Shown here: positions 1 through 64,000 of the stretch, piece after piece
How positions within the stretch are numbered: the first letter of the stretch is position 1
How the letters are laid out: the number at the start of each line of letters is the position of its first letter
Source: Micromonospora luteifusca
GTDB taxonomy: Bacteria > Actinomycetota > Actinomycetes > Mycobacteriales > Micromonosporaceae
DNA length: 64,000 nucleotides
Direction: 5' to 3'
Assembly: GCF_016907275.1 (NCBI RefSeq)
Contig: NZ_JAFBBP010000001.1
Coordinates: forward strand, 6,934,001-6,998,000
Translations under genes and position numbers: made by a program
The notes under the pieces: generated by a model
Told to the model about the DNA's origin: nothing
Database searches by the model: none
The model's input: the letters and a program-made list of their open reading frames with translations, nothing else

Positions 1-575
1 TCGAGGGTGAACACGTCCGGGCCGGCGACGTTGCGGATGCCCCGCAGGGGCTTGCCCATGCTGACGTCGGCGACGGCCTGCGCCACGTCGGTGGCGGCCA
101 TCGGCTGCACCGGCGTGCTGGGCAGTCGGACGGTGGTGTCGTCTGCGGTCCAGGACAGGATCGCGTCGACGAACTCGAAGAACTGAGTGGCGCGGACGAT
201 CGAGTACGGGACGGGACCGGCCGTGAGGATGTCCTCCTGGAGGGCCTTGGCGCGGTAGTAGGCCAGGTCCGGCACCTGGTCGACGCCGACGATGGAGAGC
301 ACCACCGCGTGGCCGACACCCGCGCCTGCGGCAGCGGCCAGCAGGTTGTCCATGGTCGTCTGGAAGAAGGCGGGCGAGGCGTCGTCGAAGGTCGGCGAGT
401 TGGTCAGGTTGACGACGACCTCGGCTCCGGTGAGTGCCTCGGACAGGCCCTGCCCGGTGAGGAGATCCACCCCGGTGGACAGCGAGTGTGGCACCGCTTC
501 GTGCCCGGCCGCCTGCAGGATCTTCACGACCTGCGACCCGATGAGCCCAGTCCCACCCAGTACGGCGATCTTCAT
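1..575 (-). CDS. NmrA-like NAD(P)-dependent oxidoreductase, C-terminus outside window
   Basis: The first 191 residues of an atypical short-chain dehydrogenase are present; the 3' end lies beyond base 1. The N-terminus has a Rossmann glycine motif (GGTGLIG, residues 7-13), then VVNLTNSPT near 60 and a YYRAK (YxxxK-type) element near 108. The start is ATG at 575 with GGAAGG upstream. It diverges from an Rrf2 regulator, a pairing resembling ywnB/ywnA of Bacillus, and the shared dyads at 630-665 suggest repression by that regulator. NmrA-like proteins bind NAD(P) and act as quinone or flavin reductases or as redox sensors; the substrate cannot be read from the sequence. Confidence 0.85.
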   Translation of the reverse strand, partial: MKIAVLGGTGLIGSQVVKILQAAGHEAVPHSLSTGVDLLTGQGLSEALTGAEVVVNLTNSPTFDDASPAFFQTTMDNLLAAAAGAGVGHAVVLSIVGVDQVPDLAYYRAKALQEDILTAGPVPYSIVRATQFFEFVDAILSWTADDTTVRLPSTPVQPMAATDVAQAVADVSMGKPLRGIRNVAGPDVFTL

Positions 576-629
576 GCCAATGCACCTTCCCGTGACTATG
601 CGGCCGTTTGTCCGGCCTGAGGCAGCCGA

Positions 630-665
630 TACTCGGACCTCTTCTGTCCGAGTATGTTACTCGGA
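630..665. promoter_or_regulatory. Triple half-site operator between Rrf2 gene and reductase
   Basis: TACTCGGAC (630-638) pairs with GTCCGAGTA (646-654), and TCCGAGTA (647-654) pairs again with TACTCGGA (658-665). The result is two overlapping perfect dyads built from three alternating half-sites. The position between two divergent genes, one coding an Rrf2 regulator, makes it the likely autoregulatory operator. Confidence 0.75.
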
Positions 666-706
666 TATTTGGAGTCCGGGTAACGGGGGTTGGCTAGGGT
701 GAAGCC

Positions 707-1189
707 ATGAAGATGTCCGGCGGGGTCGAGTGGGCTCTGCACTGCTGCGTGGTCCTCACGGCCAGCAGCACGCCCGTCCCGGCGGCCAAGCTGGCGGAGC
801 TGCACGACGTCTCCAGCAGCTACCTCGCCAAGCAGCTCCAGTCCCTCGCCCGCGCCGGCCTGATCCATTCCGTGCAGGGCAAGTCGGGCGGTTACGTGCT
901 GACCCGCGTGCCGGAGAGCATCACTCTGCTCGACGTGGTCCGGGCCGTCGACGGTGCCGGCCCGACCTTCGTCTGCACGGAGATCCGCCAGCGGGGACCC
1001 TTCGCGACGCCAGCCGACGCCTGCACCACGCCGTGTCCGGTCGCCCGCGCGATGTGGGCGGCCGAGGAGGCGTGGCGCCAGGCGCTCGCCGCCGTCACGA
1101 TCGCCGACCTTGCCCGCGACGTCGACGCCACCTCCGGGCCTGAGGCCATGGTCGGCATCCAGACCTGGCTCACCAGCGGAGCCGGCTGA
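707..1189 (+). CDS. Rrf2 family transcriptional regulator
   Basis: A 160-residue winged-helix repressor. The recognition region (KLAELHDVSSSYLAKQLQ, about 25-42) and the wing (GKSGGYVLTR, about 57-66) are typical of Rrf2. Three cysteines follow in the dimerisation region (one after TFV, then C-x3-C in ACTTPC). Cluster-binding members such as NsrR use three Cys here, but the spacing differs, so iron-sulfur binding is only possible. SD AGGGTGA precedes the ATG. It probably controls itself and the divergent NmrA-like reductase in response to redox or electrophile stress. The 3' end is only 6 bp from a convergent glycosyltransferase gene. Confidence 0.9.
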   Translation: MKMSGGVEWALHCCVVLTASSTPVPAAKLAELHDVSSSYLAKQLQSLARAGLIHSVQGKSGGYVLTRVPESITLLDVVRAVDGAGPTFVCTEIRQRGPFATPADACTTPCPVARAMWAAEEAWRQALAAVTIADLARDVDATSGPEAMVGIQTWLTSGAG

Positions 1190-1195
1190 ACACGG

Positions 1196-2752
1196 TCAGC
1201 CGGTGTGGCGTACCTCGCTGTCCCAGATCTGCGCCCACGGACGCCGCAGCCCTCGGCACACCTGGATCGGGCCGCCGTTCTCGTCGTTGTCCACCTCGAC
1301 CCGCTGGTCCACCCGCCCGGCGGGCGTGCACTGCTCGAACCAGGTGTTCAGCTGGTCGGGGCGCTCCCAGCCGACGGCGATGACCACGTCCGCGTCGGCG
1401 GGCGGCCGACCGAAGTCGGCCATGCTGTTGTGCCCGGAGTACGCCCGGGGCAGACCACGGGCTGGCCCGTACCGGGCCACCGCACCGGCCTCGCCGTAGT
1501 TGCCGGTGAGCACGACCGCCCGTGAACGCTCCTGCGGTGGCAAGCCACGATGGACGGCGGCGAGAGAGTCGGCGAACGCCGGCCAGCCGATCGTCTCGCC
1601 GGCGTCGTAGTTGACGTCGACCACGAAACCGGGCAACCGCTCGGCCGGCAGCACCGGCAGCAGCAGCACGATGTTGGGCAGCAGGAACGGCACCGTGCCC
1701 AGCGCGAGCAGCCCCCGCCGCAACCGGACCGACCCGCGCGACGCCCACGCGACGGTGACCACCGCGCCGGCCGCGGTGAGGACCAGCAGCAGCGGCGCGT
1801 CGTAGTAGCCCTTGCCGCCGGCGATCAGCACGATGCCGACCACGACCAACCAGGCCCAGCCCACCGCCCGGTAGGCCCGCCACGCCGGTCGCCGCAGCAG
1901 CGCGACGAGGCCGGCGATCCAGATCGGTACGGCGAACGGGCTGATGATGACGAACTGGAGAGTGAGGGCGTCGAGGCGGCCACTGTAGGAGCTGTCGCCG
2001 TCGGAGATGGACGCCGCCACGCCAAGCTGCGGAAAGCCGTTGGCCGCCTGCCAGATCAGGTTCGGCGCGGCCAGCAGCACGGCGATCCCGGCGGCGGCGA
2101 GCACCCACCGGTCCCGCAGCAGCCGGCGTGGCCCAGCGATGAGCACCCCGGCGATCAGGCCCACGGCCAGCAGTGCGGGCAGCACCTTGCTGAGCATGCC
2201 CACACCGAGCGCCAGCCCGATGCCCAGGGCCCAGCGGCTGTCACCGGTACGCGGCAACCGCACCGCGCACCACGCCGCGACCAGCCAGACCAGCAGGTCG
2301 ATGGTGGTGGTGCTGAGCAGGTGCCCGCCGGCGAGCACGATGCCGGACAGCGCGGCGAGCCCCGCGGCGACGGTTTGCGCGCCCCGGCCGGCGCCCAACT
2401 CGCGGGCGATGGCGGCGGCCAGCAGCACCGCGCCGCCGGCCAGCAACGCCGACGGGGTACGCAGCACCACCAGGTTGCCCGGCGCGATCGTGTCCAGCAG
2501 TCGGGCCAGCGCTGGGACCAGCGGGCCCTGATCGACGTAGCCCCAGTCGAGGTGTCGGCCGGCGAGCAGGAAGTACAGCTCGTCGCGGTGATAACCGTAA
2601 CGGCCGGCGAGCAGCAGCAACGTCACGCTGGTCGCCGCGGCCACCAGCCACGGGCCGAGTGTGCGCGGACCCGGCGTCGGTGGCTGCCCCACCGGCGGGG
2701 ATGGTGCGGCCGGCTGGTGGGGGCGGTCGGTGGCGGTGCCGAGATCGCTCAC
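1196..2752 (-). CDS. GT39-type membrane glycosyltransferase (ArnT/PMT-like)
   Basis: A 518-residue polytopic membrane protein. After a proline-rich cytoplasmic tail of about 30 residues and the first TM helix comes the GT-C signature YGYHRDELYFLLAGRHLDWG, whose acidic pair DE is the expected catalytic/metal region. About ten further hydrophobic segments follow to about residue 390, then a soluble C-terminal domain. GT39/83 enzymes transfer a sugar from a polyprenyl-phosphate donor to an acceptor outside the membrane. Donor and acceptor cannot be told here. The start is GTG at 2752. No neighbouring glycan operon identifies the pathway. Confidence 0.85.
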   Translation of the reverse strand: MSDLGTATDRPHQPAAPSPPVGQPPTPGPRTLGPWLVAAATSVTLLLLAGRYGYHRDELYFLLAGRHLDWGYVDQGPLVPALARLLDTIAPGNLVVLRTPSALLAGGAVLLAAAIARELGAGRGAQTVAAGLAALSGIVLAGGHLLSTTTIDLLVWLVAAWCAVRLPRTGDSRWALGIGLALGVGMLSKVLPALLAVGLIAGVLIAGPRRLLRDRWVLAAAGIAVLLAAPNLIWQAANGFPQLGVAASISDGDSSYSGRLDALTLQFVIISPFAVPIWIAGLVALLRRPAWRAYRAVGWAWLVVVGIVLIAGGKGYYDAPLLLVLTAAGAVVTVAWASRGSVRLRRGLLALGTVPFLLPNIVLLLPVLPAERLPGFVVDVNYDAGETIGWPAFADSLAAVHRGLPPQERSRAVVLTGNYGEAGAVARYGPARGLPRAYSGHNSMADFGRPPADADVVIAVGWERPDQLNTWFEQCTPAGRVDQRVEVDNDENGGPIQVCRGLRRPWAQIWDSEVRHTG

Positions 2753-2812
2753 GCACCCATCATCACCGATGCGCCGCGCCAGTTCATACCCGCTGACCGG
2801 ATGCTTCGGGCG

Positions 2813-3196
2813 TCAGTGCCCGGTCCGGCAGTGGGAGACCGGACTGGCGAGATTTCCACCATGCCGCTTGGCGTTGGCCAACGCGACGTCGAGGAATGCT
2901 CCGACGCCGACCTGCGCGGCGTCCGCCAACTGGGCGATGAGCAGTAGTAGCAAGCCCACGGAGTAGTCCAGCTGTGTGGCCAGACGTGGCCGCTGGTCCC
3001 ACTCGTCCGGGTCCTGCTCCTCGGCGAGCAGCCCTGCGGTGTCCCGGAGTACCTGGTGCGCCCACGCGTGGGGCAACCGCACGAGGCGGTCGACGCAGGT
3101 CTGGAACTGCCCATGGTCCTTCTGGTTGGCCGCTCGTACCCCGGCCACCACGGCGTTCCACAACTCCTGCTCTGCCGGTGTAGGCAGCTGCCACAT
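2813..3196 (-). CDS. Conserved hypothetical protein, soluble, helical
   Basis: A 127-residue protein of unrecognised family beginning MWQLPTPAEQELW. ATG 3196 is preferred because AGGAG at 3203-3207 is 6 bases upstream; an in-frame ATG at 3202 would abut the SD. The sequence is mostly amphipathic helix, with a hydrophobic stretch YSVGLLLLLIAQLADAAQVG near 85-104 that is too polar at its edges to be a clear TM helix. It follows the polysaccharide-synthase fusion gene on the same strand after 190 bp holding two hairpins, so it probably has its own promoter. No function is proposed. Confidence 0.7.
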   Translation of the reverse strand: MWQLPTPAEQELWNAVVAGVRAANQKDHGQFQTCVDRLVRLPHAWAHQVLRDTAGLLAEEQDPDEWDQRPRLATQLDYSVGLLLLLIAQLADAAQVGVGAFLDVALANAKRHGGNLASPVSHCRTGH

Positions 3197-3243
3197 CACC
3201 ATCTCCTCTTCGTCGCGGTCGCGGCACTGTGTCTTTTTGGGGT

Positions 3244-3309
3244 GGCCGGCACGGGCCCGTAGGAGGTGAGGCCCGTGCCGGCCGACGGTGATCTCCTCTT
3301 ATCACCGTC
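3244..3309 (-). terminator. Two adjacent hairpins downstream of the polysaccharide synthase gene
   Basis: GACGGTGAT (3284-3292) pairs with ATCACCGTC (3301-3309). The 14-bp GGCCGGCACGGGCC (3244-3257) pairs perfectly with 3270-3283. Both lie just beyond the 3' end of the fusion gene at 3388. No U-tract follows on the minus strand, as is common for actinomycete terminators. The rest of 3197-3387 holds no convincing gene. Confidence 0.5.
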
Positions 3310-3387
3310 TTGCGCCAACGGCGGCTCAGCCGGGCCGTATCGATGTCCGGCCGTGCCGTCGCGGCGTGCTGTGGCGTCGAACAACGC

Positions 3388-6300
3388 TCACGTGAGAAGC
3401 GATCGAGCGTGTTCGTGGCGCACTTCTGGACCGTCCTGTTCATCGGCCACGGCGGTCCCCGAAGCGGGCTGGACCGCCCGATCCCGCGCTGTTGTTCGCG
3501 GCGGTCGGGGCCAGGGCAGCAGGCGAGGCGACCGTCGGGCGCTGAGGTCCTCGATCCAACCGAGGGCCAGAACCAGGCCGGTGAGAAGCACCAGGGCCAC
3601 CACCAGGTAACCCAGCATGCCGAGCCGCCGGACCCCGAGCTGGTCACCGACGACGAAGCAGACCGCGATGGCGGCGTTGTGCCAGAGGTAGATGGTCAGC
3701 GCCCGGCTGTTCAACGCGGTGACCAGCCGGTCGAGTGGCCCGATCCGGGCCAGCCAGGTCATCGATGGGGACACCCGCATCAGCAGCAGCACGACTCCGA
3801 GCGACCAGAACGCCTGCGCCACCGGGATGTCGTTGAGGTCGAGCCCGGCGGCCGGGTGGGTGACGAGCCAGCCGACGGCGAGTCCCAGACACAGCGCCGC
3901 CAGGGCCAGCAGGGACCGAAGTGGGAGCCGTTGCAGCTGACCGTCGCGGTGTGCGAAGCCCAGGAGCCAGCAGGCGCCGAACGTGGCCAGGTCGGTCAGC
4001 ACCGAATCCGCCGGTCCGCCCAGTGCCGGCGCCGCGGTCTGCAGCAGGACCACGCCGGCCAGCGGCGTGAGCACGGACCACACCGGCCAGCGTCGGTACA
4101 GCGTCAACACCGCGGGGGAGAGCAACACGAACCACAGGTACGCGACGAGGTACCACAGCACGCCGGTGACGTCCGCCGCCCACGCACTGCCTGGCGGCTG
4201 CAGCACCGGGACCAGCCAGCTCAGCAGCGCCGGCCAGGCCGGACGGTCGGACCAGCCGTGCCAGAGCATCAGGGGCAGCAGCACGATGCCCAGGGCCCAC
4301 AGCGCCGGTAGCAGGCGCCGGATCCGACCGCTGACCGCCCGCTGCGGCGAACGGTTGAGCGAACTGGCCATCAGGGAGCCACCGAGCGCGAACATCACGC
4401 CCATGGCGGGGAAGGCGAAGCTCAACCAGGCGGCCCCGAACATGTGGTACGTGATGACCCGAGCCAGCGCCAGCGCCCGCAGCGCGTCGAACCAGCGGTC
4501 GCGCCCCTCGCGTCCGTTCACCGCCGGGGAAGCGGCACGGCCGTTGTCGTTGACGACGTCACCAGCCCGCTTGAGCTTGCGCCAGCCCAGCCGGGCACCG
4601 GTCAGCGCGGTCACCACGGACCGGGCCAGGACCACGTACATCAGTTGGCGGTAGACGAACTGCTGGATCGGCAGGGTCAGCAGCGGGCGCATCCGTTCCC
4701 GGTCGAGCCGGAAGGCCACCGCGGCGGTCGCGGCCTGGACGAGCAGCATCGCCACCCAGGCCACTGCGGTCTTCGTCGTGTCCAGGAAGAAGAGACCATA
4801 GAGGGCGAGCAGGTCCAGCACCGGGCCGAGCAATGGCAGCACCACGCCGAAGAGGGCGAGCATCGGTAGGCCGAACCGGCCGAATCGGCCCGAGGCGCCC
4901 CGGTCGAACACCGCGCGCCGGTGCTTCCACATCGCCTGCATGGTGCCGTAGCTCCACCGGTAGCGCTGTCGCCACAACTCGCGCACGGTGGCGGGTGCCT
5001 CCGTCCAGGCGCGGGCGCGGTCCTGGTACACCACCCGCCACCCGGCCCGGAGGATCGCCATGGTGATGTCGGTGTCCTCGGCCAGGGTGTCACCGCTCAT
5101 TCCCCCGACGCCGAGCAGAGCGCGGCGGCGGAAGGCCCCGATCGCTCCGGGGACGGTGGGGATGAAGCCCAACCTCTCGTAGAACCGACGATCCAGATTG
5201 AAGCCGATGACGTACTCGATGTGCTGCCACTGGCCGAGCAGCCGCCGCCGGTTGGCGACCTTGACGTTGCCGGCCACCGCTCCGATCCATGGGTCGTTGA
5301 ACGGCTCGATCAGCCGTCGGATCGCGTTCGGCTCGAAGATGGTGTCGGCGTCGACGGTCACGATGATGTCGTGCGAGGCGTACAGGAGCCCGGTGTTGAG
5401 GGCGCTGGCCTTGCCGCCGTTGGGTTTGCGGATCACCCGGACGCCGTCCAGTCCGAGTGCGTCGACGAGGTCTGCCGTGCCGTCGGTCGAACCGTCGTCG
5501 ACCACGATCACCTCGATGTCCCGGTGGTCGTTGGCCACCAGCGAACGGACCGTGGCGACGATTCCGGCTCGTTCGTTGTACGCGGGCACGATCACCGACA
5601 CCGGTGCGTCGAACGTTCCCCAGGGCCAGCGGTGCGCCCGTCTGCGCCGGGCGAGCCTGCCGGCGATCAGGAGCAGCAGCAGCGTCCGGGCCAGCACGAG
5701 GGCGCCGACGACCACGAAGAGCAGGGCGAGCGCGCGCAGGATCGAGTCAGCCAGCCGGATCGCCCACACCACGGGGGCGGCCCGCCAGCGGTCCGCGGTC
5801 GACGTGGGGGCGTTGCCGACGAAGGGAGCCGCTCCCGGCCGCGCCCGGTTCATCCCGTCGCTGACCGTGGTGAAGGTGTAGCCGCGCGCCTGCATCATCG
5901 GGATGAACCGGTCCAGTGCCGCGATGGTCTGCGACCGGTCTCCGCCGGCGTCGTGCAGCAGCACCACGGCTCCCGCTCCGTCGGCCGGCGTCATCTTCCG
6001 CACGATCGCGTCCACACCGGGTCGGGACCAGTCCTCGCCGTCCACGTCGTTCACCACTGTCAGATAGCCGAGCCGGCCTGCCTCGCGGATCACCGGCCAG
6101 TTCGCGTCGTCGACGGCGCTGGGCAGGGAGGAGTAGGGGAAGCGCAGCAGGCTGGTCCGGACGCCGGCCGCGTCCGCGATCGCCATCTGGGTCTGCGCGT
6201 ACTCCATCCGTTGCCGCCATCCCGGCAGCAGGCTCACGTCGGGGTGGGTGAAGGTGTGCACGCCGAGCTCGTGACCCTCCTGGACGGACCTCCGGACCAG

Positions 6301-6699
6301 GTCCCGGTGCCTGGCCACCTGCGAGCCGATCACGAAGAAGGTGGCCGGGGCTCGGTGTCGGTGCAGGACGTCCAGCACCCGGGGGGTCCAGACGGGGTCC
6401 GGCCCGTCGTCGAAGGTGAGGGCGATGGTCCGCGCGGGCAGGCGGTAGGAGCGGGGCTGGTCGTACCGGGCATCGATGACCGGCCCGCCGTCGAGGACGT
6501 CGGTCGGGACGGTGCCCTGATTCTCGGGCTCCCGCACATGATCGGGTCTGAAGCTGGAGTTGGCGTACGCCTCCACCAGCAGCAGGCACATCACCACCGT
6601 CACCAGGGAGGCGCAGACGAACCGGCCGGTCCCCGGGCCGATACCGCCGGGCCGACGGACACCGGCGCGGCGGTATCGGCGGCTGTTCATCAGGATCAT
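3388..6699 (-). CDS. Trifunctional polysaccharide deacetylase / GT2 synthase / acyltransferase-3 fusion
   Basis: 1103 residues with one N-terminal TM helix (about 28-45). The NodB deacetylase (about 90-285) has TFDDGPD (95-101), HTFTH (148-152), RFPY (186-189) and LLHDAG (247-252). A TM hairpin at 310-348 leads to a GT2 processive synthase (about 365-600) with VDDGSTD, VDAD, AEDTD (540-544) and QRYRW (578-582), then TM helices to about 700. An acyltransferase-3 domain (about 735-1070) opens RWFDALRALALARVITYH. Together these match IcaB, IcaA and IcaC or Streptomyces MatB plus an acyltransferase, suggesting a partly deacetylated, acylated beta-1,6-GlcNAc-type polymer. ATG 6699 overlaps the upstream stop (ATGA). 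The open frame continues upstream to 7530 but lies over the proline-rich gene. Confidence 0.88.
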   Translation of the reverse strand: MILMNSRRYRRAGVRRPGGIGPGTGRFVCASLVTVVMCLLLVEAYANSSFRPDHVREPENQGTVPTDVLDGGPVIDARYDQPRSYRLPARTIALTFDDGPDPVWTPRVLDVLHRHRAPATFFVIGSQVARHRDLVRRSVQEGHELGVHTFTHPDVSLLPGWRQRMEYAQTQMAIADAAGVRTSLLRFPYSSLPSAVDDANWPVIREAGRLGYLTVVNDVDGEDWSRPGVDAIVRKMTPADGAGAVVLLHDAGGDRSQTIAALDRFIPMMQARGYTFTTVSDGMNRARPGAAPFVGNAPTSTADRWRAAPVVWAIRLADSILRALALLFVVVGALVLARTLLLLLIAGRLARRRRAHRWPWGTFDAPVSVIVPAYNERAGIVATVRSLVANDHRDIEVIVVDDGSTDGTADLVDALGLDGVRVIRKPNGGKASALNTGLLYASHDIIVTVDADTIFEPNAIRRLIEPFNDPWIGAVAGNVKVANRRRLLGQWQHIEYVIGFNLDRRFYERLGFIPTVPGAIGAFRRRALLGVGGMSGDTLAEDTDITMAILRAGWRVVYQDRARAWTEAPATVRELWRQRYRWSYGTMQAMWKHRRAVFDRGASGRFGRFGLPMLALFGVVLPLLGPVLDLLALYGLFFLDTTKTAVAWVAMLLVQAATAAVAFRLDRERMRPLLTLPIQQFVYRQLMYVVLARSVVTALTGARLGWRKLKRAGDVVNDNGRAASPAVNGREGRDRWFDALRALALARVITYHMFGAAWLSFAFPAMGVMFALGGSLMASSLNRSPQRAVSGRIRRLLPALWALGIVLLPLMLWHGWSDRPAWPALLSWLVPVLQPPGSAWAADVTGVLWYLVAYLWFVLLSPAVLTLYRRWPVWSVLTPLAGVVLLQTAAPALGGPADSVLTDLATFGACWLLGFAHRDGQLQRLPLRSLLALAALCLGLAVGWLVTHPAAGLDLNDIPVAQAFWSLGVVLLLMRVSPSMTWLARIGPLDRLVTALNSRALTIYLWHNAAIAVCFVVGDQLGVRRLGMLGYLVVALVLLTGLVLALGWIEDLSARRSPRLLPWPRPPRTTARDRAVQPASGTAVADEQDGPEVRHEHARSLLT

Positions 6700-7376
6700 C
6701 CCGTCACCCATGGCACGAGCCCAAGCGTGATCGGCCGGGTCGCGACGGGTCCGGGGCTGGGCTCGGCCGGAGCGGACATGGTCGGCGAATCGGTGACGGG
6801 CGGTGGCGGGACCTCGGGCGGCGGGGCCGGCGGCGAGGTCGGGGGCATCGGGCTCGTGGGCGGGCGCCCGATCGGGGGTATCGGGCTCGTGGGCGGGCGC
6901 CCGATCGGGGGTATCGGGGTGGCGGATGGGCGACTGACCGGAGGCACGTCGGTCGCTGGGCGGGGCTCGGTCGGGTCGATCGACGGCACGGCGGTCGGCG
7001 ACACATCGTCCGGTGCCGGATCGGCCGGGAATTGTGAACCGTCCACGGTGTCCTCCGGCTCCGGCGTGAGGTTCGGGTCCGGATCGCCGAGCGGCGGCGG
7101 CACCGCGCGATGGGGTCCGCCGGTCCCGGCGGCTGGGTCGCCGACGGACAGTGGGGCGGGCTGCGCCGGCGCTGGCGGACCGGGGAGCAGGGCAGTCGCG
7201 GCCATCGGTAGGTAGCTCAGCGCTGCGATCGCGACCAGCACGCCCGTGCGTCGTATCCGGCGGTGGCGGATGCCAGTGGCGTCCACGAACACCGGTTCGA
7301 CGGGTCGGGACAGGACAGCGGGCGGGACGTGCTGAGGGCGACCTGGCAAGCCATCGAAAGAAATGTGAACAGCCAC
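6696..7376 (-). CDS. Proline-rich single-pass membrane or secreted protein
   Basis: 226 residues. A basic N-terminus (RHRRIRR) precedes one hydrophobic segment (TGVLVAIAALSYLPMAATALL, about 44-64), then a low-complexity Pro/Thr/Ser/Ala region to the end containing three near-identical PPIGRPPTSP-like units. It resembles a cell-wall-spanning linker. Its stop TGA overlaps the ATG of the polysaccharide synthase (ATGA), so the two are probably translationally coupled and work together; in Streptomyces, matA precedes matB, but this protein is not a MatA-like glycosyltransferase. The exact start is uncertain and a later start just before the TM helix is possible. Confidence 0.65.
   Translation of the reverse strand: MAVHISFDGLPGRPQHVPPAVLSRPVEPVFVDATGIRHRRIRRTGVLVAIAALSYLPMAATALLPGPPAPAQPAPLSVGDPAAGTGGPHRAVPPPLGDPDPNLTPEPEDTVDGSQFPADPAPDDVSPTAVPSIDPTEPRPATDVPPVSRPSATPIPPIGRPPTSPIPPIGRPPTSPMPPTSPPAPPPEVPPPPVTDSPTMSAPAEPSPGPVATRPITLGLVPWVTG
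6847..6912. repeat. Two perfect tandem copies of a 33-bp unit
   Basis: Bases 6847-6879 are repeated exactly at 6880-6912, and the start of a third copy follows. The unit is 11 codons long and encodes the repeated proline-rich segment, so copy-number change would keep frame. Confidence 0.9.
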
Positions 7377-7680
7377 CGGTCGAGGTTATGGGGAGCTTGC
7401 GTGCGTATGCCCTGATTGGTGGACTCAGGATTCGGCGGAATGTTTCGCGATTTGCACATCCCGAAACAGGGGCGGTAAGCGGTCGAACATCACGAACGTT
7501 CGCCCGATGGCGAAACAGGATTAGTGGCACGAAAAGCCTTGCTCACCCCCATAGTTCCCTGAGTGGCGAGACAAGATGAACGGCTCCCGATGATCCGTTG
7601 CGACGGCTGCCCGACTCCCTCTCGCTCGGCGCCGGGGCAGGGTGGCAAGATCGGCTGGTTCGCTCGACCGGAAGGAAAAC
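7377..7680. other. Divergent intergenic region with no gene
   Basis: This 304-base stretch separates the proline-rich protein gene (minus) from the aldo-keto reductase (plus). It has lower GC around 7370-7530, as expected for promoters, and a short palindrome CGAACGTTCG at 7493-7502. The minus-strand frame that stays open across it has no supporting start or composition. Confidence 0.5.
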
Positions 7681-8712
7681 ATGCGCTATCGCACTCTGGG
7701 CAGCACTGGAACCGTGGTGTCGACCCTGTGTCTGGGCACGATGACCTTCGGCGCGGAGACCGACGAGGCCGGCAGCTTCGCCCAACTGGACCGTTTCGTC
7801 GAGGCCGGCGGCACCTTCATCGACACCGCCGACGTCTACTCCCGCGGTGTCTCGGAGGACATCATCGGCCGCTGGCTGCGGACGCGGCCCGACCTGCGTG
7901 ACCGGCTGGTGATCGCCACCAAGGGACGGTTCCCGATGGGCCCGGGGGCGAACGACGCCGGCCTGTCCCGGGTGCACCTCACCCGCGCCCTGGACGCCAG
8001 CCTGCGGCGACTCGGTGTCGAAGCCGTCGACCTGTACCAGGCGCACGCCTGGGACCCGCTGACCCCACTGCCGGAGACGCTGCGGTTCTTCGACGACGCG
8101 GTGAGCGCCGGCAAGATCCGCTACGCGGGGGTCAGCAACTTCACCGGTTGGCAGTTGCAGAAGGCCGCCCTGCTCACCCAGCACCTCAACCTCACCCCGA
8201 TCGTGACCCTGCAACCGCAGTACAACCTGCTGGCTCGGGAGATCGAGTTCGAGCTGGTGCCGGTCTGCGAGAACGAGGGCATCGGCATCCTGCCGTGGTC
8301 GCCGCTCGGCGGAGGCTGGCTGACCGGCAAGTACCAGCGTGACAGCATGCCCACCGGAGCGACCCGACTGGGGGAGAACCCGCAGCGTGGCGTCGAGGCG
8401 TACGCCGGTCGCAACGCCGAGGAGCGCACCTGGCGGGTGCTCGACGCGGTCCGTCAGGTCGCCGAAGAACGCGGTGTGTCCATGTCGGCGGTGTCGCTGG
8501 CCTGGTTGGCGGCCCGATCGGCGGTCACCTCGGTGATCCTCGGTGCGCGCACCACCGAGCAGCTCGACGACAACCTGACCGCCGCCGACCTGGTCCTCGA
8601 CGCCGAGCAGATGCGGCTGCTGGACGAGGCGAGCGCCCCACTCGTGGGTGACTACCCGTACGGCGTGGCGGGTGTGCAACAGCGGGCCCGCGACCTGCCG
8701 ACCACGCCGTGA
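7681..8712 (+). CDS. Aldo/keto reductase
   Basis: A 343-residue (alpha/beta)8 NADPH-dependent oxidoreductase. The catalytic tetrad is visible: Asp and Tyr in FIDTADVYSRG (about 38-48), Lys in VIATKGRF (about 76-83) and His in YQAHAWD (about 119-125). The cofactor-binding region WSPLGGGWLTGKY is near 205-217 and VTSVILGARTTEQL near 280-293. ATG 7681 is preferred over an in-frame ATG at 7642 because AAGGAA is directly upstream and the family begins MRYRTLG. It belongs to the YajO/PdxI-like group; the physiological aldehyde or ketone is unknown. Its stop overlaps the next gene's GTG. Confidence 0.92.
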   Translation: MRYRTLGSTGTVVSTLCLGTMTFGAETDEAGSFAQLDRFVEAGGTFIDTADVYSRGVSEDIIGRWLRTRPDLRDRLVIATKGRFPMGPGANDAGLSRVHLTRALDASLRRLGVEAVDLYQAHAWDPLTPLPETLRFFDDAVSAGKIRYAGVSNFTGWQLQKAALLTQHLNLTPIVTLQPQYNLLAREIEFELVPVCENEGIGILPWSPLGGGWLTGKYQRDSMPTGATRLGENPQRGVEAYAGRNAEERTWRVLDAVRQVAEERGVSMSAVSLAWLAARSAVTSVILGARTTEQLDDNLTAADLVLDAEQMRLLDEASAPLVGDYPYGVAGVQQRARDLPTTP

Positions 8713-9215
8713 TTCCCTTCCCTGAGCCCACGTCCCCGGCCGGCAGCCGCACCGAGGTCTTTCTGCGTTACCTGGACTACTTCCGCGAGTCCACGGTGGC
8801 CAGGGTGTCGGCGTTGGCCGAGGAGGAGCTGCGGCGCAGTCGGCTGCCGTCGGGGTGGACCCCGCTGGAGCTGCTCAAGCATCTACGCCACGTCGAGCTG
8901 CGTTGGATCGAGTGGGGTTTCCAGGGTCGGGACGTCGCCGAGCCGTGGGGCGACCGCCACGAGGACCGCTGGTACGTCGCCCCCGACGAGACCCGCGCGG
9001 ACCTGGTGGCGGCGCTGCGGGCTCAGGGCGCGCACACCACCGAGGTGGTGACGGCACACGACCTGGCGGAGATCGGCGCACCGGGCCCGCGCTGGAACGG
9101 CGCGGACCCGGCGTCGCTGGAGCGGGTGCTGTTCCACCTGGTCCAGGAGTACGCCCGCCACCTCGGCCATCTCGACGTGGTCGCCGAACTCGCCGGGGGC
9201 CCGGCCGGAGAGTGA
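8709..9215 (+). CDS. DinB/DUF664 family protein
   Basis: 168 residues forming a predicted four-helix bundle. Three histidines in the family positions (KHLRHVE near 58, and EYARHLGHLD near 146-155) are the presumed metal ligands. In actinomycetes this superfamily contains mycothiol-dependent enzymes, so a thiol-transfer or detoxification role is reasonable but unproved. GTG 8709 overlaps the reductase stop (GTGA), which implies translational coupling. Confidence 0.85.
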   Translation: MIPFPEPTSPAGSRTEVFLRYLDYFRESTVARVSALAEEELRRSRLPSGWTPLELLKHLRHVELRWIEWGFQGRDVAEPWGDRHEDRWYVAPDETRADLVAALRAQGAHTTEVVTAHDLAEIGAPGPRWNGADPASLERVLFHLVQEYARHLGHLDVVAELAGGPAGE

Positions 9216-9237
9216 GGGCCGGCGCGACAATGGACGC

Positions 9238-9882
9238 ATGCCGCTGCTCGTCGCGCCCGCCCTGCCCGCCGGGAGCCTCGGCACTCAGGAGCAACCCCAC
9301 CTCCCGGTACGCCCCGGGCTGACGCTGCGGCCGTGGCGCGACGACGACGCCTCGGCCGTCCGGGTCGCCTTCGACTGCCCGGCGATCCAACGCTGGCACG
9401 TCCGTCGCCTCGACGACGATGACGAGGCGCGGGCGTGGACGGCGCAGTGGGCGGGCCGTTGGCGCGACGAGACGGCGGCCAGTTGGGCGATCGTCGACAC
9501 CGCTGACCGACCGGTCGGTCAGGTGGGGCTGCGGGACGTGCTGCTGAGCGAGGCGTCGGCGCAGGTGTCGTACTGGCTGGTGCCCGCCGCACGCGGTCAG
9601 GGAATCGCCACCGACGCGTTGGGGGCACTGACCCGGTGGAGCTTCACCCGGGCCGGGTTGCACCGGCTGGCCCTGGAGCACTCGACCGCCAACACGGCGT
9701 CCTGCCGGGTGGCCGCGCGGGCCGGCTTCCGGGAGGAGGGCGTGGCCCGCGGGTCGGTGCGCCATGCCGACGGCTGGCACGACATGCACGTGCACGCACG
9801 GTTGGCGACGGGCAGTTTTGACCGCACCTCCATCCCGAGGTCACCTCACGAACGGCGGCTGCCGTGCTATCCCAGGCCGTAG
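9238..9882 (+). CDS. GNAT N-acetyltransferase, RimJ/RimL-like
   Basis: 214 residues with a 25-residue N-terminal extension before the GNAT fold (LTLRPWRDDDASAVRVAF). Acetyl-CoA-binding motif A is YWLVPAARGQGIATDAL (about 112-128), followed by RLALEHSTANTASCRVAARAG, in which the conserved Asn-x-x-S is seen. Members acetylate protein N-termini or small amines; the substrate is not predictable. It follows DinB by 22 bp and probably belongs to the same transcript. Its 3' end overlaps the convergent TetR gene by 16 bp. Confidence 0.85.
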   Translation: MPLLVAPALPAGSLGTQEQPHLPVRPGLTLRPWRDDDASAVRVAFDCPAIQRWHVRRLDDDDEARAWTAQWAGRWRDETAASWAIVDTADRPVGQVGLRDVLLSEASAQVSYWLVPAARGQGIATDALGALTRWSFTRAGLHRLALEHSTANTASCRVAARAGFREEGVARGSVRHADGWHDMHVHARLATGSFDRTSIPRSPHERRLPCYPRP

Positions 9883-10454
9883 GCCACAAGGGCGGCGTCG
9901 AGCATGCGTTCCTGCTGATCCGCCGGGTAGGCAGCGGGATCCCCGGCGGCGAGAGCCGCGACACCCTCGGTCATTGCGATCAGCCCCAGGGCGACCGTGC
10001 CGACCTGATCGACCGGCCAGTCCGTGGCAGCCGCGGCGACCAGCCGCTCTACGCGTTGCCGCCAGGCTCGGTTGTTGCGGCGGTGCATGCCGATCAGTTC
10101 GGCGTCCGCCACCGCCGCAGCCAGGAAGCCCAACCAGACGATGCTCCAGTTGGTCGTCTCCGGATCGGTCGCCATGCCCTGGCGGAGGACCGCGCGCAGC
10201 GCCGTCCGCGGCGAGGTGGCCGCGGCCTCGAGTGCCTCGACCCGCTGCCGGGTGGTGTCGTGCAGCAGTTGCCGGGCGTGTAGCAGCAGCGCTCGACGGT
10301 TCGGGAAGCGGTGCATAACCAGGCCCGTCGTGCAGCCGGCCGCCGCGGCGACCGCGCGCATTGTCAGCTTTTCCAGGCCCTGTTGCGCGAGCACGTCCCA
10401 GACCGCGCGCGACAGCGCCTCGCCCTGGGCCGCTCGGTCCGCGGGCAGTGACAC
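9867..10454 (-). CDS. TetR family transcriptional regulator
   Basis: 195 residues. The DNA-binding domain is at about 10-55 (QGLEKLTMRAVAAAAGCTTG then LVMHRFPNRRALL), and the remainder is an all-helical ligand domain. GTG 10454 is chosen because GAGGTGAG sits 6 bases upstream; longer readings to 10538 would run through the operator. Two tandem palindromes at 10476-10504 lie between this gene and the divergent acetyltransferase, so it probably represses both. Confidence 0.85.
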   Translation of the reverse strand: MSLPADRAAQGEALSRAVWDVLAQQGLEKLTMRAVAAAAGCTTGLVMHRFPNRRALLLHARQLLHDTTRQRVEALEAAATSPRTALRAVLRQGMATDPETTNWSIVWLGFLAAAVADAELIGMHRRNNRAWRQRVERLVAAAATDWPVDQVGTVALGLIAMTEGVAALAAGDPAAYPADQQERMLDAALVAYGLG

Positions 10455-10475
10455 GGCTCTCACCTCTTCGTGGTC

Positions 10476-10504
10476 GTAACGAATGTTACCGTAACGCTTG
10501 TTAC
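10476..10504. promoter_or_regulatory. Tandem TetR operators
   Basis: GTAACgaatGTTAC (10476-10489) and GTAACgcttGTTAC (10491-10504) are two 14-bp dyads separated by one base. The centre-to-centre distance of 15 bp fits two dimers binding cooperatively. Confidence 0.8.
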
Positions 10505-10524
10505 GAGGGTGGGTGAGGAGCGGC

Positions 10525-11058
10525 ATGACCTGGATCATCGCGCAGCGGCCGTGGACCGACCCGGTGGGCGAGGCGTTACGTGTGGCGCAGAAAGCCGAAC
10601 TCGACCTCCGCTACGGTACCGATGACCACGAGCCCGGCACGCCGCCGACGGCCGACAACATCGACCTGTTCCTGGTCGCGGTCGACGAAGCCACCGGCCA
10701 ACCGCTCGGCTGCGCCGCGCTGCGCCTCCTCGACCCGGTCACCGTCGAGGTGAAGCGGATGTACGTGGTACCGGAGAGCCGCGGCTCGGGGGTGGCGACC
10801 GACTTGCTCCGAGGGCTGGAGGAGGCCGCACGGGAGCGCGGTTGGACGACCATCCGGCTGGAGACCGGCCCGGGCCAGCCGGACGCGATGCGCTTCTATG
10901 AGCGCGAGGGCTACCGCGAGATCCCGCTGTTCGGCGCGTACGTGGGCTCCGACCACTCGGTCTGCTACGAACGCGTCCTGCCTGACGAATCACTCCGCCG
11001 CAGCCCACAGCGCGGCTCCGATCACGCGGTGGCCGCCCCCTGCGTCCACCGGCCCTGA
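10525..11058 (+). CDS. GNAT N-acetyltransferase under TetR control
   Basis: 177 residues. The motif A region KRMYVVPESRGSGVATDLL (about 73-91) binds acetyl-CoA, and RLETGPGQPDAMRFYEREGY (about 111-130) is the motif B region. About 30 C-terminal residues beyond YERVL are not part of the fold. GGTGAGGAG precedes ATG 10525. The divergent TetR and its twin operators suggest inducible expression by a small molecule, perhaps an amine that the enzyme detoxifies; this is an inference. Confidence 0.87.
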   Translation: MTWIIAQRPWTDPVGEALRVAQKAELDLRYGTDDHEPGTPPTADNIDLFLVAVDEATGQPLGCAALRLLDPVTVEVKRMYVVPESRGSGVATDLLRGLEEAARERGWTTIRLETGPGQPDAMRFYEREGYREIPLFGAYVGSDHSVCYERVLPDESLRRSPQRGSDHAVAAPCVHRP

Positions 11059-11092
11059 CCTGGATCCCAAACGGCGGTGAAAGCGAGAACCC

Positions 11093-11956
11093 GTGTCAGC
11101 GTCCAACCCACTGTCGCCGGTGATCACGCATTTCGCGGCCCGCGCCGGCGACCACAACGACCGGGCCATGCAGGCGTCGGGAATGGTCGCAGCGGAACTC
11201 GCCGCTCGGCTGGGTTCAGCACCGGTTGTCATCGGGTCTCCCGAACCCGCGCTGTGCACCAACTGGGACGAAGAGTTGGCTGCGGCTCGGCCGGCACTGC
11301 GCGCCATGGCAGAGCATTTCGACGAGTTGTTGCGCGACGGCGCCTTTCCGGTCACAGCGCTGAGCCGCTGCGCGGTCGCTCTGGCAACGCTTCCGGTCGT
11401 CGCCAGGTATCGCCCAGACGCGGTGGTCGTCTGGTTCGACGCGCACGCAGATCTCAACACCCCCCAGAACAGCACCACCGGCTACCTCGGAGGCCTCGCC
11501 TTCAGCGGCCCGCTCGGTATGTGGGACTCCGGTCTGGGACAGGGGCTGAAGCCGGAGAACGCGATCCTTTGCGGGGCACGTGACATCGACCCGGTCGAGC
11601 AGTCCCTGATCGATGATGGCGTGATCACGCTGGTCGGGCCAGGACCGAACCTGGCGAAAAGGTTGCGGGCCGCGATCGCCGGCCGTCCGGTCTATGTGCA
11701 CATCGACTGTGACGTCCTTGAACCCGGCATCGTGCCCACCGACTACCTCGTTCCCGGCGGCCTCACACTCAGCGAACTCAGATCCGCTGTGCTCGCCATG
11801 GGCGAGTCCGACCTCGTCGGCTTGGAGATCGGCGAGTTCGAGGCCGGGGAAGACGCCAATGGCCTCCCAATCCACCCCGGTCCGCTCCTGGACGCCCTTC
11901 AGCCGCTACTCCACACGGCGGTGGGCCTCGACACTCTCGATCATGATGTTCCGTAA
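11093..11956 (+). CDS. Arginase/agmatinase-fold protein with degraded first metal motif
   Basis: 287 residues of the ureohydrolase fold. The second metal motif WFDAHADLNTP (about 109-119) and third motif HIDCDVLEPG (about 203-212) are intact. The usual first motif, GGDHS or GNCHS, is replaced around residue 86 by LSRCAVALATLP, so the first His ligand is missing or replaced. Arginase-like enzymes hydrolyse guanidino compounds with a di-manganese centre; loss of a ligand suggests altered metal use or a different substrate. GTG start with a GGTGAAAG-type SD. It follows the acetyltransferase after 34 bp. Confidence 0.82.
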   Translation: MSASNPLSPVITHFAARAGDHNDRAMQASGMVAAELAARLGSAPVVIGSPEPALCTNWDEELAAARPALRAMAEHFDELLRDGAFPVTALSRCAVALATLPVVARYRPDAVVVWFDAHADLNTPQNSTTGYLGGLAFSGPLGMWDSGLGQGLKPENAILCGARDIDPVEQSLIDDGVITLVGPGPNLAKRLRAAIAGRPVYVHIDCDVLEPGIVPTDYLVPGGLTLSELRSAVLAMGESDLVGLEIGEFEAGEDANGLPIHPGPLLDALQPLLHTAVGLDTLDHDVP

Positions 11957-12104
11957 GGGGTTTCGTCCATCGGAACACCGCCGGCGACGACGTCGGCCAA
12001 GGTCACGGCTGTTCCGGAAGAGCGTTCCGCGATGCCCGGGTCAGCCATATCCGTTGATTTTCCGCCAGGACTACGGGAACCCCTCGTCGATCGACATAGA
12101 TCAC

Positions 12105-12350
12105 CTAGCGGGCTTCAGCCCAGCCGACGAAACGCGGGGTGAGATCGGGAAGCGTAACGCCCGGGTTGAGCTTGGTGAGATCGGCTGCGGCCACCTCCTG
12201 AACCTCCGCCAGGTGGATCAACAGGCCCGGCCGATCCCCGCGGTACTCACCAAGGAGGCGCAGCTTCGCGGCCGAGCACGGCCACAGGATGCCGCAGGCC
12301 GGGCAGCGCCACGACGGCCGCAATGGGGAGTGCTTTGGACGCTCGGGCAT
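12105..12350 (-). CDS. Small Cys-rich protein linked to the XRE/DUF397 pair
   Basis: 81 residues. The N-terminal WRCPACGILWPCSAAK looks like a half zinc knuckle; a helical segment and TPRFVGWAEAR follow. Similar small proteins next to XRE/DUF397 pairs in Micromonospora are, as I recall, often labelled flavin reductase, which this sequence does not support. The start is ATG 12350, with an in-frame GTG immediately before it. It diverges from the XRE gene across 277 bp. The longer open frame upstream to 12629 is arginine-rich noise. Confidence 0.65.
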   Translation of the reverse strand: MPERPKHSPLRPSWRCPACGILWPCSAAKLRLLGEYRGDRPGLLIHLAEVQEVAAADLTKLNPGVTLPDLTPRFVGWAEAR

Positions 12351-12449
12351 CACCGGACCCCCACGGTGTCGAGCCGCCGGATCGGTGTGGATTTCCTTCG
12401 CTTCTCTTCCTTGCCTGGCACAGTTTTCCCCTTGTTGTGGTCTGCGGAA

Positions 12450-12490
12450 GGGGCCGCTCCCGTGAGTGCTCGCCCGCCGGGAGCGGCCCC
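12450..12490. promoter_or_regulatory. 12-bp inverted repeat between divergent genes
   Basis: GGGGCCGCTCCC (12450-12461) pairs perfectly with GGGAGCGGCCCC (12479-12490) across a 17-base loop. It lies upstream of the XRE regulator and the divergent small gene and could be an operator or a transcriptional hairpin. Confidence 0.45.
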
Positions 12491-12627
12491 GCTGCGAACG
12501 CGTCCGCCGGGTTCGTTCCCCTGCCGGCCGCGCCGTCAATACCGCACTTTGCCCGGGGTCGCTGGACAAACACACAGCGTTATCTAATCTCTTCAGGGCA
12601 GCTGGTTTGTTCCTGGAGAGGGACGGC

Positions 12628-13395
12628 ATGAATCACGCCTTTGTCGCAGCACTCGCCGCAGCGGGTCACACCGCCGAGAGCCTCGCCGGTCGGATCGGCG
12701 TGCACCCGAAGACCGTCGCCCGGTGGGCGAACCCGGGGCACATTCCACAGAGCCGCCACCGGTCGACCGTCGCAGAACTGCTGGCGAAGGACGCCGACGC
12801 GCTCTGGCCGGACGTCGTGCGTCGCCGCGAACCCGTGTGGTTCCGGCCCTGGGTCGACCTCGAACGCGAGGCGGTGACGCTGCGGTCGTTCGAGCTGACG
12901 TGGGTACCCGGGCTGCTGCAAACGGAGGCGTACGCGCGGGCGACCCTGGCCGGCGGGGTGCTGACCCCGGAGGCGGTCGTCGAGTTCGCCGAGGCGCGGA
13001 TCAATCGGCAGGCGATTCTCGGCCGTGGAGGCGGACCGCTGCTGATCGCCGTGCTCGACGAGGGGGTGTTGAGGCGGCGCGTCGGCGACGACCGCGCGTT
13101 GATGGCGGTGCAACTCGCGCGCCTGGTGGAGTACGCCGAACTGGGCAGCGTTCAGCTCCACATCGTTCCGGCCGATGCGCCCAGCTATCCCGGGCTCGAC
13201 GGACCGTTCACCATCGCCGACATGCCGGACGGGTCGCGCGTCGCGCACGTCGACAGCCCGGCACAGGCGCAGATCCTCGATCAACCGTCGGATCTTGTTA
13301 GCCTGGAACGACGGTGGGAGCGTATTCGCGGAGAGGCCCTGCCCCGAGGGCGTTCCTTGGCACTTCTCAGAGAAGCGGCAGCATCATGGACATGA
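12628..13395 (+). CDS. XRE-type regulator with DUF5753 (WhiJ/Scr1-like)
   Basis: 255 residues. An N-terminal helix-turn-helix (TAESLAGRIGVHPKTVARW, about 15-33) precedes the DUF5753 domain from about 70 (FELTWVPGLLQTEAYARATL) to the C-terminus (DLVSLERRWERIRGEAL...SLALLREAA). In Streptomyces such proteins (WhiJ, SCO4441/Scr1) pair with a DUF397 protein and act in development or as antitoxin-like repressors. ATG 12628 has GGAGAGGGA upstream. The 3' end overlaps the DUF397 gene by 10 bp. The HTH starts unusually close to the N-terminus, but the fold appears complete. Confidence 0.88.
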   Translation: MNHAFVAALAAAGHTAESLAGRIGVHPKTVARWANPGHIPQSRHRSTVAELLAKDADALWPDVVRRREPVWFRPWVDLEREAVTLRSFELTWVPGLLQTEAYARATLAGGVLTPEAVVEFAEARINRQAILGRGGGPLLIAVLDEGVLRRRVGDDRALMAVQLARLVEYAELGSVQLHIVPADAPSYPGLDGPFTIADMPDGSRVAHVDSPAQAQILDQPSDLVSLERRWERIRGEALPRGRSLALLREAAASWT

Positions 13396-13577
13396 CCGGT
13401 GCGCGGTGGCGGAAGAGCACGAAGAGCGGCGGCAACGGTGGCAACTGTGTCGAGGTTGCCGACAATTTCCCCGGCGTGGTCCTCGTCCGCGACACGAAGG
13501 ACCGCGACGGCGGCACGCTCACCTTCAGCCGGGAGTCGTGGCGTGGCTTCGTCGCGATGGCACGAAACGCCGACTGA
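13386..13577 (+). CDS. DUF397 domain protein, partner of the XRE regulator
   Basis: 63 residues. It has the DUF397 pattern WRKSTKSGGNGGNCVEVA near the N-terminus, then VLVRDTKDRDGGTLTFSRESW and a C-terminal helix. It overlaps the upstream gene, so it is co-translated. DUF397 proteins bind DUF5753 regulators and relieve repression in Streptomyces; the same role is inferred. A strong terminator follows. Confidence 0.9.
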   Translation: MDMTGARWRKSTKSGGNGGNCVEVADNFPGVVLVRDTKDRDGGTLTFSRESWRGFVAMARNAD

Positions 13578-13593
13578 CCGACCACGTCCCAGC

Positions 13594-13621
13594 AAGGCCC
13601 CCGGCGCTGGCCGGGGGCCTT
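13594..13621. terminator. Bidirectional terminator
   Basis: AAGGCCCCCGGC (13594-13605) pairs perfectly with GCCGGGGGCCTT (13610-13621), with a 4-base loop and T residues on both sides. It separates the convergent DUF397 and serine hydrolase genes. Confidence 0.85.
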
Positions 13622-13638
13622 TCACGTGGACCGGGCAG

Positions 13639-15153
13639 CTATCCGGCGACGAGCTGGGTTGACGCCTCGGGCACCGGGGTCGTGCCGGTCGGCCGGCGCA
13701 GTCGTAGCAGGGCGACGGTGCGGGCACCGAGCACGCCGAGGTTCATCGCCGCCGCGACCACTGTCCAGGTCACCAACGCCACCGAGTAGTAGCCGAGTTG
13801 GACATAGCTGACGTCCCGCCCACCTGCGTAGAGGAGGCCGAGCAGATTGGGCAGCGTCACCAACAGGGCGAGAGGAACAAGCCGCGGCAGCAACCGCAGT
13901 GCCAGCCGCCATGCGGGCCGGGTGGCCAGTCGCGTCGCCCACGTCTGCGTACGCCGCAGGTTGCGGACGCCGAGGAACAGGCTCAGCAGGGTCAACCCGG
14001 CCAGGGTCAGGTCGATGACCAGTCGTATCGGGGCGCCACTCGACGGTTTGTCGCCCTCCACGAGGCTGGCCAGCCCGTCGGCCAGTTGATCGGTTCCCTC
14101 GTTGCCCAGGCCGATGCCGCTGTTGCCGATGACCGCGATGCCGTAGCCGGAGGAAAGCAGGAGTTGGCTGGCGGTGTAGGTGAACCACACCCCGTTGTGG
14201 CGGACCCGACCCTCCTGGTCGGTGTCCCAGCCCATCCCGTAGGTCCAGCGTGGGTCCGACGAGGTGTGCATGGCCGCGATGCTCGCGGCCGAGACCAGGC
14301 GCGTGCCGTTGGCGGCCTTGCCCGCGTTGTTCTGCACGATCAGCCACTGCGCCAGGTCCTGGGCCGTGGTGATGATGCCGTCGGAGCCGTTGACGAACCG
14401 CTTCGGCTCGCTGACGGAAATCGCCGCGCCGTACGCGTAGATGTGCCCTGCACGCACGTTCTCGGGCAGGTCACGAGGGGTCAGGTCGATCGTGGTGCTC
14501 GCCCGCATACCGAGCGGCTCCAACACCTGACGCCGCAGGTACTGCGCGAACGGCTCGCCCGCGACGACCTCGACCAGCCGCGCGGCGAGGTGATAGTTCG
14601 TGTTCGTGTAGACGTGCTTCGTGCCGGGTTCGACGGCGAGCGTCGCGTCACGTGCCCGCACGACAGCACCCGCCAGCGAGTCCGGCTGCGGCAGGCTCTT
14701 CTCGGGAAGCGTCCGGTCGGTGATCCCGGAGGTCTGGTTCAACAACTGTCGGACGGTGATGCGCGCCCCCTGTGGGGTGGCGATCCGAAAGTCGGGGAGG
14801 TAGTCGCGCACCGGCGCGTCCAACGTCACCTTCCCCGCCTCCACCAACTGCATCACGGCCAGCGCGGTGAACGATTTGCTGAGCGACGCCGCCGGCATCG
14901 GTGTCGTCGCGGTCACCGCCGCACCGGACGAATCGCGGCCGTAGCCGCCGACGTGAACCACCTGATCGCCCTTGATGATCGCGACCGCGATTCCTGGATA
15001 ACCGCCCTGGTCGGCGAAGTCCGTCACCAACCGCTCGACCGCCGTCAGATCCAGCCCGTCCTTCGCGAACGCCGGGCCCGGCGCGACGAGGGCGACCAGC
15101 CCCACCGTCGCCGCAACCACCACACCGCGCCACCACACCCTGACCTGCCGCAC
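13639..15153 (-). CDS. Secreted/membrane serine hydrolase, class C beta-lactamase fold
   Basis: 504 residues. A signal peptide (about 1-30, ending APGPAFA) precedes the penicillin-binding fold. The nucleophile motif SLSK is near 92-95, the YTN (Y-x-N) motif near 181-183, and HNG (the KTG equivalent) near 318. Three or four TM helices occupy about 375-490, so the enzyme is anchored with its catalytic domain outside. Such proteins are peptidases or esterases more often than true beta-lactamases. It is convergent with the DUF397 gene. Confidence 0.9.
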   Translation of the reverse strand: MRQVRVWWRGVVVAATVGLVALVAPGPAFAKDGLDLTAVERLVTDFADQGGYPGIAVAIIKGDQVVHVGGYGRDSSGAAVTATTPMPAASLSKSFTALAVMQLVEAGKVTLDAPVRDYLPDFRIATPQGARITVRQLLNQTSGITDRTLPEKSLPQPDSLAGAVVRARDATLAVEPGTKHVYTNTNYHLAARLVEVVAGEPFAQYLRRQVLEPLGMRASTTIDLTPRDLPENVRAGHIYAYGAAISVSEPKRFVNGSDGIITTAQDLAQWLIVQNNAGKAANGTRLVSAASIAAMHTSSDPRWTYGMGWDTDQEGRVRHNGVWFTYTASQLLLSSGYGIAVIGNSGIGLGNEGTDQLADGLASLVEGDKPSSGAPIRLVIDLTLAGLTLLSLFLGVRNLRRTQTWATRLATRPAWRLALRLLPRLVPLALLVTLPNLLGLLYAGGRDVSYVQLGYYSVALVTWTVVAAAMNLGVLGARTVALLRLRRPTGTTPVPEASTQLVAG

Positions 15154-15300
15154 CCCACACCCCGATCATCTGGTTGACGCCCGCCAGGCTAGGAGTCCCG
15201 CGACCTCACACACAGGACCCGAACGGCAGGCACCACCCCTGACCTTCGTCAGGTCCCACCGGACGCGCGGTGGCCTCCAGCACCGGCGTGCGCGTGAGGA

Positions 15301-16533
15301 TCAATGGACGGCGACGGGCTCGGCCGGTTGCGGTTGCGGGGTCGCCGGCCAGGTGAGGCGGCGTACGCCGGGCACGAGCGCGGTGCCCGCGCAGGAGGCG
15401 AGGACCAGCAGGCCGGCGACGGCCAGCGGAACGGGCGCGCCGAACGCGTCGGCGGCCAGCGGTGCCAGCGCGTACCCCAACGGCACGGCGCCCAGCGACA
15501 CCAGCCAGTCGTAGGAGGTGACGCGGGCCAGAACCTCCGGCGGGAAGTGGTGCTGCACGACGGTCTCCCAGACCGGGTTGAGGTAACCGAGGGCGGTCAG
15601 CGCCACGGCGTAGGCGGCGATCACCGCCGGGGCGGGCGCGGCGACGGCGAGCAGGACCAGCGGCGCGGCGTAGCTGGCCAGCCCGAGGTTGGCCAGCAGC
15701 ACCGGCCGGTGTAGCCGGACCCGCCCGGCCAGCAGCGAACCGGCGAGCATCCCGATCGCGCCGGCCTGCAACAACAGCACCCAGGTCGCCTCGCCGCCGA
15801 GACGGTCGATGGCGATGGCTGGCCCCAGGGTCATCAGCACGGCGGCGGCGCCGTTCCAGACGCCGTGCCCGAGCAGGCTGGTCCAGAACCAGTCGCGGGT
15901 GCGTACCTCGCCGAAGCCGTGCCGCAGGTCGGCAAGGACGGAACGGCGGGGGACCGGCACGTGGCGGACTCGCACCAGCGCCAGCAGGGTGGCGCTGAGC
16001 GCGAACGACGCGCTGTCGAGAATGAACGCCCAGCCGGGCCCCGCGGCCCAGATCAGCGCGCCGGCCAGCGCCGGGCCGGCGAGCCGGCTGGTGTTGGCGG
16101 TGATCCCCATCAGGGCGTTGGCCCGCTGCCGGCCGGCCGGTTCGACGGTGCCGGCGACCAGCGGAGACGCGGTCGGCATGGCGAATGCCGACGCGGTGCC
16201 ACCGAGCGCGGACGCCACGGCGACGGTGGTCAGTGACGGCGCGTCGCCGAGCAACTGGATGCCGACCGCGAGCTGGGTGGCGCAGCGGACCAGGTCGGCC
16301 ACCAGGGCGACCCGCCGGGCGTCGAACCGGTCGGCGACGACACCACCGAGTGGCAGCAGCAGCAACCGGGGGACCATCGCCGCGGCGAGCACGACGGCCA
16401 GCGCGCCGGTGGAGCCGGTGGCTCGCAGAACGGCCAGGGCCAGCGCGGCGGGCACCACCGCGTCGCCGAGAGCGGAGACGGTACGGCCCAGGAACAGCAG
16501 CCGGAAGGAGCGGGTGTGCAGTGGGTGAGGCAT
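15301..16533 (-). CDS. MFS transporter
   Basis: About 410 residues and 10-12 TM helices with the drug-exporter layout: LFLGRTVSALGDAVVPAALALA in TM1 and the loop VADRFDARRVALVAD (motif A type) near 66-80. ATG 16533 is preferred, with ATG 16545 in frame upstream. It diverges from a MarR regulator, and repeats at 16556-16581 probably serve as the operator, the usual arrangement for efflux of a toxic aromatic or antibiotic ligand. The substrate is unknown. Confidence 0.88.
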   Translation of the reverse strand: MPHPLHTRSFRLLFLGRTVSALGDAVVPAALALAVLRATGSTGALAVVLAAAMVPRLLLLPLGGVVADRFDARRVALVADLVRCATQLAVGIQLLGDAPSLTTVAVASALGGTASAFAMPTASPLVAGTVEPAGRQRANALMGITANTSRLAGPALAGALIWAAGPGWAFILDSASFALSATLLALVRVRHVPVPRRSVLADLRHGFGEVRTRDWFWTSLLGHGVWNGAAAVLMTLGPAIAIDRLGGEATWVLLLQAGAIGMLAGSLLAGRVRLHRPVLLANLGLASYAAPLVLLAVAAPAPAVIAAYAVALTALGYLNPVWETVVQHHFPPEVLARVTSYDWLVSLGAVPLGYALAPLAADAFGAPVPLAVAGLLVLASCAGTALVPGVRRLTWPATPQPQPAEPVAVH

Positions 16534-16555
16534 ACGCCGCAACATACTTCGGCAT

Positions 16556-16581
16556 CGAACTTTTCGTCAACGAATATTTCG
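16556..16581. promoter_or_regulatory. MarR operator, two CGAA-N3-TTCG dyads
   Basis: CGAActtTTCG (16556-16566) and CGAAtatTTCG (16571-16581) are spaced 15 bp apart; the inner arms also form TTCGTcaACGAA (16563-16574). It lies between the divergent MFS and MarR starts. Confidence 0.65.
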
Positions 16582-16602
16582 GCGCTGAGATAAGCTGGGG
16601 CC

Positions 16603-17118
16603 ATGACCGCCACTCAAGATGCCGTTGACCGACACATCGAGCGCTGGCTGCCTGTGGTGCCCGCTCTCGACGCGGACGTCGAGGGCGCGGTGACCAGGAT
16701 GATCAAGCTGACCCGGCACCTGCGGGCGGTCAAGGAACGGGTCCTGGTCGATCTCGACCTGCCGGCCCATGAGTACGACACCCTGCACGCCCTGGCCGGC
16801 CGCCGCGGACGGGCGGCCCCCTCGGACCTCGCCGCGGATCTCGCGATGGCCCCCGCCTCGATCACGGCGCGCGTGGACGCCCTGCTACGGCGAGGTTTCG
16901 TGCGGCGGATTCCGTCGACAGTCGACCGTCGTCGGGTGGACATCGAGCTGACCGACGCGGGTCAGGCCGCATGGCACGGGGCGATGGAAATCCAGGGCGC
17001 CGAGGAGCACCGGCTGCTCGGCGCGCTCACCCCGACCGAGCGGCGACAGCTGTCCGACCTGCTGCGCCGGGTGCTGCTCGTCGCCGAAGAGCCGACGGAC
17101 GCACCGGAATCGGCGTGA
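16603..17118 (+). CDS. MarR family transcriptional regulator
   Basis: 171 residues. The winged helix spans about 55-115: SDLAADLAMAPASITARVDALLRRGFVRR is the recognition helix region, and the wing STVDRRRVDIELTDAG carries the conserved DxR. It is divergent from the MFS transporter that it probably represses. The N-terminal 25 residues are an extra dimerisation arm. Confidence 0.92.
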   Translation: MTATQDAVDRHIERWLPVVPALDADVEGAVTRMIKLTRHLRAVKERVLVDLDLPAHEYDTLHALAGRRGRAAPSDLAADLAMAPASITARVDALLRRGFVRRIPSTVDRRRVDIELTDAGQAAWHGAMEIQGAEEHRLLGALTPTERRQLSDLLRRVLLVAEEPTDAPESA

Positions 17119-17176
17119 GCGCAGGCCCCGGAAATCGCCTGGCGCCTCGCGTACGGCTGATGGGAGGGTGACCGGC

Positions 17177-17692
17177 GTGACTGTGCACACTCTGGCCGGG
17201 GCCCTGGCGGACAGCGGACGGCGACAGATCTTCGCGGCGATCGTGCTGGGGGCGGCCAGCGCGGCGGCCGTCGCCGAACGGACCGGCCTACCGGCACGGG
17301 TGGTCCTCACCGGGGTCCGCCGGCTCACCGACGCGGGCCTCGTCACCGGCGCGGACGGCGCGCTCGCCGCCGACGAGTCGTCGCTACGGGCGGCGGCGCG
17401 CGACAGCCGCCCGGCCGACGACACCGACCTGGCCACCGATCCGGTGCTGCGGACCTTCCTACGCGGAGACGTCCTGGTGGGCCTGCCGGCGCAGCCGAAA
17501 CGGCGGCGCGTCCTGCTCGCGCACATCGCGGAGCGGTCGTTCGAACCGGAAACGCGCTACCCGGAGCGGGCCGTCGACGACGCGCTCAAGCCGTGGTGCG
17601 CTGCGGGCGGGTCGGATCACGCCACGCTGCGCCGGTACCTGATCGACGAGCAGCTGCTCACCCGCGAGCACGGCATCTACCAGCGGCCCTGA
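17177..17692 (+). CDS. DUF2087 domain protein with N-terminal HTH
   Basis: 171 residues. The first 60 residues form a winged-helix-like region (RQIFAAIVLGAASAAAVAER...GVRRLTDAGLVTG). DUF2087 begins near 85 with DPVLRTFLRGDVLVGLPAQP and ends RRYLIDEQLLTRE. GTG 17177 has GGGAGGG 9 bases upstream; the GTG at 17168 would overlap that SD. DUF2087 proteins are uncharacterised putative regulators. It follows the MarR gene after 58 bp and may be cotranscribed. Confidence 0.85.
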   Translation: MTVHTLAGALADSGRRQIFAAIVLGAASAAAVAERTGLPARVVLTGVRRLTDAGLVTGADGALAADESSLRAAARDSRPADDTDLATDPVLRTFLRGDVLVGLPAQPKRRRVLLAHIAERSFEPETRYPERAVDDALKPWCAAGGSDHATLRRYLIDEQLLTREHGIYQRP

Positions 17693-17743
17693 TCGTCCTG
17701 CTGTCGGCCCGTCGCCGCTTCCGAGTGGATTAACCCGTTGACG

Positions 17744-17778
17744 GGACGGTGATGATCAACAGGTGACCATCACCGTCC
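17744..17778. promoter_or_regulatory. 11-bp inverted repeat around a GTG start
   Basis: GGACGGTGATG (17744-17754) pairs perfectly with CATCACCGTCC (17768-17778). The loop contains AGGTG with the GTG start codon at 17763. It may be an mRNA hairpin affecting initiation or an operator. Confidence 0.45.
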
Positions 17779-18257
17779 GACCAACCTGGTCGACCAGCGC
17801 CACCCGACCCGACCACCCCGACGCGGTGCAACTGCTGCGCGAGTACATGACCGAGATGGTGGTTCGCTACCACCGCCGCCCGGCCCTGCCCGGCGAGGTC
17901 GACGAAGCGCTGGCCGAGTTGCCCAGCAACGACCTGACCGACCCGGACGGGCTGTTGCTGCTCGCCCACCACGGAGCTGACCTGGCCGGCTGTGCCGGGC
18001 TGCGCTGGCAGCCAGGCTGGGCCGAACTGACCCGGGTGTTCGTCCGCCCTGCGCATCGCGGCACCGGTGGGGGCGCCGCGCTGCTGGCCGCCGTCGAGGA
18101 ACGGGCCCGGGCGGCCGGGGCGGACTGGATCCGGCTCGACACCCGCAACGACCTGGTCGAGGCCCGCGCCCTGTACGCACGGCACGGCTACGTCGAGATC
18201 CCGGCGTACTCGCAGGGCCCGTACGCCGAGCACTGGTTCGAGAAGCGGCTGCGCTGA
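17763..18257 (+). CDS. GNAT N-acetyltransferase
   Basis: 164 residues. Motif A LTRVFVRPAHRGTGGGAALL (about 89-108) has the R-x-x-G-x-G/A signature; RLDTRNDLVEARALYARHGYVEI completes the acetyl-CoA site, and the C-terminus YAEHWFEKRL is typical of the family. GTG start within a hairpin loop. The acceptor is unknown. Confidence 0.87.
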   Translation: MTITVRPTWSTSATRPDHPDAVQLLREYMTEMVVRYHRRPALPGEVDEALAELPSNDLTDPDGLLLLAHHGADLAGCAGLRWQPGWAELTRVFVRPAHRGTGGGAALLAAVEERARAAGADWIRLDTRNDLVEARALYARHGYVEIPAYSQGPYAEHWFEKRLR

Positions 18258-18300
18258 GCGGTTGACGCCGGCCGGAAGACGCGCTAAATAAGTAGAGGAA

Positions 18301-18321
18301 GTTGAGTCGCCCCGACTCAAC
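18301..18321. promoter_or_regulatory. HAIR element (HspR operator)
   Basis: TTGAGT-N7-ACTCAA lies within 18301-18321, extended to GTTGAGTC/GACTCAAC. The HspR consensus is CTTGAGT-N7-ACTCAAG, so only the outermost base differs. It sits 33 bp before the hsp20 ATG and just after an AT-rich -10-like stretch (TAAATAAG), where a repressor would block initiation. Confidence 0.85.
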
Positions 18322-18353
18322 CCATCACCTTCGGCCAGGAGAACCGAGGAGGC

Positions 18354-18785
18354 ATGATCATGTTGATGCGTACCGACCCGTTCCGCGAGATCGACCGGCT
18401 CACCGAGCAGTTCTTCGGTACGGCAGCACGTCCCGCGGTAATGCACCTGGACGCCTACCGCGACGGCGACCACTTCTACGCCGCGTTCGACCTGCCCGGC
18501 GTCGACCCCGACAGCATCGACTGCACCGTTGAGCGCAACGTGCTCACCGTCCGCGCCGAGCGCCGCCGGCCCGTCGGCGACGGGGTCGAGCTGGTGGCCG
18601 CCGAACGCCCGATGGGGACCTTCACCCGGCGGCTGTTCCTGGGCGACACACTGGACACCGACAAGCTGGAGGCGGGCTACGAGCACGGGGTGCTGACGTT
18701 GCGCATTCCGGTTGCCGAGCGCGCCAAGCCCCGCCGCGTGACCATCACCGCGAACGGCGACGGGCGCAAGCAGATCAACGCATGA
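18354..18785 (+). CDS. Hsp20/alpha-crystallin small heat shock protein
   Basis: 143 residues. A short N-terminal arm (MRTDPFREIDRLTEQFFG) is followed by an alpha-crystallin domain at about 35-130 with the family motif GVLTLRIPV near 121-129 and a short basic C-terminal tail. It is an ATP-independent holdase that forms oligomers. The HAIR element upstream places it in the HspR heat-shock regulon. GAGGAGG-like SD. A hairpin and T-tract follow. Confidence 0.93.
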   Translation: MIMLMRTDPFREIDRLTEQFFGTAARPAVMHLDAYRDGDHFYAAFDLPGVDPDSIDCTVERNVLTVRAERRRPVGDGVELVAAERPMGTFTRRLFLGDTLDTDKLEAGYEHGVLTLRIPVAERAKPRRVTITANGDGRKQINA

Positions 18786-18795
18786 TCACGGTGAC

Positions 18796-18846
18796 GGGTG
18801 GGATCGGCGCGCCTACGCGCTGATCCCACCCGAGGCTGAGAGTCTT
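18796..18846 (+). terminator. Terminator after hsp20
   Basis: GGGTGGGATC (18796-18805) pairs with GATCCCACCC (18822-18831), and a run of T (TCTTTTT) follows about 10 bases later. Confidence 0.65.
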
Positions 18847-18852
18847 TTTCAC

Positions 18853-19851
18853 ATGGTGATCTCCGACGCTCCGGTGCTGGCCCGCCCGACCGCGCCACCC
18901 GCGCTGCCGAGCGGGCCGGTCGAGGTCACCGAGGCGTGGCTGCGTAACCGGCGGTTGTCCGAGCACACCCGCGACGCGTACCGGCGCGACGTCACCGGCT
19001 GGCTCAGCTGGTGCGCCAGCCGGGACCTGGATCCGCTGCGGGCCACGTTCCTGCACGTCAACGAGTACGCCCGCGCACTGGAGTCGACGATCGGTGCCCG
19101 CAGCGGCCGACCGCTGACCCCGGCGACCGTGGCACGGCGGCTCTCCGCGCTGTCCAGCTGGTACGACTTCCTCGTCAAACTTGGCGGGGTGCCGGCCAAC
19201 CCGGTCGCCGGCGCGGACCGACCCCGCGTCGACCGGGACCACTCCGCCACCGTCGGGCTCACCGCCGAGGAGGTGGACGCTCTGCTCAGCGCCGCCGACG
19301 CGGACACCGGCGCGACCGCCGCACGCAATCGGGCCGCGATCGCACTCCTGGCCGACCTGGGCCTCCGGGTCGGGGAGCTGATCTCGCTGGACCTGACCGA
19401 CCTCGGCACCGAACGCGGGCACCGCAGCGTGCGTTTCATCGGTAAGGGCGGCAAGCAGCGCCGCCGCGCCCTGACCCCCGGCACCGGCTACGCCGTGGAC
19501 GCCTACCTGGCTCAACGAGCCGCCGCCACCGGCGTGCCGGTGCCGCAGCTGACCGGGCCGCTGCTGGTCACCGCCAGCGGCGCCCGGCTGGACCGGCACT
19601 CGGTGTTCCGGATGGTCCGTCGGCTCGCCCGCGCGGCCGGCATCCCGGCCTGGGCGAAGCTGTCGCCGCACTCGCTGCGGCACGCCTTCGCCACCACCGC
19701 TCGCTCCGAGGGTGTGCCGCTGGAGGACGTGCAGGACGCGATGGGCCACGCCGACCCGCGCACCACCCGCCGTTACGACCGGGACCGACACAACCTCGAC
19801 CGCGATCCGGCGTACGTGGTGTGGGCGGCCCGGTCCCGCCGCCGCGGCTGA
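18853..19851 (+). CDS. Orphan tyrosine recombinase (XerC/D-like integrase)
   Basis: 332 residues. The SAM-like core-binding domain is at about 22-115 (WLRNRRLSEHTRDAYRRDVTG). The catalytic domain has Arg in LLADLGLRVGEL (about 166-177), a GKGGKQRR beta-hairpin, HSLRHAF (HxxR, about 276-282), MGHADPRTTRRYD with the His/Trp-position His, and the nucleophile Tyr near 306. No excisionase, relaxase or phage genes flank it, and no att repeats were found, so it is an isolated recombinase rather than a visible island. ATG 18853 directly follows the hsp20 terminator. Confidence 0.9.
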   Translation: MVISDAPVLARPTAPPALPSGPVEVTEAWLRNRRLSEHTRDAYRRDVTGWLSWCASRDLDPLRATFLHVNEYARALESTIGARSGRPLTPATVARRLSALSSWYDFLVKLGGVPANPVAGADRPRVDRDHSATVGLTAEEVDALLSAADADTGATAARNRAAIALLADLGLRVGELISLDLTDLGTERGHRSVRFIGKGGKQRRRALTPGTGYAVDAYLAQRAAATGVPVPQLTGPLLVTASGARLDRHSVFRMVRRLARAAGIPAWAKLSPHSLRHAFATTARSEGVPLEDVQDAMGHADPRTTRRYDRDRHNLDRDPAYVVWAARSRRRG

Positions 19852-19895
19852 GCGCTACGCGCCAAACGCAGGCCCTCCGTCGAGCCTTCGCTTGC

Positions 19896-20303
19896 TCAGT
19901 CGAGAACCGCGGTGGCTTCGACCTCGACGAGGAGATCAGGCTCGCCCAGAGCACTGACACCCAGCAACGTGATGGGCTTGACCGGGTCAACTCCCAGCTT
20001 CTCGGCCGCCCGAGCCACGCCTTCGCCCAACAGGGGCATCTTGTCGGCAGACCAGTCGACGACGTAGATGGTCAGTTTCGCCACGTCGTCGAAGGACCCG
20101 CCGATCTCAGTCAGGGCGGTGCCAACGTTGAGATAGCACTGCTCGACCTGGGCGGCGAAGTCTCCCTCACCGACTTTGCGCCCGTCGGCGTCGCGGGCCA
20201 CCTGACCAGCGAGGAACACCAGCCTGGACCCGGTGGCGATCGACAACTGACGGTAGACGTCCGGTTTCGGCAACCCATCCGGGTTGACGAGAGTGATGGC
20301 CAT
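19896..20303 (-). CDS. RidA family protein
   Basis: 135 residues with the YjgF/RidA trimer fold: LVFLAGQVARDADG near 29-42, QCYLNVGTALTEIGGSFDDV and the C-terminal PDLLVEVEATAVL. Canonical RidA hydrolyses reactive enamine/imine intermediates using a C-terminal Arg (…VEIEAIA plus upstream R); that Arg is not evident here, so it may belong to another Rid subfamily. It is the second gene of a short operon behind a VOC protein. Confidence 0.87.
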   Translation of the reverse strand: MAITLVNPDGLPKPDVYRQLSIATGSRLVFLAGQVARDADGRKVGEGDFAAQVEQCYLNVGTALTEIGGSFDDVAKLTIYVVDWSADKMPLLGEGVARAAEKLGVDPVKPITLLGVSALGEPDLLVEVEATAVLD

Positions 20304-20334
20304 GCTGACTCCTTCTGTCGTGCGCCGAGCCGGC

Positions 20335-20706
20335 TCAGCCCTGCGGGCGGGGGCAGATGCAGAACGGCTGACCGATCGGGTCGAGGAGCACCACCCACTT
20401 GTCACCGCCGGGCTGGAAGTCCGGCTTGGACGCGCCCGCCGCGACGAACTTCTCCTCCGCCGCCGCGAGGTCGTCGACGTACAGGTCCAGGTGGTAGCGC
20501 TTGCCGCCAGCGGGGTCGGGCCAGGACGGCGGTTGGTAGCCGTCGACCAGACCGAAACCGATGGAGACGCCACCGGAGCTGATCATCGCGTACTCAGGTT
20601 GGCTGTGGGTGATCTCCCAGCCGAGCGCCTCGTGGTAGAACGCGGCGTGGCCGGCGGGGTCGGAACTGTCGAGGTTGACCATTGCGAGGTCGGCAGAAAC
20701 TGTCAC
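20335..20706 (-). CDS. VOC (glyoxalase/bleomycin-resistance fold) protein
   Basis: 123 residues. A pair of beta-alpha-beta-beta-beta modules is visible: LAMVNLDSSDPAGHAAFYHE at the start and YHLDLYVDDLAAAEEKFVAAG in the second half, ending PIGQPFCIC. Metal-ligand His/Glu positions are partly present (YHLDLYV), so either a metalloenzyme or a binding protein is possible. GTG 20706. It is 31 bp upstream of the RidA gene on the same strand. Confidence 0.85.
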   Translation of the reverse strand: MTVSADLAMVNLDSSDPAGHAAFYHEALGWEITHSQPEYAMISSGGVSIGFGLVDGYQPPSWPDPAGGKRYHLDLYVDDLAAAEEKFVAAGASKPDFQPGGDKWVVLLDPIGQPFCICPRPQG

Positions 20707-20771
20707 GCCGGCAGTATGCCGCCGGGCTCCGACAGAATCGGTCGCGACACCCGCTGCGGATCGCGGTCGGG

Positions 20772-21938
20772 TCAGGGGGCGCCGAGCGGCCAGAGCGTCA
20801 CGCGGGTGTCGTCGTGGCAGATGAGCCGGGGGCCGATCCGTCGGCAGCCGGTCACCCCGGCCGGGAGCACCCCGATCACGCGGTGGCCGTCCGAGCCCAC
20901 CTTGGCGACCAGGACGCGTCGGCCGTCCGACGCCATGCCCAGCAACACCAACGACTCGCTGGCGACCCCGGCACCCGCGACGGTGTCCCAGTGCGCCCCG
21001 CCCGGCCACGTCCAACGCCGTACCCCGGTGCCCGCGTCGATGGCCCAGCGGCCCTGCTGGTCGTGCCCGCAGATCAGACCCTGGCAGGGTCGCAGGGTCA
21101 GCTCGCCCGGCTCGACCGGCATCTGCCAGCGCGGCGACAGGCCGGGCAGGTCGTAACCGGTCAGTGCCGCCCCGCTGCTGCCGCTCGGGTGCCGCAACAC
21201 CAGGTGCGCGCCAACGACCTGGGGATTGTCCGGCCCGTAGTCGGCCGGCGGAAGCCACCCCCGCCCGCGGTCGGTGCCGTCGCGGGTGTCGAGCAGCCGG
21301 GCCAGGCCGTCGTCCTGCACCAGCAGTAACCGCCCGGGCGTGTCGGGCAGGACCCGCAACACGGCCGTGGAGGGCACCGGCACCGACCAACGAGTGACGC
21401 CGGTGGCCGGATCGACCCCGTGCACGCTGCCCTCGACCCGACGACCCGGCTCGGAGGCACTGCGGACCTCGCTCACCGCGACCGCCGCGTCGCCGGCCGC
21501 GTACACCCGCTCGGGTCGTCGCCACACCGCCTGGCCCGTGCGAATCGACCGCGCGGTGGTCACTCGCGTCCCACGTACCTGGTCGCGTTCGACGACCAGC
21601 AGCAGGTCACCGACGGTTTCGGCGGACCACCCGGAGGCTGGCGGCACCGCGACCCGCCACCGCGCCGGGCGACGTGGCGCGGCCGCGTCGTAGGCACTCA
21701 ACGTCGGCGGGTTCGAGTCGGGGTCGACGACCAGCAGCAGCGGCCCTGCGCCGAGCACGGTCGCCCCGGCGGGTGCCGCCGGCCCCAACTCAGGCGTCAG
21801 GTTCGCGGGCTCGGCGGACCCGCCGAGCAGGGCGCACGCCACCACCAGCAGCGCCACCCGCCAACCCCGGGACACCTGCCGCGGTGGCCTGTCGTCGTCC
21901 CGGGGCGCGCCCCGGTCGTCGCCCAGCTCGATCAGCAC
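20772..21938 (-). CDS. Membrane-anchored PQQ-like beta-propeller protein
   Basis: 388 residues. A cytoplasmic tail (LIELGDDRG...) and one TM helix (RGWRVALLVVACALLGG) are followed by extracytoplasmic repeats of the type tGqavWrrp, TGVTRWSVPVP, GLSPRWQMPVEPG and AGTGVRRWTWPGG. These Trp-docking sequences are typical of PQQ-like propellers. No quinoprotein dehydrogenase residues are evident, so it is a binding or scaffold protein of unknown role. GTG 21938. It lies 38 bp downstream of the acyl-CoA dehydrogenase gene, probably in one transcript. Confidence 0.78.
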   Translation of the reverse strand: MLIELGDDRGAPRDDDRPPRQVSRGWRVALLVVACALLGGSAEPANLTPELGPAAPAGATVLGAGPLLLVVDPDSNPPTLSAYDAAAPRRPARWRVAVPPASGWSAETVGDLLLVVERDQVRGTRVTTARSIRTGQAVWRRPERVYAAGDAAVAVSEVRSASEPGRRVEGSVHGVDPATGVTRWSVPVPSTAVLRVLPDTPGRLLLVQDDGLARLLDTRDGTDRGRGWLPPADYGPDNPQVVGAHLVLRHPSGSSGAALTGYDLPGLSPRWQMPVEPGELTLRPCQGLICGHDQQGRWAIDAGTGVRRWTWPGGAHWDTVAGAGVASESLVLLGMASDGRRVLVAKVGSDGHRVIGVLPAGVTGCRRIGPRLICHDDTRVTLWPLGAP

Positions 21939-21976
21939 CGACCTGGGCCCCCGTCCCGTGCGCTCGCGCCGGCCGG

Positions 21977-23680
<1,704 letters not shown>

Positions 23681-23827
23681 CGATCGACTCCTGGCACTGC
23701 TCGGGGGCGTGCGCCGACGGTAGACGATCCGTGGCCGCCGCGAACAGGGGCAGTCCCACCCAGCACCTACGGCCGATTTCCGGCTTGTCGCACTTTGGTG
23801 CGATTGTCTTCTCTACGGTCGGTAGTC

Positions 23828-24286
23828 GTGGGTGCCGGCCAGCCGTGGAGCCGACCGGCCCGGCGAAACCGCCCGATGCGCACCGGGCTGGCCTTCGCCG
23901 GGTTCGGCGTGGCGCTGTGCTGCGTCGGCGCGGCCGGGCTGGGCGCCTGGAACCTGCAGACCGTCCGCCAGGCCGCCGGCCCGATCCGGGAGACCGCCGA
24001 CGGGTTCCTCAGCGAGGTGGCCCTGGGCGACAGCGAGGGTGCCTACGACCGGCTCTGCGCGGACGCGCGCAGCCGGTGGAGCGCGATCGGTTTCACCAGC
24101 TGGGTGCGTACGCCGCCGATGGTCACCGACTACGAGATCACCGACGTGTCGGTGGCGACCCGCAGTGGGCGGCCACACGGCACGGTGACGGTGAAGGTGA
24201 CCCGCGACGGTGGGCTCACCGAGGAACGCCGCCTGCCAGTGGTCCGCGAGGGCGGGGACTGGCGGGTGTGCGGTGACCCCTTCTGA
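23828..24286 (+). CDS. Single-pass membrane protein, DUF4878-like external domain
   Basis: 152 residues from GTG 23828, which has no SD and a TACGGT -10-like element a few bases upstream, consistent with leaderless mRNA; ATG 23876 (136 residues) is the alternative. One TM helix (LAFAGFGVALCCVGAAGLGAW) is followed by a domain beginning IRETADGFLSEVALGDSEGAYDRLC and ending LPVVREGGDWRVCGDPF, the pattern of the DUF4878/NTF2-like lipoprotein domains. Function unknown. It overlaps the LtrA gene by 14 bp. Confidence 0.72.
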   Translation: MGAGQPWSRPARRNRPMRTGLAFAGFGVALCCVGAAGLGAWNLQTVRQAAGPIRETADGFLSEVALGDSEGAYDRLCADARSRWSAIGFTSWVRTPPMVTDYEITDVSVATRSGRPHGTVTVKVTRDGGLTEERRLPVVREGGDWRVCGDPF

Positions 24287-25502
24287 GCCGCCGGCCGCCG
24301 CCCCGGCGCGACCCTGGTTGCTGCGACCGCGTCAGGGGGTGCAGCCGACCACCTCGACGGAGCTCTTCTTCGACCTGGTCTTCATCTTCACCATCACGCA
24401 GTTGTCGCACTACCTGATCGAGCACCCGCACTGGCGTGGCGCCGGGCGTACCGCGTTGTTGCTGGCGCTCGTCTGGTTCGTCTGGGTCTACACCACCTGG
24501 GTGACCAACTGGCTGCAACCCGATCAGGGGCCGGTGCGGGCGATGCTGATCGGGGTGACGCTGGGCAGCCTGTGGTTGTCGGCGGCGATCCCGCAGGCGT
24601 TCAGCCGGACCGGTCTGCTCTTCGCGGTGGTCTACGTGAGCGTGCAGGTGGGCCGCACCATCTTCGGGTTGTGGGCGGTGCGGGGCAACCCGTGGCTGGT
24701 CGACGGGTTTCAGAAATCACTGCCCTGGATCGCCGGGACGTCGGTGCTGGTGGTGCTCGGCGGCCTGGCCGAGGGGGCTGCCCGGGAGGCGTTGTGGGCG
24801 GCGGTGATCGTGATCGAGGTGGTCGGCCTGTCGATCGGCTACCCACTGCCCGGGCGGGGTCGCAGCCGCCCCGAGCGGTGGATGGTGGAGGGCGGGCACC
24901 TGGCCGAGCGGTGCGCGGCGTTCGTCCTGATCGCGTTGGGCGAGTCGATCCTGGTCACCGGGAGCACCCTCACCTCGCACGTGGACCTGGTGACATCCGG
25001 GGCGTTCCTGCTGGCGTTCGCCGGTTCGGTGGCGCTGTGGTGGGTGTACTTCGCCCGCTCGGCGTCGGCCGCGACGGAGGTCATCGCCGGCGCCGGCGAG
25101 CGCACCGGCGCGTTGAGCCGGGTGGCGTTCAACTACCTGCACCCGGTGATCGTCGCTGGCGTGATCGTCACGTCGGCGGCCGACGAGCGGTTGCTGCGCG
25201 AGCCCGGCGTGCCCACCACCACGATCGCCGCGCTGCTCACCCTCGGTGGCCCGGCGCTGTTCCTGGCCGGGCACGCCGCGTACAAGGCGCTGTTGTGGCG
25301 GATCCTGCCGACCAGCCGGATCGTGGCGGCGATGGTACTGCTGGCACTGATACCGGTCTGTGTGGCGCTGGAGGTGCCGGTCGCGGCGTGCGCCACCATG
25401 GCGTTGGCGGTGACCGTCGCCGTGATCGTGGCCGACCGGTTGCGGGTACGAGCGGCCGCGGCGACCCCTCAGTCGTGGGGGCCGAGGTCGCCGCTGCGGT
25501 AG
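24273..25502 (+). CDS. Low-temperature-requirement A (LtrA) family membrane protein
   Basis: 409 residues with the LtrA signature ELFFDLVFIFTITQLS near 30-45 and about 11 TM helices, including GHLAERCAAFVLIALGESIL near 210-229. LtrA is named for cold growth of Listeria; its biochemical role is unknown. GTG 24273 lies inside the previous gene, implying coupling. The 3' end overlaps the convergent thymidine kinase gene by 34 bp. Confidence 0.88.
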   Translation: MTPSEPPAAAPARPWLLRPRQGVQPTTSTELFFDLVFIFTITQLSHYLIEHPHWRGAGRTALLLALVWFVWVYTTWVTNWLQPDQGPVRAMLIGVTLGSLWLSAAIPQAFSRTGLLFAVVYVSVQVGRTIFGLWAVRGNPWLVDGFQKSLPWIAGTSVLVVLGGLAEGAAREALWAAVIVIEVVGLSIGYPLPGRGRSRPERWMVEGGHLAERCAAFVLIALGESILVTGSTLTSHVDLVTSGAFLLAFAGSVALWWVYFARSASAATEVIAGAGERTGALSRVAFNYLHPVIVAGVIVTSAADERLLREPGVPTTTIAALLTLGGPALFLAGHAAYKALLWRILPTSRIVAAMVLLALIPVCVALEVPVAACATMALAVTVAVIVADRLRVRAAAATPQSWGPRSPLR

Positions 25503-26185
25503 TGCCGGCGGCAGAGCACCTGGTAGCGCACCTCGGCGGTGTCCACGGTGTCGCCGATGACGACCTGCTCGCCCTCGCGGACGACCCGATCATCGACGAC
25601 GCGGGCGTTGAGCAGCCCTTCCCGGCCACACCAGCAGAGGACCTCGACCTGAATGCGGGCCACCTCGTCGGCCAACTCGAACAGGCGCTGCGCGGCGGGG
25701 AACAGGCAGGACCGGAAGTCGGTCGCCAGGCCGAACGCGAACACGTCGACGTCGTAGCTGTCGACCAGCTCCGCCATCTGCTCGACGTGCTCGACGGTGT
25801 AGAAGCACGCCTCGTCGCAGATCAGGTAGTCGACGCGTACCCCGTCGGCCCACCGGCCGCGGACCAGGGCCCGCAGGTCCAGGTCGTCGGTGACCTCGAT
25901 GGCCTCGTGGGCCAGGCCGATGCGGGTGGTGACCTGCGGGCCCAGCGACCGGTCGATGCGGGTGGTGACCAGCCCACGGCGGCCCTGCCGGGCGTGGTTG
26001 TAGTTCATCTGCAGCGCCATCGTCGACTTGCCGCAGTCCATCGGCCCCCAGAAGAACTTCAACGCCGCGGCGTGCACCGGACGCCCGTCGAGCCCGCGCG
26101 CAGCCGCGCACCCGGCCGGAGCGTGCGGCTGGCCGGGGAACGGGTGGGCCAGGCAGGTCGGGGCGGTGGCGGCGTCGTCAGTCAC
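25469..26185 (-). CDS. tdk: Thymidine kinase, type II
   Basis: 238 residues. The P-loop is GPMDCGKST near 47-55, the DxxDE-type Walker B is YLICDEACF near 121-129, and the zinc-binding lasso has CWCG near 185-188 and C-R-R-H near the end. It phosphorylates thymidine (salvage). The GTG at 26185 gives a 40-residue lead before the catalytic core; an internal GTG at HAAALKFFWG would give a more usual length. It is the last gene of a run GDPD, MFS, tdk. Confidence 0.88.
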   Translation of the reverse strand: MTDDAATAPTCLAHPFPGQPHAPAGCAAARGLDGRPVHAAALKFFWGPMDCGKSTMALQMNYNHARQGRRGLVTTRIDRSLGPQVTTRIGLAHEAIEVTDDLDLRALVRGRWADGVRVDYLICDEACFYTVEHVEQMAELVDSYDVDVFAFGLATDFRSCLFPAAQRLFELADEVARIQVEVLCWCGREGLLNARVVDDRVVREGEQVVIGDTVDTAEVRYQVLCRRHYRSGDLGPHD

Positions 26186-26241
26186 GGTCGGGCAGCCTAG
26201 CCGATCGACCGACCCTGATCTGCCGGGCGCGGGATGCGTGC

Positions 26242-27633
26242 TCAGAGCACCCGGGGTGGTGTGTTGCCTGCGGCGACGATGGCACGGCGGATCGGCACGG
26301 CGGCGAGGAGCAGGAACCCGACCACGAAGAAGATCAGGAGTGAGACCAGGCCCACCCGGTAGGAGGAGGTGAGTTGGAACACCAGGCCGAAGGCGAGCGG
26401 GCCGAGCCAGCTGGTGCCCTTGTCGCTGATCTCGTAGAAGCCGTAGTACTCGCCCTCCTTGCCGGCCGGGATAAGCTGGCTGAACAGTGAACGGCTCAAC
26501 GCCTGGCTGCCGCCGAGGACCACGCCGATGGCCGCACCGAGGACCATGAACGGCACCGGCGCCTCGGCGGGCAACCGGAACGCGGCGATGATCACACCGG
26601 TCCAGAGCACCAGGCTGAGCAGCACGGTCTTCCAGGCGCCGATGCGCTTGGCCAGCGCACCGAGGCTCAGCGCGCCGCCGAAGGCGAGGAACTGCACCAG
26701 CAGGATCGTGACGATCAGGGTGCTCTGCTCCAGGCGCAGCTCCTCGGTGCCGTACTGGCTGGCGAGGGTGATGACGGTCTGGATGCCGTCGTTGTAGACG
26801 AGGAAGGCGAGCAGGAAGAACAGCGTCAACGGGTACGCCTTGATCTCCCGCATGGTGCGGCCGAGTTGGCGGAACCCGTCGGTGACCACGTTGCCGCCGG
26901 CGGTCAGGGCCGCGATGGTCGGGCGCTCACGCAGCCAGCGCAGCGGCACCAGGGTGAACAGCGCCCACCACACACCGGCGGACACGATCGACCAGCGGGC
27001 CAGGTCCAGAGTGCGTTGCGGGTTGTCCCCATCGTCGAACAGGGTGATCGCGACGAGGTTGAGAGCCAGCAGCAGACCGCCACCCAGGTAGCCCAGCGCC
27101 CAACCGCGGCTGGAGATGCCGTCGCGTTCGTCGGGGCCACCGAGTTGGGGCAGGAACGAGTTGTAAACCACGATCGCGGCACCGAAGGAGATGTTGGCGA
27201 TCAGGAACAGCGCCCCACCGAGCAGGTAGCGGTCGCCGGTGACGAAGGCCATCGCGATGGTCGCGCCGGCGCCGGTGAACGCGGCCCCACCGAGCAGTCG
27301 CTTCTTGTGCGCGGACCGGTCGGCGATCGCCCCGATCACCGGCAGCACGAACACCGTGAGGAACACCGACAGTGAGATCAGATACGGGTAGTAGGACCCG
27401 GCGGCGACCTTGATGCCCAGCGGGTACACGAAGCCGTCGCAGGTGTCCGCGCCCAGCTCGCAGCCGGCGGCCAGCTCGGCGACGGTGGTCAGGAACGGGC
27501 CGAGGAACACGGTGATCACCGTGGTCTGGAACGCGGAGTTGGCCCAGTCGTAGATGTACCAGCCGCTGCGCTCGCGGCGGGTGCTCGCCGGGGGCGGGGT
27601 GTCGTCCACCGTGGGGGTCACGGTCTCGGCCAT
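26242..27633 (-). CDS. MFS transporter, UMF1/Atg22-like
   Basis: 463 residues and 12 TM helices. The N-terminal YIYDWANSAFQTTVITVFLG (about 27-46) is the Atg22/UMF1 signature, and IGAIADRSAHKKRLLGGA is the motif A loop. The yeast homologue exports amino acids from the vacuole; bacterial substrates are not known. ATG 27633 is 17 bp after the GDPD gene, so the two are probably cotranscribed. Confidence 0.88.
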   Translation of the reverse strand: MAETVTPTVDDTPPPASTRRERSGWYIYDWANSAFQTTVITVFLGPFLTTVAELAAGCELGADTCDGFVYPLGIKVAAGSYYPYLISLSVFLTVFVLPVIGAIADRSAHKKRLLGGAAFTGAGATIAMAFVTGDRYLLGGALFLIANISFGAAIVVYNSFLPQLGGPDERDGISSRGWALGYLGGGLLLALNLVAITLFDDGDNPQRTLDLARWSIVSAGVWWALFTLVPLRWLRERPTIAALTAGGNVVTDGFRQLGRTMREIKAYPLTLFFLLAFLVYNDGIQTVITLASQYGTEELRLEQSTLIVTILLVQFLAFGGALSLGALAKRIGAWKTVLLSLVLWTGVIIAAFRLPAEAPVPFMVLGAAIGVVLGGSQALSRSLFSQLIPAGKEGEYYGFYEISDKGTSWLGPLAFGLVFQLTSSYRVGLVSLLIFFVVGFLLLAAVPIRRAIVAAGNTPPRVL

Positions 27634-27650
27634 CGGGGGTCCTTCGATGG

Positions 27651-28418
27651 TCAGGCGGCCCAGTGGCCGCGGCTGCGGTAGACGTCGCGCAGCACGCCGA
27701 CGTGATCGGTCATGATGCCATCCACACCACGATCCAGTAAGTCGTGCATCTGGGCGGGTTCGTCGATCGTCCAGACGTGCACCTGCAGACCCAGTCGGTG
27801 GCAGTAGTCGAGGAACCGGCGGTCCACCACCGGCACCCGCCCGTAGTACGGCGGGACCTGCGCGGCGACCACCGACGGGGGCAGCCGCAGCGGCCGCCCG
27901 TGCAGGGAGGCGAGCCGCAGCCGGGCCACCCCGCGGATGCCGAGGCCGGTGGCGACCCGTCCTTCGGTGAGCGCGCGCAGCCGGGTCAGGCGGGCGTCAC
28001 TGAACGACGCGAGCAGCACCCGGTCGGCGGCGCCGGCCCGGGTCACGGTCGCGACCGTCGGCTCGACGCCGCCGTCGGCCTTCACGTCGATGTTGAAGCG
28101 GACCTGCGGCCAGGCACCCAGCACCTCGTCGAGCCGGGGTACGACGGCAGCGCCGCCGACGCGTACCGATGCGAGGTCGGCCCAGCTCAGGTCGGCGATG
28201 CGCCCCGCCTCGCCGGTGACTCGTTGCAACGTCGGGTCGTGGAACATCACCGCCACCCCGTCCGCGGTGGCGTGCACGTCGGTCTCCACGTACCGGTAGC
28301 CGAGCCCGATGGCGCGGGCGAACGCCTCGGTGGTGTTCTCGTCGCCCTCGGCGGCGCCGCCGCGGTGGGCGAACGCCAGCGGCGCGGGCGCGTCGAGGTA
28401 GCCGAATCGGGTCAACAC
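27651..28418 (-). CDS. Glycerophosphodiester phosphodiesterase
   Basis: 255 residues, TIM-barrel GDPD. The catalytic pair is visible in FAHRGGAAEGDENTTEAF (His and Glu-Asn-Thr, about 17-34), and VETDVHATADGVAVMFHD carries the Glu/Asp metal ligands and second His. The C-terminal VHVWTIDEPAQMHDLLDRGVDGIMTD is also typical. No signal peptide, so it is cytosolic. It releases glycerol-3-phosphate from glycerophosphodiesters. GTG 28418 opens a run with the MFS transporter and thymidine kinase. Confidence 0.92.
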   Translation of the reverse strand: MLTRFGYLDAPAPLAFAHRGGAAEGDENTTEAFARAIGLGYRYVETDVHATADGVAVMFHDPTLQRVTGEAGRIADLSWADLASVRVGGAAVVPRLDEVLGAWPQVRFNIDVKADGGVEPTVATVTRAGAADRVLLASFSDARLTRLRALTEGRVATGLGIRGVARLRLASLHGRPLRLPPSVVAAQVPPYYGRVPVVDRRFLDYCHRLGLQVHVWTIDEPAQMHDLLDRGVDGIMTDHVGVLRDVYRSRGHWAA

Positions 28419-28533
28419 GCGACGCAGTATGCCCGCGGTTGGTGGCCTGCGGGTGACCGGCCGGCGTCTGTCGCCCGCTCGCGCCGCCGCCCCGCCCGGT
28501 GATCGCGACGCGACACGTGATCATTGTCCCCGG

Positions 28534-29493
28534 TCAGCGCCGCAGGAGCCGGAGCGTCTCGTCCCAGAGGGCGTCGGCGTTCTTGTCATCGAGGGCGTAC
28601 GGGAGCACGCCGCTTCTGCCGTCGGCGGGCTCGGCGAGGACGATGGCTTCGTTGGCGTCCTCGAAGTAGCGGCCGGTCACACCCTCGACCTCGGGGCTGG
28701 CGGCCAGCAGGACCGAGGTGGCCGCCCCCTGCTGGGGGGTCTTCCAGCCCGGCGGCACCTCCAGGCGGTTGCCCTGCTCGTCGAGCGCGCCGACCCACCG
28801 CAACTGCGTGTCGTCGAGGTGCCGTTGCAGGTTGGTCATGATGCCGCCGGGGTGCAGGGCATTGGCGGTGATGCCGTCGGCGGCCCACTTCCTGGCCAGG
28901 GCGACGGTGAACAGGATGGTGGCGGTCTTCGACTGGCCGTACGCCGACCACGCCTCATAGGGGCGGGCGGTGAAGTGGATGTCATCGAAGACGACCGGGG
29001 ACTGCTGGTGGGCCGACGAGCTGACGACGACGATGCGGGCGCCCCGCGCGGCGGCCAGCGCGTCGCGCAGGCCCAGGGTCAGTGCGGCGTGACCGAGGTG
29101 GTTGATGGCGAACTGCGCCTCCCAGCCGTCGGCTGTCCTGGTCAGCTCGGGCACGGCCATGATGCCGGCGTTGTTCACCAGGATGTGCAGCGGGCCTGTC
29201 CAGCCAGCCACGAAGGCGTCGATGGAGGCGCGGGTGGCCAGGTCGAGGTGGTCGACCCGGACCTTGCCGGGTGCCCCGCCAGCCGTGATGTCGGCGGCGG
29301 CGCGCTCACCGGCGGCGGTGTCGCGTACGGCCAACGTCACCTCGGCGCCGGCGTCGGCCAGTGCCCGGGCGGTCTCCAGGCCGATCCCGGACGCGCCGCC
29401 GGTGACGATGGCCCGCCGGCCGGTGAGGTCGACGCCGTCGATCACCTCAGCGGCGGTCGACTGGGCCGAGTACGGGGTGATGATTCGTGACAT
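28534..29493 (-). CDS. SDR family NAD(P)-dependent oxidoreductase
   Basis: 319 residues. Rossmann motif TGGASGIG (about 31-38), NNAG near 108, catalytic Ser in VVVSSSAH near 154, and YGQSK (YxxxK, about 184-188). It is in the retinol-dehydrogenase/oxidoreductase-like classical SDR group with an extended C-terminus. The start is ATG 29493. It follows a TetR gene by 48 bp on the same strand, so it is likely repressed by that regulator through the operator at 30128-30154. Confidence 0.9.
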   Translation of the reverse strand: MSRIITPYSAQSTAAEVIDGVDLTGRRAIVTGGASGIGLETARALADAGAEVTLAVRDTAAGERAAADITAGGAPGKVRVDHLDLATRASIDAFVAGWTGPLHILVNNAGIMAVPELTRTADGWEAQFAINHLGHAALTLGLRDALAAARGARIVVVSSSAHQQSPVVFDDIHFTARPYEAWSAYGQSKTATILFTVALARKWAADGITANALHPGGIMTNLQRHLDDTQLRWVGALDEQGNRLEVPPGWKTPQQGAATSVLLAASPEVEGVTGRYFEDANEAIVLAEPADGRSGVLPYALDDKNADALWDETLRLLRR

Positions 29494-29541
29494 TTCGGGC
29501 CTCCAGGGGTGCAAGATCATGGCGTTTCAGGGCGGGGCGTG

Positions 29542-30117
29542 TCAGCGGTGGAGCAGCCGCAGAGCCCGGCGCAGCCGGTCGCGGAACTCGTCCCTGGAGG
29601 TCGAGGTCGACTTCCAGGTGAGCGCCGCGGAGAAGAGCACGTCCATGACGTCGTCCGCGGTCCGCCCCTCGTCGAGCAGACCGGCCGGGGCGACGGCCTC
29701 GATGTGGGCTCGCAGTGCCGCCTGAGCCCGCACCTGGTAGTCGTGGAACATCGAACCCAGCTGTGGCTCGCTGTTCTCCAGCAGGTCGTTGAGGTCGCGA
29801 GCCATCTGGGTGTCGATGTACGAGCCCATCAGGGCGTCCAGCCCCGCCACGACCCGCTCGTCGAAGCTCGTCGACTGATCGGCGAGGCTGCCTTCCATGG
29901 CGTGCTGGGCGCGTTCCATGACGCCCTGCATGGTGGCGCGGTACAGCTGCTCCTTGTTGGGGAACATCAGGTACAGGCCCGGCCGGGAGATGCCCGCCGC
30001 CTTGGCGACCGCCTCCATCGACGTCTTCTGGAAGCCGTAGCGCCCGAACACCGCAACCGCCGCTGCCAGGACGGCGGCGCGCTTCGGGTCCTCGACATCC
30101 ATCTCCACGGTGCTCAC
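29542..30117 (-). CDS. TetR family transcriptional regulator
   Basis: 191 residues. HTH: FGRYGFQKTSMEAVAKAAGI then SRPGLYLMFPNKEQLY (about 23-60). The C-terminal ligand domain is helical. A near-perfect 27-bp palindrome lies 10 bp upstream of the start, implying autorepression of the TetR-SDR operon. The inducer is unknown, perhaps the SDR substrate. Confidence 0.92.
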   Translation of the reverse strand: MSTVEMDVEDPKRAAVLAAAVAVFGRYGFQKTSMEAVAKAAGISRPGLYLMFPNKEQLYRATMQGVMERAQHAMEGSLADQSTSFDERVVAGLDALMGSYIDTQMARDLNDLLENSEPQLGSMFHDYQVRAQAALRAHIEAVAPAGLLDEGRTADDVMDVLFSAALTWKSTSTSRDEFRDRLRRALRLLHR

Positions 30118-30127
30118 GCTAGACAGA

Positions 30128-30154
30128 TTAGACGACTTTTCAAAAGTTGTCTAA
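30128..30154. promoter_or_regulatory. TetR operator of the TetR-SDR operon
   Basis: Two 13-base arms, TTAGACGACTTTT (30128-30140) and AAAAGTTGTCTAA (30142-30154), flank one central base with a single mismatch. It overlaps the expected promoter of the TetR gene. Confidence 0.85.
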
Positions 30155-30173
30155 TACGTTCACCGGCTGGGCG

Positions 30174-30941
30174 TCAGGCCGAGCGGCGGCGGTGCACCCG
30201 GCTGAGGTCGATCGGGCGGCCGGGGTCGACGTGCCGGGGCAGGTCGGGTTCGTCGGGGCGCAGCGGGGCGAGGGTGTCGGTGAGCGCGTCGATGATCTGG
30301 TCGGTGGCCCGGCGGGCGGCGCCGGGGGCGTCGGCGGTCGTCTCGCCCAGGTCGACGGGCGCGCCGAAGTGCACCCGGATCACCGGGCGGCGCCACAGCG
30401 AGCGCGCGATGCCCCGCAGCATGCCCCGGGGCGCGTCGTAGGGCAGCACCTCGTGGGAGCCCCACTGGGCGATCGGGACGATCGGAGCGCCGCAGGCCAG
30501 GGCGAGTCGGGCGGCGCCGGTCTTACCGCGTTCGGGCCACATGCCGGGGTCCAGGCCGATGCGTCCCTCGGGGTAGATGAGGATCACCGATCCCCGGGCG
30601 ACGGCGGCGGCGGCATCGTCGAGTGCCCGGTGGACGGCGCTGGTGCCCCGGTCGACCCGGATGTGCCCGGCGTGGCGCATGGCGGCGCCGAACACCGGTA
30701 CGCGGAACAGCCCGGCGGTCGCCATGATCCGGGGGGCGATGCCGCGGGCCTGGCAGGCGGCGGCCATCACCAGCGGGTCGAACGGGCTGATGTGGTTGGC
30801 GGCCAGCACCAACGGGCCGCGCCGCAGGTGCGCGGGGACGTCGCCAGTGACCTCGAGGCGGGCCAGCAGGCCGACCAGGCCCCGCGTCAGCAGGAGGGCG
30901 GCGCGCCAGATCAGCGGCGGTTGCCAGTGCGTGGTGTTCAT
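30174..30941 (-). CDS. 1-acyl-sn-glycerol-3-phosphate acyltransferase family (PlsC-like)
   Basis: 255 residues. Motif I NHISPFD (about 49-55, HxxxxD), a membrane-associated N-terminus, and motif III ILIYPEGRIG (about 101-110) are clear, with VPIAQWG as motif IV. It acylates lysophosphatidate or another lysolipid, or possibly a glycolipid. The start is ATG 30941; the frame remains open far upstream only because it is antisense to cydAB. Confidence 0.9.
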   Translation of the reverse strand: MNTTHWQPPLIWRAALLLTRGLVGLLARLEVTGDVPAHLRRGPLVLAANHISPFDPLVMAAACQARGIAPRIMATAGLFRVPVFGAAMRHAGHIRVDRGTSAVHRALDDAAAAVARGSVILIYPEGRIGLDPGMWPERGKTGAARLALACGAPIVPIAQWGSHEVLPYDAPRGMLRGIARSLWRRPVIRVHFGAPVDLGETTADAPGAARRATDQIIDALTDTLAPLRPDEPDLPRHVDPGRPIDLSRVHRRRSA

Positions 30942-31056
30942 CAGCGCGCCATCGTCGCACGTGGTGGCAGGGTCACGAGGGCGGGTCGGAGAAGCAGGGT
31001 GATCAGGGTCATTCGTCCCCGGCCGGTCCGGGCCGCCCCGGCCTCTACGACGAGCA

Positions 31057-31081
31057 GTAGTATTTACTACGTCTCGTAGTA
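31057..31081. promoter_or_regulatory. BlaI/MecI-like operator upstream of cydA
   Basis: GTAGTA-tt-TACTAC (31057-31070) overlaps TACTACG-tct-CGTAGTA (31065-31081), three alternating half-sites. BlaI/MecI-family repressors bind TACTAC/GTAGTA dyads. It lies 20 bp before the cydA GTG. No blaI gene is present in the window. Confidence 0.65.
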
Positions 31082-31100
31082 AGAATGGCTGGGGGTTCGA

Positions 31101-32513
31101 GTGGACGCGTTGGACGTTGCCCGCTGGCAGTTCGGTGTCACCACCGTTTACCACTTTCTCTTCGTACCGCTGACCATCGGCCTGTCCGTGCTGGTGGCGA
31201 TCCTGCAGACGATGTGGCACCGCACCGGCAACGAGCGCTACCTCAAGCTGACCAAGTTCTACGGCAAGCTCTTCCTGATCAACTTTGCCATGGGCGTGGT
31301 CACCGGGATCGTGCAGGAATTCCAGTTCGGCATGAACTGGAGCGACTACTCCCGCTTCGTCGGCGACATCTTCGGCGCCCCGCTCGCCATCGAGGCGCTT
31401 GTCGCGTTCTTCCTCGAATCCACCTTCATCGGCCTGTGGATCTTCGGCTGGGACCGGCTGCCCAAGCGGGCACACCTGGCCAGCATCTGGGCCGCCGCGA
31501 TCGGCACCAACCTCAGCGCGTACTTCATCCTCGCCGCCAACTCGTTCATGCAGAACCCGGTCGGCTTCCGGATCAACCCGGACAGCGGACGTGCCGAGCT
31601 GACCGACTTCCCGGCCGTGCTGACCAACAAGGTCGCCCTGATCACCTTCCCGCACACCCTGGCCGGCTCCTTCCTGGTCGCCGGGTCGCTGATCGTCGCC
31701 GTCGGGCTCTGGCACGTCATCCGCAACCGCGACTCCGCCGACACCGGCGCCTACCGCTTCGCCACGAAGTTCGGCTCCTGGGTGGTCCTGGTCGCCTCCG
31801 CCGCCGTGCTGTTCACCGGCGACATCCAGGGCAAGATCATGACGGACGTGCAGCCGATGAAGATGGCCGCCGCCGAGGGTCTCTACACCACCGAGAGCCC
31901 CGCCTCGTTCTCCGTGCTCACCGTCGGCAGCCTCGACGGCAGCCGCGAGGTGTTCGCGCTCAAGATCCCGTACCTGCTGTCGTACCTGGGCACCGGCGAC
32001 CCACACGGCACCGTGCGTGGCATCGACGACCTGCAGGCCCAGTACGCCACCCAGTACGGGGCGGGCAGCTACACCCCGATCATCCCGGTCACCTACTGGA
32101 GCTTCCGCTTCATGATCACCTTCGGGTTGGCCGCCGGCGCGATCGCCCTGCTCGTGCTCTGGAGCCAGCGCAAGGGCCGCACCCCGCGCAGCAAGTGGCT
32201 GCTGCGCGCCGGGCTGGCCATGCCGGTGCTGCCGTTGCTGGCCAACTCCTTCGGCTGGATCTTCACCGAGATGGGCCGCCAGCCGTGGATCGTCTTCGGC
32301 GAGATGCTCACCCGCAACGGCGTGTCCCGCAGCGTCTCGCTGGCCGAGGTGCTCACCTCGTTCACCGCCTTCACGTTGATCTACGCCACCCTCGCCGTGA
32401 TCGAGGTCAAGCTGCTGCTGCGCTACGCCAAGGCCGGCGTGCCGGACGTCAACGACCAGCCCCCCGCCGACGACACCGACGACGCCGAGCGCCCGCTCGC
32501 CTTCGCCTACTGA
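31101..32513 (+). CDS. cydA: Cytochrome bd oxidase subunit I
   Basis: 470 residues and nine TM helices. RWQFGVTTVYHFLFVPLTIG carries the N-terminal His (about residue 18) for the high-spin heme; FPHTLAGSFLVAG has the second heme His near 186-190; the signature GRQPWIV is near 395. The Q-loop is short, as in other actinomycetes. With CydB it oxidises menaquinol and reduces O2 without proton pumping. GTG start with a GGGGG SD. The upstream BlaI-like dyad suggests repressor control. Confidence 0.97.
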   Translation: MDALDVARWQFGVTTVYHFLFVPLTIGLSVLVAILQTMWHRTGNERYLKLTKFYGKLFLINFAMGVVTGIVQEFQFGMNWSDYSRFVGDIFGAPLAIEALVAFFLESTFIGLWIFGWDRLPKRAHLASIWAAAIGTNLSAYFILAANSFMQNPVGFRINPDSGRAELTDFPAVLTNKVALITFPHTLAGSFLVAGSLIVAVGLWHVIRNRDSADTGAYRFATKFGSWVVLVASAAVLFTGDIQGKIMTDVQPMKMAAAEGLYTTESPASFSVLTVGSLDGSREVFALKIPYLLSYLGTGDPHGTVRGIDDLQAQYATQYGAGSYTPIIPVTYWSFRFMITFGLAAGAIALLVLWSQRKGRTPRSKWLLRAGLAMPVLPLLANSFGWIFTEMGRQPWIVFGEMLTRNGVSRSVSLAEVLTSFTAFTLIYATLAVIEVKLLLRYAKAGVPDVNDQPPADDTDDAERPLAFAY

Positions 32514-32528
32514 TCCCGGGAGCCCATC

Positions 32529-33527
32529 GTGGAACTGACCACCATCTGGTTTCTCCTCGTCGCCGTGCTGTTCACCGGGTACTTCATCCTGGAGGGCTTC
32601 GACTTCGGCGTCGGCATGCTGCTGCCCGTACTCGGCCGCGACGACCGGGAACGCCGCGTCCTGATCAACACCATCGGCCCGGTCTGGGACGGCAACGAGG
32701 TCTGGCTGATCACCGCCGGTGGCGCCATGTTCGCCTCGTTCCCCGAGTGGTACGCCACCCTGTTCTCCGGCTTCTACCTGCCGCTGGTGCTGATCCTGTT
32801 GTCGCTGATCGTCCGGGGCGTGGCCTTCGAATACCGGCACAAGCGCCCCGAGGTGTCCTGGAAGCGTCGTTGGGACGCGGCGATCGTGGTGGGCTCGCTG
32901 CTGCCGTCGATCCTGTGGGGCGTCGCCTTCGCGAACATCCTGCGCGGCGTGCCGCTCAACGCCGAGCACGAGTACGTCGGCGGACTGTTCAACCTGCTCA
33001 ACCCGTACGCCCTGCTGGGCGGGGCGACCACCCTCGCCCTGTTCCTCACCCACGGCGCCGTGTTCATCGCCCTCAAGACCACCGGTGACATCCGCGAGCG
33101 CGCGGGCGCCCTCGCGGTGCGCGTCGGCGTCGGCGCCGCCGTGCTCGCCGTCGGGTTCCTGACCTGGACGCTGACCATCCGTTCCAGCGCGGCCGCCGTC
33201 GTGCTCGCCGTCGGCGCGGCCCTCGCCCTGCTCGGTGGGCTCGCCGCCGCCCGGGTACGCCGAGAGGGCTGGGCGTTCACCGGCACCGCCGTGGCGATCG
33301 GCCTGGCCGTGGCCACCCTGTTCGCGGCGCTGTTCCCGAACGTGCTGCCCTCCACCCTGGACGCGGCCGGCACACTGACGGCCACCAACGCCGCAGCCAC
33401 CCCGTACAGCCTGAAGATCATGACCTGGGTAGCGGTGATCTTCACTCCGGTGGTGCTGGGCTACCAGGCCTGGACGTACTGGGTGTTCCGCAAGCGCATC
33501 GGCGTGGGCAACATCCCGCAGCACTGA
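32529..33527 (+). CDS. cydB: Cytochrome bd oxidase subunit II
   Basis: 332 residues and 8-9 TM helices. The opening TIWFLLVAVLFTGYFILEGF followed by DFGVGMLLP and the GPVWDGNEVWLITAGGAMF region (about 56-74) are diagnostic. It pairs with CydA, 15 bp upstream. The cydCD ABC transporter genes that usually follow in actinomycetes are absent here, so they must lie elsewhere or be missing. Confidence 0.97.
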   Translation: MELTTIWFLLVAVLFTGYFILEGFDFGVGMLLPVLGRDDRERRVLINTIGPVWDGNEVWLITAGGAMFASFPEWYATLFSGFYLPLVLILLSLIVRGVAFEYRHKRPEVSWKRRWDAAIVVGSLLPSILWGVAFANILRGVPLNAEHEYVGGLFNLLNPYALLGGATTLALFLTHGAVFIALKTTGDIRERAGALAVRVGVGAAVLAVGFLTWTLTIRSSAAAVVLAVGAALALLGGLAAARVRREGWAFTGTAVAIGLAVATLFAALFPNVLPSTLDAAGTLTATNAAATPYSLKIMTWVAVIFTPVVLGYQAWTYWVFRKRIGVGNIPQH

Positions 33528-33533
33528 GCGTCG

Positions 33534-33566
33534 GGTGCGGGGTCGGTCCCCCCGGCCCCGCACCCG
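33534..33566 (+). terminator. Hairpin after cydB
   Basis: GGGTGCGGGG (33534-33543) pairs with CCCCGCACCC (33557-33566) seven bases after the cydB stop. There is no T-run. Confidence 0.6.
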
Positions 33567-33627
33567 GCGCCCGACCATTAGCGCCCGGCCCACCCCGCAC
33601 CAGACCGCCGCCCTGCCCGCGGCAACA

Positions 33628-33701
33628 GATCGACTCCATATCGCCGACGTTGCGGTATCCGCGCCTCGGGAAGCCGCAACGTCGCCGAAATGGAGTCGAT
33701 C
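33628..33701. repeat. Palindromic intergenic element, copy 1
   Basis: Two 28-base arms (33628-33655 and 33674-33701) match at 26 positions around an 18-base loop. The ends are GATCGACTCCAT and the inner core is CGACGTTGCGG. The outer end recurs in the element at 42403-42480. Confidence 0.8.
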
Positions 33702-33730
33702 ATGTCCTGCGCTCCCGCTAGCCTGTGCCG

Positions 33731-34924
33731 ATGCCCGTTGCCGTGCACGTTCGTGAACTCACCGCCGATGACCTCGACGCCGCCTGGGAGCTGGGCCGGT
33801 TCGCGTTCGGTTCCGACGCGCAGCGCCCCGCGCACGCCTTGACCGCGGTGCCCGGCCTGACCCGCTACGGCGCGTTCGACGACGCCGGTCGGCTCGTCGG
33901 CAAGGCCGTCGACCTGCACCATGACCAGTGGTGGACCGGGCGCGCGGTGCCCGCCGCCGACGTCGGCGGGGTGGCGGTTGCCCCCGAGGCCCGTGGCCGG
34001 GGCGTGGCCCGGGCCATGCTCACCGCCCTGTTGCGGGGTGCCCACGAGCGTGGCGCGGCGGTCAGCGCGCTCTACCCGACCGTCGCCGCTCCCTACCGCG
34101 CCTGGGGGTGGGAAGCCGCCGGTGTGCTGCGCACCGTCGACCTGCCCACCGCCTTGCTGCCCCGGTACCGACCCACCCCGCATCTCACCGTCCGGGCTGG
34201 CACTCCCGCCGACCTGCCCGCCGTCGCGGCTCTGTACGAGCGGGTCAGCCGGCACCGCAACGGCATGCTGACCCGCCGGGGCGAGCTGTTCGACTTCTTC
34301 GCCGCCGACGGTGCCCTGCCCGGCGACGGGGTCACCCTCGTCGAGGCCGCTGGCGACCTGGTCGGCTACGCCACCTGGCAGCGGGGCCGTGGCTACGGCG
34401 CCGACTCCGTGCTGACCGTCGACGAGGCCCTGGCCACCACCGCCGACGCCGCCCGGGAACTCGTCGGGGTGCTCGGCAGCTGGGCCAGCGTCGCACCGAC
34501 CCTGCGGTTGTGCCCGCTCGACGGAGACGCCGTCAGCACCCACCTACCGCTGGAATCTGCCCGCGAGCACGAACGGAAGCTGTGGATGCACCGACCGGTC
34601 GACGTCGCCCGGGCGGTCAGCGCCCGCGGTTGGCCCGCCCACGCCAGCGGAACCGTCGACTTCACCCTCGCCGACCCGCTCGCCGAGTGGAACACCGGCA
34701 CCTGGCGGTTGACCGTCGCCGACGGCGCCGCCGAGCTGAGCCGGATCAGCGGCGAGGCGGACCTTCGGTTGGACGTTCGCGGTTTCGCCCTGCTCTACGC
34801 CGGAGCGGCCCGCGCCCGGTCGGTCGCGCAGGCCGGGTTGCTGCACCAGAGCGCCGGTGTCGACCCGGGCGCCCTCGACCTTCTGGGTGCCGGCGGCCCG
34901 GCGCAGCTGCTCGACTACTTCTGA
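33731..34924 (+). CDS. Eis-like GNAT acetyltransferase
   Basis: 397 residues with the three-part Eis architecture. The first GNAT domain has VGGVAVAPEARGRGVARAML (about 78-97), a second degenerate GNAT domain starts near 150, and a sterol-carrier-like C-terminal domain ends AQLLDYF. In Eis the C-terminal carboxylate of Phe takes part in catalysis, and the chain here also ends in Phe. Eis enzymes multi-acetylate aminoglycosides and polyamines. ATG 33731 has a TAGCCT -10-like element just before it and no SD, so the mRNA may be leaderless. Confidence 0.87.
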   Translation: MPVAVHVRELTADDLDAAWELGRFAFGSDAQRPAHALTAVPGLTRYGAFDDAGRLVGKAVDLHHDQWWTGRAVPAADVGGVAVAPEARGRGVARAMLTALLRGAHERGAAVSALYPTVAAPYRAWGWEAAGVLRTVDLPTALLPRYRPTPHLTVRAGTPADLPAVAALYERVSRHRNGMLTRRGELFDFFAADGALPGDGVTLVEAAGDLVGYATWQRGRGYGADSVLTVDEALATTADAARELVGVLGSWASVAPTLRLCPLDGDAVSTHLPLESAREHERKLWMHRPVDVARAVSARGWPAHASGTVDFTLADPLAEWNTGTWRLTVADGAAELSRISGEADLRLDVRGFALLYAGAARARSVAQAGLLHQSAGVDPGALDLLGAGGPAQLLDYF

Positions 34925-35080
34925 GCGACAGCACTCCGGCACGCTCGATCGCGCGCCGGTAGCCTTGCGCCCGGCCGCTCGCATGCCGGCAACAGCCGCA
35001 CCCGGCCACTCGCGTGCGGGGGGAAAAACTGCGGTCACCCGGTCGGGCGCGACGCCGACCGGCCGGTGGCGGTGGCCCGG

Positions 35081-35527
35081 TCAGGCTGGGAGCGCCGCCA
35101 GCTCGGCGTTTGCCCGCTGGGTGACCAGGGTGAGCACCTGGGCGGCCACGCTCGCCTCGTCGGTCGGGATGTCCCCGTACAGCCGGGTGGTGATGTCGGC
35201 GACGGCGGCCCCGACGCGGCGCCGGGTGGCGTGACCGGCGTCGGTGAGCCGCACCTGCGGTTCGGCGGTGCCGTCGTCGACCCGCACGAGGGTGGCGTCG
35301 ACGAGGTGGGCGATCACCTCGTGCACTGCCTGTTCGTCGGTCTTGAGGGTGCTGGTGATCCGGTGGACGAGCCGGGCCTGCTCGACGGCGCCGTCGGCGA
35401 GGACGTTGAGCGCGATCGCCTGCCCGAAGCTGAGCCCGAGCGGTGCGACGGCGCGGTCGAGCAGGGCCCGCGTGGCGTAGTGGGCCTGGCCGATGACCTG
35501 GCCGTTGAGGGTGGGAGTGGTGGACAT
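35081..35527 (-). CDS. MarR family transcriptional regulator (leftward of divergent pair)
   Basis: 148 residues. Winged-helix region at about 45-100: HRITSTLKTDEQAVHEVIAHLVDATLVRVDDG, followed by the wing EPQVRLTDAG. ATG 35527 with GGAGGCG SD. It shares a promoter region with a second MarR gene. Confidence 0.85.
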   Translation of the reverse strand: MSTTPTLNGQVIGQAHYATRALLDRAVAPLGLSFGQAIALNVLADGAVEQARLVHRITSTLKTDEQAVHEVIAHLVDATLVRVDDGTAEPQVRLTDAGHATRRRVGAAVADITTRLYGDIPTDEASVAAQVLTLVTQRANAELAALPA

Positions 35528-35544
35528 GACGCCTCCTTCGAAAT

Positions 35545-35574
35545 GTTGGCTGCGCCAACGTTGGTACGCCCAAC
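35545..35574. promoter_or_regulatory. Tandem operators between divergent MarR genes
   Basis: GTTGG-N5-CCAAC occurs at 35545-35559 and again at 35560-35574, back to back with a 15-bp period. A weaker related dyad (CCAACA...TGTTAGG) is at 35598-35614, just before the rightward start. Confidence 0.75.
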
Positions 35575-35622
35575 GTAACACAGGTCGTGGGTAGCGCCAA
35601 CAATTCCTGTTAGGCTGCCGCC

Positions 35623-36075
35623 ATGGAGTTCACCGCCCCGCAGTCACCCGCCGGGCTACGCACCACCCCGAGCTGGCTGCTCAACCAGTCCGCCAGTTAC
35701 GCCGGTCGCCTCATCAGCGAGGGCTTCGCCACTCACGACCTGCGCGGCTACCACTACCGACTGCTCGCCTCGCTCGCCGAGGACGGGCCCGCCAGCCAGG
35801 CCGACCTCGGCCGCCGCTGCGGCATCGACCGCAGCGACGTGGTGGCGGCCATCAACGACCTGGCCGGCCGAGGGCTGGTGGTGCGCGCCCCCGACCCGGC
35901 CGACCGCCGCCGCAACATCATCAGCAGCACCGACGCCGGCGCCGACGTGGCCCGCCGGATGGGCGAGACGGTCGACCGCGTCCAGGACGACCTGCTCGCC
36001 CCCCTGTCCACCACCGAGCGTGCGCAGCTCACACGGCTACTCACCCGGCTGCTGGAGCACCACAGCCGGCACTGA
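35623..36075 (+). CDS. MarR family transcriptional regulator (rightward of divergent pair)
   Basis: 150 residues. Recognition region SQADLGRRCGIDRSDVVAAINDLAGRGLV (about 52-80), with the wing DPADRRRNIISSTDAG carrying the DxR motif. The N-terminal 30 residues (TPSWLLNQSASYAGRLISEGF) form the dimer interface. No transporter or enzyme target is adjacent, so the pair may cross-regulate. Confidence 0.9.
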   Translation: MEFTAPQSPAGLRTTPSWLLNQSASYAGRLISEGFATHDLRGYHYRLLASLAEDGPASQADLGRRCGIDRSDVVAAINDLAGRGLVVRAPDPADRRRNIISSTDAGADVARRMGETVDRVQDDLLAPLSTTERAQLTRLLTRLLEHHSRH

Positions 36076-36081
36076 TGCGCC

Positions 36082-36771
36082 TCAGCGGGCCTCGCGTAGC
36101 TCCGCCAACCGGGCCTCGATCTCGGCCAGCTCGGCCCGCAACTTCTCGGCCTGCTGCTCCGCCTCAGCCCGCTCGGTGCCGAGGATCTGCTCCACCGCCT
36201 CCTGCACACCGGGCACGTCGACCAGCGCGACCATCTTCAACGCCTCGGCCGGCTTCACCACGTACGGCTTCGCGAGGGCCTTGCTGCCCTGCTGCGCGGC
36301 GACGGTCCACTCACCGTCGGCGTACGCCAACGTGACAGTGAGCCCCGCCGGGCCCTTCGGCTTGACGGCCTTGACCGCCCGCCGCGCCGGCGGCTTCTCC
36401 GTCTGCTGCTCCACCTTTGGCTCCTCCTGTCGCTGCGCGGGCACCCGCGGCGTGTCCAACACGAACTCCGGCGCGGGCACCGCGGGTGACTCCTGCGGCT
36501 CCGGCTCCGGTTTCGGCTCCACCACCCGACGACCGGCGCCCTTGGGCGCCACGGCCAGGTCGGCGGGGGAGAACGGCAACTCGTCGCGGCCGAAGCGCAC
36601 CACCACGAACTCGTCGGACGCCTCGGGGTCGGTCAGCTCGATCACCTGGCCGACCTGACCGGCGATCTGCCCCGCCGATGCGGTGAACACCACCCGCGGC
36701 TTACGCCCCGCTGCCAACGCCTCCCGGATGCTCTGCACGTCGCTAGTGGACAAACCCTGGCCGGCATCCAT
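36082..36771 (-). CDS. Conserved hypothetical protein with coiled-coil C-terminus
   Basis: 229 residues of three parts. An N-terminal domain (about 1-80; SDVQSIREALAAGRKPRVVF...DEFVVVRFGRDELPFSP) resembles a small beta-barrel. A Pro/Glu-rich linker spans about 85-130. The C-terminal part has YADGEWTVAAQQGSKALAKP and ends in a heptad-like coiled coil (AEAEQQAEKLRAELAEIEAR). I do not recognise a named family. ATG 36771 has AGAGGG six bases upstream. Confidence 0.7.
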   Translation of the reverse strand: MDAGQGLSTSDVQSIREALAAGRKPRVVFTASAGQIAGQVGQVIELTDPEASDEFVVVRFGRDELPFSPADLAVAPKGAGRRVVEPKPEPEPQESPAVPAPEFVLDTPRVPAQRQEEPKVEQQTEKPPARRAVKAVKPKGPAGLTVTLAYADGEWTVAAQQGSKALAKPYVVKPAEALKMVALVDVPGVQEAVEQILGTERAEAEQQAEKLRAELAEIEARLAELREAR

Positions 36772-36854
36772 CACAACCCTCTTCCGTACACCTGTTTGAT
36801 TGCTGTCTTGATATCAGCCGGCTGCGACACCCGTCGCAGAGGGCTCGTGCCCCC

Positions 36855-37316
36855 TCAGCCGCCCAGCGCCCGCAGCGCCCGGTCCGCGTGGTCGTTCATG
36901 CTGACCTCACTGTGGATCACCTCGATGACCCGCCGGTCCGTGCCGATCACGAAGGTCATCCGCTTCATGCTCAACGGCCCCAACGGCACCCGCCGCTTGA
37001 CCCCGAGCTGCTGCGCCACCACGCCGTCGGCATCCGACAGCAGCGGATAGTCGAAACCGTGCAGCTTGGAGAACTCCGCCTGCTTCGCCACCGGGTCGCG
37101 GCTGATGCCCACCCGCGACGCGCCCAGCGCCGTGAACTCCGCGGCGAGGTCCCGGAAGTGGCAGCTCTCGGCCGTGCACCCCCGGGTCATCGCCGCCGGG
37201 TAGAAGAACAGCACCACCGGCCCCGCCGCCAGGAACTCGGACAGTCGCCGCGGCGTGCCCGTCTCATCCGGCAGCTCGAAATCCTCGACCACGTCGCCGA
37301 CACCCACACCCGCCAC
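36855..37316 (-). CDS. bcp: Peroxiredoxin, BCP/PrxQ type
   Basis: 153 residues, thioredoxin fold. The peroxidatic Cys is in AMTRGCTAESCHFRD (about 42-56), with a second Cys five residues later as in PrxQ proteins that resolve within the same helix. PLLSDADGVVAQQLGVKRR is the conserved mid-region. It reduces hydroperoxides using thioredoxin. No dedicated reductase is adjacent. Confidence 0.92.
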   Translation of the reverse strand: MAGVGVGDVVEDFELPDETGTPRRLSEFLAAGPVVLFFYPAAMTRGCTAESCHFRDLAAEFTALGASRVGISRDPVAKQAEFSKLHGFDYPLLSDADGVVAQQLGVKRRVPLGPLSMKRMTFVIGTDRRVIEVIHSEVSMNDHADRALRALGG

Positions 37317-37361
37317 CGCGCACCTCCGTTGTCCGATCGAACGCGCGGTGAGCGTAAGCGA

Positions 37362-38195
37362 TCACACCCAGAGAGCGGCCACCTCGTCCACCACCGCCGT
37401 GGCCTGGGCCCGCCCGGCCCGAGCCGCGCCCGCGCGCCGGGCCGGATCCAGCACGTTGCGGCCGATCGCCGTACGCGCCGCCGCGTCGGGCGTCACCACC
37501 GCCACCCGCGATCCGGCGGCCCGCAACCCCGCCACCTGCGCCGACAACCGGGGCATCGGCCCGAACGCCGCCGACGTCGGCGCGATCACCAGCACTCGTT
37601 GCGCGCCCGCCGCCAGGTCCGCGTTCACCGACGAGCGCATCCCCCCGTCGACGTAGCGGCGCGCCCCGACCGTCACCGGCGGCCACACGCCCGGCACCGC
37701 GCAACTGGCCCCCACCGCGTCCACCAGGGACACCTCGCCGTCACGGTCGAACACCACGAACTCGCCGGTGGCAGCGTCCACCGCCGTGACCAGCAGCCGC
37801 CGCTCCGGCCAGTCCCGGGCCGGCAGCCGGGCCTCGATCACCGTGCGTCGCGATGCCTCCGACTGGGTACGCGCCGCGAGCGCCATCGCCCCGATCCGGG
37901 CCCGTGAACGCGCCGCGTCCCGGGTACGCCCACCGGCCCACACCAGCCGCGCCAGCGTCAGGAAGCCCAGCCGTGCCGCCAACTCGCTCGACGGTGGCAC
38001 AAGTTCCTCCTCGTAGAACCGCTCGACGGGCAACCCGGAACACACCTGCGCGCCGACGACCGAACCCGCCGACGTGCCCACCACCAGGTCCGCCTCGGTG
38101 ACCGGCACGCCCCGCTCGATGAGCCCCGCCAGCAGCCCCAGCTCCCAGGCCACACCGGTCACCCCGCCACCACCGAGCACCAACGCCCTGTGCAT
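37362..38195 (-). CDS. Patatin-like phospholipase (RssA/NTE type)
   Basis: 277 residues. Oxyanion motif LGGGGVTG (about 7-14), nucleophile GTSAG (about 40-44, Ser42) and the dyad aspartate in YVDGGMRSSVNADL (about 178-191) are all present. It is probably an intracellular lipid acyl hydrolase. Its ATG is only 17 bp from the stop of the upstream tnpB, and AAGGA in that gap serves as SD, so it may now be read from the transposon transcript. Confidence 0.9.
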   Translation of the reverse strand: MHRALVLGGGGVTGVAWELGLLAGLIERGVPVTEADLVVGTSAGSVVGAQVCSGLPVERFYEEELVPPSSELAARLGFLTLARLVWAGGRTRDAARSRARIGAMALAARTQSEASRRTVIEARLPARDWPERRLLVTAVDAATGEFVVFDRDGEVSLVDAVGASCAVPGVWPPVTVGARRYVDGGMRSSVNADLAAGAQRVLVIAPTSAAFGPMPRLSAQVAGLRAAGSRVAVVTPDAAARTAIGRNVLDPARRAGAARAGRAQATAVVDEVAALWV

Positions 38196-38212
38196 GTGAC
38201 TCTGCTTCCTTG

Positions 38213-39619
38213 TTATCGCTCATTTCTGAGCGCTTCGGATGATTCGCTCTCCGCCCGGCGGGCCGGGCTGGAGTCCGGGAGCGGCAGTCTGCTCCGGTGG
38301 CGATCGGCCCGCGCCTGCACGATCTGCTTCACCACGAGGTACGGGGTGTGCAGGGTGATGTCGGGATCACCATGTCGTCGCAGGACGTTGATCGCGGCGT
38401 TCACGTCGGCCTGCCACACCACCCCGCACGAGGTGCAGTGAAGCCGGTCCCCGGCGCGGCGGCCGAGGCAGCCGCAGCGGTGACAGACTTGTGAGGTGTA
38501 GGCGGCGTTGACGTGCACGAGCACAGAACCTCTGCGCTCCGACACATTCTTCAGCGCCCGCGCGGTGACTCCCTTGGTCCACGCGGCGAGACGGCGATTA
38601 GTGTTCCTGCCGAGCGATTTGCGCCCGGTGAACGTCTTGGTCAGGTCTTCGGCCACCACGACGCCAGCCTTGTCCACCACCTGGTGCACGGCGGTGAAGA
38701 TCTCCGTGCGCACCCGCGCCTGGTGACAACCGGCCTGCCGGTCACGCTTAATCGCGCCCAGGTTGTTGCGGGCAATACGGTCAGCTTTGGCGTGGTTGCC
38801 ACGCTGAGCGGCGGTGTTGGCGACTGACCGCAATTTCGCACGGTGGCGGTTTCGTTCCTTGAGGCGGTCGGACTCTGTGGTCAACAGGTGACCGAGACCT
38901 TCGCCGTGGTAGTCGCCGTCGGAGTCGGTCAGCGTCTCCGTGTAGCCCTTGTCCACGCCGATCGTCGCCTCACCACACGGCCGCTGCGAGGTCTTCATCG
39001 TGGCGGCGTCGATCTGATAGTGGATCTCCACCCGGTCGCCGCGCAGGATCAGCCGCAAGGTGCCTGTCGGGGCGACGATGGTGTTCAGCGGGATGCGGAC
39101 CAGTTGCCGTCGCACGAGGCCGGGTACGGCCAGCCACAACCGCCCACGTGAGTCGACACGCGTGTTGTGCTGGTCAGCGCGCACCACGATCTGATTGCGG
39201 GTGCGGTTGTGCCCCCGCCGCCAGCGCGAGCGCATCAACCGCGACAGATACGGGTCCTCCGCCCACCGATCAGCTTTGAGTAGACCGAACAGCCGCCTAC
39301 GCTCGGCAGGGTCGCTGGTATGGCGTCGGATGGCTTTGCGCGCCGGCACCTTCGCGGCTTCGAAGGTCGCCGTGATGTCGGCCATCGCGTCGCGGACGGT
39401 CTCCTTCCACGCGTTGGCCAGCACCCCGAACTGGCGGTGGGTGCCTTCGGCCAGCCAGCGGTCGCGGACCTGCCGGTCGGTGAGCCAAGCACCGCCAACC
39501 GAGGCGTAGCGCTGCCACACCTCGGAGCGCACCCGCCCCAGCCGCCGAGCCTGCTCAACGAGCGCGGCGTACTTGCCAGCGTTGAGCCGGTGTGAGTAGG
39601 CGATCCGGGTCGTCTTCAC
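38213..39619 (-). CDS. tnpB: RNA-guided endonuclease TnpB, IS607-like element
   Basis: 468 residues. RuvC residues are intact: Asp223 in IGVDKGYTET, Glu324 in VVAEDLTKTF and Asp405 in WQADVNAAINVL. The zinc finger has Cys379, Cys382, Cys395 and Cys398. TnpB cleaves DNA guided by an omega-RNA that overlaps the 3' end of its gene. The start is GTG 39619, which overlaps the stop of the remnant tnpA (GTGA), as in intact IS607 elements. The gene has about 45 C-terminal residues past the last motif. With no working transposase, its activity would only make or retain copies through repair. Confidence 0.93.
   Translation of the reverse strand: MKTTRIAYSHRLNAGKYAALVEQARRLGRVRSEVWQRYASVGGAWLTDRQVRDRWLAEGTHRQFGVLANAWKETVRDAMADITATFEAAKVPARKAIRRHTSDPAERRRLFGLLKADRWAEDPYLSRLMRSRWRRGHNRTRNQIVVRADQHNTRVDSRGRLWLAVPGLVRRQLVRIPLNTIVAPTGTLRLILRGDRVEIHYQIDAATMKTSQRPCGEATIGVDKGYTETLTDSDGDYHGEGLGHLLTTESDRLKERNRHRAKLRSVANTAAQRGNHAKADRIARNNLGAIKRDRQAGCHQARVRTEIFTAVHQVVDKAGVVVAEDLTKTFTGRKSLGRNTNRRLAAWTKGVTARALKNVSERRGSVLVHVNAAYTSQVCHRCGCLGRRAGDRLHCTSCGVVWQADVNAAINVLRRHGDPDITLHTPYLVVKQIVQARADRHRSRLPLPDSSPARRAESESSEALRNER
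38217..38232. other. Hairpin at the tnpB 3' end
   Basis: CGCTCA (38217-38222) pairs with TGAGCG (38227-38232). It overlaps the last codons of tnpB, where IS607/IS605 ends and the omega-RNA scaffold usually lie. Confidence 0.45.
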
Positions 39620-39836
39620 GCCGGATCCTCGGTCAGGTCCATTGAGGTGAGCTGCTTCTCGTGGCGGCATACTTCATACGGGCGGCGGGAGGAGGTCTGC
39701 ACGATCGCCAGTAGGTCCTGCACCAACCTTTACTGGAACGGATGACGATCGTGACTCCCGCCTTCCACCGCCGGATGGTCGACGTCAACCGCCTCACCCG
39801 GTTGGTGAGCTCCCCGATCCGGTAAACGCTAATCAT
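39616..39836 (-). pseudogene. tnpA: Decayed IS607-type TnpA (serine recombinase) remnant
   Basis: Two pieces remain. The N-terminal MerR-like HTH, MISVYRIGELTNRV then STIRRWKAG, begins at ATG 39836. After about 35 residues the frame is lost, and the C-terminal tail LVQDLLAIVQTSSRRPYEVC continues in another frame from 39726 to the TGA at 39616-39618. The roughly 120-residue serine-recombinase catalytic domain in between is missing. The stop still overlaps the tnpB GTG, preserving the original junction. The element can no longer move by itself. Confidence 0.75.
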
Positions 39837-39972
39837 TAGGCCCACATGTAGCCACTTCCGGTCAAGAAATCAACCCCTAGAGTCGCTGCTCCTCTCGACG
39901 ACCGACCCGCGCCGGTCACGGTAGCGTCGGCGCGACCCGTACGCAGCAGTGGACGACTCCAGGGAGGGCGCT

Positions 39973-40701
39973 ATGGCACCCGTCACCGTCATCACCGGCG
40001 GCGGTCGCGGCATCGGTGCGGCCACCGCCCGCCGCCTCGCCGGGGCCGGGCATCACGTCGCCCTGTGCTACCGCCGTGACGATGCCGCCGCCGCTGCCGT
40101 CCTGGCCGACCTGCGTGCCGCGGGCGCACAGGCCATCGCGGTACGCGCCGACACCACCGACCCCCACCAGGTCGCCGAGTTGTTCGACGCTGCCACGCAG
40201 CTCGGCCCGCTCACCGGCCTGGTCAACAACGCCGGTGTCACCAGCCTCATCGGGCCCTTCACCGAGCTGCGCGTCGAGGACCTGCGCCGGGTCGTCGACG
40301 TCAACTTCGTCGGTTACGTCCTCTGCGCCCAGCAGGCCGCCCGTCGGCTGAGCGACGGCGGCGCGATCGTCAACGTCTCGTCGGCCGCCGCGACTCTCGG
40401 CAGCCCCGGGGAGTACGTGCACTATGCGGCGGTGAAGGCCGCCACCGACACCCTGACCGTGGGTCTGGCCAAGGAGCTCGCCCCAAGGGGCATCCGGGTC
40501 AACGCCGTCGCACCGGGCCTCGTGCGCACCGACATCCACGCCGACTCCGGCGTACCCGATCGCGCCGACACCGCTGTCGGTCGCATCCCGCTGGGCCGTG
40601 CCGGCGAACCCGACGAGATCGCCGCCGCCATCGCCTGGCTGCTCGGCCCGGATGCCTCGTACGCCACCGGGACGGTGCTGCGTGTCTCCGGCGGTTTGTG
40701 A
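39973..40701 (+). CDS. SDR, 3-oxoacyl-ACP reductase-like (FabG family)
   Basis: 242 residues. TGGGRGIG (about 8-15), NNAG near 88, catalytic Ser in VNVSSAAATLG, YAAVK (YxxxK, about 153-157) and the C-terminal PLGRAGEPDEIAAAIAWL typical of FabG-like enzymes. ATG 39973 with GGGAGGG SD; the earlier GTG at 39949 adds residues not seen in the family. No fatty-acid genes are adjacent, so the substrate is open. Confidence 0.92.
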   Translation: MAPVTVITGGGRGIGAATARRLAGAGHHVALCYRRDDAAAAAVLADLRAAGAQAIAVRADTTDPHQVAELFDAATQLGPLTGLVNNAGVTSLIGPFTELRVEDLRRVVDVNFVGYVLCAQQAARRLSDGGAIVNVSSAAATLGSPGEYVHYAAVKAATDTLTVGLAKELAPRGIRVNAVAPGLVRTDIHADSGVPDRADTAVGRIPLGRAGEPDEIAAAIAWLLGPDASYATGTVLRVSGGL

Positions 40702-40739
40702 GCGGGGTGCCGCGCCGGGCGCGGCACCCCGTCCGCGCC

Positions 40740-40865
40740 TCAGTTGGTGAACAGTTTCGCTGCCGTGACCAGCGTCTGCGCCACCCCGTAGCCGAGCAGC
40801 GCCGCCACCACCAACCAGGAGATCCACAACCGGGCCTGCTGCCCGTGTCGGCTGTCGTCGCTCAT
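40740..40865 (-). CDS. 41-residue membrane protein, MFS small subunit type
   Basis: 41 residues: a short polar head (MSDDSRHGQQARLW) and one TM helix (ISWLVVAALLGYGVAQTLVTA) with a basic/polar end. ATG 40865 overlaps the stop of the OFA transporter (ATGA). Small partners of this kind follow OxlT-like transporters in many genomes and are labelled MFS small subunit, as I recall. It probably stabilises the transporter. Confidence 0.8.
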   Translation of the reverse strand: MSDDSRHGQQARLWISWLVVAALLGYGVAQTLVTAAKLFTN

Positions 40866-42274
40866 CGCGTGCCGCTCCTCTCCGCCGTCGCGTCCTCGTC
40901 CACGCTCTGCTCCGCCGGTGGCTCGTGGTAGCGCTGCGGCACCGGCCGCACCAGCAGGTTCGCCACGAAGCCCACGGCCAGCACACCCACCATCGTGAAC
41001 AGCGCCGGCCGGTAGGCCGCGGCCGTCAACGTGCCCGGTTTGCCCTGCGCGTCGAGGAACCCGTTGACGATCAGCGGGCCCGCGATCCCCGCCGCCGACC
41101 AGGCGGTCAGCAGCCGGCCGTGGATCGCGCCGACCTGGAATGTGCCGAACAGGTCCCGCAGGTACGCCGGCACCGTGGCGAACCCGCCGCCGTAGAACGA
41201 CAGGATCACACAGGCCAGCAGCACGAACAGCGCCGTCGCGGTCTGTCCGACTAGGGCCAGTAGCGCGTACAGGACCATGCCGACGCCCAGGTACACCATG
41301 TAGATCGGCTTGCGGCCGATGACGTCCGAGGTGGACGACCACGCGAACCGGCCGGCCATGTTGAACAGTGACAGCAGACCCACGAAGCCGCCGGCCGCCG
41401 CGACGGTCACCGCCGAGGTGCCGTTGTCCCGGAAGAAGTCCTGGATCATCGGGCTGGCCTGTTCCAGGATGCCGATGCCGGCCGTGACGTTGCAGAACAG
41501 CACGACCCACAGCAGCCAGAAGGAACGGGTCTTCACCGCGTTCGCCGCCGACACGTTCGCCGTGGTGACCAGCGGTTTCGACGCGACACTGGCGGGGTCG
41601 AAGCCGGCCGGCCGCCAGCCCTGCGCCGGCACCCGCACGTTGGCCACCCCGAACATCATGATCACGAAGTAGCCCAGGCCGAGCGTCACGAACAGCCACA
41701 CCAGGGCGCTGCCCGACGCCGTCGAACCCGCGTTGGACGGGTCATAGCCGGGGTCGTAGAACGACAGCAGTTGCCGGGACAGGGGAGAGGCGACCATCGC
41801 CCCGCCGCCGAACCCCATGATCGCCAACCCGGTGGCCAGGCCCGGCCGGTCCGGGAACCACTTGATCAGGGTGGAGACGGGGGAGATGTAACCGATTCCC
41901 AGACCGATGCCGCCGAGCAGCCCGTAGCCCAGATACAGCAGCCACAGTTGCGTCGTGGCGATGCCGAGCGAGCCCACCAGGAAGCCCGCCGCCCAGAAGC
42001 AGGCGGAGACGAACATCGCCTTGCGCGGTCCGTTCGCCTCCACCCAGGTCCCGGCGATCGCGGCGGATAATCCCAGCATCACGATCGCGATGCTGAAGAT
42101 CACCCCGATCGCGGTCTGGCTGGTGTCGAAGTGGGCGATCAGCGAGTTCTTGTAGACGCTGGTCGCGTAGACCTGGCCGATGCAGAGGTGGATGGCCAAT
42201 GCCGCCGGGGGTATGAGCCACCGGCTGTAGCCGGGTGGCGCGACGGTGTGCCGACGATCGAGTGCGGAAAGCAT
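40862..42274 (-). CDS. OFA-family MFS transporter (oxalate/formate antiporter-like)
   Basis: 470 residues and 12 TM helices. The start is ATG 42274 with GGAGAGGAAG upstream; the longer reading to 42328 has no SD. Family features: AIHLCIGQVYATSVYKNSL in TM1, GLGIGYISPVSTLIKWFPDRPG (about 131-152) and MGFGGGAMVASPL. A central cytoplasmic loop of about 60 residues separates the halves. The substrate may be oxalate, formate or another carboxylate; no oxalate or formate genes are near. Coupled to a 41-residue partner. Confidence 0.9.
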   Translation of the reverse strand: MLSALDRRHTVAPPGYSRWLIPPAALAIHLCIGQVYATSVYKNSLIAHFDTSQTAIGVIFSIAIVMLGLSAAIAGTWVEANGPRKAMFVSACFWAAGFLVGSLGIATTQLWLLYLGYGLLGGIGLGIGYISPVSTLIKWFPDRPGLATGLAIMGFGGGAMVASPLSRQLLSFYDPGYDPSNAGSTASGSALVWLFVTLGLGYFVIMMFGVANVRVPAQGWRPAGFDPASVASKPLVTTANVSAANAVKTRSFWLLWVVLFCNVTAGIGILEQASPMIQDFFRDNGTSAVTVAAAGGFVGLLSLFNMAGRFAWSSTSDVIGRKPIYMVYLGVGMVLYALLALVGQTATALFVLLACVILSFYGGGFATVPAYLRDLFGTFQVGAIHGRLLTAWSAAGIAGPLIVNGFLDAQGKPGTLTAAAYRPALFTMVGVLAVGFVANLLVRPVPQRYHEPPAEQSVDEDATAERSGTR

Positions 42275-42402
42275 GCGCTGCTTCCTCTCCAATGCGGACG
42301 AGAAACGTCCCGCACAACGTGCCCACACAAGATGCGGTCGGCAAACCTCACCATCGCCGGACGGTAGCTGCGCTGAGCTGAGCGGTCAGTCAGCCCAAAA
42401 AA

Positions 42403-42480
42403 GATCGACTCCCGGTCGGCGACATGGGGGGTGTCCCCAGGCGCGGGACACCCCCCCATGTCGGCGATCCGGAATCGATC
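42403..42480. repeat. Palindromic intergenic element, copy 2
   Basis: The arms 42403-42437 and 42445-42480 form a long imperfect hairpin with core ACATGGGGGGTGTCCC. The outer end GATCGACTCC-N4-TCGGCGAC matches the ends of the element at 33628-33701, but the inner core differs. It lies between the OFA transporter and zwf and may also end zwf transcription. Confidence 0.75.
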
Positions 42481-42485
42481 AGCAG

Positions 42486-43865
42486 CTATCGCAGGTCCGG
42501 GGTGTGCCAGTCGCTGGCGAGCGTGTCCGCGTCCGCCGGACCCCAGGTGCCCTTCTCGTACGACTGCACCGCGGCCGGGAGATCCAGGATCGGCTCGACG
42601 ATGCGCCATTCCTGCTCGATCGTCTCCTCGCGCGCGAAGCGCAGGTGCTGACCATCCATCGCGTCGTCGAGCAGCCGCTCGTAGGCCTCCTGCCGGCGGC
42701 CGAGAGCCGCGCCGAAGTCGACGGACAGGTCCACCGGACGGCTGGTCACCTCGGCACCCGGGCTCTTCGCCTGGATCGACATCGTGATGCCGTCACCGCG
42801 GCCGAGCCGGAACCGCAGCAGGTTCGCGGGTGCCTCGGCCCCACCCTCGGCGGGGATGAGGGAACGCTGTGGCTGCTTGAACTCGACCACGACCTCGGTC
42901 GCCGTGCCCGGGAGGGACTTGCCGGTCCGCAGGTAGAAGGGCACGCCCGCCCAGCGGGGGGAGTCGACCGTCAACCGGGTGGCGACGAACGTCTCCGTGT
43001 TCGAGTCCGGCGTGACGCCGGGCTCGTCGCGGTAGCCGGCGTACTGCCCCCGGACGGTGGTCTGCGGCGAGAGTGGCTCGATCTGCCGCAGCACCGCGAC
43101 CTCCGCGGCGTTGAACGCGTCGGTGTCGTCGGCGACGGGCGCCTCCATCGCGATGAGCGCGACGACCTGCAGGATGTGGTTCTGCAGCACGTCCCGGGTG
43201 GCGCCCACCGTGTCGTAGAAGCCGGCGCGGCCCTGGGTGCCGAAACCCTCGGCGAGGGTGACCTGGATGTTGTCGATGTGCTCGTTGTTCCACAGCGGCT
43301 CGAACAGCCGGTTGGCGAACCGGAAGGCGTAGAGGCCCTCGACGGCTTCCTTGCCGAGGTAGTGGTCGATGCGGAACACCCGCTCCGCGTCGAAGGCCGC
43401 GCGCAGCGTGCGGTCCAGCTCGCGGGAGGACTCCAGGTCACGCCCGAACGGCTTCTCCACGATCACCCGGCCGCGGTCGGCGAGGCCGGCCGACGCGAGG
43501 CCCTCGACGACGGCACCGAACACCGCCGGAGGGATCGCCAGGTAGAAGACGGGCCGCTCGGCGTCCCGCAGGCGCTCAGCCAGCCGCTGGTAGGTGACCG
43601 GGTCCGCGTAGTCGCCGGAGATCATCGAAAGGTTGTCCGCCAGCCGGTCGAAGGTCTCGTCGTCGACCTCGTTGTTGGCTTCGGTGACCGACTTGCGGGC
43701 CGTGGTGACGAGCTGCTGATCATCCCAGGGGGAGCGGGCCACGCCGATCACCGGGACGTCGAGGCGCCCGCGCCGGGTCAGCTCGTACAGCGCCGGGAAC
43801 AGCTTCTTCGAGACGAGGTCCCCCGTGACGCCGAACAGCACTACCGCGTCTGAGCGCTTGTCCAT
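42486..43865 (-). CDS. zwf: Glucose-6-phosphate 1-dehydrogenase
   Basis: 459 residues. The nucleotide-binding segment is VVLFGVTGDLVSKKLFPALY (about 8-27), the substrate signature RIDHYLGKE (about 165-173) has the conserved His and Lys, and VIVEKPFG is near 133-140. It oxidises glucose-6-phosphate to 6-phosphogluconolactone. It stands alone here, without opcA, tal or pgl, so it is probably a second copy next to a canonical pentose-phosphate operon elsewhere; that is an inference. Confidence 0.95.
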   Translation of the reverse strand: MDKRSDAVVLFGVTGDLVSKKLFPALYELTRRGRLDVPVIGVARSPWDDQQLVTTARKSVTEANNEVDDETFDRLADNLSMISGDYADPVTYQRLAERLRDAERPVFYLAIPPAVFGAVVEGLASAGLADRGRVIVEKPFGRDLESSRELDRTLRAAFDAERVFRIDHYLGKEAVEGLYAFRFANRLFEPLWNNEHIDNIQVTLAEGFGTQGRAGFYDTVGATRDVLQNHILQVVALIAMEAPVADDTDAFNAAEVAVLRQIEPLSPQTTVRGQYAGYRDEPGVTPDSNTETFVATRLTVDSPRWAGVPFYLRTGKSLPGTATEVVVEFKQPQRSLIPAEGGAEAPANLLRFRLGRGDGITMSIQAKSPGAEVTSRPVDLSVDFGAALGRRQEAYERLLDDAMDGQHLRFAREETIEQEWRIVEPILDLPAAVQSYEKGTWGPADADTLASDWHTPDLR

Positions 43866-43990
43866 GGCACTTCCATTCGATCATCTGATCCTGATCTTCC
43901 GAACGGACAACGGTCCGGCCCGCTGCGAGAATTCCCCGTGAGCGGCGCGCGTGAGGTCGGCGACAGCGGCGACCTCCACGTTAAGGAAGG

Positions 43991-44020
43991 TTTACAGTTC
44001 GCGGGTGGCGCGATTAACGT
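43991..44020 (+). promoter_or_regulatory. Candidate promoter of the GH20 gene
   Basis: TTTACA (43991-43996), an 18-base spacer and TAACGT (44015-44020) lie about 50 bp before the ATG at 44069. The rest of 43866-44068 shows no gene. Confidence 0.45.
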
Positions 44021-44068
44021 ATGGGCCTGATCGAAACACGTCAATCACGACGAGGCCTGGAGGCGCCC

Positions 44069-45658
44069 ATGCGTCGCACCGTCACGCGACTACTGGCCAT
44101 GACCGCGCTCGCACTACCACTCATCCTGCCCGCGACCCCCGCCACCGCCGCACCCACCACACCGGCCCGACAACTGGCCGACGTCATCCCCGCGCCGGTC
44201 GAAACCCGACCCGACGCCCGCGGCACCTTCCAGATCAGCCCTCTGACCGTCATCCGCACCGCACCCGGCTCGGTCGACGCCTGGCAGGTGGGCCGCCAAC
44301 TCGCCGACACCCTGCGCCCCGCCACCGGCTACCCCCTGCCCGTCCTGCCCGTCCGCGCCACCCCACTGCCGGAGATCGCCCTGCTCATCGGGGGTGCGGA
44401 CAGCCGCGTCGGCCAGCAGGGCTACCAACTCGACGTCACCCGCCGCGGCGTGACGATCCGGGCCAACACCCCCGCCGGCCTGTTCGCCGGCACACAGACA
44501 CTGCGCCAACTGCTCCCCGCCGACATCGAGTCACCCCAACGGCAGCGCACCACCTGGACGGTCCCCGGCGGACGGATCGTCGACTACCCACGCTTCTCGT
44601 ACCGGGGCGCGATGCTCGACCTCGCACGGCACTTCCACACCGTTGACGAGATCACCGCCTACGTGGACCTGCTCAGCCAGTACAAAATCAACTACCTGCA
44701 CCTGCACCTGACCGACGACCAGGGCTGGCGCATCCAGATCGACTCCTGGCCCCGCCTGACCAGCGTCGGCGGCGGACCAGGCACCGGAGTCGACGGCGTC
44801 GGCCCCGGATACCTCACCAAGGCCGACTACAAGGCCGTCGTGGCCTACGCCGCCGCACGACACATCACCATCATCCCCGAGATCGACATGCCCGGGCACA
44901 CCAACGCCGCCCAGTCGACGTACCCCGAACTCAACTGCGACGGCGTCGCACCACCACCGCGCACCGACACCGCCGTCGGCTACAGCTCGCTGTGCATCAA
45001 CGACGAACTCACCTACCGGTTCGTCGAGGACGTCATCCGTGAACTCGCCGCCATCACACCCGGACCGTTCCTGCACATCGGCGGCGACGAGGCCCACGCC
45101 ACCACCGACGAGGACTACCGCACCTTCATGCAGCGCGTCCTGCCCCTGGTCAGCAAGTACGGCAAACGCGCATACGGGTGGAACGAGATCATGCAGGCCG
45201 ACCCGCCCACCGACGCCGTCGCCCAGTTCTGGGGCACCGGCACCACCAACACCGACCTCGCCGAAGCCGCCGCCCGCGGCAACAAGGTCATCATGTCGCC
45301 GGCCAACAAGGCGTACCTGGACATGAAGTACGACCGCAACACCCGCCTCGGACTGAGCTGGGCCGCCTACATCGAGGTCTCCGACGCGTACGGCTGGGAC
45401 CCCGCCACCCGCGTCGCCGGCGTCGGCGAGAACGCCGTCCTCGGCGTCGAAGCCCCCCTGTGGTCCGAAACGCTGCGCAGCCTCGACGACATCGAGTACA
45501 TGGCCTTCCCACGCCTGCCCGCCATCGCCGAACTCGGCTGGTCCACAACCGCCAGCCACAACTGGGAATCGTTCCGGACCCGACTGGGGCAGCAGGCACC
45601 CCGCTGGCGTCTGCAACAGGTCGACTTCTACCCGTCACCCCAGGTGCCGTGGCGCTGA
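44069..45658 (+). CDS. Secreted beta-N-acetylhexosaminidase, GH20
   Basis: 529 residues. A signal peptide (about 1-28, ending PATPATA) is followed by a GH20b domain (about 40-150) and the GH20 barrel. TDDQGWRIQID is near 220, the catalytic Asp-Glu pair is in HIGGDEAHAT (about 336-345), and YGWNEI and the C-terminal barrel strands follow. It removes terminal GlcNAc/GalNAc from chitin, glycans or PNAG. ATG 44069 has TGGAGGCG upstream; the GTG/ATG at 44021 gives a non-family lead. Confidence 0.94.
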   Translation: MRRTVTRLLAMTALALPLILPATPATAAPTTPARQLADVIPAPVETRPDARGTFQISPLTVIRTAPGSVDAWQVGRQLADTLRPATGYPLPVLPVRATPLPEIALLIGGADSRVGQQGYQLDVTRRGVTIRANTPAGLFAGTQTLRQLLPADIESPQRQRTTWTVPGGRIVDYPRFSYRGAMLDLARHFHTVDEITAYVDLLSQYKINYLHLHLTDDQGWRIQIDSWPRLTSVGGGPGTGVDGVGPGYLTKADYKAVVAYAAARHITIIPEIDMPGHTNAAQSTYPELNCDGVAPPPRTDTAVGYSSLCINDELTYRFVEDVIRELAAITPGPFLHIGGDEAHATTDEDYRTFMQRVLPLVSKYGKRAYGWNEIMQADPPTDAVAQFWGTGTTNTDLAEAAARGNKVIMSPANKAYLDMKYDRNTRLGLSWAAYIEVSDAYGWDPATRVAGVGENAVLGVEAPLWSETLRSLDDIEYMAFPRLPAIAELGWSTTASHNWESFRTRLGQQAPRWRLQQVDFYPSPQVPWR

Positions 45659-45678
45659 GTCGCACACCCCGTCCCACA

Positions 45679-45710
45679 CCTTCGCGGGCACCGGCCGGTG
45701 CCCGCGAAGG
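45679..45710. terminator. Bidirectional terminator, 16-bp arms without loop
   Basis: CCTTCGCGGGCACCGG (45679-45694) is directly followed by its exact reverse complement (45695-45710). It separates the convergent GH20 and phzF-like genes. Confidence 0.75.
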
Positions 45711-45722
45711 CCGGGAAACCCC

Positions 45723-46574
45723 TCACCGAGCGGCAATCATGGCGGTGGCCCCGACCAGGATCCGCGCACCGGCCGGACCCGGCCGGGCAGAGGCGGTGAT
45801 CGTCGCCGGTTCGCCGAGGACGTCACCCATGTCGACGGACAACCGGCTGAAGCCACTGCCGGACATGCGAGCGGCCAGACACGCCGTGCTGTTCACATTG
45901 GCGACGTCCTCGGCAACCCCGATCGACGGCGCGAACATCCGAGCCGACACCCCACCCGAGCGGGTGGGCGCCGAATAGACGTAGCAGCCGAGCAGCCCCA
46001 ACCGATCACACACCGCGCGGAGCCGATCGGGGCGCGGACCGAGGGCGGCGACCGCATCGGGCGTACGGACCGGCACCAGGATCCGAGCCCGGCCCAGCGT
46101 GGCCACACACGCCCCGGCGAGCAGCTGACCGGGGGCGACACCGAGGGCGTCCACGACAGGCCCGATCTCGGCCGAGGTGGCGTCGCGTACGACCACCGGA
46201 CCCGGGTCGAACTCGGCGTGGAACAGAGCGCCGGCCCGGACCGCCCGGCCGACGAAGGTACGACCCGACACCCGCAACCTGAACTCCTGCTCCGCACCAG
46301 GACGTTGCGCGGCGAGGAACGCCACGGCGGCAACCGTCCCGTGCCCGCACGCGGGCAGTTCCCCCTCGGCGGCGAAGAACCGCAGGCCCACGGGCTCGTC
46401 GGCCGCCGCCCGCCGCACGAACACGGCATGCGAGGCCCCCACGCGGCCCGGCACCTGGCTCCGATCGGCGTCGGTCAACACGTCGGCCATGGTGGGGGAG
46501 CCGGACTCCTCGACGACGGCCGTGGGGCTGCCGCCGCGCCCATCCCGAAGACAGGCGCGGACGGTGGTGATCAC
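45723..46574 (-). CDS. PhzF family epimerase/isomerase-like protein
   Basis: 283 residues of the diaminopimelate-epimerase fold. VRACLRDGRGGSPTAVVEES is the N-terminal active-site region with the Glu expected for PhzF; GELPACGHGTVAAVAFL and NVNSTACLAARM are conserved. PhzF isomerises a dihydro-hydroxyanthranilate in phenazine synthesis, but most homologues have unknown substrates, and no phz genes are nearby. GTG 46574 is chosen to match the family N-terminus, although no good SD is seen; longer readings reach 46886. Confidence 0.8.
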   Translation of the reverse strand: MITTVRACLRDGRGGSPTAVVEESGSPTMADVLTDADRSQVPGRVGASHAVFVRRAAADEPVGLRFFAAEGELPACGHGTVAAVAFLAAQRPGAEQEFRLRVSGRTFVGRAVRAGALFHAEFDPGPVVVRDATSAEIGPVVDALGVAPGQLLAGACVATLGRARILVPVRTPDAVAALGPRPDRLRAVCDRLGLLGCYVYSAPTRSGGVSARMFAPSIGVAEDVANVNSTACLAARMSGSGFSRLSVDMGDVLGEPATITASARPGPAGARILVGATAMIAAR

Positions 46575-46683
46575 CGGCGAGTTCGCGCCAGCGGCCTGCG
46601 CCAGCCCGTCGTCATCGCGCCAGCCCGCCCGTGAGAGGTTGTCGCTCGGTGCCATCGCCATCATCTCCCGTGAGGACTCGACC

Positions 46684-47466
46684 ATGAACCTGGCGTTCGA
46701 CCAATCAGCGGGGACCGGACCGGAGGTGGTGTGCCTGCCCCTGTTCAGCATGACCCGCACCGCCACGGCTGCCGCCTTCGGCCCGGCCTTCGCCGGTGCC
46801 GGTCTGCGAGAGACGTACCTGGACCTGCCCGGCCACGGAGACACCCCCGCCACCTGCCCACCCACGTCCCAGGCGGTGCTGGACACCGTGTGCGAGTGGC
46901 TCGACCAGCACCTCGACGAACCCGTCCTGCTCGCCGGTGGCTCCTACGGCGCCTACCTCGCCGCCGGCATCGCACGCCAACGACCCGAACTCGTCCGCGG
47001 CCTGCTGCTCGTCTGCCCGGGCATCACCATCGCGCGGGAAAGTCGGAACCTGCCCCAAGAGCCGCCGCTCGCCGCCCCCATGGGTTGGCTCGACGCCGCC
47101 CCCGCCGCACTGCACGACCACCTCGACGCCGCCCTGGGCCATCGCAGCGCAGCCGTCGTCACGACGGTGCTCGCGGCACTGAACTCCGGTGGCCCCGGCG
47201 ACGCGACGTTCCAGGAGAGCCTGCAGACGGGCCCCGACTACGCGCTGCCCGACGAGAGTGCCGACTTCGTCTTCGACGGCCCGGTCACTGTCGTCACCGG
47301 CCGCCAGGACGGGATCGTCGGCTACGCCGACCAGTTCCGCGCCATGCGCCACTATCCCCGGGGCACCTTCACCGTGCTCGACGCCGCCGGCCACTACCTG
47401 CCGTTCGAACAACCCACGATGCTGCGTTCCCTCACCCAGGACTGGCTGCACCGTACGCGCGGCTAG
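46684..47466 (+). CDS. Alpha/beta hydrolase
   Basis: 260 residues. Nucleophile elbow AGGSYGAYLAAG (about 81-92, Ser84), acid in GRQDGIVGYADQF near 212 and His in DAAGHYLPFEQP near 240. Lid helices lie between. ATG 46684 has GAGGA upstream; the frame is open further back but would run over the phzF promoter region. It is an esterase or lyase of unknown substrate, divergent from PhzF. Confidence 0.88.
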   Translation: MNLAFDQSAGTGPEVVCLPLFSMTRTATAAAFGPAFAGAGLRETYLDLPGHGDTPATCPPTSQAVLDTVCEWLDQHLDEPVLLAGGSYGAYLAAGIARQRPELVRGLLLVCPGITIARESRNLPQEPPLAAPMGWLDAAPAALHDHLDAALGHRSAAVVTTVLAALNSGGPGDATFQESLQTGPDYALPDESADFVFDGPVTVVTGRQDGIVGYADQFRAMRHYPRGTFTVLDAAGHYLPFEQPTMLRSLTQDWLHRTRG

Positions 47467-47538
47467 GAGCTTCTCCGGGACACATCCGCGATGGTGAGGA
47501 TCACCCGCTCGGTGCTGCCGACCGTGGGTCGATTGGCC

Positions 47539-48084
47539 TTACGTGGTCGGAGTTCGCCTGCGCTGCCGGTACGCGGCCGCCTTGGCCCGGTCTCCACAGC
47601 CGCGCATGCCGCACCAGCGCCGCCGCGCGCCCCGCGACCGGTCGACGAACGCTCGGGTGCAGTGCTCGTCGGCGCACCAGCGCAGGGCGAGACGATCGTC
47701 ACTGGCGTGCAGTTCCAGACAGTCACGCGCGAGGACCGCGAGGACGGCGTCCAGGTCGCCGGTGCGGTGCACCCCGTCGACCTCCAGACGCAACGCGGGT
47801 AGTGGCCCTGCCGCCGCCTCATTGACCAGCTCGCGGTCTGCCGCGACCGCGTCAGCACCGCCGATCAGGGCTTTGACCAGGCGGAACATCGCTTCTCGGA
47901 GCGCCTTCGTGTGTCGTAGACCCGCATCGTCCACAGGAGGCGGCCGGTCGACGATGCCGGCCTGGACGGCCCAGTTCGCGAAATCTCTCGGGGCGGTCAG
48001 CTGCTCGACGTCAGCGTGCCCGCGCTCGGCGAGCGTGGGAAGGAAGTCCAGTACCGGCCGATCGGCGATGAACTCGAACCTCAC
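47539..48084 (-). CDS. CGNR zinc-finger regulator (ABATE domain)
   Basis: 181 residues. The N-terminal ABATE domain (about 1-125) precedes a C-terminal zinc finger with CADEHC near 138-143 and RRWCGMRGCGDRAKAAAYRQR near 154-174. The usual CGNR tetrapeptide reads CGDR. Such proteins are probable DNA-binding stress regulators. GTG 48084 lies inside a palindrome shared with the divergent MFS gene, so it likely represses both. Confidence 0.88.
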   Translation of the reverse strand: MRFEFIADRPVLDFLPTLAERGHADVEQLTAPRDFANWAVQAGIVDRPPPVDDAGLRHTKALREAMFRLVKALIGGADAVAADRELVNEAAAGPLPALRLEVDGVHRTGDLDAVLAVLARDCLELHASDDRLALRWCADEHCTRAFVDRSRGARRRWCGMRGCGDRAKAAAYRQRRRTPTT

Positions 48085-48109
48085 GTCACCATATTGACCG
48101 GTGACGTGA
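48081..48109. promoter_or_regulatory. Palindromic operator overlapping the CGNR start codon
   Basis: TCACGTCACC (48081-48090) pairs perfectly with GGTGACGTGA (48100-48109) across a 9-base spacer. The GTG of the CGNR gene (48082-48084) is within the left arm, and the MFS ATG is 21 bp to the right. Confidence 0.75.
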
Positions 48110-48129
48110 GGCGATGCAAGAGTGGTTCG

Positions 48130-49374
48130 ATGGCATCACCGGCTGAACAGGTGACGAGAGTGGATCCCGGTACCCGCCGCAACGGCGGTCGGCTGGCCCA
48201 CTATCTGGCCGCGGCACTACTGGCACGTACCGCTGACGAAGGCGCACGTGTCGCGCTGCTGATCTTCGCCCTGGATCGGACGGGCAGCGCCGCCATCGGC
48301 GGAACGTTGGTCGCGACCCTGCTCATCCCACATGTCGTTGCCGCGCCCCTGGTCGGCGCGCTGGTCGACCGGTCGCGACGCCCGGCAGTGGTGCTCGCCG
48401 GCGCGACTGCCGTCTTCGGTGGCGCCCTCGCGGCCCCGGTCGCCCTGCTCGGTCACGCGCCGCTGTGGCAGACCTGTCTCGTCCTCGCGTTGGCGGGGTG
48501 CGGCGGGCCGGCGGTGACCGGCGGGCTGACCAGCCGGTTGGCCCCGCTGGCCGGACCCGGGCAGGAGGCTCGCGCCTTCGCACTGGACTCGTTGACCTAC
48601 AGCGTCGCCGGCATGGTCGGGCCGGCGGCGGTCGGCCTGCTGGCGGCGATTGCCAGCCCGAGCACCGCCCTTCTCGCGCTAGCGGTCGCCGCCGGGCTCG
48701 GCGCACTCGGCGTCGCATCCCTGCGCCTGGTCGCCTCCGGCACCGCGGCGGAGCCGACACGAGCGACCGACCTGTTCCACGGCGTCCGCGCGATCGTCCG
48801 GGTTCCGGCCCTGCGAACGATCACCCTCGCCACCAGCTTCGGCCAACTGGGCCTCGGCGGTCTCGCTGTCGTCGCCACCACCCTGGCTGCCGCCGCGCAC
48901 GAACCCACACGGGCCGGACTGCTCCTCAGCGTGACCGCCGCAGGCGCGTTCGTGGGCTCACTGCTCTGGGCCTGGCGGCCGCTGCCGGCGTCCCGTGCGC
49001 CGGGCGTGACGGTCTGGGCCATGGTCGCGACGGGCGCACCTCTCGCGCTGGCCGCCGCGGCGCACTCCCTGCCGCTGACCGCGGCGTTGTTCGCGCTGTC
49101 GGGGCTCTGCACCGGACCGCTCGCCGCAGCGCTGTTCCTGGCCCGCAACCAACTGGCTGCCGAGGCGATCCGTACGCAGGTGTTCACCATCGGCGCCGGG
49201 CTGAAGGTAGCGGCCTCCGCGATCGGCGCCGGCCTCCTCGGCCTCGCCGCCCACCTGCCGGCGAGCGCCCAACTGCTGCTGGTCGCCGGCTTTCCGATCC
49301 TCGCGGGGATGGCGGGCGGCGTGCTGCTGCGCCGTCAGCGGCCGGGGGAGAGGGGACGTATCGATGCTTGCTGA
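48130..49374 (+). CDS. MFS transporter
   Basis: 414 residues and 12 TM helices. The motif A loop is ALVDRSRRPAVVLAGA (about 76-91). The N-terminus ARTADEGARVALLIFALDRTGS resembles drug-exporter families. ATG 48130 lies 21 bp after the operator; the TGGTTCGATG lead has no clear SD. The divergent CGNR regulator suggests induced efflux. Confidence 0.87.
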   Translation: MASPAEQVTRVDPGTRRNGGRLAHYLAAALLARTADEGARVALLIFALDRTGSAAIGGTLVATLLIPHVVAAPLVGALVDRSRRPAVVLAGATAVFGGALAAPVALLGHAPLWQTCLVLALAGCGGPAVTGGLTSRLAPLAGPGQEARAFALDSLTYSVAGMVGPAAVGLLAAIASPSTALLALAVAAGLGALGVASLRLVASGTAAEPTRATDLFHGVRAIVRVPALRTITLATSFGQLGLGGLAVVATTLAAAAHEPTRAGLLLSVTAAGAFVGSLLWAWRPLPASRAPGVTVWAMVATGAPLALAAAAHSLPLTAALFALSGLCTGPLAAALFLARNQLAAEAIRTQVFTIGAGLKVAASAIGAGLLGLAAHLPASAQLLLVAGFPILAGMAGGVLLRRQRPGERGRIDAC

Positions 49375-49456
49375 GTTTCTTTCACAAGCGTAGGAAGAAC
49401 ACCACCACCACTCATCGTCGGCCCCTGCATCGATCCGCCGTCCAGCGTCGAAGGAG

Positions 49457-51505
49457 ATGCGTGTGACCACATCCAGAGGCCTCCGTCTCGCCGTGTCCGT
49501 GCTGGTGACTGCGAGCACGGTCCTGCTCGGCCCGGCAGCCGCCGCGGCACCGCCAGCGACTCCCGAACCGACCGGGCACCGGTCCTGCGACCCGATCGAC
49601 CCGACCGCCTGCCTGCTGCCGTTCCCGAACGACTACTTCACCGTGCCGGACCGGACCAGCCCCACCGGCAAGCGGGTGCGGTTCGCGGCCACCGCGATGC
49701 CCGCGAACGTGCAGGGAGCCCCGATCGACCCGACAGAATGGAACCGGCAGGACGGCTTCAGCCCCGGCTCACCGATCCTGGTACGCGTACCCGGCCTCGA
49801 CGCCGCGGCGACCGGGATCGCGCCGGTCACCGACATCGGCCGCTCGCTGGCGCCGGACGCGCCGATCGTCCTGCTCAACGCCAAGACCGGCAAGCGCACG
49901 CCGTACTGGGCCGAGCTGGACGCGCACGCCGCAGGCCAGCCCGACCGGCAACTGCTGATCATCCGGCCGGCGGTGGCACTGGCCGAGGGCACCCGATACG
50001 TCGTCGGCCTGCGCGGCCTGCGCGACGGCACCGGAGCGTCGATACCCGCGCCAAAGGCGTTCACGGCGTACGTGACCGGTGCCGGCCTCGGGCATCGGGA
50101 CGAGCGCGTGCCGCAGATGAGGCGGATCCTCGCCGATCTGACCCGGACCGGCGTCCAGCGGCACAGCCTCTACCTGGCCTGGGACTTCACCGTGGCCAGC
50201 CGGCAAAGTCTGACCGGGCGGATGCTGGCGGTCCGGGACGACGCGTTCGCCGACCTCGGCCGGGCCGCGCCGCCGATCACCGTCACCCAGGTGACCGACT
50301 ATCCACCGGAGCAGGATCCGCTGATCGCCCGGCAGGTGACCGGCACCATCGGCGTACCGTCCTATCTGACCGGCAACGGCGGGCCCGGCTCCCGACTGCA
50401 CTACGGGCCGGCCGGCGGCGCCGGGACGCCGCCAACACCGAACGCCCTGCCCACCCCGTCCGGCGCGACCGGGGCGGCGGACTTCGTCTGCAACATCCCG
50501 CGCAGTGCCTCCGCCGGTAGACCGGCGCACCTCTCGCTCTACGGCCACGGGCTGCTCGGCAGGCCGACCGAGATCAACGCCGGCAACGTCAGGACGATGT
50601 CGAACACCCACAACTTCACCTTCTGCGCGACGAGTTGGATCGGCATGGCCGCCGCCGACGTCCCCTATGTGGCGGGCGCCTTCACCGACCTCAGTGCCTT
50701 CCCCGCGGTGGCGGACCGGTTGCAGCAGAGCTTCCTGAACTTCCTCTTCCTGGGCCGCGCGATGATCCACCCGGACGGGTTCGCCGCCCACCCGGCATTC
50801 CGGGACGCCACGGCACGGCCGCTGATCAACCGCGCCGGCGGGCTGTACTACGACGGCAACAGCCAGGGCGGCATCAACGGGGGAGCGCTCACCGCCATCG
50901 CCCAGGACTGGACCCGCTCGGTGCTCGGCGTACCGGCGATGAACTACTCCACGCTGCTGCAACGCAGCGTGGACTTCGCCCCGTTCCAGTCCGTGCTGGA
51001 CGGCTACTACCCGGACAAGGTCGACCAACAGCTGATCCTCGCGCTGCTGCAGATGTTGTGGGACCGCTCCGAGGCCAACGGTTACGCCCAGCACATGACC
51101 GACCGGCCGCTACCGCGCACCCCGGCGCACCAGGTGCTGATGCACGTGGCCTTCGCCGACCAGCAGGTCTCACCCGCCGCGGCGGAGGTCCAGGCGCGCA
51201 CCATCGGCGCCCGCCTGCACACCCCGGCGCTCGCCGACGGCTGGTCACTGGATGTGCGGCCGTACTGGGGCATCGCGCCGATCCGCAGCTACCCGTACAC
51301 CGGCTCGGCGATCGTGATCTGGAACAGCGGCGCGGCCCACGCGCCACCGCCGACCAACCTCGCTCCGGCCGGCCCGGAGTACGGGGAGGATCCGCACGAG
51401 TTCCCGCGCGCCCAGGCCGGGGCCCAGAAACAGAAGGCGGTCTTCCTACTCACCGGCAGGGTCATCGACGTCTGCGCGCGGACGCCGTGCCCCATGACGC
51501 CGTAG
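49457..51505 (+). CDS. Large secreted alpha/beta-hydrolase-like protein
   Basis: 682 residues. A signal peptide (about 1-31, ending LLGPAAAAA) precedes a mature protein starting with CDPIDPTACLLPFPNDYFTV, a beta-rich domain (about 60-330), and an alpha/beta-hydrolase-like part: LSLYGHGLLG near 362-371 (oxyanion region), YYDGNSQGGINGG with a G-x-S-x-G elbow near 470, and HVAFADQQVSPAAAE carrying the likely acid. Similar proteins are annotated as hypothetical or lipase-like. ATG 49457 has GGAGATG upstream (GTG 49463 also possible). A terminator follows. Confidence 0.78.
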   Translation: MRVTTSRGLRLAVSVLVTASTVLLGPAAAAAPPATPEPTGHRSCDPIDPTACLLPFPNDYFTVPDRTSPTGKRVRFAATAMPANVQGAPIDPTEWNRQDGFSPGSPILVRVPGLDAAATGIAPVTDIGRSLAPDAPIVLLNAKTGKRTPYWAELDAHAAGQPDRQLLIIRPAVALAEGTRYVVGLRGLRDGTGASIPAPKAFTAYVTGAGLGHRDERVPQMRRILADLTRTGVQRHSLYLAWDFTVASRQSLTGRMLAVRDDAFADLGRAAPPITVTQVTDYPPEQDPLIARQVTGTIGVPSYLTGNGGPGSRLHYGPAGGAGTPPTPNALPTPSGATGAADFVCNIPRSASAGRPAHLSLYGHGLLGRPTEINAGNVRTMSNTHNFTFCATSWIGMAAADVPYVAGAFTDLSAFPAVADRLQQSFLNFLFLGRAMIHPDGFAAHPAFRDATARPLINRAGGLYYDGNSQGGINGGALTAIAQDWTRSVLGVPAMNYSTLLQRSVDFAPFQSVLDGYYPDKVDQQLILALLQMLWDRSEANGYAQHMTDRPLPRTPAHQVLMHVAFADQQVSPAAAEVQARTIGARLHTPALADGWSLDVRPYWGIAPIRSYPYTGSAIVIWNSGAAHAPPPTNLAPAGPEYGEDPHEFPRAQAGAQKQKAVFLLTGRVIDVCARTPCPMTP

Positions 51506-51519
51506 GCGAACGCGCCGGC

Positions 51520-51553
51520 AGGGCCCGCCGGGAGCACCGTCCCGGCGGGTCCT
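51520..51553. terminator. Bidirectional terminator
   Basis: 14-base arms 51520-51533 and 51540-51553 pair with one G-T, around a 6-base loop. It lies between the convergent secreted hydrolase and TetR genes and overlaps the TetR stop. Confidence 0.75.
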
Positions 51554-52133
51554 ACGGTCGTGGTGTCATCCCGATGAGAAGGGCGTCGAGTACGCGCTCG
51601 ACGTACTCGTGGGTCAGTGGCTCCTGCGTGATGAGGAACCTGAAATACAGCGGGCCGGACAGGATCGCCATGGCCACGTCCAGGTCGAAGTCGGGGGAGA
51701 GTTGTCCCTGCTGCTGGGCTTTCCGCAGCCGGGCGACGGTCCGTTCCGCCTGGGGGCGGATGAAGCGTTCGTTGAGCGCGGCGGCCACCATGGGATCGTG
51801 CTGGGCTTCGCCCAACAGGGCCCGGAAGAGGGGGCCCTGTGGCGGCTGGCCCAACAGATCGACGGCCGCGCGGATCTGTTGGCGCAGGTCGGCCACGATG
51901 TCGCCGGTGTCGGGGTAGTCGAGTCCGGGTTCGCCGGAGGTGAGCACCGCGTCGAGGAACAGAGCGCCCTTGGAGGGCCAGCGACGGTAGATCGTGTGCT
52001 TGCCGACGCCGGAGCGGGCCGCGACCCCCTCGATGCTGAGTTTGGCGTAACCGACTTCCTGCGCCAGTTCCAGCGTGGTGCGCATGATCGCGCGGGTCCG
52101 GTCGGCGGCCCTGGTGAGTTGGTCGTCGGTCAT
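51552..52133 (-). CDS. TetR regulator of the vat-vgb operon
   Basis: 193 residues. The HTH is GYAKLSIEGVAARSGVGKHT then IYRRWPSKGALFLD (about 28-62), and the C-terminal domain belongs to the TetR_C_16/C_33-like all-helical type. The divergent promoter carries two identical 14-bp palindromes (52151-52164 and 52212-52225), so it likely represses itself and the operon that includes the streptogramin-resistance genes. The inducer could be a streptogramin or a related macrolactone; that is an inference. Confidence 0.9.
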   Translation of the reverse strand: MTDDQLTRAADRTRAIMRTTLELAQEVGYAKLSIEGVAARSGVGKHTIYRRWPSKGALFLDAVLTSGEPGLDYPDTGDIVADLRQQIRAAVDLLGQPPQGPLFRALLGEAQHDPMVAAALNERFIRPQAERTVARLRKAQQQGQLSPDFDLDVAMAILSGPLYFRFLITQEPLTHEYVERVLDALLIGMTPRP

Positions 52134-52150
52134 GCGGCCACTCTATCGGC

Positions 52151-52164
52151 ACGGCACGTGCCGT
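52151..52164. promoter_or_regulatory. TetR operator, proximal copy
   Basis: Perfect palindrome ACGGCACGTGCCGT. Its last base is the first base of a TTGACA -35 box. Confidence 0.85.
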
Positions 52165-52192
52165 TGACAATTACCGAGCGCGTGGCCAGACT
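52164..52192 (+). promoter_or_regulatory. Rightward promoter between the two operators
   Basis: TTGACA (52164-52169), a 17-base spacer and CAGACT (52187-52192). The -35 is consensus; the -10 is weak. It is flanked by the two operators. Confidence 0.6.
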
Positions 52193-52211
52193 GAGCGCAC
52201 TCAGGAGCGGC

Positions 52212-52225
52212 ACGGCACGTGCCGT
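52212..52225. promoter_or_regulatory. TetR operator, distal copy
   Basis: Second ACGGCACGTGCCGT, 61 bp after the first and with the same flanks (CGGC before, T after). It would block a transcript starting near 52200. Confidence 0.85.
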
Positions 52226-52262
52226 TCCACACCCCGAGCGCCTGCTCGAGAAGGGAACCACC

Positions 52263-53189
52263 ATGACCGAGACACTGAGCTGGAGCGCCGACAGTGACGT
52301 GCGCAGCCCGGGGGACCAGGGCGTACGGGACCCGGCTGGCCGGCGCTTCGACGAGCCGCTCGGCCTGGAACGCTCGATGACGCTGCCGGAGGAGGCCCTG
52401 CGTCTCCGCGTCGCCATGAGCCACCTGGGGGAGTCCGGCAGCTATCCCGATCCGGCCCCGGCCTGGGACCTGATGCCCCGCTCTGTCGGCCCGGCGGGCA
52501 GGGTGATCGTCTCGGCCGGCGACATGGCCCGCTTCGCCCGGATGCACCTCGATGGTGGCCTCGCGCCCGACGGCACCCGTGTTCTCTCCGCCGATGCCGT
52601 CGCCGCCATGCGGCACCGCGAGGTCGACGTGCCGGACAAGTGGACGGTGAGCGCCGACGGGTGGGGTCTGGGCTGGACGCTCTACGACTGGGACGGCATC
52701 ACCGGCTACGGTCACGACGGTGCGGCCATCGGCCAGTACGCGTACCTGCGTGTCGTCCCGCACGCGAACCTCGCCCTGGTCCTGATGACCAACGGCGGCG
52801 CCGCCCGCCTGCTCTACGCCGACCTGTTCCGCGACCTGCTCGCCGAACTCGCCGACGTCACGATGCCCGCGCCGTTCGCCCCGGCCACCACGCCACCCCC
52901 GATCGACCTGGCACCGCTGCTCGGCACGTACCGGCGTGAGGGTGTCGTCGTCACCGTCTCCCGCGACGACGACGGCGCGCCGCACATGCGCTACGAGTTC
53001 GTCGACGACATGGCGGACATGTCACCGCCGCTGGAGATGAACCTGGAACCGGTCACCGAGACGGTCTTCGCCGCCTCCGGGGCGGGCCCGTCGTTCAGCG
53101 AGGACTACATGCCGGTGGTCTTCTCCACCCTCACCAACGGCACCCAGGTCTGCTACCTGGGTATGCGCGCCACCCCCAAGGTCGCCTGA
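52263..53189 (+). CDS. Truncated serine hydrolase (beta-lactamase fold) lacking its nucleophile region
   Basis: 308 residues. From residue 30 the sequence matches the second half of a class C-type serine hydrolase: [20 protein letters not shown], then [26 protein letters not shown] (the KTG equivalent) and a C-terminal lipocalin-like domain from about 215. The usual first 150 residues, with SxxK and YxN, are absent; only an unrelated stretch ([20 protein letters not shown]) precedes. An internal deletion fusing the old start to the second half is the simplest reading. ATG 52263 has AAGGGAA upstream. First gene of the operon with vat and vgb. Confidence 0.72.
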
Positions 53190-53227
53190 CAAGCAGTCAC
53201 AACCATGAGTTTGGAGAGGATCTCCAG

Positions 53228-53884
53228 TTGACACCTGATCCTATGGCCGTTCACCCATTGCCGGCGCATGAGCGCATGGTCTTCCTCAAGCCGCTGGTCA
53301 CCTCGCCCAAGATCGTGGTGGGCGAGTACACCTACTACGACGACCCCGACGGCGCCACCGGCTTCGAGCACCGCAACGTGCTCTACGGCTACGGCCCGGA
53401 ACGGCTGATCATCGGCAAGTACTGCGCAATCGCCACAGGCGCCCGGTTCCTGATGGCCGGTGCCGACCACCCGACGATGGGCGTGTCGACGTTCCCGTTC
53501 ACCATCTTTGGTGGTGAGTGGACCGAGCGGACCCTCGATATCGTCACCGCCATGCCCAGCCGGGGCGACACTGTCGTCGGCAATGACGTCTGGTTCGGCT
53601 ACCAGGCCACCGTCATGCCGGGCGTACGGATCGGCGACGGGGCCATCATCGCGGCCGGTGCGGTGGTCACCGCCGACGTGCCGCCGTACACGATCGTCGG
53701 CGGTAATCCAGCCAAAGCGATCCGGCGCCGCTTCGAGGAGGCGGACATCGACCGGCTGCGTCGCGCCGCCTGGTGGGACTGGCCCGTTGACCTGGTCACC
53801 GAACACACGCACACGATCATGGCCGGCATGCCCGCCGACATCGAGCGCATCGCCAAAGAGAACGGACTGGAGCAAACCCCGTGA
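53228..53884 (+). CDS. vat: Vat-type xenobiotic (streptogramin A) acetyltransferase
   Basis: 218 residues, the normal length for Vat proteins, left-handed beta-helix hexapeptide fold. [21 protein letters not shown] is near 61-81 (split by the coil) with the catalytic His81, aligned with His82 of Vat[11 protein letters not shown] and [20 protein letters not shown] follow, then the C-terminal helices. It O-acetylates group A streptogramins such as virginiamycin M. TTG 53228 is preferred because GGAGAGGA is 7 bases upstream; ATG 53243 is the alternative. Its stop overlaps the GTG of vgb. Confidence 0.88.
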
Positions 53885-54801
53885 CACCCGGATCCATCCA
53901 CGAGTACGTCGTGGCCGACACCGCTAGCGGTCCGTACGCGATCACCACCGGCCCCGATGATGCGCTGTGGTTCACCATGGTCCACAGCGGGCGGATCGGC
54001 CGGCTGGTCCCCGGTGACGAGCCCACCAGCCACCAACTCGATCCGGCGTCCGGGCCTACCATCATCGTCACCGGGCCTGATGGGGCGCTCTGGTTCACCG
54101 AGTACCAGGCGCACCGCATCGGCCGGATCACCACCGAGGGCGAGGTCACCGAGTTCTCGCTGCCCACCCCGGGCTGCGGACCGTTCGGCATCGCGGCTGG
54201 CCCCGACGGCGCCCTGTGGTTCACCGAGACCACCGCCGACCGCATCGGCCGGATCACCACCGACGGCCAGGTCACCGAGTTCCCGCTCCCGGACACCGGA
54301 GCATTCCCGTCCGGGATCACCGCCGGAGCCGACGGCGGGATGTGGTTCACCCTGAACCAGGCCAATGCGATCGGGCGGATCGGCATGGACGGCGCGGTCA
54401 CCGTCCACCCGCTGCCGACCGCGGCCGCCGCGCCGGTGGGCATCGTCGCGGGCCAGGACGGCGCCCTCTGGTTCGTCGAGATCGCCGCCGGTCAGATCGG
54501 GCGGATTACCCCCAACGGCTCGATCCTGGAGTTTCCGCTGCCCGACCGCGCCGGCCGACCGCACGCCATCACCAGCGGCGGCAACGGCAACCTGTGGTTC
54601 ACCGAGTGGGGCGGCAACCGCGTCGGTTCGATCACTCTCGAAGGCGCTGCCGAGCTGCACGACCTACCGACACCACGCTCCGAGCCGCACGGCATCACCC
54701 TCGGTCCCGACGGCGCGCTTTGGGCGGCATTGGAAATCGGTGCCCTCGCCCGGATCACCGTCACTCCGGATGCCCTACCCCAGGGCGAGAGAAGACCATG
54801 A
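53881..54801 (+). CDS. vgb: Virginiamycin B lyase (streptogramin B lyase)
   Basis: 306 residues, a seven-bladed propeller. Each blade repeats a unit of the form [10 protein letters not shown]...IGRIT.dG.vteFpLP, seen from about residue 22 to 300. The last blade has [14 protein letters not shown] with His270, and Glu285 lies 15 residues later; the characterised S. aureus enzyme uses His270 and Glu284, as I recall. Vgb linearises group B streptogramins by cleaving the ester bond. GTG 53881 overlaps the vat stop, so translation is coupled and the pair would inactivate both streptogramin components. Confidence 0.9.
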
Positions 54802-54977
54802 CCGTCAGGTTCAACACCCTGATCACGGCAAAAAGGCTTTCCAAGCCGCTCTTCACGACGAGATCGAGCGTCTGCGCAGGCAAGTCACCGGCGACGGCGT
54901 CGTGCGACGGCTGCCAGAAGCCACGAACCACATCGCGCCCTTCGGCTCGTGTAGTTAGGGCCGGTCGCGGTTCGTGA
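54798..54977 (+). other. Small ORF overlapping the vgb stop, apparently frameshifted at an A-run
   Basis: ATG 54798 overlaps the vgb TGA (ATGA). Its frame runs 59 codons to 54977 but turns into Arg/Ser-rich nonsense after [12 protein letters not shown]. The +1-shifted frame from the AAAAA run at about 54829 reads KKAFQAALHDEIERLRRQ and ends FGSCS at the TAG 54956-54958, which looks more protein-like. One base may be lost from the run. No family recognised. The remaining DNA to 55049 holds nothing identifiable. Confidence 0.3.
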
Positions 54978-55049
54978 CACGGGTCCGTCGGCGGTCGCGG
55001 TGAAGGACCGGGCGAGGTCGTGGCGGTTCCGCTCGAACCCAGGTGGTTT

Positions 55050-55083
55050 CCCGTTCGCGCCGTCCGTCGACGGCGCGAACGGG
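55050..55083. terminator. Terminator hairpin, 15-bp arms
   Basis: CCCGTTCGCGCCGTC (55050-55064) pairs perfectly with GACGGCGCGAACGGG (55069-55083) around a 4-base loop. It lies just past the stop of the leftward hemerythrin gene and ends the rightward vat-vgb transcript. Confidence 0.8.
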
Positions 55084-55090
55084 ACCCGGC

Positions 55091-55552
55091 TCAGCTAAGC
55101 GGGCCGAAGATCTCGGTACGGTCGAAGTCGGCATCCATGGTGTCCAGCACCGCTCCCAGTTGCTTCTCCTCGTACTTGAAGTGCGTCTCCATGACCGCCT
55201 CGATCCCGTCCAGGTGACGGTGTGCCACCTCCGGGTCGGTCGAGTCGGCCACCGCCGCCTGTAATCCACCGATGAGGTGCTCAATCATGTTGTGGTCCTG
55301 AGTCAGCTTCGCGACCACCGGCGCCAGGTCGGGTCGCGCCCGTACCAGTTCCGGGAACAGCGAACCGTCCTCGGCGCGATGATGGCCGGACAGGGCAGCG
55401 CAGAACCCGTGGCAGAACAACAGCAGGTCGTTGGCGGCGTCGGCGGGGTCGCCGCCGTCCAGTCCCGCCCGCGCCAGCGCCAACGCATTGCGCAGCTTGC
55501 CGTGCACCCGCTGTAGTTCTCCGCTCCAGGCGGTGACGCGGTCAGTCGACAA
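55091..55552 (-). CDS. Hemerythrin domain protein
   Basis: 153 residues, four-helix bundle. The ligand pattern is visible: His near 18 (QRVHGKLR), LSGHHRAEDGSLFPEL (about 58-73, H-x3-E), DHNMIEHL near 88-95 and METHFKYEEKQL near 123-134. It would bind a di-iron centre and sense or scavenge O2 or NO. TTG 55552 is used because GGAGGG lies upstream and the gene overlaps the esterase by 11 bp. Confidence 0.85.
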   Translation of the reverse strand: MSTDRVTAWSGELQRVHGKLRNALALARAGLDGGDPADAANDLLLFCHGFCAALSGHHRAEDGSLFPELVRARPDLAPVVAKLTQDHNMIEHLIGGLQAAVADSTDPEVAHRHLDGIEAVMETHFKYEEKQLGAVLDTMDADFDRTEIFGPLS

Positions 55553-56342
55553 GAACGCCCTCCCGTCGCAGCCAGGCAGCGCACGCGGTCGTCCAGGACG
55601 CGGTGTGCGGCTCGCGCGCAATGAACTTATGCGGCTCGCCGCCGTATTCCACGCCGTCGGCCAAACCGATGCCGTGGCTGCCGCCCGGGTAGACGTGCAA
55701 CTCCACCGGTACCGCGGCGGCCGCCAGCGCCCGGGTCCACTCCAGGGCGTTGGGCAGGCCCGGCGGGTCCTGAGCGGTGGCCCATACAAAGGTCGGGCAC
55801 ACCGACGCGTCCACATGCTTGGCCGGGGATAGCTCGTCCTTGATCGGCAGCAGGTCGCCGAGCAGCTTCTCGACCACCGGCGGCGGCAGCAGGTCGAGGT
55901 CGGCCAGCGCGTAGGCCAGGATCGCGAAGTCCGGTCGGGGCGGGTCGGCGACGCCCTCCTCGATGGACAGGACCCGGCCGGTCATGAGCAGGCCGGCGAG
56001 TTGGCCGCCCGCGCTTGATCCGACGACGCCGATTCGGCCGACGTTGAGGCCGTGGTCGCCGTTGCGGATGTGGTCCAATCCGGCCCGGGCGTCTTCGAGC
56101 GGGGCCGGGAACCGGTCCGGCAGCAGCCGGTAGGACAGGACGAAGGCGTGGATGCCGAGGCCGGACAGCCAGCGCGCGTAGCCTTCGCCCTCGTGCGGTG
56201 GAAGTTCCCGGAAGCCGCCGCCGGGCAGGACGAGGACGGCGGGTCGGGGGCCGAAGAACCGGTCCTCGGCGGGGTAAAGCGTGATCTTCTGTGAAATTGG
56301 GGTGGGAATGGCCGTAGCCACCTTCCGGTACGACGCCTCCAT
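55542..56342 (-). CDS. Alpha/beta hydrolase, acetylesterase-like (HSL/xylan esterase type)
   Basis: 266 residues. Oxyanion motif VLPGGGFRELPPHEGEGYA (about 38-56), nucleophile GSSAGG (about 107-112), acid near AQDPPGLPNALEW and His in YPGGSHGIGLAD (about 220-231). Enzymes of this BD-FAE/Axe group deacetylate sugars or hydrolyse small esters in the cytosol. ATG 56342 follows a 565-bp gap. Its 3' end overlaps the hemerythrin gene, so both are probably one transcript. Confidence 0.87.
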   Translation of the reverse strand: MEASYRKVATAIPTPISQKITLYPAEDRFFGPRPAVLVLPGGGFRELPPHEGEGYARWLSGLGIHAFVLSYRLLPDRFPAPLEDARAGLDHIRNGDHGLNVGRIGVVGSSAGGQLAGLLMTGRVLSIEEGVADPPRPDFAILAYALADLDLLPPPVVEKLLGDLLPIKDELSPAKHVDASVCPTFVWATAQDPPGLPNALEWTRALAAAAVPVELHVYPGGSHGIGLADGVEYGGEPHKFIAREPHTASWTTACAAWLRREGVLVD

Positions 56343-56907
56343 GCCTGACGATCATCCGCCACCGGCACGCGACGCTGCTGGCACTATAACCGCGACCCCA
56401 GATGGGCCGGCACCTGGTCGTGACCGTGCGGCCCACGAGCCGGCCGCCGGACTGGCTGATCATCGGAAGCCCGTGACATGACCGCCGATGAGGCGGCCGA
56501 GTGCGCCCGATGGGAGGCTGATCATGACTGACGAGAGGGACGAACCCTCGCTGGCCTGCAGGACGGTTAGGCCCTGCTGAAGGCCCTCGGGGGGATGAGG
56601 GGCCGACGGCCGGCCGCCGTTGCGCCGCAGGCTTGTGGCGCGGCCAGGAAGTGCTGACTCATTACGATGCGTAGTAGCGACACGATCGCCAGCGACCAAC
56701 CGCCAGTCCACAGTGCCTCAACCCACACCAGAACACTGAGGCGATGGCTCAACTTATTGAGAGTGGCTCGGGCTAGATGAGAAGGGACAACAGGGGCGGC
56801 GCCGGCCGCTGTCGTCAGCCTGGACGCGGCCACCGATCCTGATTCGATAATGCACATTATGTAAAGTCGCGTTATCTGGCGGTCCCCTCACCGTGGACGA
56901 GCAGCCA
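56343..56907. other. Gene-poor gap with locally lower GC
   Basis: No convincing gene in 565 bp. A minus-strand frame from ATG 56857 to 56567 (96 codons) contains a hydrophobic stretch (LVWVEALWTGGWSLAIVSLL) but lacks an SD and a stable family look. ATAATG-ca-CATTAT at 56847-56860 is a short dyad. The 56640-56860 part is less GC-rich than the surroundings and may be a decayed gene. Confidence 0.4.
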
Positions 56908-57669
56908 CTATTCGCGCGCCAGTCCTGGCGGCAGCGCGTCGTCATCGGGCCCCACGCGGCGGGCGTTCACCAGCGGGTTGCGGTGCAGAGCCGCGACGAG
57001 GGCGACGCTGGCGCCGATGTCGGTCCAGGTGTCGTCCCAGAGGGCGGAGACCAGCCAGGAGCGATCCGCGGGAAACAACAGGTCTGGCAGCGGCCCGTCA
57101 CCACGCGAGTGACCGGTCCGCCAGCCCAGGGCCTGCTCGGGTCCGGCTTCGACCAGCACGTAGGGCCAGTCCCCGTACAGGAACACCCGCGGAGCACGCG
57201 GGAAGACGACGTCGTGGGCGCCGGTCTCGAGAAAGCCCAGCCACCAGGGCTGGTCCGGGGTGTACGCGGCGAGTTCGTCGACCACGGCGCGCTCGTGGTC
57301 GACGAAGCTGACGCCGTCGGGCGGATAGAAGGTGGCGTACGCGTCGAACACCGGCGGAATCGCCGCGGTGATCGAGACTCCCTGTGTGGTGCGGTCGGCG
57401 AGCCAGGCGACGTCGCTGGCCGTCCCGATCCGCCACACCCGACCGTCCCTGACGAAGTCCCTGGGGTCCGTCGACACCGGTGCGTCACCCGCATCGCTAC
57501 CCCCGGCGACAACGGTCGGCGTTGCCCAGGGAGCCCACCCGGGACGGTCGGCCGCCCGCCACGCGTGCCCCTCGGGGCAGACCCAGCCAATGGGTTCGTC
57601 GGGCTCCCGGTACACCGTCGGCCTGCCGGACCGGCCACAGTCGGGACAGGTGGCGGCTGGTGACGTCAT
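56908..57669 (-). CDS. Conserved hypothetical protein with N-terminal zinc ribbon
   Basis: 253 residues. The N-terminus MTSPAATCPDCGRSG with Cys8 and Cys11, and VCPEGHAW near 30, gives a half zinc ribbon. The main domain (about 75-250) contains VAWLADRTTQGVSITAAIPPVF, PWWLGFLETG, VVFPRAPRVFLYGDWPYVLV and LFPADRSWLVSALWDDTW, a pattern I recall from uncharacterised actinomycete proteins. ATG 57669 overlaps the stop of the ATPase gene (ATGA), so the two are translated together. Confidence 0.78.
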   Translation of the reverse strand: MTSPAATCPDCGRSGRPTVYREPDEPIGWVCPEGHAWRAADRPGWAPWATPTVVAGGSDAGDAPVSTDPRDFVRDGRVWRIGTASDVAWLADRTTQGVSITAAIPPVFDAYATFYPPDGVSFVDHERAVVDELAAYTPDQPWWLGFLETGAHDVVFPRAPRVFLYGDWPYVLVEAGPEQALGWRTGHSRGDGPLPDLLFPADRSWLVSALWDDTWTDIGASVALVAALHRNPLVNARRVGPDDDALPPGLARE

Positions 57670-58217
57670 ACCGGGCACGGTACGTGTTTCTCGATCAGCG
57701 CGACTCGGTCCCGCACCGATCCGGGCGGCACGTCGACCAGCCGGTGCCCGTACGCCTCGTACACCTCCTGATGCACCTGGGCGAAGGCGAGCGACTCGGC
57801 GTAGCTGATCCGGCGCGCGGCGGTGCGTCGGATGAAGCCCAGCGGAGCGGTCAGGAACACCAGCGGCTGGTAGGTCCCCGTACTGGTGATCCAGTCGATC
57901 TCGGCGGCGAGGTCGGGGCCGACGCCACGGCCCAGGTGTCGTGCCAGCGCGAGGGTGCACAACGGTGAGCGGTCGTGGATCTGCACGCCGCCGTGCGCGT
58001 CGGCCGCGAGTCGGCGGTGTCGCTGCAGGCGCGCGACGGCGTCGAGGAAGTCGGGTTCCTGCCAGGGTTCGGCGCAGCCCTTCGCCTGCCGGGCCGCGAT
58101 GATGTCGGTTGCCGCCTCCCGGATGACCAGGTGTCCGCGGCGGCTCAGTGCCTCGATCAGTGTGGTCTTGCCGGCTCCCGGGGCTCCGGTCAGGACGTAG
58201 CGCCGCGGTTCGGTCAT
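57666..58217 (-). CDS. AAA_28-type ATPase / kinase
   Basis: 183 residues. The P-loop GAPGAGKTTLIEAL is at about 11-24, and IHDRSPLCTLALA near 84-96 carries the Walker B/DRS motif; RRTAARRISYAESLAF is a lid-like basic helix. Homologues are predicted small-molecule or nucleotide kinases with unknown substrate. ATG 58217. It diverges from the tyrosine recombinase gene and is coupled to the zinc-ribbon protein. Confidence 0.87.
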   Translation of the reverse strand: MTEPRRYVLTGAPGAGKTTLIEALSRRGHLVIREAATDIIAARQAKGCAEPWQEPDFLDAVARLQRHRRLAADAHGGVQIHDRSPLCTLALARHLGRGVGPDLAAEIDWITSTGTYQPLVFLTAPLGFIRRTAARRISYAESLAFAQVHQEVYEAYGHRLVDVPPGSVRDRVALIEKHVPCPV

Positions 58218-58260
58218 CGCACTCCCCCTGTTCCCCGCTTCCGGGAAACCCGAAAATGCT

Positions 58261-58278
58261 GCATAATATCCGTTATGC
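58261..58278. promoter_or_regulatory. Inverted repeat covering the recombinase start codon
   Basis: GCATAA (58261-58266) and TTATGC (58273-58278) flank 6 bases; the ATG at 58275 is within the right arm. It may be an operator shared with the divergent ATPase gene. Confidence 0.5.
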
Positions 58279-59270
58279 ATGACAAACAGGACGAATCGCT
58301 CATGGCGTTGATCGAGGAGTTCCTGACCGCCCGGGCCACCCGCAAGCCCTCCCCGCACACCTTGGCGGCGTACCGCCGGGACCTGCACGCGGTGGCCACC
58401 CTGGTCGCCGAGGCCACTCCCCTCCCCCTGGACGCACTGTTGATCACCGGCCTCTCCCCCCGGGTGATGCGGGCCGCCTTCGCCCGGTTCGCCGGGCCCC
58501 GGGCGCCCGCGTCGGTGCACCGCGCCTGGTCCACCTGGAACAGCTTCTTCACGTTCCTGGTGGCCGACGGGATCGTGGCGGGCAACCCGATGCCGGCGGT
58601 CGGCCGACCCCGGGCGCTACTCCCCCAGCCGAAGCCGTTGCGTGGCGCGGACACCCCCGAGGTGCTGCTCGCCTCGGCCGCCCGTGACGACGGTCGGCAG
58701 CGCGACCCGTGGCCGGAGCGGGACGTTGCGGTGTTGGCGGTGGCGCTCTGCGCCGGGCTGCGGCTGTCGGAGCTCCTCGCGCTGCGGGTCGGCTCGCTGG
58801 TTGGCCGGCCCGGTGAGCGGCGGGTCGAGGTGGCCGGGAAGGGCGGTCGGCCCCGGGTGGTGCCGATCGAGGCGGATCTGGACCGGGTGCTGATGGACTA
58901 CCTGGCCAGTCGGGCGCGGCGCTTCGGTTCGCGGTCGGTACGCCCCGACTCGGCGTTACTAGTGGATCGGCACGGTGAGCCGCTGCGCCGTGGTGGACTC
59001 CAGTATCTCGTGGAGTCCTGTTATCGGCGCGCTGGTATCGGTGACCGGGTGCCGCGCGGCGCGCGGTTGCACGCGTTGCGGCACACCTTCGCGACCCGGC
59101 TGGCGGAGGACGGGGCGAGCGCTGCGGAGATCATGCGGTTGTTGGGGCACGCGTCGTTGGCGTCGTCGCAGACGTACATCGAGGTGACGGCCGGGCAGCA
59201 GCGCGACGCGGTACGGGCCAACCGGACCAACCGCGCGTTGGCGGGTCTGGTGCCCACGGACCTGGGTTGA
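58275..59270 (+). CDS. Orphan tyrosine recombinase (XerC/D-like)
   Basis: 331 residues. Core-binding domain at about 10-110 (EFLTARATRKPSPHTLAAYRR split). Catalytic residues: Arg in LCAGLRLSELLALR (about 160-173), a GKGGRPRVV hairpin, HALRHTFATRL (HxxR, about 257-267), LGHASLASSQTYIEV with His and the Tyr nucleophile near 291. ATG 58275 lies inside a dyad, and MALIEEF at 58305 is an alternative start. No other mobile-element genes adjoin. A long hairpin follows the stop directly. Confidence 0.9.
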   Translation: MHDKQDESLMALIEEFLTARATRKPSPHTLAAYRRDLHAVATLVAEATPLPLDALLITGLSPRVMRAAFARFAGPRAPASVHRAWSTWNSFFTFLVADGIVAGNPMPAVGRPRALLPQPKPLRGADTPEVLLASAARDDGRQRDPWPERDVAVLAVALCAGLRLSELLALRVGSLVGRPGERRVEVAGKGGRPRVVPIEADLDRVLMDYLASRARRFGSRSVRPDSALLVDRHGEPLRRGGLQYLVESCYRRAGIGDRVPRGARLHALRHTFATRLAEDGASAAEIMRLLGHASLASSQTYIEVTAGQQRDAVRANRTNRALAGLVPTDLG

Positions 59271-59336
59271 GGGCTTGTTTCATAAGGGCGGTCGAGCCGA
59301 GGCGGAGGTCCGGCAAGGCCCTTATGAAACAAGCCC
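59271..59336. repeat. 19-bp perfect inverted repeat directly after the recombinase gene
   Basis: GGGCTTGTTTCATAAGGGC (59271-59289) pairs exactly with 59318-59336 across a 28-base loop. It starts at the base after the stop codon. It may be a terminator, a recombinase site or a dispersed repeat. Confidence 0.8.
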
Positions 59337-59344
59337 TGGGGCGG

Positions 59345-60010
59345 TCAGTGGGCGCGGTGGTCGGTGCCGTCCGCGGTGACGGGCAGTGGACCGAGCACGG
59401 CGTTGATGAGGTGGATGCGGGCGTTGGTGGCCTGGTAGTCGGCGCAGACGGTGTCGGCGCGGTCGCCGAGGCGGGTGGTCGGCCCGGTGCGGGTGACGGT
59501 GATGGTGACACCGTCGAGGGTGGTGGCGGTGCCGGCGCCGGCGAGGTCGTCGATCGGGTGGGTGCCGGTGATGAGGTGTGCCTTCAGCAGGGTGCGTAGC
59601 TGCTCGGGGTGGTGGGTCATGAGGTCGTCCCAGTTGTCCTCGGAGAACGTGGCGGCGAAGGCGTCGTCGGTGGGCGCCAGGATGGTGACGCCGGTGCCGT
59701 CGGGCAGGTCGGTGAGGACGCCGCTGGTGCGCACGGCCGCTTCGAACGTGGTGAGGGTGGGGATCCACCGCAGGGCCTGGTCGGCGGGTTGGCCGGCGAG
59801 GAAGGTCGGGTTGCCGGGGTCGGTGCCGGTGGGCAGGGCGGCGCAGAGCGGCCCGGTGACGTGCGGGGCCGTGCTGTTGGTGGTCGCTGCGCGGGGCGCG
59901 GCGGTGCTGCTGGTGCAGGCGGTGAGCAGCAGGGTGGGCAGGAGGAGGGTGAGGGCCCGCAGTCGGGGGCGCCGCGCTGCGGTGGCGGTGTGCGGCACGG
60001 CGGCCTCCAC
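59345..60010 (-). CDS. Fasciclin (FAS1) domain lipoprotein
   Basis: 221 residues. A signal sequence with lipobox LLLTAC (Cys near 32) is followed by a Thr/Ala-rich linker and one FAS1 domain at about 80-215: TFEAAVRTSGVLTDLPDG, VTILAPTDDAFAA (H1 motif) and ARIHLINAVLGPLP (H2 motif). It is an extracellular adhesion-type domain anchored to the membrane. GTG 60010, with GTG 59995 as an alternative. Confidence 0.9.
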   Translation of the reverse strand: MEAAVPHTATAARRPRLRALTLLLPTLLLTACTSSTAAPRAATTNSTAPHVTGPLCAALPTGTDPGNPTFLAGQPADQALRWIPTLTTFEAAVRTSGVLTDLPDGTGVTILAPTDDAFAATFSEDNWDDLMTHHPEQLRTLLKAHLITGTHPIDDLAGAGTATTLDGVTITVTRTGPTTRLGDRADTVCADYQATNARIHLINAVLGPLPVTADGTDHRAH

Positions 60011-60081
60011 GGGTTCGGGGTTGGCCGGCGGCGCGGGTGCCAGACCCGCGCCGCCGGCACGTTGGGGCGGCTAGGTGGTGG

Positions 60082-62190
60082 TCACAGTGCGGCGCATTGG
60101 CCGGTGCGTGGGCCGTGCACGGTGTTGGCGATGCCCAGGTTGCTCGGTGCGGGGTTGTTGCCGGTGCAGGTGAGTGGGCCACGGATGGTGGTGCCCACCA
60201 GCAGCGGGGTGTCGGTGCCGGTGGTGTTGGCGGACAGGTCCGCGGGGCCGGCGATGGTGACGTCGATGATGGAGACGGCGTCGGTGGTGTTCGTGATGCG
60301 GACTGGTCCGTTGACGGTGCTGTCGGCGAGGAGGATGCCGGCGGCGCCGGTGGCGGTGACGGGGCCGCTGATGGTCGTCGCGGTCGTGACGAGTGCCGCG
60401 CCGGCCCGGACGGTGACCGGGCCGTTGATGGTGGCGTCGGCGGCACAGGTGAAGCCGGAGACGACAAGCGGTCCGTTGCGTCGGCCGGTGAGGGTTGGGT
60501 AGACGCGTTCGCCGTCGGTCAGCTTCTCCACGCCCAGCGTGTCGAGGAGCAGCGGGATGAGGCCACGTTCGGGTTGGTTGAGCGGGACGTAGTAGCCGTC
60601 GCCGATCTTGATGACCTTCCAACCGTGTGCGGCGATGCGTTGCGCGACGGTGGTGCCGACGCCGCCGGGTCCGTCGGTGCGGGCGCCGTTGTACTGGGCC
60701 TCGGTGAGTTTGTAGGCGCAGGGGGCGTTGTCGAGGATGAGGTTGGCCGGGGGCGCGTCGAGCGGCGGCGGGCTGTCGCCGGGGTGCGGTGCCGGGTGGG
60801 CGGGGATGGGGCGGGATCCGCGGAAGACCAGTCGGCCGGTGTTGGCGGCCTGGAATTCGATGGCCTCGGTGCGGGCGTCCAGGATGTCGCCGAGGTCGGT
60901 GCGGTGGTAGTCGAGGAACTGCTGGAACGTCCACAGGGCGGAGTAGGTCTTACGGCGCCGGTTGTTGGCGGTGTTGCCCTCGTCGGGTCGGGTCTGGCCG
61001 CCGGAGCTGCGCAGTTCCAGGAGGGAGTTGGTGACGTTCTTGAGGCCCAGGGTGTTGCGCAGGATGGTTTCCTCGCTGAGGCCGACGTTGCCGCCGCCTT
61101 CGCAGCCGTAGGGGCAGGCCCACCAGCCGGCTTCGGCGCCCTTGGTGTACATGTGGCCTTCGATCATGTCCTGGGACTGGTCGAAGATGGGTTGGGCGAC
61201 GTTCTGGTGGCGCGGTGGCAGCATCGGAAGGTCACCCGCGCGGGAGTTGCCGAACTCGTGGCCGTCGTAGCCGGCGACGGGTCGGTAGTCGCGGACCATC
61301 TTGATGTACGCGGCGGTCTCCGGCTGACGGATCAGGGAGTAGTCGCGGTTGAGGTCCTGCCCGGTGGAGTTGCCGCGGGTGTTGTTGGCCCGGCCGTCGC
61401 CGTTGATCGTGGGGACGATCAGGACGGTGGTGTGGCTGAGCAGGTCGGTGGTGCGGGGGTCGGTGCTGAAGGCGAGTTCGCGGGCCATGATGAGGCAGGC
61501 TTCGCGGTCGCCGGGTTCGTTGCCGTGCACGTTGCAGTTGACGGCCACCGGGGAGGTGGCGGCGACGGCTGCGGGGGTGGCCGGTGGGGTGGGGTGACCG
61601 ATGACCAGCATGTTGATGGGTCGGTTCTGGACGGTGCGGCCGAGTTCCACGACGCGGACCCGGTCGCTGAGGGCGTCGAGGGCGGCGGTGTAGGCGTACT
61701 CGTCGGTGTCGCTGGTGTACTGCGCGGCGTGGGTGGTTTCCCACTGGGTGCGCAGCTGCTGGCCGGGGTTGGCGGGGTTGCCCCAGGGGGCGGTGGTGGT
61801 GGCGGTGACCGGGTCCGAGTAGGGCTGCTCGGTGGTGCCGGTGCGGGCGCGGACCCGCCACTGGAAGGTGTCGCCGGGGTTGAAGCCGGCGTCGGCGAAG
61901 GTGGGTGCCTCCTGGTTGATCTGGCGGTTGGGTCGCCAGATGCCCACGATGGTGGGTGCTCCGGTGGGGGTGTTGTCGGCGTCGACGGGGGTGCGTTCGA
62001 TCTGGTAGTCGGTGGCGCCGTCGACGGGTTGCCAGGCAAGGGTGGCGAACCCGTCGGCCTGGCGGACGGTGAGAGCGTTGACCTGGTTCGGCTCCGCGGC
62101 GCGTTGGGCGTTGGCGGGGCTGGGCGCGGTGGTGAGGGTGATGGCGATGAGTGTTGATACGGCGATGAGGGTGGGTCGCTTGCGTCTCAT
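60082..62190 (-). CDS. Secreted M14 zinc carboxypeptidase with FnIII and beta-helix-like tail
   Basis: 702 residues. A signal peptide (about 1-30, ending PSPANA) precedes a fibronectin-III-like domain (about 35-110; FATLAWQPVDGATDYQIERT). The M14 domain has the zinc motif NVHGNEPGDRE (HxxE, about 219-229), TGQDLNRDYS near 275 and a Glu-containing C-terminal region. The last 130 residues hold five repeats of the form TInGPVTV/TISGPVTA/TVNGPVRI, predicted as a right-handed beta-helix. ATG 62190 gives the normal signal peptide; the upstream reading to 62256 does not. Confidence 0.9.
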   Translation of the reverse strand: MRRKRPTLIAVSTLIAITLTTAPSPANAQRAAEPNQVNALTVRQADGFATLAWQPVDGATDYQIERTPVDADNTPTGAPTIVGIWRPNRQINQEAPTFADAGFNPGDTFQWRVRARTGTTEQPYSDPVTATTTAPWGNPANPGQQLRTQWETTHAAQYTSDTDEYAYTAALDALSDRVRVVELGRTVQNRPINMLVIGHPTPPATPAAVAATSPVAVNCNVHGNEPGDREACLIMARELAFSTDPRTTDLLSHTTVLIVPTINGDGRANNTRGNSTGQDLNRDYSLIRQPETAAYIKMVRDYRPVAGYDGHEFGNSRAGDLPMLPPRHQNVAQPIFDQSQDMIEGHMYTKGAEAGWWACPYGCEGGGNVGLSEETILRNTLGLKNVTNSLLELRSSGGQTRPDEGNTANNRRRKTYSALWTFQQFLDYHRTDLGDILDARTEAIEFQAANTGRLVFRGSRPIPAHPAPHPGDSPPPLDAPPANLILDNAPCAYKLTEAQYNGARTDGPGGVGTTVAQRIAAHGWKVIKIGDGYYVPLNQPERGLIPLLLDTLGVEKLTDGERVYPTLTGRRNGPLVVSGFTCAADATINGPVTVRAGAALVTTATTISGPVTATGAAGILLADSTVNGPVRITNTTDAVSIIDVTIAGPADLSANTTGTDTPLLVGTTIRGPLTCTGNNPAPSNLGIANTVHGPRTGQCAAL

Positions 62191-62308
62191 GTGGCCTCCG
62201 ACGAGATGATCGTGGCGTGTATCGGCCAGCATGATCGTCGGCGTCCGTCGATGCAATGATCTTGAGGAAATCTTGCGATTCGGGCGTCGCGTTATCGGGT
62301 GACGGCTC

Positions 62309-63088
62309 TCAGCCGAGGTCGACGAGCAGGGGGCGGTGGTCGGAGATGGCGGATGGCGGTGCGGTGACGGCCCGCACGGGTGGGAGCTGTGCGAGGGCGT
62401 GCCGGTCGGCGAGGATGTGGTCGAGTTGGACGCGGGGCTGCCCGGAGGGGTAGGTGGGGCGTCGGCCCAGCGGGTGCCAGCCGGAGATGAGCCGGGCCGC
62501 GCCTGCGGGCATGTTGAGGTCGCCGAGCAGGACGCGGGGGGCGGGCAACACGCGCAGGGCGCGGACGGTCTGGCGGAGTTGGCGGGCGTTCCAGCCGGGC
62601 ACGAAGGACAGGTGCGTCGCGGCGACGGTGAGCGGGCCGTGTGGGGTGTCCAGGATGGCGGCGAGGACGACGCGAGGTTCGTCGTGCAGCAGGATGAGCC
62701 CGCCGCGGGGGCCGGGGACGTAGACCGGTGAGCGGACGGGGGCGGGCTTGAGTCGGGTGACGTGCCAGCTGCGGACCGGGTGTCGGCTGATCAGGCCGAT
62801 GCCGTAGCAGGGTTCGCCGTGCCCGTCGTCGTCGTGGCGCAGCGGCCGGAACCGTTCGCCGGGGGTGCCGACGACGGCGGCGGCGAAGCGGTGGTGTGGG
62901 GCGTCGAGAGCGCGGGCGGCGATGGCGGTGAGGTCGAGGTTGCCGCTGCGGTGTTGGTCGCGGTCGACCTCCTGCAGGGCGAGCACGTCGGCGTCGAGGG
63001 CGCGCACGGCGGCGGCCAGTCGGTCGGAGTTGACGAGCCCGTCGGTGAGGGACCGTCCGTGCAGCAGGTTGAAGGTGGCCAGGCGCAC
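62309..63088 (-). CDS. Endonuclease/exonuclease/phosphatase (EEP) family hydrolase
   Basis: 259 residues. Core residues are visible: Asn in FNLLHGR (about 5-11), Glu in LALQEVDRDQ (about 37-46), VLLGDLNMP (Asp/Asn, about 187-195) and SDHRPLLVDL (catalytic His, about 248-257). It has no signal peptide. Members are nucleases, sphingomyelinases or inositol phosphatases, and the substrate is open. Confidence 0.92.
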   Translation of the reverse strand: MRLATFNLLHGRSLTDGLVNSDRLAAAVRALDADVLALQEVDRDQHRSGNLDLTAIAARALDAPHHRFAAAVVGTPGERFRPLRHDDDGHGEPCYGIGLISRHPVRSWHVTRLKPAPVRSPVYVPGPRGGLILLHDEPRVVLAAILDTPHGPLTVAATHLSFVPGWNARQLRQTVRALRVLPAPRVLLGDLNMPAGAARLISGWHPLGRRPTYPSGQPRVQLDHILADRHALAQLPPVRAVTAPPSAISDHRPLLVDLG

Positions 63089-63126
63089 TCCTGCACCTTA
63101 CGTCCCCGTGTCATGGTTGCCCGGTG

Positions 63127-63210
63127 GTGAAGGTGTTGCTGTGTTCCGTGCTGGTGTTCGTGGCGGTTGGCGCGTTGGGGGTGTGGTTGCGGCGTATGCG
63201 GGGTCGCTGA
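63127..63210 (+). CDS. Possible 27-residue membrane peptide
   Basis: GTG 63127 to TGA 63210 encodes one hydrophobic helix (VLLCSVLVFVAVGALGVWL) with a basic end (RRMRGR). The topology is sensible for a small membrane protein, but there is no clear SD and no recognised family. Confidence 0.3.
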   Translation: MKVLLCSVLVFVAVGALGVWLRRMRGR

Positions 63211-63272
63211 GCGGGTGAGGCTGGCCACTCCGGTGCCGGTCGCGGGCACCCCGGTGGGGAGAATTGCCGTCC

Positions 63273-64000
63273 GTGGACGCCGTATCGCTGAGTACTCTGC
63301 TGGCCGCTGCCGCGATGGCCGGGTGGGTCGACGCCGTGGTCGGCGGTGGTGGGTTGTTGCTGTTGCCGGTGTTGCTGGTGGCTGCCCCGGGGTTGCCGGT
63401 GGCGACCGCGTTGGGCACGAACAAGTTGGCCGCGATCTTCGGTACGACCACGGCGGCGGCGACGTACGCCCGGCGAACCAAGGTCGACTGGCGGGTGGTG
63501 GCGCCGGCGGCGGGGTTGGCGGTGGTCAGCGCGGGTGTGGGTGCCGCGCTCGCCGGGTCGGTGCCGGCGTCGGCGTACCGGCCGGTGGTGCTGGTCGTGC
63601 TGGTGTCGGTGGCGGTGTTCGTGTTGCTGCGCCCCCGGCTGGGGGTGGTGGCCCAACCGCAGCGGCGTACTCCGGTGCGGGTGGTGGCGGTGATCGCGGT
63701 GGCTGGGGTGGGCATCGCCCTGTACGACGGGTTGATCGGTCCGGGCACCGGCACGTTCCTGGTGTTGGCGTTCACGGCGCTGGTGGGCGCGGACTTCGTG
63801 CACGGCTCGGCGATGGCGAAGGTCGTCAACGCGGGTACGAATCTGGGTGCGTTGGTGGTGTTCGGGGTGACCGGGCACGTGTGGTGGTTGCTGGGTGCGG
63901 GGATGGCGGTGTGCAACATCGCCGGCGCGGTGCTGGGGGCGCGGATGGCGTTGAGCCGCGGGTCGGGTTTCGTGCGGGTGGTGCTGCTGGTGGTGGTGTT
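63273..64000 (+). CDS. TauE/SafE (TSUP) family permease, 3' end outside window
   Basis: About 242 residues are present. The signature AGWVDAVVGGGGLLLLPVLL is at about 16-35, LGTNKLAAIFGTTTAA is near 45-60, and the second-half repeat IALYDGLIGPGTGTFL is near 150-165, giving 7 or more TM helices. The family exports sulfoacetate, sulfite or similar anions. GTG 63273 with GGGGAG SD. The reading is still open at base 64000. Confidence 0.93.
   Translation, partial: MDAVSLSTLLAAAAMAGWVDAVVGGGGLLLLPVLLVAAPGLPVATALGTNKLAAIFGTTTAAATYARRTKVDWRVVAPAAGLAVVSAGVGAALAGSVPASAYRPVVLVVLVSVAVFVLLRPRLGVVAQPQRRTPVRVVAVIAVAGVGIALYDGLIGPGTGTFLVLAFTALVGADFVHGSAMAKVVNAGTNLGALVVFGVTGHVWWLLGAGMAVCNIAGAVLGARMALSRGSGFVRVVLLVVV

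Follow-up and report, generated by a model that had tools for sequence, protein, structure and literature searches.

Two overlapping genes in Micromonospora luteifusca raise the question of whether one actinomycete locus can disarm both components of a two-component antibiotic. The genes, a vat-like and a vgb-like reading frame, lie in the window, i.e. the whole stretch of 64,000 nt (64 kb) of DNA that was analyzed, and their coordinates and those of the surrounding features are collected in Table 1. We propose that the two genes form a dual unit that detoxifies streptogramins A and B, and from comparisons of the sequences we assign to this reading a probability of about 0.74. The preliminary description had reported a Vat-type and a Vgb-type gene that overlap by GTGA, are located on the chromosome, and retain the catalytic residues His81 in Vat and His270 and Glu285 in Vgb. 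All of this was borne out by the open reading frames, the family scores, and the residues. The 4 nt overlap GTGA was read from the window sequence, and the genome consists of one 7.16-Mb contig, which carries the pair. The translation of vat and vgb is probably coupled.

Table 1. The vat-vgb pair and its upstream region (positions are those of the window)
Feature	Position	Strand	Remarks
TetRw, TetR_C_11 regulator	51552..52133	-	divergent; Pfam
First palindrome GGCACGGCACGTGCCGTT, candidate TetR operator	52148..52165	.	putative function
Possible promoter TTGACA-17 nt-CAGACT	52164..52192	+	between the palindromes; weak -10 box; putative function
Second palindrome, identical to GGCACGGCACGTGCCGTT, candidate TetR operator	52209..52226	.	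putative function
Beta-lactamase-fold serine-hydrolase ORF	52263..53189	+	308 aa; stop codon 38 nt 5′ of vat
GGAGAGG, likely ribosome-binding site of vat	53213..53219	+	upstream of TTG; putative function
vat, Vat-like hexapeptide O-acetyltransferase	53228..53884	+	218 aa; TTG start
vgb, Vgb-like seven-bladed propeller lyase	53881..54801	+	306 aa; GTG start within the overlap

The alignment of the Vat protein with VatD begins at residue 1. At the gathering threshold, no Rfam matches were obtained within the 64-kb window. A gene for a tyrosine recombinase (Phage_integrase, 82 bits; window 57975-59270, + strand) lies about 3.2 kb 3′ of vgb, and a secreted-looking protein of 682 aa is encoded at 49457-51505 (+), for which no Pfam or NCBIfam match was found at 0.001.

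The best-scoring family for the Vat protein was NCBIfam Vat_ABCDEFH (NF000311; 238.4 bits, E 5e-71), at a value below the equivalog cut-off of 300 bits that would make it a member by score. The score with the NCBIfam CatB model (NF000490) was 160.5 bits, below the cut-off of 350 bits. The nearest solved structures by sequence were VatD and then VatA, and a Foldseek search with an AlphaFold2 model of the protein yielded VatD and VatA on all of the ranks 1–20 and the first CatB on rank 21. The mean pLDDT of this model was 83, with values below 50 for residues 79–95 (the catalytic loop), and the other four models averaged 59–68. In two trees, a FastTree of all Vat rows and a tree of 39 rows, from which the broken vat frame of L113 was left out, the protein grouped on the side of Vat and not with CatB. 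In the 39-row tree, all 26 actinomycete Vat rows formed one clade with Vat rather than CatB (support 100/99); its stem is long (0.83), and proteobacterial and Bacteroides rows are found nearby. The CatB rows formed the outgroup and differ from the Vat rows in the sequence of the catalytic loop. We know of no member of the actinomycete Vat clade that has been assayed.

Tyr37, His82, and Trp121 are named as key residues of VatD in the accessible text of PMC12366311. In the alignment they correspond to Y36, H81, and W122 of the window Vat, and their columns were kept in 111 (one gap), 112, and 112, respectively, of 112 actinomycete rows, some of which are duplicates of one strain. The His and Trp columns are occupied likewise in the CatB rows. 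The column of VatD Y54 contains Y or F in the actinomycete rows (Y55 in the window Vat) versus A or R in three CatB rows. VatD M102 and I110, which together with Y54 we take to be positions of the streptogramin A pocket, are replaced by L103 and S111.

These results bear on the strongest alternative, namely that Vat belongs to the CatB-related xenobiotic acetyltransferases and modifies a different acceptor, with only the lyase acting on a streptogramin (B). It would account for the score below the equivalog cut-off, for L103 and S111 at two presumed pocket positions, for the RefSeq name "CatB-related O-acetyltransferase" of two close Streptomyces relatives, and for the many solo vat loci (42 among the best 80 of 216). 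It is nevertheless rather improbable, as the CatB score is lower than the Vat score (160 versus 238 bits), CatB is an outgroup, the loop and the Y54 column differ, and vat is recurrently paired with vgb.

The second protein scored 477 bits with the Pfam family Vgb_lyase (PF24684; residues 5–292), which has a cut-off of 50 bits, and is thus a member of that family. The NCBIfam models Vgb(B) and Vgb(A) are "exception" models with a high cut-off, and the scores of 329 and 293 bits, respectively, were both below the allele cut-offs of 600 bits, so that the window Vgb is no close variant of either. The nearest solved structure by sequence was Vgb. H228, E268, H270, and E285 are present in the protein; H270 and E285 align with H270 and E284 of VgbA, and the four columns were kept in 46 of 47 Vgb rows (the vgb fragment of L052 was left out). 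H270 and E284, with H228 and E268, presumably are the catalytic residues of Vgb; the solved chain 2z2p has an alanine at position 270. A second, solo Vgb is encoded in the same genome (G000:C1:1529049-1529921; L009, L190), which is 61% identical and belongs to a separate Vgb clade. Solo Vgb genes of this kind are common in the genus and form a clade of their own.

In the proposed unit, Vat would use acetyl-CoA to acetylate group A streptogramins at their free hydroxyl, H81 acting as the general base, and Vgb would open the ester bond of group B streptogramins in an elimination via H270 and E285 and thereby linearize them. The destruction of both components would counter the streptogramin synergy on the ribosome.

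The recurrence of the pair was analyzed with 127 vat-like loci, i.e. 80 from genome contigs, 30 from the genus, and 17 from plasmids, with references and CatB rows counted in; L008 is the same locus as L001 and was excluded from all counts. A vgb gene was found directly 3′ of vat in 41 of the 127 loci (33 genome, 5 genus, and 3 plasmid loci). The genome contigs represent the best 80 of 216 Vat relatives, and the fraction of 33/80 therefore leans to close relatives. The 33 loci with the order vat then vgb belong to 13 genera and 7 families, with 19 from Streptomyces; the remaining loci among these best 80 of 216 were 4 with vgb then vat, 1 with a vgb fragment, and 42 with vat alone. Because of common ancestry, the 41 pair loci do not represent 41 independent events. 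A 4-nt NTGA overlap was present in 33 of the 41 loci, with vgb starts assigned by script. The Vat and Vgb distances were correlated for 36 of the 41 pairs (L113, L119, L098, L014, and L079 were left out), with an r of 0.741 that was not attained in any of 2000 permutations. Such a correlation is expected when both genes are inherited and transferred as a unit.

The reverse order, vgb then vat, was found in four Streptomyces loci, three of which have an intact Vgb from a different lineage. In all four (L086, L088, L092, L093) the genes are located behind a TetR of another type, and the vgb frame of L092 looks broken. The reverse-order loci use another Vgb branch (support 98) and another Vat branch (support 100), and therefore the pairing arose more than once. 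As pairs were also formed with a different Vgb lineage, the pairing of vat with vgb itself seems to be under selection, so that both streptogramins, A and B, are probably encountered jointly in soil. Pairing of the two families is known from other bacteria; annotated neighbors have the order vat then vgb in Paenibacillus (NZ_CP045296) and vgb then vat in Priestia. The actinomycete operon with its regulators was not found among the titles and abstract openings of the literature searched, most subscription papers being outside the reach of that search.

The genes next to the pairs were identified by seed searches, as automatic selection of the upstream gene from GC3 and ORF length was inconsistent. 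A divergent LysR gene lies 5′ of the Streptomyces pairs L064, L067, L069, L077, L087, L102, L122, and L135, and most of these also have a YciI gene 3′; at L077, the seed search found no YciI gene. A gene for a VOC protein (glyoxalase/bleomycin-binding-like) is located beside vat or vgb in L040-L042, L053, L055, L057, L059, L060, L062, L085, and L124, and also in Priestia. A sigma-70 factor gene lies between a TetR gene and vat in L012 and L044, as tested with Pfam, and in L048 and L051, as judged from ORF size and place only.

Among 160 genomes of the genus, vat was present in 36 (E ≤ 1e-30), vgb in 104 (E ≤ 1e-60), and the adjacent pair in 5. From 39 vat matches, 30 were fetched, and the other nine were assigned by comparing their contig positions with those of the vgb matches. 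In M. arborensis, vat is 98% identical and the same downstream genes follow without vgb, but the first bases of vgb, GTGACACCCG, are retained ahead of the next common stretch. Three vgb-only genomes (G013, G142, G040) keep a stretch that resembles the final ~45 bases of vat. Because of these residual traces, solo vat and vgb genes in the genus are taken to be partly remnants of pairs. The region 5′ of vat in M. arborensis (L039 / L176) differs from the window by several deletions: only pieces of the MFS gene and of the hydrolase are left, and TetR and vgb are gone, so that the stretch is unstable.

Pairwise dN/dS values (Nei-Gojobori) were 0.16–0.34 for vat and 0.26–0.34 for vgb; the value of 0.16 for vat was obtained against M. 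arborensis and is based on only 9 changes. The truncated hydrolase ORF had equally low values of 0.19–0.22 against intact relatives, and therefore a low dN/dS is no proof of present use.

The preliminary description had placed the pair under its own TetR. TetRw, the regulator in the window, is 1.1 kb away from vat, and the hydrolase ORF lies in between. The forms of G151 and G074 comprise 485 aa, and in comparison with them this ORF has an in-frame loss of ~522 bp (~175 residues), which includes the SxxK motif. The palindrome GGCACGGCACGTGCCGTT occurs twice, and its only exact copies in the genome are both within the TetRw-hydrolase intergenic stretch. For a doubled exact palindrome, 0.09 occurrences are expected in the window, and two copies were found in 0 of 100 shuffles; the pattern was chosen after it had been seen. 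When up to 2 mismatches were allowed, the 18-base palindrome had 3 matches in the genome, all in this same intergenic stretch, versus 4 for a backwards control pattern, and therefore only the exact doubled occurrence is notable. The possible promoter is oriented toward the hydrolase ORF, vat, and vgb. Because the unit follows the hydrolase ORF at 38 nt, and palindromes and a divergent TetR are found at the promoter region of that ORF, we infer that vat-vgb sits behind TetRw's hydrolase promoter. Expression would then occur by read-through from a TetR-controlled promoter 5′ of the broken hydrolase ORF, and control of vat-vgb by TetR in this way is plausible.

The other four Micromonospora pairs (G032, G155, G081, G125) have a divergent TetR of one different family directly 5′. 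A divergent TetR of the same family also precedes vat in vat-only G004 and vgb in vgb-only G013, G036, G142, and G040. The palindrome GCTATCGCTAC-N4-GTAGCGATA was matched in 5 of 11 loci scanned. Neither this TetR family nor this palindrome (11/13 type) was found in the window.

Relatives of TetRw with at least 67% identity were searched in 160 genomes of the genus and 394 of the class, two sets that partly overlap, with a cut that was set after the list had been seen. They were found at ten other loci, one of which has a partial TetR. An intact vat adjoins the TetRw relative or lies less than 2 kb away in 4 of the 10 (G094, G152, G146, G289 C344). The order is vat then a gene for an FAD monooxygenase (FMO) in G094 and G152, FMO then vat in G146, and a vat fragment then FMO in G480 C13. 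The TetRw orthologues of G151 and G074 (93 and 89% identical) flank the intact 485-aa hydrolase without vat, and a hydrolase is also the neighbor at the locus with the partial TetR (G148). None of the tested genes was found within ~3.5 kb of the TetRw relatives at G480 C3 and G289 C34. As for the doubled palindrome, G146 has an exact form, G094 and G152 have imperfect forms, and those of G289 and G480 C13 have diverged. Further TetRw matches exist at 42–52% identity, and among them G008 has an FMO neighbor. Two Streptomyces pair loci that came from the vat search and are outside the ten also contain a TetRw relative, which is located before VOC-vat-vgb in L057 and before FMO-VOC-vat-vgb in L053. 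The FMO scored 332 bits with a rifampin monooxygenase model (cut-off 800), and the VOC protein 42 bits with a bleomycin-binding protein model (cut-off 140). The rifampin-monooxygenase-like FMO was seen beside TetRw and vat in L024, L029, L165, L168, L169, L198 (vat fragment), and L053.

An own TetR of the pair is therefore only partly in congruence with these results. An intact vat accompanies the TetRw relatives at four of the ten other loci, where the duplicated palindrome is similar, but TetRw is located 1.1 kb off behind the hydrolase, and the other four Micromonospora pairs carry a different TetR. TetRw as an exclusive partner of vat was rejected, as only the hydrolase is flanked in G151 and G074. 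Because vat, FMO, VOC, and hydrolase genes recur beside its relatives, TetRw appears to regulate a set of antibiotic-detoxification genes to which vat repeatedly belongs. More tentatively, the TetR_C_11 regulator and the duplicated GGCACGGCACGTGCCG-type operator might define a modular, TetR-sensed antibiotic-degradation regulon of actinomycetes with interchangeable sets (rifampin-monooxygenase-like FMO, Ble-like VOC, beta-lactamase-fold hydrolase, vat, and vgb). In this genome, the regulon would have captured the vat-vgb pair downstream of its hydrolase promoter, and the inducer might be a streptogramin or a co-produced antibiotic.

The upstream region also bears on the possibility that the pair is decaying or silent cargo that became separated from the TetR and promoter of its own and is being lost. 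The window has no 11/13-type palindrome, the hydrolase ORF is truncated, and M. arborensis has lost vgb, TetR, and more of the hydrolase, all of which would fit. Yet both frames are open, the active-site residues are kept, the dN/dS of vat is low (0.16, from 9 changes), and a TetR promoter region is present 5′, so that we regard decay as improbable, more so than a CatB-like Vat.

Streptogramins are made by actinomycetes, and the pair could in principle confer self-resistance on a streptogramin producer, which is very unlikely here. Condensation domains, which are nonspecific for streptogramin clusters, number six in the genome and zero in the window, with the nearest about 87 kb from vat. For the producers covered, a passage of the review PMC6804068 lists transporters and reduction and mentions neither vat nor vgb.

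The clinical Vat A, D, and E are outside the actinomycete Vat clade in the 39-row tree, and forcing them together with 11 pair-type actinomycete Vats cost 117 log units (p-AU 0.00038; the constrained grouping was defined after the FastTree had been seen). VgbA groups with Priestia and Paenibacillus (support 100) in the Vgb tree, and in LR961926 the order is vgb then vat, as in Priestia. The proposal that the staphylococcal and enterococcal genes descend from this lineage, for which the same gene families side by side would speak, is therefore hardly tenable, and derivation of the clinical genes from this pair was rejected by the Vat and Vgb trees under this model and sampling.

With this pair it can be tested at the bench whether actinomycetes in soil have a ready defense of two enzymes against an antibiotic of two components. 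The TetR that recurs with a duplicated palindrome could be a sign of an antibiotic sensor. Caution is advised against deriving clinical vat-vgb genes directly from the actinomycete clade, as the trees suggest a Bacillota line for VgbA and place the clinical Vat outside the clade.

Several known systems can be compared with the pair. The type B chloramphenicol acetyltransferases (CatB/XAT) have the hexapeptide fold and the catalytic His in common with Vat, but the scores are lower, the column of VatD Y54 holds A or R, the catalytic loop has a different sequence, and CatB is the outgroup of the tree. The Vgb(A)-Vat(A) pair of enterococcal and staphylococcal plasmids (LR961926) consists of the same two enzyme families, with adjacent genes and touching or overlapping frames; in contrast to the window, vgb precedes vat, the identities are ~45% for Vat and ~42% for Vgb, and the lineage is Bacillota. 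Streptomyces coelicolor also has an actinomycete Vgb, which belongs to the WblC regulon, an inducible response to ribosome-targeting antibiotics, and in the accessible main text of that report "vat" is absent (PMC7157823). The vat-vgb genes of Paenibacillus NZ_CP045296 have the same order and overlap as well, with about 50% identity to the window pair. About 50% identity was also found for VatI and VgbC of Paenibacillus LC231, which, according to the accessible text of PMC5155152, inactivate streptogramins. The Streptomyces plasmid loci NZ_CP108708 and NZ_CP033582 differ from the window by a divergent LysR and a YciI gene 3′, and TetRw was not found there, but their Vat and Vgb proteins are 78–81% and 73–79% identical, respectively, and their genes overlap by 4 nt like those of the window.
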